A DNA stretch of 30,630 nucleotides, from the IMG/VR virus record IMGVR_UViG_3300042898_001145, positions 1-30,630 of that record, one strand, 5' to 3'. Positions 1-30,630 of the stretch are shown one piece after another (position 1 is the stretch's first letter; every line of letters begins with the position of its first letter). Position numbers and translations under genes: made by a program. The DNA is from a virus. The notes under the pieces are model-generated. The model did no database searches and was not told where the DNA came from. It saw nothing but the letters and a program-made list of their open reading frames with translations.

Positions 1-5
1 GTATG

Positions 6-20
6 CGGGACAACTTCCCG
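6..20. repeat. Short perfect hairpin after the HNH gene
   Basis: A 5-bp stem (CGGGA/TCCCG) with a 5-nt loop lies just past the HNH stop. In the minus-strand direction the T-run precedes the hairpin, so it is not a normal terminator. If the window ends join, it lies in the short gap between HNH and terS, where a packaging recognition site could sit. That role is inference. Confidence 0.35.
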
Positions 21-31
21 ACATGAAAAAA

Positions 32-313
32 CTACCACCCCCGCGAGGGTGGCGCGGCATCGCGCCCTCGGCGGGCGAGGTCCGCTAGGCGGGCGCGTTG
101 GGCGTTGGCCCTGGCAACGTTGCACTGTTTGCATGAGGCCCGCAGGTTCGTTGGGTCGAGGCGTGGGCCGCCGTCGCGTAGTGCGACTATGTGGTCAACT
201 TCGGTGGCAATGGTTGTGCAGTGTGTGCCGCCTATGGTGCAGCGGTGTTGGTCGCGTTCCAATATGACTGCGCGTATCTTGCGCCAGCGTGAGTCGTAGG
301 GGTTGGGTGGCAT
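32..313 (-). CDS. HNH endonuclease
   Basis: This 93-aa protein has a compact HNH nuclease fold signature. A Cys pair (C25, C32) and a CxxC pair (C61, C64) would hold a structural zinc. Between them lie DH (D40-H41) and N56, and the third catalytic position after CxxC is Asn65, giving an HNN variant common in phages. HNH proteins encoded next to terminase often help cut DNA at cos sites with the large terminase. Here the gene lies at the window edge, and terS lies at the other edge, so the two would be adjacent on a circular map. No Shine-Dalgarno sequence precedes the ATG; the upstream strand is C-rich. The nuclease assignment is firm; the packaging role is inferred. Confidence 0.85.
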   Translation of the reverse strand: MPPNPYDSRWRKIRAVILERDQHRCTIGGTHCTTIATEVDHIVALRDGGPRLDPTNLRASCKQCNVARANAQRARLADLARRGRDAAPPSRGW

Positions 314-344
314 GGGGGGTGGGGGGGTTGTTTGTGGGGGGGGG
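314..344 (+). repeat. G-tract cluster with quadruplex potential
   Basis: The plus strand carries runs of 6, 7 and 9 G within 31 bases, in the gap between the primase stop and the HNH start. More G-runs follow at about 378-387 and 434-446 inside the primase 3' end. The minus-strand transcript is correspondingly C-rich, so any quadruplex would form on the DNA strand opposite the mRNA. Confidence 0.5.
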
Positions 345-355
345 TTGTTTGTTGT

Positions 356-3073
356 TCAGAATAGGCCGAGGTCGTCGGGGGGTGGGGGTGTTTCGTTTTG
401 TGGTGGTTGCGCGCCATGCGCGCCATGCGCGCTGGGGGGTGGGGGGTTTGTGGTGTTGTTAGTTATAGGTGGTGAGGTTGTAATCCCCCGACTAAGCATT
501 TCACCCATGGCACCATTCTTGCCCCCTGGGGGGGTGCGCGCATGGCGCGCATGGCGCGCAACTGCGTTGCCGTTTGTGGGTTCAGTGTCGTTGGTTGGGG
601 TGGTTGGGCGCGCGCATGGCGCGCAACTAGGGTGAATTGCGAACCGTGGCGAGTCCTTGCCGCGTCGCCCTATGACCAGCGGGCCGTCGAATAGGGGGCG
701 TATCCAGCCGCGTTCGTGCAGTAGTTCTAGGGGTTGGCGTGTGTCGTCGGCGGTGGGGAATGTGCGACGGTTGGCGCTGTATAGGTCACGCACTGTGAAT
801 GTGTCGGCGTTGGTGCGGGTGAACCATTCGAGGATACGGCGCGCCTGTTTGATGTTGTCGTCGGTTCCCCAACGGTCGGCAATGTGTCTGGCGTGTTCCA
901 GGTAGTAGTTGCCAATTTCTATGGCGTTGGCCATGGTGGTTGTGTCAATGGTGGTGGTGGTGGTGTGGTGGTTGGCGTGGTGAAGTAGGGCGGCTATTCG
1001 TAGAACGCTGGCGCGTAGTTTGCCGGTCCATTCGTTGAGGTGTTCTAGTTCGGCGCCTGGGGCGCCTCTGTTTTCTAGTTGTTGGTCCCATTGGGCGAAC
1101 ATGTCGCTGGTGTCGTTTTCAATGGTGGTGGTGGTTGGGTTGGTGTGTAGGTGTTCGGCAATGTCTGTGAGGTGTGCCTCGTAGGCGCGCACTGTGCGGT
1201 CGTCGCCGGTGGTGTGGCGTAAGCGGTCACGGGTGCCAACGTTGTTGGCGGGTTGGCATAGTAGGAATCGGGCGACTAGGCCGCGACCGGTTAGGTTTTT
1301 GCTGTTCCCTATGGCGTCAAGGACCGTGGGTTGTACGGTGGTAACAACAACGAGGTTGGCGGCGGGGATGTTTATGGGTTCACGTTTTATGCGGTCCACT
1401 ACGTAGCGGCCACCTGACCAACCCTCTAGGTATAGGTCGAGGTTTGCGGGGCCGTCTGAATACATGCCGGCGATACGGTCGAACAGCCCGCCTTCGGCGC
1501 TTACGACGGCAATGTTGCCGCCTGCGTCGGCGAGTGCGACGCCGAGCGCTTCGGTGGTGGCGTCGTCGGCGAGTAGTCGGCCCGATGGTGCGTGTTCTAG
1601 TTGGGCTATTTGTTCGGTGATGTCGAGTAGTTCGAACATGGCGGCGGTGCCGTCGTCGCCGCCTTTTGCTGCTTTATCCTCAAACGTTTTGCGGCGTTTT
1701 TCTAGGATGTTTCGTTCGGTTTCGTTGCGCATTTTTGTTGTTGCGGCGTTGCGTAGCCGTTGTTGTTCGAGGGTTTCTAGTGGGGCGAACATGGCGTTTT
1801 TGGCGGGTGACTTGCCGGCCGAGGGTGGCAAGGCTACGGCGGCGTATAGGTTGAGGGGTTGGGTCCATCGTTGGCGTGGATAGTTCACGCGTGTTGCGCC
1901 GAGTGCTGCGACGGATAAGGCGCCGAGGGCGAGGGTGGCGGGTAGGTCTGCGGATACTTGCAGGTCGGTTGCGGTTTGTTCAACGTGGTTGCGTATCCAT
2001 TCGGGCAGTGTGTCTAGGGGGAATGTGGGCGGTGTGTTGGTGTCGTGCAGTGGTATTGGTTGCGGCCATGGTTCATCGTTGTTGAGGGTGTCGCCAACAA
2101 TGGTGGTGGTGGTTGTAGGTTGTTGGGTTTGGCGTAGTTCACGGGCGGCGGCGCTGCGGTCGCCGTTGTGGTTTCGACATGCGTAATACCCGAAACGGGA
2201 ATAGGCGCCTTCTGGTAGCCATGGTATGGCCGAGGTGAACACGGTTAGTGCGTCAGTGTTTTTGTATCCCACGGTGGCGCTGGTGCCTTCGCGTGTTGTT
2301 TTTCCTGGTCTGGTCCAGTGTTGTTCGCCGTTTGTGTCGGTGTGGTGAAGTGTCCAGCCGTCGGTTTCGAGTAGTTGGGGCCAGGTGGTTTGGTTGTTGT
2401 ATGTGGCGGCGGGTCCGTCGTCGCCGAGTTGGTGCCATACGTTGGCGGTGTGTTTCGTTGTGGTTGGTTGTGATACGGGCGGCGGTGTTGCGGGTGTTTC
2501 TAGTAGGGCGATCAACCATTGTGGGGCGTGGGCCACGGGTGTTGTGTCGGGGTGGTTTTCTAGGTCCCATACGTAGGGGTTGCCGTTGGGGTGAATTGTT
2601 GGTGGGGCGAGTACCTGGCCGCCTTCGCCTCGGATGTCTATTCCTGCGCCGAGTTTGCGCCCTGCGTCATTTCGTAGCGGTGCGGGTGACGTGAAGTAAA
2701 GGTGGCGGCCGCCGCTGCCGGTGTGCGCCTCAACGGTTGTGGGGAGTTGCCCGTACGTTTGGCATAGTTCGTGCAGTGTGTCGCCGCCTGACGTTTCGGC
2801 GTTGTGTTCGTCTATGTCTAAGACGAACAAATAGCGGTCGGGGTTTTGGGGTGTGTTGTGCCCTGTTGCGACGCCGAGGCCGTGGTTGCGGTATAGGCCG
2901 CCGAACCAATTGGCGAGCGTTTCGGGGTTGGTGGTGGCGGCGTGTTGCCAGGCGGCCATTGGGGGGTGTTTTTGTTTGGGGCGTATGGGGATAATGGGGA
3001 AGCCGTGGTTTGCCAGGTTGAGGGCGGCGGCGAGTGTGTCGGGCGGGTTGTTGGTTTCGGGTTGGTTGGTCAC
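356..3073 (-). CDS. Primase-polymerase/helicase, bifunctional replication protein
   Basis: This 905-aa protein probably drives phage DNA replication. Residues about 12-190 match the archaeo-eukaryotic primase (prim-pol) N-terminal family: catalytic DID (D86, D88), GGRHLYF (H124), GIDIRGEGG (144-152) and a TIHPNG motif. A DUF3987-type P-loop ATPase follows from about residue 355, with Walker A PPSAGKS (416-422) and, further on, EGGLFD and VQPTVLD blocks typical of that family. The C-terminal 90 residues are a low-complexity Pro/Thr/Asn/His tail encoded over inverted repeats. The GTG start at 3073 was chosen because it lies just after the methyltransferase stop and behind a GGCAGC-type site like other genes here; the longer frame runs into the upstream gene. 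The strand is very rich in A and C. No separate DNA polymerase is present. Confidence 0.9.
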   Translation of the reverse strand: MTNQPETNNPPDTLAAALNLANHGFPIIPIRPKQKHPPMAAWQHAATTNPETLANWFGGLYRNHGLGVATGHNTPQNPDRYLFVLDIDEHNAETSGGDTLHELCQTYGQLPTTVEAHTGSGGRHLYFTSPAPLRNDAGRKLGAGIDIRGEGGQVLAPPTIHPNGNPYVWDLENHPDTTPVAHAPQWLIALLETPATPPPVSQPTTTKHTANVWHQLGDDGPAATYNNQTTWPQLLETDGWTLHHTDTNGEQHWTRPGKTTREGTSATVGYKNTDALTVFTSAIPWLPEGAYSRFGYYACRNHNGDRSAAARELRQTQQPTTTTTIVGDTLNNDEPWPQPIPLHDTNTPPTFPLDTLPEWIRNHVEQTATDLQVSADLPATLALGALSVAALGATRVNYPRQRWTQPLNLYAAVALPPSAGKSPAKNAMFAPLETLEQQRLRNAATTKMRNETERNILEKRRKTFEDKAAKGGDDGTAAMFELLDITEQIAQLEHAPSGRLLADDATTEALGVALADAGGNIAVVSAEGGLFDRIAGMYSDGPANLDLYLEGWSGGRYVVDRIKREPINIPAANLVVVTTVQPTVLDAIGNSKNLTGRGLVARFLLCQPANNVGTRDRLRHTTGDDRTVRAYEAHLTDIAEHLHTNPTTTTIENDTSDMFAQWDQQLENRGAPGAELEHLNEWTGKLRASVLRIAALLHHANHHTTTTTIDTTTMANAIEIGNYYLEHARHIADRWGTDDNIKQARRILEWFTRTNADTFTVRDLYSANRRTFPTADDTRQPLELLHERGWIRPLFDGPLVIGRRGKDSPRFAIHPSCAPCARPTTPTNDTEPTNGNAVARHARHARTPPGGKNGAMGEMLSRGITTSPPITNNTTNPPPPSAHGAHGAQPPQNETPPPPDDLGLF
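408..432 (+). repeat. 25-bp inverted repeat, arm 1
   Basis: This arm alternates GCGCGC and CAT blocks and is the exact reverse complement of 536-560. Both arms lie in the 3' end of the primase gene, where they encode short His/Ala/Arg-rich repeats. The blocks are themselves nearly palindromic. Iterons of a replication origin or binding sites for a dimeric protein are possible. Confidence 0.75.
536..560 (-). repeat. 25-bp inverted repeat, arm 2
   Basis: This is the perfect reverse complement of 408-432, with 103 bp between the arms. A third partial copy at 610-628 is a direct 19-bp repeat of 545-563. Three copies of one GC-palindrome motif within 220 bp of a replication gene are unlikely to come from codon constraint alone. 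Confidence 0.75.
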
Positions 3074-3095
3074 GGGTTGCTGCCGTTTCTGTTGT

Positions 3096-4526
3096 TCAAA
3101 ATAGGGTGGGTGCGACGTTTTGCGGTGTTGGTGGTGTGGTGTTCGGGTTGTCGGGGTTTGTGGTTTGTGCCCATTTGCTGCGGGCCACAATTATTGGCAG
3201 ATAGTCGGCGGTCATTTCGCAGCCAATGACGTTGAACCCTTCGAACACTGCAGCGGCAATGGTAGTGCCGCTGCCCGTGAATGGTTCAAGAATTGTGCCG
3301 CCTGGCGGTGTTATTAGTCGGCACAAATACCGCATCAGGGCTATTGGTTTCACTGTTGGGTGGAAGTTTTTACGCGCCGCCGTTGTTTGTTCTGTTGGTT
3401 CGAGTTCGTGAAGCCCTGCGTCGCGTTCTAGGGGTGACGGTTTCGGGCAGTAAAAGAATCGGGCGACGTCTTGCGCCTGTTCGTCGAGTAGGCCGGCGGT
3501 GAATTCGTCGACCACAACGTTTGACGGGAAACGGCCGACCGTTTCGTCGCTGCGTTTCGCATGCTTGACGGGGTTTTCGGTGCTGTACCCTTGGCCACAT
3601 TTGCACGCGTCGCCGCCTTCGCACTGACTACCGCCGCCGTCAATACCAATGCGGGTGGCGTCAATGTTTATGCCGCCGGTGCCGTAGTTCAACACGCAAT
3701 GCGTAACGGTGCCGATCAAGGGTTTACGTGCCAAAACTATTGGTTCGTGGGCGGGTTTTAGTGCGGTACCCCAACCTTGCCACGTTGCGGCCTCGGCGGT
3801 GATGGGTGTGTCCACTTGCGGTGCGAAACCGTCGGCGCCGAACCCTGAGGCCTTTATCCCCACCGATGGTTTGTCGCGTTTCTGTGTTTCTTGCCGTTCA
3901 CGTTCAACGCCTGCGGCCTTATCTATTGCCTTCGAAACGCTCATAGATTTTGGGAACCCTTGCCCATAGAGCCACTGAATAGAGTCGCGTATTTCAAAGC
4001 CCGCATTTTCAACGGCGCACGCCAAACGGTGGTAGGTGCGCGTTCCACCGAAGGCGACCATGTGGCCGCCTGGTTTGAGTACCCGCAAACATTCTGCGGC
4101 CCACGTTTCGCACCATTGTTGGAAGCCAACCATGTTGCCTGGCGCGCTATGCGGGTTTATGACTTCAGACAACCAGCGTGCGTCGGGTGTGCAGGGGTGC
4201 GCGTTTCTGAATTGGTCACGCTTACCGCAACCCGTACAGCGCAACGTTTTTGCGCGTGCGCCGCCATACGTTGGCAGTGTTGAACCGCTTAGCAGGCTGT
4301 GGCGGTGCATGCCGCCGTCATTGCGTGCGGTTGTGCGCCCTGTTCGGCCTGCGGTACTTGCTGCCACTTCGGGTGCGAACGCGTCCCACTGTCTGCCCAT
4401 GAATTCAATTCCATACGGCGGGTCAGTGACTATGGCGTCGATGCTGTTGTCTGGCAGTGTGGCGATTATGTCGCGGCAGTCGCCGTGGTAGATAGTGACG
4501 CCCTCACTTACGAAATACGGGTCCAT
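3096..4526 (-). CDS. DNA methyltransferase (beta-class amino-MTase, probably N6-adenine)
   Basis: This 476-aa enzyme would transfer a methyl group from S-adenosylmethionine to an exocyclic amino group in DNA. The catalytic motif IV DPPYG (35-39) comes before the cofactor motif I EPFTGSGTT (414-422), the beta-class order; DPPY favours adenine over cytosine. An insertion after motif IV holds CxxC-x9-HxC (C97, C100, H110, C112), which looks like a zinc knuckle, and a second Cys cluster lies at 302-310. These inserts make it longer than a minimal methyltransferase and may form the target recognition part. No restriction nuclease was found nearby, so it looks like an orphan enzyme that protects phage DNA or regulates it. 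The start has AAAGGCAGC upstream and a palindrome just before it. Confidence 0.9.
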   Translation of the reverse strand: MDPYFVSEGVTIYHGDCRDIIATLPDNSIDAIVTDPPYGIEFMGRQWDAFAPEVAASTAGRTGRTTARNDGGMHRHSLLSGSTLPTYGGARAKTLRCTGCGKRDQFRNAHPCTPDARWLSEVINPHSAPGNMVGFQQWCETWAAECLRVLKPGGHMVAFGGTRTYHRLACAVENAGFEIRDSIQWLYGQGFPKSMSVSKAIDKAAGVERERQETQKRDKPSVGIKASGFGADGFAPQVDTPITAEAATWQGWGTALKPAHEPIVLARKPLIGTVTHCVLNYGTGGINIDATRIGIDGGGSQCEGGDACKCGQGYSTENPVKHAKRSDETVGRFPSNVVVDEFTAGLLDEQAQDVARFFYCPKPSPLERDAGLHELEPTEQTTAARKNFHPTVKPIALMRYLCRLITPPGGTILEPFTGSGTTIAAAVFEGFNVIGCEMTADYLPIIVARSKWAQTTNPDNPNTTPPTPQNVAPTLF

Positions 4527-4543
4527 TTTTGCTGCCTTTCGTT

Positions 4544-4876
4544 CTACAACGTTTCACGAAACGTTGCGGTCCATTGTTCGAGTGTTTGAACGGCCAACCA
4601 TTGGCCGCCTCGGCGTCGCACAAACAACACGGCGTGCGTGGTGCCTGCGTTCTGTCGTTGTGTTTCTGTTGCGGTGAGTCCTTCACGTATTGCGCGCAGG
4701 ATGTCGGCATAGTTTTTGGCCTGCGCAGTGCAGTTGGGCAGCCCGTCTATGTCGCCGGTGTCGTCTTGACGGCCTGCGCCGAGTTTGCGGCGTACTTTGA
4801 AACCTAGTAGTGCTTCTAGTTGTTGGGCGAGTTCACGTTCTGCGGCGTCGCCTTTTCTTTTCTGCGGGTTTGTCAT
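4544..4876 (-). CDS. Holliday-junction-resolvase-like nuclease (PD-(D/E)XK)
   Basis: This 110-aa protein resembles archaeal/phage Hjc-like resolvases. E13 sits in helix 1 (KRKGDAAEREL); GAGRQDDTGDIDG (33-45) supplies the metal-binding Asp; then QAKN (52-55) occupies the usual (D/E)xK position. Gln52 replaces the acidic residue, so catalysis may be altered or use a different geometry. It would act on branched DNA during recombination or before packaging. The ATG at 4876 overlaps the upstream stop as ATGA, which fixes the start. The last codons overlap the palindrome at 4547-4566. Confidence 0.72.
   Translation of the reverse strand: MTNPQKRKGDAAERELAQQLEALLGFKVRRKLGAGRQDDTGDIDGLPNCTAQAKNYADILRAIREGLTATETQRQNAGTTHAVLFVRRRGGQWLAVQTLEQWTATFRETL
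4547..4566. promoter_or_regulatory. 9-2-9 palindrome before the methyltransferase gene
   Basis: CAACGTTTC and GAAACGTTG are separated by two bases, a perfect dyad ending only 21 bp before the methyltransferase ATG and overlapping the resolvase stop. It could be an operator for a dimeric regulator or an mRNA hairpin close to the ribosome site. Methyltransferase autoregulation or a WhiB-related partner are candidates, without direct evidence. Confidence 0.5.
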
Positions 4877-5142
4877 TCGTCGCCGTTTGTTTCGTTGTCG
4901 TCGCCGAGGTGCCACCCCATGAGGCGGTCGTAGCGGTCCTGCAACCATGCTGCCCGTTGGCGTTCATTGCGCCAACGTTGAATCCAGCGGCCGTTGTTTT
5001 CATACCATGAGTTGGCAGCGTTGCGCCATTTGTTGCGGTCCGTTGTCATTGCGTCGAGTTCGGCGGTCAGCCTGGCGTTTTTTTTCTGCGCCTGTTCAAG
5101 CATTGCCAGCAATGTCTGCGGGTAGGTTGTCTGTTCGTTCAA
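4873..5142 (-). CDS. Hypothetical coiled-coil protein, Trp/Arg-rich
   Basis: I do not recognise this 89-aa protein. The first half (LLAMLEQAQKKNARLTAEL) is a heptad-like helix, and the second half is rich in Trp, Arg and Asn with a WYENNGRWIQRW stretch. The start is a TTG at 5142, preceded by AGGAGG with 6 nt spacing, the same layout as at terS. It therefore overlaps the end of the WhiB gene by 47 nt in another frame. A later ATG at 5103 has no ribosome site. The acidic end overlaps the resolvase start (ATGA). A helper or DNA-binding role is possible but unproven. Confidence 0.65.
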   Translation of the reverse strand: MNEQTTYPQTLLAMLEQAQKKNARLTAELDAMTTDRNKWRNAANSWYENNGRWIQRWRNERQRAAWLQDRYDRLMGWHLGDDNETNGDE

Positions 5143-5602
5143 TTTCTGCCTCCTGTCGTTTTCGTACCGCCTGGCGTCGCCGTGACAATGCCACAAGTGC
5201 GCGCCGGCGTTCGTCGCCCGCTTGACATTCTGCGCACAATTCTTGACCAAGGCTTTTGTGTCGTCGCACCGCTGTTGCCGTTCCATGTCCACCACCACGG
5301 TTGCCGCTGCCGCTGTTCGTTGCGGGTTCGGTACCGCCCCAACGTCGAACGTGCAAACCAACGGTGCGTAGGTGGTTGATTCGTTCGTTGCGTGACCAAC
5401 CGCCGAACACGCCGTAGGTGTCGTAGTTTTGCGCCAGGTGCAATGAATACTCGCGACATTGCCGCAGCACTTCGCACGTGTCGCAGATTTTTTTTGCCTC
5501 ACGGATTTTGAGTAGGTCACCACGTGTGGCCATAAAGATTTCGGGGTCAAGGCCACGGCACGCGGCGTGTTCGGCCCAGCCTTTCGTGGTTGTCGCCGTC
5601 AT
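5096..5602 (-). CDS. WhiB-family iron-sulfur transcription factor with C-terminal extension
   Basis: This 168-aa protein has the WhiB signature: C15, C40, C43 and C49 (C-x24-C-x2-C-x5-C) to bind a [4Fe-4S] cluster, and the turn GVFGGWS (64-70). WhiB proteins occur in Actinobacteria and their phages and act with the sigma factor region 4, so this gene both points to the host and suggests control of phage or host promoters. Most phage WhiB proteins are near 80-120 aa. Here a further 80 residues include a second CxxC (C123, C126), a Gly-rich linker and a basic helix (about 131-155) that may contact DNA. The start overlaps the stop of the 34-aa gene as ATGA. Confidence 0.9.
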   Translation of the reverse strand: MTATTTKGWAEHAACRGLDPEIFMATRGDLLKIREAKKICDTCEVLRQCREYSLHLAQNYDTYGVFGGWSRNERINHLRTVGLHVRRWGGTEPATNSGSGNRGGGHGTATAVRRHKSLGQELCAECQAGDERRRALVALSRRRQAVRKRQEAEIERTDNLPADIAGNA

Positions 5603-5703
5603 TTTTGTTGGTTGTTTTTGTTTTGCTGCGCAATTGTGAACGCAAGGCAACCAATAAAGAAACCTGACGCCATGCCACACCAAAACATCGCAAACGTAAG
5701 CAC
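5599..5703 (-). CDS. 34-aa membrane mini-protein
   Basis: This tiny frame starts with GTG overlapping the upstream stop (TAGTG) and ends in ATGA with the WhiB start. It has one hydrophobic segment, about residues 2-24 (LTFAMFWCGMASGFFIGCLAF), followed by a polar Gln/Asn/Lys tail. The double coupling is the main reason to call it real. It might be only a translational relay that keeps ribosomes moving into WhiB. Confidence 0.5.
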   Translation of the reverse strand: MLTFAMFWCGMASGFFIGCLAFTIAQQNKNNQQK

Positions 5704-5882
5704 TAGCGAACTTCCCACGGTGCAGGGTTACGGGGTATCACTGTTTGGCGTGGCGGTTTGTTTGTGCGTGCGTACATTTGAAACATTCGCTGTGCGTTGC
5801 GTAGCCGGCGCCGTGTTTCGAGTAGTTGGGCAGTGATGGCAATGTTGGTGACGGCCGAAATTAGAAGTGCGGCGGTGGTCAT
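5703..5882 (-). CDS. Hypothetical 59-aa protein with N-terminal hydrophobic helix
   Basis: The ATG overlaps the upstream stop (ATGA) and the stop overlaps the next GTG (TAGTG). The N-terminus (AALLISAVTNIAITAQLL) is a likely signal anchor or amphipathic helix, followed by a strongly basic region (ETRRRLRNAQR) and a Pro-rich end. No family was recognised. Confidence 0.6.
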   Translation of the reverse strand: MTTAALLISAVTNIAITAQLLETRRRLRNAQRMFQMYARTNKPPRQTVIPRNPAPWEVR

Positions 5883-6151
5883 TGCGTCACCTTCTTTGTT
5901 TCCAGGTATGCGTTGAGGCGGTGCGTCAGGTCAAGCAGCAGGTCGTTTGGTTGGTGAAGTGTGCGGCCTTCCATTGCGGCCAGGTACAAACTACAAACCG
6001 AAATGATGGTGCGTAGTTCTTGACATTCGACGCGTAGCCGTTCGAGGTGTTCGAGGCGTTGGGCGTTCTGTTCTGTCAGCCGTTCGTTTGCTGCGGTGAG
6101 GTCCGTTACTACCGCCTGGTAATACTGCGCCTCATGGTTTGTGTTTGTCAT
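5879..6151 (-). CDS. Hypothetical coiled-coil protein, 90 aa
   Basis: The ATG at 6151 has GGAGGAAACA directly before it, the same ribosome site as the RecB-like gene and terL. Residues about 12-48 form a Leu/Glu/Arg heptad pattern predicted to be coiled coil, and the rest is amphipathic. It overlaps the end of the 52-aa gene by 20 nt and the next gene by ATGA. No function was recognised; structural or scaffold-like helpers often look like this. Confidence 0.7.
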   Translation of the reverse strand: MTNTNHEAQYYQAVVTDLTAANERLTEQNAQRLEHLERLRVECQELRTIISVCSLYLAAMEGRTLHQPNDLLLDLTHRLNAYLETKKVTQ

Positions 6152-6290
6152 TGTTTCCTCCTTGGGTTTTTGGGTTGAGTAGTTGCCGCAACATGTCGTC
6201 GAGGCGTAGCACTTCGGTTTGTATGTCTTGCCGTGAAGTCGCAACGTGTCTGAGTACGTTCCGCATTGCTTGAATGTCTGCTTTTTTCAT
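6132..6290 (-). CDS. Hypothetical 52-aa helical protein directly behind the tRNA-like element
   Basis: The likely start is ATG at 6290 (MKKADIQAMRNV), only 2 nt after the predicted end of the tRNA-like RNA, with no Shine-Dalgarno sequence. A longer in-frame start at 6323 would translate through the T-arm. The protein is one amphipathic helix with a polar Gly/Asn tail. Translation may need 5' processing of the RNA or use leaderless initiation. Confidence 0.5.
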   Translation of the reverse strand: MKKADIQAMRNVLRHVATSRQDIQTEVLRLDDMLRQLLNPKTQGGNNDKHKP

Positions 6291-6292
6291 AG

Positions 6293-6370
6293 TGGCCCAG
6301 GGCGGTGTCGAACCGCCAGGCATGGGGGTTGGGTTTTTGTTTCCTCATACCTTCACCAATTGACTAGGCC
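6293..6370 (-). tRNA. tRNA-like RNA, non-canonical anticodon arm
   Basis: The gap between two genes holds a 78-nt element. Its ends form a 7-bp acceptor stem (GGCCTAG with CTGGGCC, one G-U) and a discriminator A; CCA is not encoded. The T-arm is perfect: GGCGG, loop TTCGACA, CCGCC. The D region (TCAATTGGTGA) has a typical GG-containing loop but only about 2 bp of stem. No normal 7-nt anticodon loop exists: a 6-bp stem (GGTATG/CATGCC) closes a 21-nt A/C-rich loop containing GGAAAC. It is either a decayed tRNA or a tRNA-like structure. A tRNA-derived attachment site is less likely because no integrase was seen. Confidence 0.5.
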
Positions 6371-6379
6371 GCCAACGGG

Positions 6380-6724
6380 TCAGATGAGATCGTCGCCGCT
6401 GCTGTTGTTGCGTGTCACGGCAACGGTGAACTGCTTTAGAGTTTTACCACCTGCGCGCTTTTCAACGCCAACAAAATTGATGGCGAGTTTGTCACCGACG
6501 TTGGGGCGTGCCTCGGCAAGTTTGGCGGCGAGTTGCAATTGGCCTGCGGTCAATGTGCGGTCGCCCTCGGCGGTACGAATGACAATTTTGGCGGCGCGTT
6601 TGCCATCTTCGAAAGTGTGAATGGAAACGTCAAGCACTGTGCCGGTTACGGCGTCGCCTACCGTTTCAAATTTCACGAAGTCGCCGCTTGGTTTTACTGC
6701 GGGGTCATCCCAGATACTGCTCAT
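6380..6724 (-). CDS. SSB-like / OB-fold phage protein
   Basis: This 114-aa protein starts MSSIWDDPAVKP, then DFVKFETVGDAVTGTV, an opening I recall from actinophage proteins annotated near recombination nucleases. Alternating beta-rich segments and a length near 110 fit a small OB-fold single-strand DNA-binding protein, with a polar, acidic end (NNSSGDDLI) reminiscent of SSB tails. It would protect single-stranded DNA during recombination and replication. The stop-start overlap (ATGA) with the RecB-like gene upstream supports joint function. The OB fold is inferred from pattern only. Confidence 0.6.
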   Translation of the reverse strand: MSSIWDDPAVKPSGDFVKFETVGDAVTGTVLDVSIHTFEDGKRAAKIVIRTAEGDRTLTAGQLQLAAKLAEARPNVGDKLAINFVGVEKRAGGKTLKQFTVAVTRNNSSGDDLI

Positions 6725-8367
6725 TTTGTTTGGTCCTTTTCTGTTGTTGGGTTGGGTTGTGTTTCTGCCTCAATGACGATGGCGCCACTGTCGGAGACTT
6801 GTATTTTGGCGCTGCCGTCAAATGCGGCGCGTGCCAATGTAGCCACCTGGTGTGCACCGTTGGTGGATAGTCGGCCAATTTGTGCGCCGAGTGTTTCGGT
6901 GTTATCGGCCGTCAAGTTTTGTGCGCGTAGTACGGCGGCCATGAGTTCGACATCTTCGAGGCGTACGAGGTCCACCAGCATTGCGGCAATGGCGCAACGG
7001 CGAACGGTTGGCTGTTCCCTAATGGAAATACCGCGACGCGCTGCGGTTGCCTGTTTCGTTATTTCGGCAATGAGCGCTCGTTGGTTGGCCGGTAGTGCGT
7101 TTATGGTTGCCCGTAGTGCGTCTATTTCTTGCGGTGTTGCGTCGCCGCCCTCATTTGCGACATAGCGCACCCGTTTTGGTTTCGGTGCGTCAGGCGGTGC
7201 GATAACGGGGTCGGTGGGGTTTCTGTCTGGGAATTGGAAACCGTGTTCTGCCTCAACCTGATAGCAGGCGTCACTAATGGCCTCAATTTCACGAACCGTG
7301 TGCAATGCGTGGTCCCTAAGTTTTGGAACGTGTGCGGGCCACCTGGCGGCAAGTTCACGTTTCGTGTCGTCGCCGAACGCAACCAACCTGCGCACCCGCT
7401 TTTCAAGCCATGCGCGGTGTTCAGGTGTCGCCACGGTTTCGGTGTAGGCGAACGCTGCCTCGACGTTCGCGACCGCTGTTTCAACGGGGGTGGGCGCAGG
7501 GACCACGGGAACGGGGGGTCGCTCAACCGTGGCGCCTGCGCCGCTATCGGTGCCCACATTGCCGCGTGACGGCACCGAAACTTTGCGCACAATGTCTTTG
7601 CGTTTCTGCCATTGTTTCACAATGGTTGCGACGTGCGCGGCTTCTAATGCTGCTACCAGGTCAACTTCGACAAGGTGGCATTCCCCACGGCCTGCGGGTA
7701 CGTGAATGAGTAGCCCGACAGTGTGGTCCACGTCGCCGAGGTCATAGCGGCGGCCTGTCGGTATGTCGTACCCTTGCGCCGTTGCGTATGCGGCGAGTTG
7801 CACCGCGTACGCCAACGGGTTTGGCCCAATGGCCTTGCCTGTTTTCAAGTCTGCGCACACCAGGCGGCCGTCAGGGCGGCGCAAGAAACGGTCCGCAGTT
7901 CCCGCCAGGCGTAAACCGTCATGAACCAGCGAAACCTCAACCAGGCCAGGTTCAACGGTCAACCCTGCTGCGTTCAACGTTTCACGATAGGCGGCGATAT
8001 CTGCGGCCCACGGTGCCGGTATCTCGGCGGTAGTGATGGCGCCGTTGTCCACGTGTTGCGCGAATTCGTGCAATGCGGTGCCGAGGTTTGCGCCAACACT
8101 GCCGCCGCCTGCTTCGAGTGCCTGTTCCATGAGTGCGTCGAGGCGTTGCGTATCCTCGGCGGGTGTTGCCGCCATTTGTGCGAATAGGTCGGCGCGTGTC
8201 GCAAGGCCTTTGCCGGCGGTTCGTATTTTCCACCGTTCCAGGCCGAACCGATCCTCAAGGCATGCGCCGTGACTACTGAAACGGGAATAGGGCTGGGCGG
8301 CCCCGCCGTCGGGTGGTGTGACCATGGGGCGGCCGTAGCGGTCGCGTGTGAAGTCTTGGTGCTGCAT
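6721..8367 (-). CDS. RecB/Cas4-like PD-(D/E)XK exonuclease
   Basis: This 548-aa protein has the RecB-nuclease core in its first 260 residues: GTALHEF (97-103), a Glu-bearing strand VEVSL (143-147), GTADR (156-160) and ADLKTGK (172-178), with D159, D173 and K175 as metal and catalytic residues, then a QLAAYA helix typical of the family. It probably resects double-strand DNA ends for recombination. The remaining 280 residues are not part of that fold: an Ala/Pro/Val linker (about 265-295) and a helical half that may bind DNA or the SSB-like partner. The ATG is preceded by GGAGGAAACA. It overlaps the SSB-like gene by ATGA. Confidence 0.83.
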   Translation of the reverse strand: MQHQDFTRDRYGRPMVTPPDGGAAQPYSRFSSHGACLEDRFGLERWKIRTAGKGLATRADLFAQMAATPAEDTQRLDALMEQALEAGGGSVGANLGTALHEFAQHVDNGAITTAEIPAPWAADIAAYRETLNAAGLTVEPGLVEVSLVHDGLRLAGTADRFLRRPDGRLVCADLKTGKAIGPNPLAYAVQLAAYATAQGYDIPTGRRYDLGDVDHTVGLLIHVPAGRGECHLVEVDLVAALEAAHVATIVKQWQKRKDIVRKVSVPSRGNVGTDSGAGATVERPPVPVVPAPTPVETAVANVEAAFAYTETVATPEHRAWLEKRVRRLVAFGDDTKRELAARWPAHVPKLRDHALHTVREIEAISDACYQVEAEHGFQFPDRNPTDPVIAPPDAPKPKRVRYVANEGGDATPQEIDALRATINALPANQRALIAEITKQATAARRGISIREQPTVRRCAIAAMLVDLVRLEDVELMAAVLRAQNLTADNTETLGAQIGRLSTNGAHQVATLARAAFDGSAKIQVSDSGAIVIEAETQPNPTTEKDQTK

Positions 8368-8426
8368 TGTTTCCTCCGTAGTTGTTGGGTTGGGTTAGGT
8401 CATTGTTGTTGGGGGGTGTTGCATAG

Positions 8427-8975
8427 TTAGCGGCAAGGCCGCGACCATGGTTTGAAACCGCACCGGCCGCGCGCTTCAAGTTCTGAGTATAGGCGCCAGG
8501 CCATGTTGAAATTTGCCACGGGGTCAACTAGGGCTTCCATGCTGCCGAATAAGTCCGACGCGTAGGCGCGGTGCACCACGTTGATTTGCATTATGCCGAA
8601 GTCATGGCCGTTGAAATGTTGCGAATAGTCCACGGGCCAGAATGTCGGGTACGCCTTAGCGGGGCCGATAGGCAGACAACGTGACTCTTGCCAGGCTTCG
8701 CTGAGTAGTTCGGTGAGTAGGTGCGGGTCGTTAGGCCACCCGCCCGCTACTGCTTCGTCGGCCCATTCCTCACACGGTGTGCCTGGCGGGACCAACGGCG
8801 GTGCCGTGGTGGTTGTGGTTGTGGTTGGCGGCAATGTGGTTGGTGGTGTCGTTGTTGTTACGGGTTTGAGGGTAATTGTGGCGCTGGGTTGGGTTGGGGC
8901 TGAAACGGGGGCACCGTTGGCTGCTGTTGCGCAGGCGGTGAGGGCGGCGGCACATAGCACCGCTGCAACCCTCAT
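8427..8975 (-). CDS. Secreted lipoprotein with lysozyme-like/transglycosylase domain
   Basis: This 182-aa protein begins with a lipoprotein signal peptide: MRVAAVLCAAALTAC, lipobox LTAC with C15. A Thr/Pro linker (about 28-62) leads to a lysozyme-like domain with catalytic Glu in AWQESR (E97) and the substrate-cleft motif DFGIMQIN (125-132), as in soluble lytic transglycosylases. Four Cys (68, 100, 172, 181) could form disulfides. It would be anchored outside the membrane and cut peptidoglycan glycan chains. It lies among early or accessory genes, far from the endolysin, so host wall remodelling or superinfection exclusion are as likely as lysis. The ATG overlaps the upstream stop (ATGA); a longer frame to 9170 is rejected because the signal peptide would be internal. 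Confidence 0.8.
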   Translation of the reverse strand: MRVAAVLCAAALTACATAANGAPVSAPTQPSATITLKPVTTTTPPTTLPPTTTTTTTAPPLVPPGTPCEEWADEAVAGGWPNDPHLLTELLSEAWQESRCLPIGPAKAYPTFWPVDYSQHFNGHDFGIMQINVVHRAYASDLFGSMEALVDPVANFNMAWRLYSELEARGRCGFKPWSRPCR

Positions 8976-9184
8976 GCGCCAGCCTTCGGTTGCGTGTCGT
9001 TGTTCGTGTGGTTCATGTTGTGGTCCTTTGTTCGGTTTGACGGGTGACGCAAACGGGCGCAACGGTGCGACGGATGCAGGTAATGGGCGACGGTTAGAAA
9101 CGTCACGCCACATGCCAGGCAGTGTGCGGGCCGCGGCGTTCCCGTTTGCGTGTGGGTTCCATTCGACCATCTGCGGGCGCTCAT
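8972..9184 (-). CDS. Small zinc-finger-like protein, 70 aa
   Basis: Both ends are coupled by ATGA to neighbours, which supports a real gene. Residues 22-42 hold CxxC, then HxxxxxHRC (C22, C25, H34, H40, C42), a likely zinc site. The rest is basic and polar (RLRHPSNRTKDHNMNH). A nucleic-acid-binding role is plausible but unproven. Confidence 0.6.
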   Translation of the reverse strand: MSARRWSNGTHTQTGTPRPAHCLACGVTFLTVAHYLHPSHRCARLRHPSNRTKDHNMNHTNNDTQPKAGA

Positions 9185-9387
9185 GTCAAACCACCCCGCC
9201 GTTGCCGGTATTCACGCCAATACGCAGCCCACGCCGCCGCACACGGTGCGCATGGTGCCTGTTGGTGTCGTTTGTGGCGAGCGTAGGCGGCGAGGGTGCC
9301 GCAGGGCCGTGTTGCAGGGCGGCCAGGTTTGCCGGTGTTAGCGCCCCGACGTGCACGCCAGGCGCGTTGATATTCGGCGCTGCTCAT
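9181..9387 (-). CDS. Small basic Cys-containing protein, 68 aa
   Basis: The ATG at 9387 overlaps the upstream stop as ATGA. The protein repeats a Tyr/Arg/Trp pattern: EYQRAWRARRG near the start and AYWREYRQRRG at the end, around a CGTLAAYARHKR and CAPC core (C34, C46, C49). Small proteins of this pattern are frequent in actinophages and may bind zinc and DNA. Function unknown. Confidence 0.65.
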   Translation of the reverse strand: MSSAEYQRAWRARRGANTGKPGRPATRPCGTLAAYARHKRHQQAPCAPCAAAWAAYWREYRQRRGGLT

Positions 9388-9566
9388 TTGTGCCGCCCTT
9401 CTGAATGTTCGGCGTAAATAGTGAGGGCGCCGAGTGCACCAATGATGGTGACAAAACCCCAAAACGCACCAAACCTGTTGCCGATGTAGTCGAGCAGTGA
9501 CAACGCCGCAAACAATGCGGCAAACAACGCCGCAGCGCGTACGGCGTAACGGATGGCGGTTTTCAT
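9384..9566 (-). CDS. Small membrane protein, two predicted segments
   Basis: This 60-aa protein has hydrophobic segments at about 11-25 (AALFAALFAALSLL) and 33-51 (GAFWGFVTIIGALGALTIY), with a basic N-terminus and a polar C-terminus (EHSEGRHK). It is coupled to both neighbours by ATGA. It may be a membrane modulator or holin-like protein, although it is far from the lysis genes. Confidence 0.65.
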   Translation of the reverse strand: MKTAIRYAVRAAALFAALFAALSLLDYIGNRFGAFWGFVTIIGALGALTIYAEHSEGRHK

Positions 9567-9931
9567 TTCGTCACCACGTTTGCGCTGTAAAGGTCAAGAA
9601 CGGTGAGGCCTTGCGACACGTTCACGCCACATAGTTTGTTGAATGTCCACACCTGGCGCTGGATATCCTGCAGCAGTTGGCGGCGGCGTGCGTAGTAGGT
9701 GTCTAGCAGTTGCGTGTTGATGAAGTTGTCGTACATGTTCGGCCAGTCGCTGTTTTGAATTTCTGTCAGTTCGCGTTGTGCGGTGCTCACAATGTCGCGC
9801 AGGCGGTTTGCGATCATTAGGTCAATGCTGCTGAGTTCGTTCGCACTGTCTATGAGTGGTGAAGTTATGTAGTCGGGCACGCTGTATTCGGCGGCCATTT
9901 GTTCAAGGCGGGTGGTGGTTACTGTTTTCAT
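9563..9931 (-). CDS. Hypothetical helical protein, 122 aa
   Basis: The start at 9931 has GAAGGAAACAAACAAC before the ATG, a leader that occurs word for word before the internal Met of the prohead protease. The protein is soluble and mostly helical, with a run ANRLRDIVSTAQRELTEIQ and a second helix rich in Tyr, Arg and Gln. No family was recognised. The unrelated longer frame to 10051 is a shadow of the upstream gene. Confidence 0.65.
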   Translation of the reverse strand: MKTVTTTRLEQMAAEYSVPDYITSPLIDSANELSSIDLMIANRLRDIVSTAQRELTEIQNSDWPNMYDNFINTQLLDTYYARRRQLLQDIQRQVWTFNKLCGVNVSQGLTVLDLYSANVVTK

Positions 9932-9945
9932 GTTGTTTGTTTCCT

Positions 9946-10212
9946 TCAGTGGTTGTTGGTTTTGTTGGTGAAACGTTGGGCGAGTCTGTCGGGGTTCATT
10001 AGTTCGTCGAGGGCAATACTTCGTGCCTCGGCGCGTATCCATGCGGCACATTCGGCGCGTGTGCCAAACATGTTGATCGGTTCACCTTCGCCGTGTTCGT
10101 CGCCGCGTGCGTGAATGTCGAAGTAGTCCACGCGTGTTGTGTCGTTGTCGTTGAGTACCGGCCAGATAGTGAAACCGTGGTACACGGTGACCGCTGTTTT
10201 TGCTGTTGCCAT
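9946..10212 (-). CDS. Hypothetical 88-aa protein
   Basis: The ATG is preceded by AAAAGGCAGCAACCAAA. Residues about 9-60 alternate beta-strand-like segments (VTVYHGFTIWPVL, RVDYFDIHARGD), followed by helices (TRAECAAWIRAEARSIALDEL). The pattern resembles small phage proteins that carry a compact alpha/beta fold, but no function was recognised. Confidence 0.65.
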   Translation of the reverse strand: MATAKTAVTVYHGFTIWPVLNDNDTTRVDYFDIHARGDEHGEGEPINMFGTRAECAAWIRAEARSIALDELMNPDRLAQRFTNKTNNH

Positions 10213-10245
10213 TTTGGTTGCTGCCTTTTCTGTTGTTGTTGTTGG

Positions 10246-10434
10246 TTAGTACGCGTCAAGCATGAACACGAGGGCGTCGGCGTAGCCGTTGCGTTCTGCG
10301 GCGGCCATAATTGAGGTCATTCTTTTTGTTGCGGTGGCGTGCGGCAATGTGCCAGGCGTTGTGCCCTCGGCGCGTCGAAATGCGATCACGTAGAGTTCGG
10401 CGAGTTGGGCAATGTCGGTGAATGTCTTAGTCAT
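10246..10434 (-). CDS. Hypothetical 62-aa protein
   Basis: The start MTKTFTDIAQ at 10434 sits behind AAAGGACCCAACCCAA. An in-frame ATG in the upstream hairpin (10473) would add the 13-residue leader MAAANPTRKDPTQ, the same leader frame as at the 113-aa gene. The protein is helical and Ala-rich with an acidic/aromatic end. Function unknown. Confidence 0.6.
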   Translation of the reverse strand: MTKTFTDIAQLAELYVIAFRRAEGTTPGTLPHATATKRMTSIMAAAERNGYADALVFMLDAY

Positions 10435-10437
10435 TTG

Positions 10438-10489
10438 GGTTGGGTCCTTTCGGGTTGGGTTGGCGGCGGCCATTGCTGGCCGCCGCCGT
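10438..10489 (-). repeat. 52-bp intergenic cassette, copy 1 (identical to copy 2)
   Basis: This block is identical to 11277-11328 over 52 bp. On the minus strand it contains a hairpin at 10487-10462: 11-bp stem GGCGGCGGCCA/TGGCCGCCGCC with loop GCAA, a GNRA tetraloop. AACCCAACCC and the AAAGGA ribosome site of the next gene follow. No U-run follows, so it is not a standard terminator; mRNA stabilisation or a processing barrier fits better. Confidence 0.8.
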
Positions 10490-10491
10490 TG

Positions 10492-10863
10492 TTAGTTGAC
10501 TTTGGAACCGCTGTGTTGTGACTTGCCGCACTCTTGAACCTTGCTGGCAAACCCTGAAATTTTGGCAGTGCGGTTGAGGGCAACGGTAGAGAATTGAAAA
10601 GTGAAAGTCCCGTCTGCGTTGCGCAAGATATTTGCACTGCACGCGTGGGCCTTTGTGCCATGACCAATGCGGCAAACAAGATCGTGGTGGTTTGTCAAGT
10701 GGTCACGGTCAACACTGCCCGTGAACGTAATCTCGCGCGTTTCGTTTTCAATGGTGATCGCAACGGTCACCGATTCTTTGTTGAGTCGGTACTCAGTGCC
10801 ATTGGCGGCGGTGAGTGTTTCGGTGAACTTCACGGTGGTTGTTGGGGTCAGGTTCGTTGTCAT
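10492..10863 (-). CDS. Hypothetical 123-aa protein, leaderless start
   Basis: The ATG at 10863 follows TATACT with only 6 nt between, and there is no Shine-Dalgarno sequence, so translation probably begins at the 5' end of the mRNA. The protein is beta-rich: regular strands (VKFTETLTAANGTEYRL, VTVAITIENETREITFTG, GTFTFQFSTVAL) and two Cys. It has a polar Ser/Gly/Lys end. It may be a small single-domain binding protein; no family was recognised. Confidence 0.68.
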   Translation of the reverse strand: MTTNLTPTTTVKFTETLTAANGTEYRLNKESVTVAITIENETREITFTGSVDRDHLTNHHDLVCRIGHGTKAHACSANILRNADGTFTFQFSTVALNRTAKISGFASKVQECGKSQHSGSKVN

Positions 10864-10925
10864 AATTTGAGTATATACACAAACCCGAACGCCGCAACGT
10901 GTCATGCTGCAAAATTTCTGAAAAT
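10861..10925 (-). promoter_or_regulatory. Leaderless promoter, copy B
   Basis: The -10 box TATACT (10875-10870) ends 6 nt before the ATG. TTGCGG lies 16 nt upstream as a weak -35. The first 30 bp are identical to copy A at 12125 and the similarity extends to about 65 bp. The conserved ATGACA/CTGACA block farther upstream could be a regulator site. Confidence 0.65.
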
Positions 10926-10931
10926 TATTTT

Positions 10932-11273
10932 TCACGCCTTGCCGCCCATATTTCGAACCAGGACCACGTGCGCCCTGGCGCTTTTCATTTTGAGGCGTTC
11001 ACGGCCCGTGTTGAGGTCAACCAGCCAGGCGTCTAGGGCTACGGGTTCGCCGTTGTGTTCCATTGAGGCGCCGGCACAAAGGCCTGGTTCTGAGGTCCAT
11101 ACGTACGGCACGCATTTTGCGGCCAAATCCTCATTTATGGCAAGAATTGCGGCGGCGTGTTTGACTACTTCGGCGCGTGTCGGCAAACGCCAACCGGTGC
11201 CGCGTAGTTCGGCCAATTGTTGTGCGTCGGGCCATTTTATTTGTACGGCGTTCAGGTGGAATTCAAGGTTCAC
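10932..11273 (-). CDS. DUF1566-like (Lcl C-terminal type) protein
   Basis: This 113-aa protein contains GTGWRLPTRAEV (about 29-40), the hallmark W-RLPT-E motif of the DUF1566/Lcl C-terminal family. Later come YVWTSEP, a VDLNTG strand and a final HVVLVRN strand in the usual order. Such domains occur in surface and adhesion proteins and in phage proteins; the molecular role is not known. No signal peptide is seen. The start is GTG at 11273 behind AAAGGACCCAACCAGC. An in-frame ATG in the hairpin at 11312 would add 13 residues. Confidence 0.65.
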   Translation of the reverse strand: MNLEFHLNAVQIKWPDAQQLAELRGTGWRLPTRAEVVKHAAAILAINEDLAAKCVPYVWTSEPGLCAGASMEHNGEPVALDAWLVDLNTGRERLKMKSARAHVVLVRNMGGKA

Positions 11274-11276
11274 GCT

Positions 11277-11328
11277 GGTTGGGTCCTTTCGGGTTGGGTT
11301 GGCGGCGGCCATTGCTGGCCGCCGCCGT
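11277..11328 (-). repeat. 52-bp intergenic cassette, copy 2
   Basis: Identical to copy 1. The hairpin occupies 11326-11301 with an 11-bp stem and GCAA loop on the minus strand. It lies 9 nt past the stop of the 154-aa gene and just before the ribosome site of the 113-aa gene. Confidence 0.8.
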
Positions 11329-11336
11329 GGTTGTGC

Positions 11337-11801
11337 TCATTCGGGGGCCGTGAAACGGTCCACGGTGACCACTGAAACGGGCGCAAGGGTGCCACTCTCA
11401 ATGGGGCAAATGGCGGCTGAGAAGTTCCACTTGTCGCCAACGTATTTGACAACGGCGGGCACCATTGCGTAGCCCTCAACGTATCCGCGCTTCGCCTGTG
11501 TCTGGCGCTTGACCGAATACATGGGCACGAAAACGCCCGTGGACTTGCCGTTGGCGTCAAGCACTAACCAACTCTCGCCATAGGTGCCCTTCACAATTTT
11601 TGCGGGTGTCCAATTACCTTGCAGGTCGAATAGAACCAGGGCTTTCACAAGGCCGCCCTGTTTGGCGAGTTGTGCCTCTAATTCAATAAAACGGGCGGTG
11701 GCCATGTATGACATCTGCGACAGTGCGCCGTCTGTGTCTGAGTTCAGCCACGATTCGTTGGCGAGGTCACGATAGTCCTGCGCTGTCTTTGGTGTGTTCA
11801 T
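11337..11801 (-). CDS. Hypothetical 154-aa protein
   Basis: The start at 11801 is preceded by AAAAGGAAACAACCAAA. The first 55 residues are helical (TAQDYRDLANESWL, ATARFIELEAQLAKQ), the rest is beta-rich with LVLDANGKSTGVFVPMYSV and WNFSAAICPIE strands. A second in-frame ATG at 11876 overlaps the upstream stop as ATGA and would translate through the hairpin. Shares YxxxxxWNFxxxx wording with the 69-aa gene upstream (NRWNFTTV against DKWNFSAA), possibly distant relatives. Function unknown. Confidence 0.65.
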   Translation of the reverse strand: MNTPKTAQDYRDLANESWLNSDTDGALSQMSYMATARFIELEAQLAKQGGLVKALVLFDLQGNWTPAKIVKGTYGESWLVLDANGKSTGVFVPMYSVKRQTQAKRGYVEGYAMVPAVVKYVGDKWNFSAAICPIESGTLAPVSVVTVDRFTAPE

Positions 11802-11839
11802 TTTGGTTGTTTCCTTTTCTGGTTGGGTTGGGTTGGGTT

Positions 11840-11865
11840 GGCGGCGGCCATTCCTGGCCGCCGCC
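11840..11865 (-). repeat. GNRA hairpin cassette, copy 3 (variant loop)
   Basis: The same 11-bp stem as copies 1 and 2, but the minus-strand loop is GGAA in place of GCAA. Both are GNRA tetraloops, so the one change keeps the loop class. The flanking AACCCAACCC is expanded and the ribosome site differs (AAAAGGAAAC). Confidence 0.75.
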
Positions 11866-11872
11866 GTGGTTG

Positions 11873-12082
11873 TCATTTTGTGGCGGGTGTGAAGTCCACA
11901 ACCTGGCCAACGGTTGTGAAGTTCCATCGGTTGCGGCCGTTGAGGTTGCGGGCAATGACGGTGCGGCCATCTGCTGCAATTTGGAAGTTGCCGGCCTTCG
12001 ACAAAATTTGACCGGTGCTCAATGTTGAGTAGTAGAGCACGCCGCGCACTTCGCCGTTCATGGGGATCAGGTTTTCATTCAT
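11873..12082 (-). CDS. Hypothetical 69-aa beta-rich protein
   Basis: The likely start is ATG at 12082 (MNENLIPMNGEV) behind ACGGAAACAACCAAC. A leaderless in-frame ATG at 12127 would add MTTTQPNPTETETTN, encoded by the CAACCC repeat and ribosome-site sequence, so both forms may be made. The protein is a run of beta strands (GVLYYSTLSTGQIL, NFQIAADGRTVIARN, NRWNFTTVGQVVDF). Function unknown. Confidence 0.6.
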   Translation of the reverse strand: MNENLIPMNGEVRGVLYYSTLSTGQILSKAGNFQIAADGRTVIARNLNGRNRWNFTTVGQVVDFTPATK

Positions 12083-12124
12083 GTTGGTTGTTTCCGTTTC
12101 TGTTGGGTTGGGTTGGGTTGTTGT

Positions 12125-12190
12125 CATAATTTGAGTATATACACAAACCCGAACCGCCAAACGTGTCAGACGGCAACATTTCTGAAATTT
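12125..12190 (-). promoter_or_regulatory. Leaderless promoter, copy A
   Basis: TATACT at 12139-12134 sits 6 nt before ATG 12127, with a poor -35 (TTTGGC) 16 nt further up. It lies just after the terminator at 12239-12273, so it would restart transcription for the small-gene and replication block. The match to copy B is exact for 30 bp and continues with a few changes to TTTCAGAAA. Confidence 0.68.
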
Positions 12191-12228
12191 TTTCAAAATA
12201 TATCTGTGGCCTGCGGTTTTGTCAGGCA

Positions 12229-12273
12229 GAAAACGCCAACGCCCCGCACTGAGGAGGGTTCAATGCGGGGCGT
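12229..12273 (-). terminator. Rho-independent terminator of the late operon
   Basis: A perfect 10-bp stem, ACGCCCCGCA with TGCGGGGCGT, and a 15-nt loop occupy 12273-12239. On the minus strand TGGCGTTTT follows. All genes on both sides read in this direction, so it separates the late transcript from the next unit. Confidence 0.8.
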
Positions 12274-12277
12274 GACG

Positions 12278-12300
12278 GTGCGCGGGCAGCAGACGCGCAC
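12278..12300 (-). terminator. Auxiliary hairpin before the terminator
   Basis: GTGCGCG and CGCGCAC form a 7-bp stem with a 9-nt loop, extendable past a bulge to about 9 bp. It lies between the 97-aa gene stop and the main terminator, giving two hairpins in a row. No U-run follows it directly. Confidence 0.5.
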
Positions 12301-12323
12301 ACCGTGGCAACGAACGGCGGGGC

Positions 12324-12617
12324 CTATTCGTCGCGCGATGGTGGTGGTTCAATTGGTAACAATGCGCCCACGTTCAAACGGTGAACACGTCGCACCATTC
12401 CCAACGGAATTGCGACAACGTGATCGACCACGCCGTCGCCTTCAATTAGGGACTGCGCCAACACTAGGTGGCCAGGTTTCACGTGTGGAAGTAACACGCC
12501 AACGGAACGCACAACACACGGCGCGCCGTCTATTTCCTCAATGCCCGCCCAGGTTTCTGTTACTGCGTGCGCGTCATGCCAAATTATTTGGACCAACGTT
12601 TCTGCGCCGTCACTCAC
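12324..12617 (-). CDS. Conserved-looking hypothetical protein, 97 aa
   Basis: The GTG at 12617 overlaps the metallophosphoesterase stop by 8 nt and follows GGAAGG. Pattern: LVQIIWHDAHAVTETWAGIEEIDGAPC, then VRSVGVLLPHVKPGHLVLAQSL, then VVAIPLGMVRRVHRL. I recall proteins with this W-D-A...W / S-G-L-L / I-P arrangement in many tailed phages, where they are annotated as hypothetical. It is a beta-rich small domain, last gene of the late operon. Function unknown. Confidence 0.7.
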   Translation of the reverse strand: MSDGAETLVQIIWHDAHAVTETWAGIEEIDGAPCVVRSVGVLLPHVKPGHLVLAQSLIEGDGVVDHVVAIPLGMVRRVHRLNVGALLPIEPPPSRDE

Positions 12618-13770
12618 CGCCGTACACCTTCCCACGCCAAAACGCCTGGCCGTCAAATATCGGTACCTGCTCATATGTGAACCGCCCCGAATTCGAGTCA
12701 TAGGGAACAACGGCCAGCCCTTGCTGCCAATCCTCATGGCGGGTGAGTGGGCGGCCGTCAAGGTCAGTGCCGCCACGTGTTGAGGGCACCACGCCGTCAA
12801 TGCGGGCCAAACAACCTGGCGACGCCGCCATCACCGTTGATGGCCCGTCGAAATCCTCACGCGTGCGGTAGGCGGTCTCTATGCGGTGAATGTGGCCATA
12901 AACCACGCTCACCTTTTCGGTGGCCAGGTATTTGTGGGCGGTGCTGCCACCACTTGCCACACGGTCACCATGAATGACGCGTAGTTTCGGCGTTATCCAA
13001 ACGCAGCCCGTCGGGTAGCCGCTTAGGTACTCAACGCCGTAGTCGTCGAGGCGGCACAAATACGGCACCGATAGCACCGGCCACGCGTCAGGAATGTTGC
13101 CGCGTCGCAAACCAAATGCGGCAGCGGCGTTGTCTATGAGGTAGCGCGGCAACCGTTCCTCGTGGTTTCCTGCTATCCACACCACACGTGCGCCAGGTGC
13201 GGCCCGCCGTATTTCTGCGCACATAATGGCGGCGCGGTCAATGGTGGCCTGGGTGGTGTTTTGGTAGGGGGCGGTTAGGCGATACTTGCCCATTTCTGGC
13301 AGGTCGAGGTTGTCGCCAACCAAAACCACTAGGTCGGGTTTCGCTGCTGCGGTCACCGCAATTGCGGCCGCCAACGCTGCCTCGTCATGTGTGGGCACTA
13401 GCGCCCCGTCTGCGGCCCTGTAGTAGCCGATCTGCATGTCGGGCAATATCACTGCCACGGAACCACTAGCGGGCGCCTGCGGTGTTTTCGGTGCAGGCAA
13501 ACGCACCAACGGCCCTGGCACCACTGTTGGCCATTCGGGACCGTCTGCCCAACGTGGCGACAATTGAACCGCCGTCAGGTCATGGACCGTTGGTTCGCCG
13601 GTTTCGGGGTCCTTTGTTACCTGTTGGTACAACGACACGCGACGCACTGCGCCTATTTCGTCAACGTCAATGCCGTTGCGTTCGAGTAGTTCCGCAATAC
13701 GCCCCAACGTCGCACGCCTAGCGCCTGACGGTTCGGCGGCGCGTGCTATATCGTCACTAAGCGCGCCCAC
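12610..13770 (-). CDS. Calcineurin-like metallophosphoesterase
   Basis: This 386-aa protein has the metallophosphoesterase motifs in order: PDMQIG (D111, with Gln113 in place of the usual His), GDN (152-154), GNHE (201-204), HGD (267-269) and GHIH (292-295). They bind two metals and hydrolyse phosphomono- or diesters; in phages the substrate is not known and could be DNA ends or nucleotides. The first 100 residues are an extra domain that resembles a short DNA-binding or partner-binding part. GTG 13770 was chosen because GGAGAG lies 7 nt before it; GTG 13806 would add 12 residues but lacks a ribosome site. The gene overlaps the end of the upstream gene by 14 nt. Confidence 0.87.
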   Translation of the reverse strand: MGALSDDIARAAEPSGARRATLGRIAELLERNGIDVDEIGAVRRVSLYQQVTKDPETGEPTVHDLTAVQLSPRWADGPEWPTVVPGPLVRLPAPKTPQAPASGSVAVILPDMQIGYYRAADGALVPTHDEAALAAAIAVTAAAKPDLVVLVGDNLDLPEMGKYRLTAPYQNTTQATIDRAAIMCAEIRRAAPGARVVWIAGNHEERLPRYLIDNAAAAFGLRRGNIPDAWPVLSVPYLCRLDDYGVEYLSGYPTGCVWITPKLRVIHGDRVASGGSTAHKYLATEKVSVVYGHIHRIETAYRTREDFDGPSTVMAASPGCLARIDGVVPSTRGGTDLDGRPLTRHEDWQQGLAVVPYDSNSGRFTYEQVPIFDGQAFWRGKVYGGE

Positions 13771-14008
13771 AACGGCACTCTCCGCGCCGGTGGCGTTGTA
13801 AGGCACCCTGGGAAACGTTCACGCCTCGCTGGTCAAGGGCGCGCCATATGGCCGCCGTTGGCACCAACGGTTCTGAAAACGCCGCCAGAAGGTCGGCGTA
13901 GTCGTCGGGGGTGAATGTTTCCCGTAACACTTTTACGGTGCACACGGGGCCACCTGGCCCGTTTACGTTGCCCCGTATTTCGTCAAGTAGCCGAGTCGGT
14001 TTGTTCAT
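13757..14008 (-). CDS. Small putative helix-turn-helix protein
   Basis: This 83-aa protein has the pattern LLDEIR...GPVCTV near the start, an acidic middle, AAIWRALDQRGVNVSQGALQRHRRGECRC at the end. The last part fits a helix-turn-helix followed by a basic Cys-containing tail. Similar proteins are common in actinophages, often close to replication or terminase genes. It probably binds DNA. It lies just before the metallophosphoesterase, which starts inside its last codons. Start has AAGGCGGCAACCT. Confidence 0.72.
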   Translation of the reverse strand: MNKPTRLLDEIRGNVNGPGGPVCTVKVLRETFTPDDYADLLAAFSEPLVPTAAIWRALDQRGVNVSQGALQRHRRGECRCGRA

Positions 14009-14035
14009 AGGTTGCCGCCTTAGTTCGTTAGTGCT

Positions 14036-14239
14036 TTAGGTTTTGTCACTGTCTAGGTGCCATTCCAAATGGCCCGTTATTCGTTCGCCTACGTTGTCCA
14101 CTTTTGTTTCTATGCGTGCCAACATTTCTGCGTTGTCGCCATGCTGTTTGTCATTCTTGCGGTCAAGGCGCGCAATAAGTGCCACAATAGGGCCGCCGGC
14201 ACCAATAACCGCAACAATGACGGGCACCCAGGTATTCAT
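14036..14239 (-). CDS. Holin-like membrane protein with coiled-coil tail
   Basis: This 67-aa protein has one membrane segment at about 3-23 (WVPVIVAVIGAGGPIVALIA), then a charged helix RLDRKNDKQ...MLARIETKVDNVGERI. The layout matches small actinophage holins or Rz-like helpers found beside lysin genes. It overlaps the 74-aa gene by ATGA. The exact split of work between the three small membrane proteins here is not clear. Confidence 0.72.
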   Translation of the reverse strand: MNTWVPVIVAVIGAGGPIVALIARLDRKNDKQHGDNAEMLARIETKVDNVGERITGHLEWHLDSDKT

Positions 14240-14460
14240 TGCGCACCGGTGCCGAACGCTTCGTCAATTTCGCTGCGTGAAATTTTGCCATCGTCGGCAT
14301 ACGCACGCGCTAACCGTTCGAGCACTTGCGACGCCGCAGCAATGCCGGCCAACACTGCCGCCTTCCAAACGGGAATGCCGCCGAGCACTGAGGCACCGCC
14401 AACAATTGACATGGCCGAATATACGAAAGTGGCCACAATTCGAAGTCCGATAGTTTTCAT
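14236..14460 (-). CDS. Putative holin with EF-hand-like loop
   Basis: This 74-aa protein has two hydrophobic stretches (about 5-28 and 30-46) and then a polar end ARAYADDGKISRSEIDEAFG. That end reads like one EF-hand calcium loop: D-x-GK-I-x3-E. Related ends occur in other actinophage holins. It would form pores for the endolysin. ATGA overlaps at both ends tie it to the 54-aa and 67-aa genes. Confidence 0.75.
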   Translation of the reverse strand: MKTIGLRIVATFVYSAMSIVGGASVLGGIPVWKAAVLAGIAAASQVLERLARAYADDGKISRSEIDEAFGTGAQ

Positions 14461-14621
14461 TTGTCGTTGTCCTTTGTCAGTACGGTTGCGACGGCCTGCG
14501 CCAATAATGACACGCCGGCGATCCATAGTGCCTGCGTTTGCGTAGCACCTGAAAGGGTAATAATCACGAGCGCCAACGAACCTGCCATTACGAGCAAGGC
14601 GGCGAAGTCTGCGAGTTTCAT
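14457..14621 (-). CDS. 54-aa membrane protein of the lysis cassette
   Basis: Two hydrophobic segments (about 6-23, FAALLVMAGSLALVIITL, and 31-48, ALWIAGVSLLAQAVATVL) and a charged KDNDK end suggest a small holin or antiholin. The ATG overlaps the stop of the PA14-like gene and its stop overlaps the next ATG, both as ATGA. Confidence 0.7.
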   Translation of the reverse strand: MKLADFAALLVMAGSLALVIITLSGATQTQALWIAGVSLLAQAVATVLTKDNDK

Positions 14622-15718
14622 GGGCGGCGGCGGGCTTTCGGTTGTAGGGCTGGTACGAACTGCAACACCGAAACCGCCGCAACTAGCGTGCGCCGTTGTG
14701 CCACCGTGACCGTTGAACCTGCGGGCACGTAGTCGTCGTACCCGCCGCCGTAAATGTTCACGGCTTCCTCGAACGTTTCTTTTACGTTTTCGGGTGCGTT
14801 ATTTGGTGGCGGTGGTGGCAGTTCGTTTGGTGTTGTTGTTTCGGTTGTTGTTGTTGTTTCTGCTGCCGCTGTTGTGGTGCTAGTTGTTGGCACTGTAGTT
14901 GTTGAGGGGGCCACGGTGGTTGTTGTCGTCGGTTCCGTGGTTGTGGTTGGTGGCACTGTCGTTGTTGTCAAGGGCGGCGGTGATGAGGGCGGCGGTGTTG
15001 TTCCAGGCGAGGGCGCGTTGGTAGGCGTCGCCGTGGGGGTTGTCGTCGAAGCAGCCGTTGTTGGGGGCCATGTGTTCACCGCCGTTGTTGTTGGTTCCGT
15101 GGTTGTTGTTGGTTCCGTGGTTGTTGTTGGTTCTGTCGTTGTTGTGGGTTCGGTTGTTGTTGTGGGTTCGGTTGTTGTTGTTGTTGGTTCCGTGGTTGTC
15201 GTTGGTGGTGCGCCGAATTGGTCAGGGGTGAGCGCTGTGTAGGCATCCTGGTTTGGTGAGGCCTGCAACAAACCGACACACGCACCGCCGCCGTTTTCGT
15301 AAAACCACAACTCGAACGGATAGGTGCCGGCGTCAAGCCAAACGAAATCCCACGAACACCCCACGTCACGCCAATTGTCCACCACGTAGGCGCCGTTCAA
15401 CAACAATGCCGCACCGTCATCGTGGGCCACCACGACCAACGTTTCGCGGTCCAATGTGAACACACCCGAAAACCTGACCAGGACGCCGTCATAGTCGCAC
15501 TGCGCAACAATGCCGCCGCCATAGTCGAAGTCTATGTTTGGCACCGTGAATGAGGCGCACACGTCGCCACGGTCACCGACAGTGAACGCACCATCGGTGA
15601 CACGCCAGGCCGTCACGGTCACTGCGCCGCCTTCGGCGCGTGCGCCTGGCGCAAACATTGCCAGCACCATGACGGCGGCGAATGTTGCGCGTGCTATTCG
15701 GCGCAGTGTTTTTGTCAC
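14618..15718 (-). CDS. Secreted PA14-like protein with Thr/Pro/Glu repeats
   Basis: This 366-aa protein has a signal peptide (1-28, basic start, hydrophobic core, cleavage near AAPGARA-EG). Residues 30-155 look like a PA14 domain: VVAHDDGAALLLNGAYVVDNW and AGTYPFELWFYENGGG match its core strands, and PA14 domains bind glycans. Next is a long low-complexity stalk of TTTTEP repeats (about 172-212) and more Thr/Pro to about 305. The last 60 residues (ENVKETFEEAVNIYGGGYDDYVPAGS..RRT) form a small domain that I have seen in actinobacterial exported proteins. It lies between endolysin and holins. It may help free virions, bind the wall, or coat the cell or virion. Its role is not known. Confidence 0.75.
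   Translation of the reverse strand: MTKTLRRIARATFAAVMVLAMFAPGARAEGGAVTVTAWRVTDGAFTVGDRGDVCASFTVPNIDFDYGGGIVAQCDYDGVLVRFSGVFTLDRETLVVVAHDDGAALLLNGAYVVDNWRDVGCSWDFVWLDAGTYPFELWFYENGGGACVGLLQASPNQDAYTALTPDQFGAPPTTTTEPTTTTTEPTTTTEPTTTTEPTTTTEPTTTTEPTTTAVNTWPPTTAASTTTPTATPTNAPSPGTTPPPSSPPPLTTTTVPPTTTTEPTTTTTVAPSTTTVPTTSTTTAAAETTTTTETTTPNELPPPPPNNAPENVKETFEEAVNIYGGGYDDYVPAGSTVTVAQRRTLVAAVSVLQFVPALQPKARRRP
15083..15205 (-). repeat. Tandem TTTTEP-coding repeat
   Basis: About seven copies of an 15- to 18-bp unit encoding Thr(3-5)-Glu-Pro lie in the PA14-like gene. Unit lengths differ by one or two Thr codons, typical of slippage growth. A related Thr-rich stretch continues at about 14870-14970. Confidence 0.8.
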
Positions 15719-16290
15719 CGCACGTCGAGTGTGGGAAATGCTGCCACGGCGTCAAGTACGGCCTGCGGCAATTTGTCGCCGCACACGTAGCGAATATGCC
15801 ACGCCTCGGCGTTCGCACCGTTTTTGACTTCCCACGAAAAACCAAACTTCAGGGCGTTTGAAGTTGCGAACCCGTCACCGAGTAACCATTCAAGGCGTTT
15901 GCCTGACGCGTTCGCCACGTCAATTGCCAGGCCCCAGCCGTGGTTCGAGGTGCCAGGGGTGCCCGCAGGCGCCATGCCTTTTTTCAGGTACCACGTAGCG
16001 CCCTGATATGTGCGGGTCACTTGCGGCGTGCGGCCTGTTGGTGCTGCTGTGTACCGTTGACGGAACAGGGCGATCTGTCGTTCATAGGGGCGGTATGCGC
16101 CAACGTGTTTGAGTTCGATACCGTCAAAATATGCGGCGAGTTGTAACGCGTTCCAGGCGGTAGCGGCGAGGGCGTGAAGTTGGCCGTTCGGTGCCTTAAT
16201 GTTTCGCAGCAAGTTTGCGGGCAGTTTGCCGTTTGTGGTGCCTGCCAAATTGGTTGGCATAACAATTGGGAGCACTGTGTAGTTTGTCAT
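15715..16290 (-). CDS. Endolysin, M15-family D-Ala-D-Ala carboxypeptidase-like peptidase
   Basis: This 191-aa protein is a zinc peptidase of the VanY/M15 type. SNHGWGLAIDV (115-125) supplies H117 and D124, and EAWHIRY (162-168) supplies E162 and H165. RPYERQIALFRQRY (67-80) is the usual substrate-side helix. It should cut peptide cross-links of host peptidoglycan at lysis. No separate cell-wall-binding domain is present and no signal peptide is seen, so export would depend on the holin set downstream. The start overlaps the 65-aa gene stop (ATGA), and its stop region overlaps the PA14-like gene start. Confidence 0.9.
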   Translation of the reverse strand: MTNYTVLPIVMPTNLAGTTNGKLPANLLRNIKAPNGQLHALAATAWNALQLAAYFDGIELKHVGAYRPYERQIALFRQRYTAAPTGRTPQVTRTYQGATWYLKKGMAPAGTPGTSNHGWGLAIDVANASGKRLEWLLGDGFATSNALKFGFSWEVKNGANAEAWHIRYVCGDKLPQAVLDAVAAFPTLDVR

Positions 16291-16484
16291 TCGTCGCCGC
16301 CTTCGGGTTCGTTGGTTGTTTCGATAAATGGTAGCGCGCCGTCTGTTTCTGTCGGCTCAATTGTTGTGCCCAATGTGAGGCCCTCAAATGTTGCGGCGAG
16401 TTCTGCCAGTTCTGTTTCTGTCATTGTGCGCGTTGTTGTCTCGCCTGTTTCGGCGTCATGGTGTGCGGCGATGTTGTCGCTCAT
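16287..16484 (-). CDS. Small acidic protein, 65 aa
   Basis: A polar, acidic protein (many Glu/Thr) with one helix-like core TETELAELAATFEGL. Its start has AGGAAGGCATAAAAA before the ATG, just after the last fibre-like gene. It is coupled to the endolysin. It may be a tail-fibre chaperone or a small structural protein; neither is shown. Confidence 0.65.
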   Translation of the reverse strand: MSDNIAAHHDAETGETTTRTMTETELAELAATFEGLTLGTTIEPTETDGALPFIETTNEPEGGDE

Positions 16485-16487
16485 TTT

Positions 16488-17042
16488 TTATGCCTTCCTG
16501 TATCCATAGACACGCAACGTGCCCACGATATTTGAACCGAACAAACCGACAATTCGACAATCCGTGTAGGAGGTTGTTGTGTTCACAATTCCACCAGCGA
16601 AACCGCCACCATTTGAGTTTGAAAACTTGCTGGTGTATGACGTGGTTTTTGTGTTGAACGGGTTATAGATGTCCATAGATATTTGGCCTGCGTTGACTTG
16701 CGTAGTGTTGCAGTAGCCGCACAACCAATACGCGCTTCCGTTCTGACCGTTGAACGAATTAGCACCCGCCGACGATGTACTTTTCACGCCGTCGAAATGG
16801 TTGGTCCCCGCACCACTTGTGAACGACATCAGCGGAAAAGTCACAAACCCTGAAGTGCTATAAATTTTTGAAAATTCGAAACGGTAGTTGTCGTATGTTG
16901 AACTGAACACGCCAGAAATGTTGGTCGTGACGGCGTTGAGGTTGACGGTCGTAATGTATTGGAGGGCGGGGTTTGCGGCAAACGTGTTGAAGTCTGCGAC
17001 GCTAGGAATTTGAGAAATAATGTAGTTCGGTTTAATTGTCAC
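16488..17042 (-). CDS. Tail fibre/receptor-binding-like protein, paralogue 3
   Basis: This 184-aa protein belongs to a set of three. It opens with FNTFAANPALQYI, has the core YDNYRFEFSKI (about 50-60) and ends TLRVYGYRKA. The core (F/Y)-D-x-Y-R followed by beta strands is common in phage tail and surface proteins. Position after tape measure and minor tail genes supports a distal tail or receptor-binding role. The GTG start overlaps the upstream stop as GTGA. Confidence 0.68.
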   Translation of the reverse strand: MTIKPNYIISQIPSVADFNTFAANPALQYITTVNLNAVTTNISGVFSSTYDNYRFEFSKIYSTSGFVTFPLMSFTSGAGTNHFDGVKSTSSAGANSFNGQNGSAYWLCGYCNTTQVNAGQISMDIYNPFNTKTTSYTSKFSNSNGGGFAGGIVNTTTSYTDCRIVGLFGSNIVGTLRVYGYRKA

Positions 17043-17608
17043 GCCTGCATCACCCCATAAACCGAAACGGTGCCACTACTAACGGCGCCCGCTGTTGTTC
17101 CCCACCTAATACTGTCCCATAGTGACTGCGTCAAAATGTTACCCATGTGATACCAGGAATAGATACCCGCCGAAAAATGCAACGTGGACTGCGCCGAGTA
17201 CGCCGCTCTTGTGGTTGACGGCCTCGGCACTTGAATGTTGACGTACGCGCTGTTTGGAAAACCTGTAGCCGCTGTTCCGCCTGCGCATAATTGCCAATAT
17301 GGTTGCACGTTGAAACCGTAAGTAGTGATAGCACCGCCTGTGTAGGCCTGATATGCGCCGCCGCTGTTGTAATTTCCTGACGCCCAAAAACTGCCGCCGG
17401 TATCACCTAACTGCATCCATAGGTAGCAGTCCGCTGTCGCAAAAAAATTGCTAACTACTATTTTGTAGTTTTCATAGTCACTGCCAAAACAGTTGACAAT
17501 TTGGCCCGCCGTAATTGGAACCGACGCGATGCACGTGTCACCTTTGAGGGCAAACGTGTTGACGTCGCTAGCAGTTAGTTGTGCCTGCGTAAATGTTTTA
17601 GTTGCCAC
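17039..17608 (-). CDS. Tail fibre/receptor-binding-like protein, paralogue 2
   Basis: This 189-aa protein starts at GTG 17608 (MATKTFTQAQLTASDVNTFALKG), 1 nt after the upstream stop, with AGGAAGG upstream. Core YENYKIVVSNF and end VSVYGVMQA match the two neighbours in position. Between them the sequences differ strongly: Gly/Tyr-rich loops (GGSFWASGNYNSGGAYQAYTGG). That is the pattern expected of receptor-binding tips. Confidence 0.68.
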   Translation of the reverse strand: MATKTFTQAQLTASDVNTFALKGDTCIASVPITAGQIVNCFGSDYENYKIVVSNFFATADCYLWMQLGDTGGSFWASGNYNSGGAYQAYTGGAITTYGFNVQPYWQLCAGGTAATGFPNSAYVNIQVPRPSTTRAAYSAQSTLHFSAGIYSWYHMGNILTQSLWDSIRWGTTAGAVSSGTVSVYGVMQA

Positions 17609-17609
17609 G

Positions 17610-18173
17610 CTATGCCTTCCTGTATCCGTAGACCGACACGTTGCAGGTGTGCGTATTCCCGCTAAATGCGTACAAGTCGAAACCTGTGTAGTCGGCAGCA
17701 TTGTTGATGAAACCGCCGCCAACACGGTTGCACAAGTTCACCGTGTCCACTGCCTGCCACGATATGTGCGGCTTGCCACTTGTCCGAACGTTGGTCACGT
17801 CAATTGTGACGCCGTGGTCCCTATTGCTAGCGCCTTGCGTAATTTGAAAATTAGTTGAGGGTGACGCGTTGTTACCGATGGCGCCGTTAGTTGCCCACAC
17901 CACGCCGTTGTATGACCAGTAATAATTCGCCGCCGTGTATTGACCCGCCGAGGTACGAAAACGCATAAGCAGTGAGTCGGTCGCCGATGTGGGTTTCCAC
18001 CCGCTAATAATTATCCTGTACGCGTCAAACTCTGTGGTGAAAACATTTTGGGTGAATGTGTAATCCAATGAAACGGTGTTGGTGAATATCCACCGCAGGC
18101 CGTTGTTCTGGCAGTACGTGTTGTAATTGGTGGCGTTCATATATTCGAGCGCCGCAAATGTTTTGATAGGCAT
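17610..18173 (-). CDS. Tail fibre/receptor-binding-like protein, paralogue 1
   Basis: This 187-aa protein starts at ATG 18173 (MPIKTFAALEYMNATNYNTY), 2 nt after the minor tail stop. Core FDAYRIIISGW and end NVSVYGYRKA align with paralogues 2 and 3. The rest is beta-rich with many Asn/Thr, consistent with a trimeric or beta-sandwich tail tip. The longer frame to 18296 only shadows the upstream gene. Confidence 0.68.
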   Translation of the reverse strand: MPIKTFAALEYMNATNYNTYCQNNGLRWIFTNTVSLDYTFTQNVFTTEFDAYRIIISGWKPTSATDSLLMRFRTSAGQYTAANYYWSYNGVVWATNGAIGNNASPSTNFQITQGASNRDHGVTIDVTNVRTSGKPHISWQAVDTVNLCNRVGGGFINNAADYTGFDLYAFSGNTHTCNVSVYGYRKA

Positions 18174-18175
18174 AA

Positions 18176-19246
18176 TTACCAGCCGAACCTTGCCAGGCCG
18201 AGGGTGGCCGTGTCTGTGTCGAGTTGAAAACCATCGTACAAATCGGCGTCGGTGAAGTCCACGGTCCACGTTGTTTGTGCGGGTGTGGCGTTGCATGTCA
18301 CGCCCTCAATTTTTATGCGTTTAGAAGTTGCCGAACCGCCAGGCACTTTGTATTCAAGGGTGGCAATATAGGCGGGCGCAAAATTGAACCCACCGAGGAA
18401 GGATTCGTTGTTAAATGTTGTCGCCGCCTTATCTGTCCACGTCAACGAACCTGAAATCGTGGTGGGGTCCGTCAACACACGTGCAAAAAATTCGGCCTGG
18501 TTCGTGGCAAGTGTTGAGGTGAGCGTTGTGTATCGAGTGTACGAACGTTTATAGGCTGCGGCAGGTATCACGTACGTTGCGGCACTTGTGATGTAGTCAA
18601 TGGTGACGTTGTTGGCCGAAATTTCGGTGCCCACAATTCGTGACAGGTTCGAATATGGAATGCCCGCCGTACCACTACGCCCAAACGTAAGCCATGACGT
18701 CGCGTAGTAGCCGTTCGGTATTGGGTACATTGTCACGGGGTCGCTTACTAGCGATCCCATTTCGCCCTGCATGAGTAGCGACCACCAATTGCCAAACGTG
18801 GTGTCAGACTGCGGCCCAACGGTGGAAATGACCGAACGGCTAGTCAGCGGCGGTTCCATATACGGCAGTCCATAACCCGCAGCGATCCAGGAGTTATACA
18901 TTTCAGTCAGTGGCGCAGTGCTGCCACCTGTGCCCATGCCGTAAGGTAATTGTGCGAGTTGTGCAAAATAGTCAACGCCCGTGAGGGTACAAGTAGCCTC
19001 GGCGTCAGTGACGCCTTCGTCGAATTGAATACCCGTCACAAAAAAAGACTGGCTGAAGTCTATCGTAATTTGGGCGTTCTGAACAATTGCGCCACATTGG
19101 TTGGTGTTGTTACGCAACGTCAGTGAAATTGTGCCGCCGTTGAATTCGTCAAAAAATGTGCGGCGCCCCAAGTCAAAATTCATTGAGAGAACGTGACTAG
19201 AAAAGTCCACGCCGTCAATGAATACGGACCACGTTGTTGTTGCCAT
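18176..19246 (-). CDS. Minor tail protein (distal tail/baseplate region)
   Basis: This 356-aa protein follows the tape measure gene (TGACATG). The start SVFIDGVDFSSHVLSMNFDLGRR, then DEFNGGTISLTLRN, resembles the N-terminal beta domain of actinophage minor tail proteins that build the tail tip. It then has further beta-rich domains and no enzymatic motif. In siphophages this position holds distal tail or baseplate hub proteins. ATG 19246 was chosen; the frame to 19348 runs into the tape measure gene. Confidence 0.73.
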   Translation of the reverse strand: MATTTWSVFIDGVDFSSHVLSMNFDLGRRTFFDEFNGGTISLTLRNNTNQCGAIVQNAQITIDFSQSFFVTGIQFDEGVTDAEATCTLTGVDYFAQLAQLPYGMGTGGSTAPLTEMYNSWIAAGYGLPYMEPPLTSRSVISTVGPQSDTTFGNWWSLLMQGEMGSLVSDPVTMYPIPNGYYATSWLTFGRSGTAGIPYSNLSRIVGTEISANNVTIDYITSAATYVIPAAAYKRSYTRYTTLTSTLATNQAEFFARVLTDPTTISGSLTWTDKAATTFNNESFLGGFNFAPAYIATLEYKVPGGSATSKRIKIEGVTCNATPAQTTWTVDFTDADLYDGFQLDTDTATLGLARFGW

Positions 19247-19247
19247 G

Positions 19248-21125
19248 TCAGACAATACCCGCAGGCAATTTGCCGAAGTTGCGCGTGTACCGTTGCAACG
19301 CCTTGACCACTTCTTGCGGGTCCGCGCTAGTGACCGTGATATTGACAACGGGGCCGCCGCTGCCCGCAGGACCTACGCCGTATTGTGCACCGCGTGAAAG
19401 TGGAATAACGGCCTCTGGTCCTGCCTCGCCTATGAGGGCCAGGGTTGGGCTTCGAACCACACCACCGGCGGCTAATTCGGGTATCGGTGGAATGTCTGGC
19501 GGGTTGATATGAACCGTCACACCTAGTGCACTAATTTTGAAATCTAGTAGGTCGTTTATGTTTCGGATGACGTTGTTGTTTATGAAACGAATTATCCCGT
19601 TCGCAAATGACTTGCCAACCGCTAAACCTTTTTCACCGAGGCCCTTTAGTGCGTCAATGAGTGCGCCCAACAATGCGCCGCCAAGTGACGTGCCCACGTT
19701 CCACATTGTAGAAACGAGGCTGACAAATAGGCCAGGTATCTTTTTTACGAGTTCAACAATGAACTTGCCGAGGCCAAACAAAACTTCGGGCAACAATTGT
19801 GCAACCCAACCCAACAACGCGCCGACAAGTTTCACCGCCTGTTCGGCAATTTTGGGCACTGCGTCGGTGACTATCCACGTGAGGATCGCCAGCAATAGTT
19901 CGCCGAGTTGTTCCAACATTGGCACGATGTTTGGTTTTATCCATTCCACAAGTGCGGTGCCTAGTGTCACGAATTTTTCAACCAACATGGGCAGGCCTTC
20001 ATCGAGCACCCAATTTGCAAGTTTGCCGATAAGTTCGCCGAGGCGCTGCAACGCAGGTGGTGCCGCTTTCTGTATCCATTCCCACAACGCTTGAGCGCCT
20101 TCCTGCAACTTTTTTGCAACCCACGGCAGGCCGGTATTTAGTAACCATTGGCCTACGTCATAAACGAAACCGAGCAGCGCTTTTACTGCGGGCGGGTACG
20201 CGTCTTTTATCCATTCCCACGCGGCGCCTGCATATTTGACAAACGCCTCTTGTATGGCGGGCAGTTTGCTTTTCACCATGTCAATTACGCCAGACAGGCC
20301 GCCCTTTTCAAATGCGTTGGCGATACCTTCAAAAACGGGCAGCACTTTGTCAGTAATAAAACCAATGGCGGCCGAGAACGCCGGAATGAGTGCGTTCCCT
20401 AGTTTGGCTTTTACGTTTTCAAATTGTGCGGCCATGATGCGTTGTTGGTTGGCCACACCGTCAGAAGTTCGGGCGAAGTCGCCCTGTGCATCTGTTGTCT
20501 GTTTGAAAATTGCGGCCTGGGCGGCAAGTACCTTTTGTTGAGTAGTTAGCGGCCCCTTGCCGCTGTAAATACCCATTGCGAGCGCCTCGGCTTTGAGGGC
20601 GGCATCGTCAAGCATGACGCCGTATTTGCGGATCGGTTCAGACTCCCCACGCAACGCAGCGCCCAACGCTAGTGCCGCCTCTTCGGGTGACGTGTTCGAG
20701 AACGACGCCAGGTCAGAAGCCAACACTGTCAGGTCGGTTGAGAACGTGCCGAGGTCCTCGCCCGTTAGACCTGCGGCCTTACCGAATATGCCAAACGTTG
20801 CCGCCGCGTTCAACGCTTCGGTCTTTGACTGTCCTAGTGACTTAGCGGCACCGTCGGCAAATTTTGAAACCGACGCGGCGGCGTCACCAAATACCACATT
20901 CGTTTTGCTCTGAGTTTCGGCGAGGTCTGACGCGCTGTTGACTAGTTGTTTGCCGATAACGGCCGCGCCTGCTGTCGCCGCTGCAAGACCTAGCGCCGCC
21001 TTCTTGCCGAAGTCGGCAAGTTTGCCGCCAATGTCGCCGGCCTTATTGCCAACGTCGTCGAGCGCGCCAAGGGCGCTTTTAGCGTTGCCTAGAATTTCTA
21101 TAGATAGCCTGCGGGCGCCCGCCAT
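19248..21125 (-). CDS. Tape measure protein
   Basis: This 625-aa protein sets tail length; at roughly 0.15 nm per residue it predicts a tail near 90-95 nm. It starts with a helical Gly/Ala region (ALGALDDVGNKAGDIGGKL). A middle helix block and then about five imperfect units of 35-45 residues carry WxW-I and LP motifs (EWIKDAYPP, LWEWIQKAAPP, EWIKPNIVP), spaced along 295-450. Hydrophobic helices follow. The end has AAGGVVRSPTLALIGEAGPEAVIPL, the classic C-terminal tape measure motif. No peptidase or lysozyme domain was seen. Confidence 0.93.
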   Translation of the reverse strand: MAGARRLSIEILGNAKSALGALDDVGNKAGDIGGKLADFGKKAALGLAAATAGAAVIGKQLVNSASDLAETQSKTNVVFGDAAASVSKFADGAAKSLGQSKTEALNAAATFGIFGKAAGLTGEDLGTFSTDLTVLASDLASFSNTSPEEAALALGAALRGESEPIRKYGVMLDDAALKAEALAMGIYSGKGPLTTQQKVLAAQAAIFKQTTDAQGDFARTSDGVANQQRIMAAQFENVKAKLGNALIPAFSAAIGFITDKVLPVFEGIANAFEKGGLSGVIDMVKSKLPAIQEAFVKYAGAAWEWIKDAYPPAVKALLGFVYDVGQWLLNTGLPWVAKKLQEGAQALWEWIQKAAPPALQRLGELIGKLANWVLDEGLPMLVEKFVTLGTALVEWIKPNIVPMLEQLGELLLAILTWIVTDAVPKIAEQAVKLVGALLGWVAQLLPEVLFGLGKFIVELVKKIPGLFVSLVSTMWNVGTSLGGALLGALIDALKGLGEKGLAVGKSFANGIIRFINNNVIRNINDLLDFKISALGVTVHINPPDIPPIPELAAGGVVRSPTLALIGEAGPEAVIPLSRGAQYGVGPAGSGGPVVNITVTSADPQEVVKALQRYTRNFGKLPAGIV

Positions 21126-21134
21126 TTTTTACTC

Positions 21135-21776
21135 CTAGTCAGGGAAAACGTCGCGCAGAATGTCGTTCATTCCGTCGCCGTATATTTCTATTATCTCATC
21201 AATGTTGGCGCGTACTGTAGGAAACAAAAAATAGCCGGCACCTTCGCCGTTTCCGAGCCACCTTTTAAATTGGTTCCAACCAACCCGAACGCCTGTCACC
21301 TTCACTGCGGTTGCGCCGTAGTCCTTGCGTGCGCGTTTGCGTACCGTTGAACTTCCACCGTAGCGGTCATACGCCAGGGTTTGGCCCTCAACCTTTTTGC
21401 GCACTTTCGACAGGCTTTCATTTTTGCGCACTGCGGTTGCACGCCCGCCCGTGTTTTTGATAAGGCGCCGAACGTTTGAGTTGGCGCCGAATTCTGCACC
21501 ACCAAAAAACGGGTACTTGGCGCCGCCTGCGTTGACACGTGCGGCCACACCTGAACGCGAGGCATCCATTGAGTTTGCGGCCTTGCGTGCCATTGGTGAC
21601 ACGCTGCCGGCCTTGCCTTTTGCTTTACCGATAACGAAATCGGCGACCTTATAGTTGAGGTCTTTTAGTTGGTCGGTGCCGTTTGGGCCGCCTGCGGCTT
21701 GCGCCTTGCGTATCTCGCGCCGTAGTTCGGTTAGACCTGTCACGTTTATTGTGTCCGCGCTACGTACTGCGGCCAT
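21135..21776 (-). CDS. HK97 gp10-like virion protein
   Basis: This 213-aa basic protein has the opening INVTGLTELRREIRKAQ and the block NAGGAKYPFFGGAEFGA that I associate with HK97-gp10-like neck/tail proteins (A-x-Y-x3-x-E-F-G). It ends with FLFPTVRANIDEIIEIYGDGMNDIL. Such genes usually lie between the connector and the tail terminator; here it lies between the tail chaperones and the tape measure. It may be a tail completion or chaperone-like protein in this phage. Confidence 0.65.
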   Translation of the reverse strand: MAAVRSADTINVTGLTELRREIRKAQAAGGPNGTDQLKDLNYKVADFVIGKAKGKAGSVSPMARKAANSMDASRSGVAARVNAGGAKYPFFGGAEFGANSNVRRLIKNTGGRATAVRKNESLSKVRKKVEGQTLAYDRYGGSSTVRKRARKDYGATAVKVTGVRVGWNQFKRWLGNGEGAGYFLFPTVRANIDEIIEIYGDGMNDILRDVFPD

Positions 21777-21779
21777 TGT

Positions 21780-22192
21780 TCACCTTCTCGCCTGTTTGCG
21801 GGACTCCTCAGCCTTTGTTTGTAGCACGTCTACCATTGCTTCAAATACCCCGTCAGGGGCGTCTAGCAACGCTTGCGGTGCGATCCCTGTCTCAACCGCA
21901 ACCTGTGCCACTAGGTAGGTTACTGAGTCCCGACGGTAGGGTTTGCGGTTGCGTCTAGGTCAATGTCTGAAACGGTGTCGAGGTATTCGTCGAATGTTTG
22001 CGCCGTTTGGTTTTGTCGTTTGTCGGCGGTCCACGCTAACCACAGTACGTGTTCCATTTTCTGGTCCTCAGAAAAGGCACGCCCTAAACCCATGCCGAAC
22101 TGGCGCTCGAAGGCCACGATATGTGGCGCGCCTATTCGGTAGGTGTGCTGCGTTCCGTCGGTTTTTGTTACTGACAACTGCCAGGTCAGCAT
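21780..22192 (-). CDS. Tail assembly chaperone, -1 frameshift fusion (gpGT type)
   Basis: Reading the first 85 codons, then slipping back one base at AAACCCT, joins the upstream frame to a second frame (TAC start at 21938) that stays open to 21780. It gives a 137-aa product ending YRRDSVTYLVAQVAVETG and ESRKQARR. The extra 52 residues have no start codon of their own with a ribosome site. This matches the conserved GT design of long-tailed phages, where the fusion guides tape measure and tube assembly. The two frames overlap between 21920 and 21938. Confidence 0.85.
21920..22192 (-). CDS. Tail assembly chaperone, short form (gpG type)
   Basis: This 90-aa protein is the unshifted product. It begins LTWQLSVTKTDGTQHTYRI and has a helical middle (IVAFERQFGMGLGRAF, MEHVLWLAWTADKR), typical of the G domain. 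It ends shortly after the slip site. The ATG lies 1 nt after the tail tube stop. The ratio of short to long form usually matters for assembly. Confidence 0.85.
   Translation of the reverse strand: MLTWQLSVTKTDGTQHTYRIGAPHIVAFERQFGMGLGRAFSEDQKMEHVLWLAWTADKRQNQTAQTFDEYLDTVSDIDLDATANPTVGTQ
21938..21944 (-). other. Slippery heptamer AAACCCT
   Basis: In the zero frame the codons are GCA AAC CCT. The site has X XXY YYZ form (A AAC CCT), so both tRNAs can re-pair one base back as AAA and CCC. It lies six codons before the short-form stop, at the exact point where the second frame becomes protein-like. Confidence 0.75.
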
Positions 22193-22193
22193 T

Positions 22194-22610
22194 TTAGTTT
22201 GTGCCCCATGTGACGGCGCCCGTAATTTGCAGCGACGCCGAGAATGTCACGAGGTCTGCCACGGCGCTTGATACTTCATAACTAGCGACGAAACATTCGC
22301 CGGAAACTTTCGGCAAACTTGCGGTGGTCCCTGCGGGGTGGTACTCCCAAGTTGACGAGGTGGCCAGGCCGAGAAGTGCGACCAGTTGCGTGTTGAGTGC
22401 GGAGTCCCATTTGCCCGAAATGCTAATAGTGTCACCGTTGCGCAGGGTGCCCTGAAAAGTTTTTGAGGTTGCACCAAACGTGGTGGTTTCTGCCATGTCG
22501 GTTGTGTTGGCAATACCGCCAACGGAATCGATATAGGCCGAAATGTCAACCAATGTGCCTGCGGCGTTGTCAAGTTTGAAAGCCGTATTTTTGGCCGCTA
22601 CAAATGCCAT
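22194..22610 (-). CDS. Major tail tube protein (short paralogue)
   Basis: This 138-aa protein is beta-rich: MAFVAAKNTAFKLDNAAGTLVDISAYIDSV, then SKTFQGTLRNGDTISISGKWD and YEVSSAVADLVTFSASLQ. The pattern fits a tail tube subunit, which forms hexameric rings around the tape measure. It lies just before the chaperone genes, the normal place for the tube gene. It shares blocks with the 240-aa gene upstream. Confidence 0.75.
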   Translation of the reverse strand: MAFVAAKNTAFKLDNAAGTLVDISAYIDSVGGIANTTDMAETTTFGATSKTFQGTLRNGDTISISGKWDSALNTQLVALLGLATSSTWEYHPAGTTASLPKVSGECFVASYEVSSAVADLVTFSASLQITGAVTWGTN

Positions 22611-22622
22611 GAGTGTTTGTCC

Positions 22623-23345
22623 TTAGTTACGGGCCAGGGAAACCTGGCAGGTGAATTGTGGGCTGGTCCCGCCTGCAGTATATGAGGCGCGTACGTATCG
22701 GTTGACGGTACCCGTAAACGTGAGAGTTTGTGACGTTGCCGCCGTCGCCGTTGTGAACGTGGCGAGCGTTGACCAGGTGCTGTTGTTCGTTGAATGTTGA
22801 ACAACTACGGCCAACGTCGGGGTGGTGCCACTGACGGCCGTAACGTGTAGGTGGGCGCGCCCGCCGTTGGTGGTGCCTGCGGCGTTGTCAACGCTGGTGC
22901 CGTTACCTGTTGCGGTGATATCGGCGAGGTCTGAGAGACTGACGCCAATTTGTGGCGGTTCCGCTGCGCCCAATGACATTGAGAACTGCACCAGGTCTGC
23001 GACGGCGCTAGTGACTTCATACGTGATGGTTTTGGCGGGCAGTAACCACACCGAGTTACCAACGGCGAAACCTGACGGCGCCACTGAAGTTGGCACTGTG
23101 CTAGTTGCGTCAATGGCGGCGGTGATATCGGCAAACGGTGTGCCGGCGCCGGTGTCGTTGTCGAATAGGCCGTCAACGTTTAGCGTGAAATCTTCGAGGC
23201 CTGGCACGAATGTTTTGGCGGTGTCGTTCAACGTTGTTGCGTCGAGCATTTCAACATTGGCTGAGGGCGACACGGTGCGCAGCAATGCGGCCAGGCTGTC
23301 GGTGCCGTAAATAATGCGGGTTTGGTTGCTTGAAATAAACGCCAT
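22623..23345 (-). CDS. Tail tube-like protein with C-terminal beta-sandwich domain (long paralogue)
   Basis: Residues 1-125 align with the short tube protein (MAFISSNQTRIIYG, KTFVPGLEDFTLNVDGLFD, YEVTSAVADLVQFSMSLG). Residues about 135-240 form an extra domain: RAHLHVTAVSGTTPTLAVVVQHSTNNSTWSTL and a final VNRYVRASYTAG strand, an Ig-like sandwich often added to tail proteins and exposed on virions. It may be the true tube subunit with a decoration domain, or a tail-associated partner. Start has AAAGG-like upstream sequence before ATG. Confidence 0.7.
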   Translation of the reverse strand: MAFISSNQTRIIYGTDSLAALLRTVSPSANVEMLDATTLNDTAKTFVPGLEDFTLNVDGLFDNDTGAGTPFADITAAIDATSTVPTSVAPSGFAVGNSVWLLPAKTITYEVTSAVADLVQFSMSLGAAEPPQIGVSLSDLADITATGNGTSVDNAAGTTNGGRAHLHVTAVSGTTPTLAVVVQHSTNNSTWSTLATFTTATAATSQTLTFTGTVNRYVRASYTAGGTSPQFTCQVSLARN

Positions 23346-23357
23346 GGTGTTTGGTCC

Positions 23358-23768
23358 TTATGCGGTCACGGTCACTGAAAAGTCAACAAATAAAAACGAA
23401 CTGCCATCGGCGTTGTTTACGGTTCCCACGTTAGCCGCCTCAGTTACGCGGGTGTCCATAGCCGCGCCGCCCAATGTCGGGTCGGCTTCTATAACGGTTT
23501 TCACTGACGTTGCGCCTGTTCCGGCTATGTACGTTTCCAGTTTGTTTTGGGCGCTGCGGTCGTCGGCACGTGCCACAACTAGCGTGACCGTGAATTCGAA
23601 ACTGTCGCAACCACGGGCGAACGTTGAATCGTACGCCACACGGTCGAGGGCAATAACGGCGGCGGGGAAGTTCGGGTTGTCTGGTATTACCTCATAAACT
23701 CTGAGGCCTGAAATGTTGCCTAGCCGTGTGGCAAGTCCCGAACGTAGCGCAGATATTGACGCCGGCAT
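23358..23768 (-). CDS. Tail terminator protein
   Basis: This 136-aa protein opens SISALRSGLATRLGNISGLRVYEVIPDNPNFPAAVI, the usual start of siphophage tail terminator or completion proteins. Beta strands and a central helix follow. It would cap the tube and join tail to head. It overlaps the connector stop by one base (TAATG). The family is recognised by pattern and position. Confidence 0.72.
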   Translation of the reverse strand: MPASISALRSGLATRLGNISGLRVYEVIPDNPNFPAAVIALDRVAYDSTFARGCDSFEFTVTLVVARADDRSAQNKLETYIAGTGATSVKTVIEADPTLGGAAMDTRVTEAANVGTVNNADGSSFLFVDFSVTVTA

Positions 23769-24370
23769 TAGGCCACCACAAACGTTTTGAATGGTGCGAC
23801 CATTGCGGCGACGTCGGGGTCAATGCGACGCACAACAATTGCGCCGAGGTCCCCGAAACCTGCAACACCTAACGGCGAGTCGAGGCGCTTGAATTGGCGG
23901 GCCGCTAGTAGAACGGTGGCCTCGCGTATTGCGTCAGGGATAGCAGGCCAGCCCCATTTGGCGGTGACTTCAATTAGCGCACGCCCGTTGCCCTCAACGG
24001 GGAAGCCCGCATTGATTGCGCGTAGCATTGTGACGGGTTCAGTTTGTGCGGCGGCGTTTGTTGGTTCGGTTTGGTAGTCAGTGCCGGCGGTCAATGTTTT
24101 TGAGTACGAACCCGAAAACGTGTCGTCTACTTTGACAACTAAACCGGTGAGGGTTGCAACGTCATCAATGAACACAAACGCGCTGCGGTTCGCTGCATAA
24201 GTGCGCGCGCTAGTTGTTGCGTCAATGTAGAAACGGCGCGAACATTCGCCGTCTATTCGACGTGAGGCGGCTTCTACCGCGTTTTCTAACAACGTGTCGT
24301 CAATGTTGTCGGTGATACGCAACGCGGCTTTAACCTCGGCCAGGGTGCAGTATCCGTTCGTGATGGCCAT
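23768..24370 (-). CDS. Head-tail connector protein (gp6-like)
   Basis: This 200-aa protein starts YCTLAEVKAALRITDNIDDTLLENAVEAASRRID, the helical signature of gp6-like connectors that ring the portal. A beta insert follows (LVVKVDDTFSGSYSKTLTAGTDYQTEP), then IPDAIREATVLLAARQFKRLDSP. It links portal and tail. TAATG overlap with the neighbours on both sides. Confidence 0.85.
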   Translation of the reverse strand: MAITNGYCTLAEVKAALRITDNIDDTLLENAVEAASRRIDGECSRRFYIDATTSARTYAANRSAFVFIDDVATLTGLVVKVDDTFSGSYSKTLTAGTDYQTEPTNAAAQTEPVTMLRAINAGFPVEGNGRALIEVTAKWGWPAIPDAIREATVLLAARQFKRLDSPLGVAGFGDLGAIVVRRIDPDVAAMVAPFKTFVVA

Positions 24371-24633
24371 TAGTTCACCGCCATAATAGAAACCTCAGCG
24401 GTGCCACTATCTTTGACGCCATATAGCGCCGAAGTGGGCGGCAACGTGAACTGGATAACCTGGTGTGCGTCAATTTCTAAACCGTTCGCAGTGGTGACGG
24501 TGGCGTCGCCGATGTGAATGTGCTGGCCTGAACCTGCTTCCATATGTAGTGAAATTGTGCAGCCGTCGGCGTCGGTTTGGTGCAATAAAACACGGGTCGT
24601 GCCTACTGTAACCTGCGAGGTCGTAATGGGCAC
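24370..24633 (-). CDS. Small virion protein, head-fibre/decoration-like
   Basis: This 87-aa beta-rich protein has the pattern ITTSQVTVGTTRVLL, HIHIGDATVTTANGLEI, LYGVKDSGTAEVSIM, seen in small phage structural domains that sit on head or fibre surfaces. GTG start at 24633, with AAGGCG upstream. It lies among head genes. Exact role unproven. Confidence 0.65.
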   Translation of the reverse strand: MPITTSQVTVGTTRVLLHQTDADGCTISLHMEAGSGQHIHIGDATVTTANGLEIDAHQVIQFTLPPTSALYGVKDSGTAEVSIMAVN

Positions 24634-24636
24634 GCG

Positions 24637-24846
24637 TCACGCCTTACGAGTACGGGCAGCGGGTTTGGCGGCGGTTTCTTTCACGGGGTCCACTGCGGCC
24701 GTTTCGAGTTCGTCGCAAACCTCGGCAAATTTGTTGCCGATCATGTCTGCGGCGACGTGTTCGGCAACGTCAATGACACCGCCACGTTCTGGCCATTCTT
24801 GCCCGTCAATGGTTCCCGAAATGTTTATTAGCATTCGTATTTTCAT
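24637..24846 (-). CDS. Small head-associated protein, 69 aa
   Basis: The opening MKIRMLINISGTIDGQEWPERGGVIDV and a basic Lys/Arg end (KPAARTRKA) match a small protein that often follows the capsid gene in actinophages. It lies behind the strong hairpin, so its expression is likely lower than capsid. Function not known. Confidence 0.68.
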   Translation of the reverse strand: MKIRMLINISGTIDGQEWPERGGVIDVAEHVAADMIGNKFAEVCDELETAAVDPVKETAAKPAARTRKA

Positions 24847-24886
24847 GCTGCAACCTTTACAAATAAAAGTGGGTGGGTGAACGGTT

Positions 24887-24917
24887 CACCGCCGCCGCGT
24901 CTCACGCGGCGGCGGTG
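24887..24917 (-). terminator. 14-bp perfect hairpin after the capsid gene
   Basis: CACCGCCGCCGCGT pairs with ACGCGGCGGCGGTG around a 3-nt loop. On the minus strand CTTTTATTTG follows about 15 nt later, so it can act as a partial terminator or an mRNA end-protector for capsid. Confidence 0.7.
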
Positions 24918-24929
24918 GCCGTCAATGCT

Positions 24930-24948
24930 CAACGGTTCAACACCGTTG
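24930..24948 (-). repeat. Second hairpin after the capsid gene
   Basis: CAACGGT and ACCGTTG form a 7-bp stem with a 5-nt loop. It comes 15 nt past the capsid stop and before the 14-bp hairpin. The two stems lie in tandem in the only sizeable gap of the head operon other than that before the capsid gene. Confidence 0.6.
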
Positions 24949-24963
24949 CGGCGTTGGTGCTTA

Positions 24964-26154
24964 TCAGGAAACGGCGCCACCGACGAAACACTTAACGGCG
25001 CCGGTTTGGTCAACCAAAACACCGTCAGTGCGCAGCGACACACGGAACGTGCGCACGCTGTAGTCGAACGCGAAGTCGTCAGATACCGCAACTTCAATGC
25101 CGTTGACTTCACGAATGAAATATGACGGCAGGTGACCGAACAAAACAGACTTAGCGGCAACCGCAGGGCTAGCCATTGAGTCGTTGATATGAACGGGGAA
25201 ACCCAGCAACGTGTCTGCAACACCATTGAGGCCAGGCGCGAACAAATACTGGTTCGTGGTGTCCTTCAATTTACGTGCAGCGGCCATGGCGGTTGAGTTC
25301 ATCATCCACGCCACGCCTGGCTGCGCCTTGTAGGTGCTAGAAACCGAGTAGTTGAGGTCAATAAGGTTGTCGGCGGTGAAAACACCCGAAACGGCAGCGG
25401 CACCGGTCACGCCGGTTGTGGCGTTGGTGACGATACCGTAAGGCTTGCTCGAACCGTCGCCCGTGGTCATGTGTCCACGAGTTGCAACACCAATGGCCAT
25501 GCCTGCTTGACGTGCCAAGAAACCGGCAACGTCAACGGTGGCATCTTGCGCGAGTTCGTTCGACATTTGAACAAGCACCACGTACTTGTACGCGTTGAGT
25601 GTTGCGGTTCCCAATGTCGGGTCCGAGGCGCTAGCCTGCGCAGCCTCGCCAACAATGCTGGCGGTGCTAAATGCGGTCGACTTCGGAATTGCTAACGCGT
25701 CACCACTTGCGGTGGTCAATACGGTTGCATAATTGCGCACAATGTTTGCCTGGACCATGTGCTCAACAATGCGGTCATAGACCGACGACGGCACGAGGGT
25801 TGCGCTGCCCTTAGTGATAGCGCGCTTCTCAAATTTGGCGGTGCGCTGTTCACCTGACAACAAACGGCGAACCGTCACATCGTCGTGGTCAACTTCTGCG
25901 GCAGCGCCGCCGAGGTTGGCGGGAACGCCGAGGCGTGCGCGGCTTTCTTGAATGTCGCGGTCGCGTTGTTCGGCGTCAAGAATGGCCTTAATGCGTGAGT
26001 CTTTCACGTCAAGGTCGGCGTTGATACGGTCGAACGTTTGGGCTTCCTCGGCGGAAAGGTCGCGCTTTTCGTTGGTTGCAACGTCTAGCAATGCCTTTGC
26101 CTGTTCCCACGCTTTGGCCCGCTGTTCTGACAGTTCGGCGATAAATTCGCTCAT
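24964..26154 (-). CDS. Major capsid protein, HK97 fold
   Basis: This 396-aa protein follows the HK97 layout. Residues about 1-75 are a charged helical delta domain that acts as internal scaffold (AELSEQRAKAWEQAKALLDVA, EEAQTFDRINADLDVKDSRI). After a linker the mature fold begins near residue 105-115 (RAITKGSATLVPSSVYDRIVE). SIVGEAAQAS, VVLVQMSNELAQD, GHMTTGDGSSKPYGI and SFLV-type C-terminal strands (VRTFRVSLRTDGVLVD) are typical. The prohead protease upstream would remove the delta domain. AAAGGA lies before the ATG. Confidence 0.95.
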   Translation of the reverse strand: MSEFIAELSEQRAKAWEQAKALLDVATNEKRDLSAEEAQTFDRINADLDVKDSRIKAILDAEQRDRDIQESRARLGVPANLGGAAAEVDHDDVTVRRLLSGEQRTAKFEKRAITKGSATLVPSSVYDRIVEHMVQANIVRNYATVLTTASGDALAIPKSTAFSTASIVGEAAQASASDPTLGTATLNAYKYVVLVQMSNELAQDATVDVAGFLARQAGMAIGVATRGHMTTGDGSSKPYGIVTNATTGVTGAAAVSGVFTADNLIDLNYSVSSTYKAQPGVAWMMNSTAMAAARKLKDTTNQYLFAPGLNGVADTLLGFPVHINDSMASPAVAAKSVLFGHLPSYFIREVNGIEVAVSDDFAFDYSVRTFRVSLRTDGVLVDQTGAVKCFVGGAVS

Positions 26155-26265
26155 GGTTTTTTGTCCTTTGTGTTTGGGGGGTTGGTTGTTTGGGGGTTCA
26201 GGTGGTGACGTTCTGCGGTGGTGCCAACCGTCGCTGGTCCGAACGCGCCGTTCCGGTCTGAGTTC
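26155..26265 (-). other. Non-coding gap before the capsid gene
   Basis: This 111-bp gap is one of the two largest in the head operon. It holds the capsid ribosome site (AAAGGA) and a C/A-rich stretch. I saw no clear -10 box and only a weak 5-bp stem (GAACG/CGTTC). It may be an untranslated leader. Confidence 0.5.
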
Positions 26266-27624
26266 TTACGCCTTGCGGGCGTAAAGATCATTCATTCGAC
26301 GTGACACCGACACCGGCACCGTGGCCGCAGTGGTGTTGTCGTTATGTGTTTCAATTTCTGCGGTGCGAATAGTCGCACCGGTGGTGCCAGGGTAAGCAGG
26401 AAAACCCGTTACTACTGATACCTCGTGCAAAATTATCTCGGTCAGTGTGCGTTGCGCGCCATTCTCGGCCCACACGTCACCGCCACGGGGAACACTGAAA
26501 CCAAACGACATGCCGTGAACGTCGCCGCGTTGCATGAGTGCCGAAAGGTCGCGCGCGTAGGTTGTGTCTGGGAATTCGCCCTCAACTAATAGCCCGCGGC
26601 TATCCTCGGTCACTTTCACTGTGCCTGAACGTGTCGAACCCAGCACCATGTCGGTGTTGTGGTTCACGAACATACGAACCTCACGGCCCGCCTGCAGTGA
26701 ACGTTTGAACGCGCCAGGGCGAATGGTTTCAATGAATGGCAACGGTTCCGACGGCGAGTCAAAAACCGCAGCGTATCCACGGAACCGCATCGGCTGGCCC
26801 TCATGTGCGGCGCGCACCTCAATTGTTCCAACCGAAACGGTACGGAATTCAACGTCGCGGCCTTGCACTTTTCGGTGTTCAATTTCTAACGCCGAGTACC
26901 TGACGGCACTAACTCCGAGGTCGCCCATGTCGCCCATTTCTGAGGCGTCGCCCATGTCTGAGGCGTCGCCCGTGTCAGGTGCGGCCGCTTCGGGCGCTAC
27001 CAAACCTTCGGGAATTATCCAACGTTTACAAATACCATCGGGCGCAATGTCGCCCTCGACAATTTCGCACGAACGGGCGCCGTCATAAAACACGCACGAA
27101 CTACAAACCAAACCATCTGCGACGAACGGCGACGGGGCCGCATAGTGCGCACCGTTGGCGCCGCTATCTTGCGAATACTTGCCGAATAGTTCCACCAACT
27201 TTTCGTCGTTGTCATATTGCAACGCCTGGCGTGGTGTGAAACCGAGGTCGGCGAGTTCACCGTCGCGGGTTTCGAGTTCGTCGAGGTTCATGTTGTTTGT
27301 TTCCTTTTCGGATGTTTTGTTTTCTGAAATTATCGCCAAGGACCACGCGCGCCCTGCGTCGCCACCCCACAACGCCCACGCAACACGGCCCGCAGATGGG
27401 AAACCTTCCTCGCCTGCGCGGAAACCTTCGGCGTCTTTATCTACCAAATGGCGGGCAAAATATGACGCCATTCGTTTTACGGTGTCGAGAGACAGATCGC
27501 GGTTCAGGATGTCCCTAGCACGTGCGACACCAACGGCGGTGCCACCGCGCCCGAATTCCTCGCGCCATTCCAAACCTTGCTGGGCTTCGCTGCGCATTGC
27601 TGCCGTTGGCGTGTACGAGGCCAT
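26266..27624 (-). CDS. Prohead protease with two N-terminal extra domains
   Basis: This 452-aa protein is a HK97-family maturation protease in its C-terminal half (about 255-425): FRGYAAVFDS, then NHN (H322), GMSFGF (S373) and HEVSVV (E401) as catalytic residues. Residues 1-100 are a separate helical domain (RSEAQQGLEWREEFGRGGTAVGVARARDIL, GRVAWALWGGDAG). Residues 174-202 carry CxxC-x8-C-x12-CxxW, resembling the iron-sulfur site of high-potential iron-sulfur proteins. An acidic Gly-Asp-Met linker follows. A second start is likely: M112 (27291) lies behind AAAAGGAAACAAACAAC, giving a 341-aa form. TAATG overlap with portal. Confidence 0.88.
   Translation of the reverse strand: MASYTPTAAMRSEAQQGLEWREEFGRGGTAVGVARARDILNRDLSLDTVKRMASYFARHLVDKDAEGFRAGEEGFPSAGRVAWALWGGDAGRAWSLAIISENKTSEKETNNMNLDELETRDGELADLGFTPRQALQYDNDEKLVELFGKYSQDSGANGAHYAAPSPFVADGLVCSSCVFYDGARSCEIVEGDIAPDGICKRWIIPEGLVAPEAAAPDTGDASDMGDASEMGDMGDLGVSAVRYSALEIEHRKVQGRDVEFRTVSVGTIEVRAAHEGQPMRFRGYAAVFDSPSEPLPFIETIRPGAFKRSLQAGREVRMFVNHNTDMVLGSTRSGTVKVTEDSRGLLVEGEFPDTTYARDLSALMQRGDVHGMSFGFSVPRGGDVWAENGAQRTLTEIILHEVSVVTGFPAYPGTTGATIRTAEIETHNDNTTAATVPVSVSRRMNDLYARKA
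27291..27308 (-). promoter_or_regulatory. Internal ribosome-binding site in the protease gene
   Basis: Reading on the minus strand, AAGGAAACAAACAAC precedes an in-frame ATG at residue 112. The same 18-bp word, start codon included, precedes the 122-aa gene at 9931. It would yield a protease without the first domain. Confidence 0.6.
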
Positions 27625-28796
27625 TACAACGGCGGCTCCGCGTCAACGCCCACGGGTGGCGGTGTCTCGCCAGGTCCCGCCATTGGCGAACCTGGCAGCG
27701 CCATTACGAAGTCGTCGCCGCCCTCGTAAGGTTCGAGGCCCTCAGTGACGCGGCACTCGTTCGGTGTTTTGATACCCGTCGAAACCGCCAACTGATATGC
27801 GCGCAGGCGTGAAAGTGTGTCGGCACGTAGGAACGCGTCAACGTCAAACCGCACGAAATTTGGGCGAGTCAACAAACTTGAAAACGCGTCTTCTAGGCGG
27901 CGTAGCCATGGCATGAGTGTGTACGTGACGAAATGTTGGCCGGCCATTTCTGCGTTCGCGTACGTTTGCGAGTCACCCTTCGCGCCTATGAGGTATGACG
28001 GAACACGGAAAATGCGCGCAACCTGCAGCACCTGCTGTTCACGTGTCGCGTTTATTTCCATATCCGCCGCACTAGCAGTGACGGGCCGCCACTTCATGCC
28101 ACCCGTCAACACCGCAGGGCGGCGCCGGCGGTTGTGTTGGTCAAACCATGTCTCGCGCAAAACTTTTGCCTGCTGCGCCGTCATTTCGTTATCGGTTTCA
28201 ATAACACTTGAGGGCGTACCGCCCTCGGCGTAGAATTGCGCCAGGTGGCGTTCCATTGCCAACGCCAAACCAATAGTGGTTTTCTGTTCCTCAATAGGTG
28301 AAATACCAACAACGGCCTGCGGTGGCGCCCACCAACGAATGTGCAGCATGTTTTCTTGCGGTACCGGTTGACCGCTAACCGAATAGGTGCGCGTTTGCAT
28401 GTTCAACGAAACCACGTCAACATTCGAGGGCGCCAACGGTGTCAGTGCAATTGGTGTGCCGTCGCTGCGGCGGTCCACGTAAATGTACGCGTTGCCATGC
28501 AACGCCAAACTGGTCACCGTTTGGTGAATTAGTTCGTACGCCGTCACGGTCCCTGACGGGTCCAGAAAAATTGGCGGCGTGCCCATTTGAACATTGCGGT
28601 CGCCAACCTTGCGAATACTGCGCAACGGCAACGAGGCCACACTGTCGGCAATGAGGCCAACGCACGCCATGACGGCCGAAACCTGCAGCGCCGTTGTCTC
28701 ATTGACGGGTTCACCGGTCCAATTCGTAACGGTACCGAAACCCGAATTTTGCAACGGGTAAAACTCTCGGCGCTCACGTTTCGAAATAATGCTCAT
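27624..28796 (-). CDS. Portal protein, HK97 family
   Basis: This 390-aa protein forms the dodecameric ring for DNA entry. VNETTALQVSAVMACVGLIADSVASLPL is the classic start, followed by LHGNAYIYVDR, HIRWW, GISPIE and YLIG..SQTYANAEMAGQHFVTYTLMPWLRRLEDAF. Length is usual for the family. ATG 28796 was chosen because it overlaps the membrane protein stop (ATGA). No fused nuclease or MuF domain. Confidence 0.95.
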   Translation of the reverse strand: MSIISKRERREFYPLQNSGFGTVTNWTGEPVNETTALQVSAVMACVGLIADSVASLPLRSIRKVGDRNVQMGTPPIFLDPSGTVTAYELIHQTVTSLALHGNAYIYVDRRSDGTPIALTPLAPSNVDVVSLNMQTRTYSVSGQPVPQENMLHIRWWAPPQAVVGISPIEEQKTTIGLALAMERHLAQFYAEGGTPSSVIETDNEMTAQQAKVLRETWFDQHNRRRRPAVLTGGMKWRPVTASAADMEINATREQQVLQVARIFRVPSYLIGAKGDSQTYANAEMAGQHFVTYTLMPWLRRLEDAFSSLLTRPNFVRFDVDAFLRADTLSRLRAYQLAVSTGIKTPNECRVTEGLEPYEGGDDFVMALPGSPMAGPGETPPPVGVDAEPPL

Positions 28797-28933
28797 CGGG
28801 CAACCAGCCATCCTGTCAAAATCAAACTAGCACCCGCAGCAATAACGCCCGCGGGAATGAATACCAAACCTAAACCGACACAAACCAACGCCGCGCCGCA
28901 CACTTCCAAAACCGTTGTCAAAATTTCACGCAT
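28793..28933 (-). CDS. 46-aa membrane protein between terminase and portal
   Basis: This short gene is overlapped at both ends: its ATG lies within the last terminase codons, and its stop overlaps the portal ATG (ATGA). It has two hydrophobic stretches (about 7-24 and 27-43, broken by Pro27) and single charged ends. A small membrane protein at this place is common in actinophages. Its role is not known. Confidence 0.75.
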   Translation of the reverse strand: MREILTTVLEVCGAALVCVGLGLVFIPAGVIAAGASLILTGWLVAR

Positions 28934-30386
28934 AGTCACTGCTCCACGGGTCCACCACACGCGGCACCGTCGCCGCGTTCTGACGGCGAGTAGCCGCCCA
29001 CGTCGCCAACGTTACCGCCATGAGTGGTGTTATGTCTGAACTATCACGCCGCGCCCAGCGCCACGCGTCGCCGATAGTTTGCCTAGTCACTGCCAATGTT
29101 GCCACATCAAGTGCAGCGTTGCGACGAATACACAAACGCCCATTCGCTAGGTCGTCAAAAAATGCGGCGCACGCGTGTTGCACCTCAGTTGGCGGCAATT
29201 CAACAACACGCACACCCGCCCGCCTCAGGTCAGGCACCAACGAACCCGCCGGCCCACGCGCATCAATGACAACCGAACAACCAGGCCAACGCGCGAGCAC
29301 CTCGGCGGTTCGTTCAACAACCCAACCAACACTCGGCCGGTGTTCGATAACTTCCGCAGTGATAGGCGCACCGTCACCAACAACCGCCAAACATGCCGCC
29401 GTTCGTTCAGGGTTCACGTCAAGTGCAAAAAACATGGAACCCGTAGGCGCAACGTCAACACGGTTGGCAATATCCCACACCGCCGCAGGTATCACCCGTT
29501 CACTAGCCACGGTCCATTGGTTACAAAAACCCCGCCGAAATTCACCATCCGACATTGACGCCCGCGCATGGCTCACCGTTTCCTCGCCAATGGTCCAACC
29601 TAGGGCGGGCATATTTCGCCACCACGTCGCAGGGTCATTGACATCCTCATCCGCACCAACGGACCACTCAAAAAATGCGACACCGCCGCCCGTGTTCGCC
29701 GCAACCGCACTGCGGCCCGCGTCTATCTTGCGACGCAAAAACGCCGAGGCGTCAGTGCCCGCCGTTGAAACGTTCCAGACCTGCGCGTCGCGACGCGTCG
29801 CCATAGCCGGCGCAATAGCGGACTCGCGGCGAAAGTCCGAATCGGCGAAACTTTCGTCAATAATGGCCAGGTCCAACGTGCGGCCGTGGCCCGCACTCTC
29901 ACTAGAACCGATGACGTCAATTCGGGAACCCGTCGCAAAAATTACGCCCTCATAACCGACACCACGTAAAACCTTTTCAATGAGGCGCCCAACAACGGGC
30001 GAACGTTGCCAACCCGCCGCGACATCTTCGATGAGTTTTTTACGGGCGGCGCTGCCGTCTTGTGCCGAATACGCTATTCGTTGCGGTTGAGGTTGCCACA
30101 ACGTGGCGCGGTGTGCCATAACGCCCGCAGTCAGTGACGACTTCCCATTTTGGCGCATTAGGGTACAAATTATCTCGCGGTACGCAGGCAAACCGCTAGT
30201 CGGGTCGAGTTCCAGCCCTACGTCTAGCACCATTTGTTGCCACGGCATCGGTGGCGTTCCGCACTGCGTCATTAGCCGGCCGACTTCGGGGCCGAGGGTT
30301 TGACGGTTTGGCCGGCGTGGCGTCGCGTACCTGGGGGCCGCGTCGGATCGCTTCGATGAGTTTTTCAATTTCGTTGCCTTGCTCAT
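28926..30386 (-). CDS. terL: Terminase large subunit
   Basis: This 486-aa motor packs DNA into proheads. PWQQMVLDVGLEL (48-60) is the family opening, MRQNGKSS (77-84) the Walker A site and LDLAIIDES (171-179) Walker B with E178. The nuclease half starts near FFALDVNPERTAA, whose Asp binds metal. ATG 30386 was chosen because GGAGGAAACA precedes it; the longer frame to 30497 has no such site. The first 63 codons overlap terS. Confidence 0.93.
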   Translation of the reverse strand: MSKATKLKNSSKRSDAAPRYATPRRPNRQTLGPEVGRLMTQCGTPPMPWQQMVLDVGLELDPTSGLPAYREIICTLMRQNGKSSLTAGVMAHRATLWQPQPQRIAYSAQDGSAARKKLIEDVAAGWQRSPVVGRLIEKVLRGVGYEGVIFATGSRIDVIGSSESAGHGRTLDLAIIDESFADSDFRRESAIAPAMATRRDAQVWNVSTAGTDASAFLRRKIDAGRSAVAANTGGGVAFFEWSVGADEDVNDPATWWRNMPALGWTIGEETVSHARASMSDGEFRRGFCNQWTVASERVIPAAVWDIANRVDVAPTGSMFFALDVNPERTAACLAVVGDGAPITAEVIEHRPSVGWVVERTAEVLARWPGCSVVIDARGPAGSLVPDLRRAGVRVVELPPTEVQHACAAFFDDLANGRLCIRRNAALDVATLAVTRQTIGDAWRWARRDSSDITPLMAVTLATWAATRRQNAATVPRVVDPWSSDYA

Positions 30387-30579
30387 TGTTTCCTCCAACA
30401 TTGCGCAAGTCTGCAACCGCGCTGCGATATTCCCGCCATAGTGACGCATTTTCAGGCGCGCCGTCAATTGCGGCGGCCAACGTGACCACGGTTTCAACCA
30501 GTGCCTCGTCTATTGGTTCAATTCGGCCCAACGCACGCAGGGCAGCGATCATGGTTGCGGCCGCACCGGTGTTGTTCAA
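30196..30579 (-). CDS. terS: Terminase small subunit
   Basis: This 127-aa protein should recognise phage DNA and start packaging. Helical blocks AALRALGRIEPIDEALVETVVTLAAAIDGAPENASLWREYRSAVADLR match small actinophage terminase subunits; a low-complexity basic tail (RPRSRPANDAVRNATDAV) follows. The start is TTG at 30579, placed after AGGAGG with 6-nt spacing; the TTG at 30597 would put the ribosome site inside the gene. It overlaps terL by 191 nt in another frame. Confidence 0.78.
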   Translation of the reverse strand: MNNTGAAATMIAALRALGRIEPIDEALVETVVTLAAAIDGAPENASLWREYRSAVADLRNVGGNNEQGNEIEKLIEAIRRGPQVRDATPAKPSNPRPRSRPANDAVRNATDAVATNGARRRAGTRPD

Positions 30580-30630
30580 TTTGCGCCTCCTGGTCAACCT
30601 GAACCCGTTCTGGTTCGTATCTAAATGAAC
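30580..30630 (-). promoter_or_regulatory. terS leader region
   Basis: On the minus strand the 51 bases before terS contain a GAACC/GGTTC inverted repeat (about 30598-30613), then AGGAGG. If the genome is circular this region continues into the HNH end and its hairpin. It could be a packaging site or the late promoter region. No convincing -10 box was seen. Confidence 0.4.

Follow-up and report, generated by a model that had tools for sequence, protein, structure and literature searches.

Why does a tRNA-shaped RNA without an anticodon lie between two protein-coding genes of a phage, and what could it do there? The window, by which we mean the whole stretch of DNA analysed (30,630 nucleotides), is a 30.6-kb IMG/VR record of a small tailed phage whose identified genes are on the minus strand. 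The first genes identified in it (terminase, portal, head protease, capsid and tape measure) are followed by an exonuclease, an SSB-like protein, small genes, a resolvase-type gene, a methyltransferase and a primase/helicase, and the tRNA-like element belongs to this early replication operon. No cultured close relatives were found by DNA or SSB protein search. Since homologues of the SSB-like gene occur in Micromonospora, Micrococcus and Arthrobacter genomes, and actinophages carry homologues of the neighbouring exonuclease and distant ones of the SSB, the host is likely to be actinobacterial. The AlphaFold model of the SSB-like protein has an OB-like core of five strands (pLDDT 79), its Foldseek matches in the PDB are weak and include the OB domains of RPA and of bacterial SSB (E about 1e-3), and among its matches in BFVD is an ssDNA-binding protein of a Gordonia phage (2e-6); from these predictions we infer that SSB-like is the right name for this 114-aa gene product.

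Anatomy and tRNA-like character of the element

The element begins 9 nt after the stop codon of the SSB-like gene, and its parts are listed in Table 1. The acceptor stem has seven pairs, one of them U-G, and the D hairpin is reduced to three pairs (UCA/UGA) around a loop that contains GG. The stem at the anticodon position has six pairs (GGUAUG/CAUGCC), to which the minimum free energy (MFE) fold adds one A-U pair. Folded alone, the element has an MFE of -31.7 kcal/mol (z -3.25), a stability that none of 200 dinucleotide shuffles attained. An intrinsic terminator, with a GC hairpin and a U run, is not present, as the structure is followed by CUAUGAAAAAA with no U run.

Table 1. Features of the tRNA-like element and of its flanking genes, in transcript order (coordinates of the window).
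Feature	Position	Strand	Basis or remark
SSB-like OB-fold gene, 114 aa	6380..6724	minus	Open reading frame, predicted OB fold, Foldseek
Whole tRNA-like element, acceptor to discriminator A73	6293..6370	minus	Position, fold, relatives, tRNA model match
Acceptor 5' strand GGCCUAG	6364..6370	minus	Partner 6294-6300; both-sided change in 7/7 pairs among relatives
Reduced D hairpin UCA-AUUGG-UGA plus A	6352..6363	minus	Fold; GG retained where relatives have a TTC T-loop
Anticodon-position hairpin, 5' strand GGUAUG	6346..6351	minus	Fold; both-sided change in 6/6 pairs among relatives
A/C-rich loop of 21 nt, no anticodon	6325..6345	minus	Loops of relatives 6-21 nt, C-rich, G-poor
Anticodon-position hairpin, 3' strand CAUGCC	6319..6324	minus	Fold
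T arm GGCGG-UUCGACA-CCGCC, 5-bp stem	6301..6317	minus	Fold and covariation
Acceptor 3' strand CUGGGCC	6294..6300	minus	Fold and covariation
Discriminator A73 (at 6293), then C74 U75	6291..6293	minus	CC, CG, CU or CA at 74-75 in relatives
52-aa gene	6132..6290	minus	Start codon 2 nt past A73; no Shine-Dalgarno

The coordinates, strand and parts that the first-pass annotation had assigned to a 78-nt element proved right by sequence and fold. Its boundaries are also those of the Rfam tRNA covariance model (RF00005), which, when the 94-nt stretch was searched alone, matched end to end at 6293-6370 on the minus strand with 17.5 bits (E 0.13), below the family cut-off of 29 bits. A search with the tRNA model over the whole record gave no match, as did an Rfam search of the window at the family cut-offs, and ARAGORN reported no tRNA either in the window or in the element-bearing loci of relatives. 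Since the model matches over the full length and yet stays below its cut-off, and ARAGORN finds nothing, we regard the element as tRNA-like, yet not as a tRNA. It shares with canonical tRNA the acceptor length, the acceptor/T-arm stack, the TTCRA T-loop, the D-loop GG, the purine at position 73 (here A73), C74 and, in some copies, an encoded CCA; exceptions to the elbow features occur among relatives in L011, in L181 and in copies with TGC T-loops. It differs from canonical tRNA in having no 7-nt anticodon loop on a 5-bp stem, the loop at this position measuring 21 nt in the window and 6-21 nt in relatives, as well as in its low model score and in being missed by ARAGORN.

A simple descriptor of the acceptor and T-arm pattern matched the window twice, against 0.07 matches expected, and over 961 kb of relatives it gave 58 matches (redundant) against 2.3 expected, mostly at the post-SSB locus. 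The two matches in the window are the element and positions 24890-24953 of the plus strand; the latter is antisense to coding sequence, unrelated to the element and not conserved as a site, and is probably due to chance.

A transcript-level structure under selection behind the SSB-like gene

Relatives were gathered through the SSB, the exonuclease and the resolvase and through wider SSB alignments. They revealed an element directly after the SSB-like gene in about 15 divergent phage lineages, with the same architecture and a different sequence in the post-SSB gap. The copy of L005, for example, reads GUCCGGC..CGACG-UUCGAUC-CGUCG-GCCGGAC-A-CC-AUG, and that of L030 reads CCCUUCG..CCCCG-UUCGACA-CGGGG-CGAAGGG-A-CU-AUG. 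ACCA is encoded in the copies of L034 and L026, the T-loop is TGCAA in L161, L178 and L019, and the element is also present in a second clade (L144, L146, L154 and L159-L163). A covariance model (R1), for which 8 copies from a single clade were used, recognised six whole clade-1 records and matched each of them strongly once; in the second clade it reached only one member, and a real tRNA-Thr scored similarly. When all viral contigs were scanned for a DNA pattern of the T arm plus ACTATGA, only known phages and no new valid copies came up.

The first-pass annotation had proposed looking for covariation in the same gap of related phages, and the stems do covary. In a stems-only structural alignment of 24 distinct copies, which is biased towards structure because it was made by structure and some copies were found through their pairing, both-sided change was seen in 17 of the 18 stem pairs, 99.1% of the alignment cells were paired and the covariation score was 1.14, against 0.14-0.21 for slid partners. 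The unbiased test is provided by near-identical relatives, where the alignment is beyond doubt. Between the window and L002 the acceptor changes from UAG/CUG to ACA/UGU, and RNAalifold recovers the fold unaided. Between L162 and L159 the anticodon-position stem changes from GAGAUG/CAUCUC to GGGUCG/CGACUU, and a T-stem C-G pair has become U-A in L160; L035 differs from L030 by an acceptor pair (G-C to A-U) and a hairpin pair (A-U to G-C). The acceptor and the T arm are present in the MFE folds of 24 of 27 copies. The element is real and selected, because relatives keep the fold while nearly all of its stem bases change, and the G-U pairs that occur among the stem changes indicate that RNA, and not DNA, is the selected entity. 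These data show that the element is a transcript-level structure under selection.

The unpaired positions that are kept are those of a tRNA. Of 27 copies, 26 have A73 and one (L019) has G instead, and C74 is present in all 27, with variable bases after it (CA, UA, GC, UC, AA). Among lineages with a TTC T-loop, 10 of 11 have GG in the D-loop, compared with 0 of 3 among those with a TGC T-loop, a comparison that is post hoc and involves small numbers. The T-loop of L011 is aberrant (AGCAUCA), the L181 copy has no D hairpin and some copies have six-base-pair acceptors. The suggestion that the element is a tRNA mimic is therefore strongly supported, by the covariation together with the kept T-loop, D-loop GG, discriminator A and C74. 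Two other origins had been put forward at the same time, a decayed tRNA gene and an old attachment site, which would account for the tRNA-like overall shape and for the sub-threshold match to the tRNA model. Both are contradicted and, in our judgement, extremely improbable: in about 15 lineages of highly divergent phages purifying selection has maintained the pairing through compensatory and G-U changes, no lineage has an anticodon loop or is recognised by ARAGORN at the locus, and covariation together with G-U pairs marks an RNA and not a DNA site.

Gene context and alternative functions

The constant partner of the element is the SSB gene, which lies upstream of it in every lineage, and the downstream gene changes. 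In the clade of the window the next gene belongs to the 52-aa family. Its start in the window (ATG at 6290) has a Shine-Dalgarno (SD) energy of -2.4 kcal/mol, against a median of -6.5 for the genes of the window, which agrees with the earlier observation that this gene begins 2 nt after the element without a ribosome site. Gene starts 1-3 nt from the 3' end of the element recur in unrelated settings, namely in the window clade, in L160 and in L235. In L160 the homology to L159 stops right past the element and a short ORF (ATG 5349) begins 1 nt after A73, and in L235 a different gene (ATG 1994) likewise begins right after A73-C74, in both phages without a separate ribosome site. The absence of an SD is not universal, since the acceptor 3' strand is itself SD-like in L012, L030-L035 and L019 (-7 to -11.4). 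In most phages of the second clade the next gene is an unrelated one that has an accessible SD of its own, located about 20-30 nt downstream. The idea that the element frees the mRNA of the 52-aa gene thus fits the window clade and does not extend to the second clade, and a leaderless start as its sole purpose was rejected for the same reason. Coding sequence in relatives was also rejected, as the clades do not share a conserved frame upstream of the 52-aa start.

The proximity of the start codon could also point to a translational switch in cis that works without cleavage, in which the fold hides the start (and, in some phages, an SD that lies within the 3' strand of the acceptor) and the next gene is controlled through binding or unfolding. 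The distance of 2 nt between stem and start, the SD-like acceptor strands of the phages named above and the ability of a flanking UGG to pair with CUA of the start region in the closest clade of the window are all consistent with such a switch. We nevertheless consider it improbable, given that the element is kept in the second clade although the next gene mostly has an accessible SD of its own.

The loops at the anticodon position offer a different clue, since pooled they are C-rich and G-poor (45% C and 15% G, where the loci have 31% and 26%) and several contain CCUCC or CCUUUC. This composition would suit a precursor of a stable sRNA, in which the tRNA enzymes of the host would free an sRNA built on a tRNA scaffold, with the C-rich loop as the part that acts in trans, for instance on SD sequences. 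The complementarity of the loops to the SD is, however, no higher than that of shuffled loops (mean z -0.4 and -0.3), and both the length (6-21 nt) and the sequence of the loops are highly variable, which makes such an sRNA improbable. A loop acting as SD mimic or anti-SD was rejected on the same comparison, and the GGAAAC of the window's loop, which had been likened to the ribosome sites of this phage, is not conserved even in its closest relatives.

A generic function has more in its favour. In many relatives, including cultured cluster K mycobacteriophages, a plain stable hairpin replaces the element at the same place, and for this reason the common function could be a generic one (to terminate, stabilise or insulate), of which the tRNA shape would be a special case. 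The corresponding reading is that of a structured insulator or retroregulator after the SSB gene, where any stable hairpin could partly terminate transcription, block exonucleases or be a site for RNase III, and the tRNA shape would serve stability, not recognition. L013 and L018, in which a hairpin forms at the position of the element, also agree with it. A plain helix, on the other hand, has no need of a conserved T-loop, D-loop GG, A73, C74 and 5-bp T stem, and the four-way junction is kept despite saturated change in the stems, which makes this reading rather unlikely in our view.

Long, nearly perfect hairpins (GAAAGAACGCAG..CUGCGUUCUUUC) with a loop of about 17 nt were observed in place of the element after the SSB gene in L236-L247, L252, L254, L267, L273 and others. 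In the cluster K mycobacteriophages (L194-L198, L200 and L201, e.g. Adephagia and ZoeJ) a distant SSB-like homologue, mostly annotated as hypothetical, precedes NrdH, and the next gap, of 85-115 nt, holds a very stable hairpin.

A candidate processing signal and its known counterparts

We favour, with a probability of roughly one half, the reading of an intercistronic tRNA mimic that the RNase P of the host cuts, possibly with a 3' cut, because its conserved parts are those read by tRNA-processing enzymes and because mascRNA/menRNA and t-elements provide parallels. The gene starts that abut the element in unrelated settings also speak for it, as does L013, where the SSB is 73% identical to that of L030, the T arm is lost and the SD of the next gene is strong (-13.1). 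Bacterial RNase P pairs with substrate residues 73-75 (PMC11143913) and reads the tRNA elbow (PMC11143913; PMC11693755), mascRNA and menRNA are cut by RNase P and RNase Z via the elbow (PMC11693755), and the t-elements of plant mitochondria define mRNA ends through the same two enzymes (PMC11658184). In the phage, the host RNase P would recognise the elbow and the A73-C74 end and cut 5' of G1, which would give the SSB message its own 3' end, and RNase Z or exonucleases may act later on the 3' side. Before cutting, the start codon would lie 2 nt from a stable stem, without a ribosome site. In the window clade, a 3' cut after A73 would produce an mRNA starting with CU-AUG or CC-AUG that a probably actinobacterial host might translate as nearly leaderless. 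The likely use of such processing would be that the SSB and the downstream genes are stabilised and translated independently.

The 3' step is less certain and may not be general, since C74 is invariant and the RNase Z of Bacillus subtilis is inhibited by an encoded CCA (PMC7479834). Leaderless translation is common in mycobacteria and was demonstrated there for a 5'-terminal start codon (PMC4633059), so that CU-AUG and CC-AUG starts are an extrapolation from that case. The complete scheme, in which the tRNA mimic lets the tRNA maturation enzymes of the host cut the early operon, RNase P ending the SSB message and a 3' cut producing a nearly leaderless next mRNA, is put forward tentatively. If true, it would be a bacterial-virus counterpart, evolved separately, of mitochondrial tRNA punctuation and of MALAT1/mascRNA processing. 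Processing of this kind would extend tRNA punctuation of mRNAs to bacterial viruses and would mean that translation-free tRNA mimicry was reinvented outside metazoa and plants. The copies could also serve as minimal substrates from nature in which the requirements of RNase P and RNase Z (elbow, A73-C74) are set apart from the remainder of the tRNA, and as a testable source of processing-derived leaderless mRNAs.

Comparison with known systems places the element near several tRNA-like RNAs. Like mascRNA/menRNA (RF01684), it has an acceptor and a T arm, is part of a longer transcript and carries a longer stem where a tRNA has its anticodon arm, and the small D hairpin, two conserved Gs and near absence of junction linkers described for those RNAs (PMC11693755) are found here as well. 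It differs from them in its large C-rich loop and in its place between protein genes, whereas they form the 3' ends of the metazoan MALAT1 and MEN-beta lncRNAs. A search with RF01684 gave no match in the window copy, and the L154 copy reached 30.8 bits (E 5.7e-5), below the cut-off of 42.5 bits. As in plant mitochondrial t-elements (PMC11658184), a tRNA-like sequence stands at an mRNA end in a gene cluster, here between genes of the same strand with gaps of 9 nt and 2 nt. The t-elements are homologous to known tRNA genes, whereas the phage element has neither a recent tRNA parent nor an anticodon loop.

The tRNA-like domain of tmRNA consists of an acceptor and T arm, a reduced D arm and an extended helix instead of the anticodon arm, and the phage element resembles it in all of these parts. 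Acceptor pair 3, unlike that of tmRNA, is C-G or G-C in 24 of 24 copies, so that alanine charging of the tmRNA type through G3-U70 was rejected, and no tmRNA match above cut-off was found. C4 antisense RNA (RF01695) is a phage RNA cut by RNase P; its fold and role differ from those of the element, and it gave no Rfam match here. Phage RNAs have been mentioned as RNase P substrates (PMC12710915). Although tRNA-like cis elements are already known, the version in bacterial viruses is a new variant: no Rfam family above cut-off covers it, and we found no description of such an element in phages in the open-access literature, which omits most subscription papers. It thus represents a structured RNA family absent from Rfam, whose members are tRNA mimics that lack an anticodon and have become fixed after an SSB-like gene in many divergent phages.

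Additionally, a second hairpin with a conserved AGGGG loop was observed just upstream of the element in L139, L144, L146, L154 and L159-L163 (e.g. GGGUC-UUAGGGG-GACCC in L159); judged by eye, base pairing may occur in the second clade between this loop and the pyrimidine loop of the element itself. A match of the complementary strand was observed to RF04354 (Plastid-ycf2 5' UTR) in L163 (5463-5530), L154 (5470-5539) and L146 (5466-5531), with scores that stay below cut-off (26.2 bits and E 5e-4 at best); this raises the possibility that RF04354 is a tRNA-like sequence read on the opposite strand.
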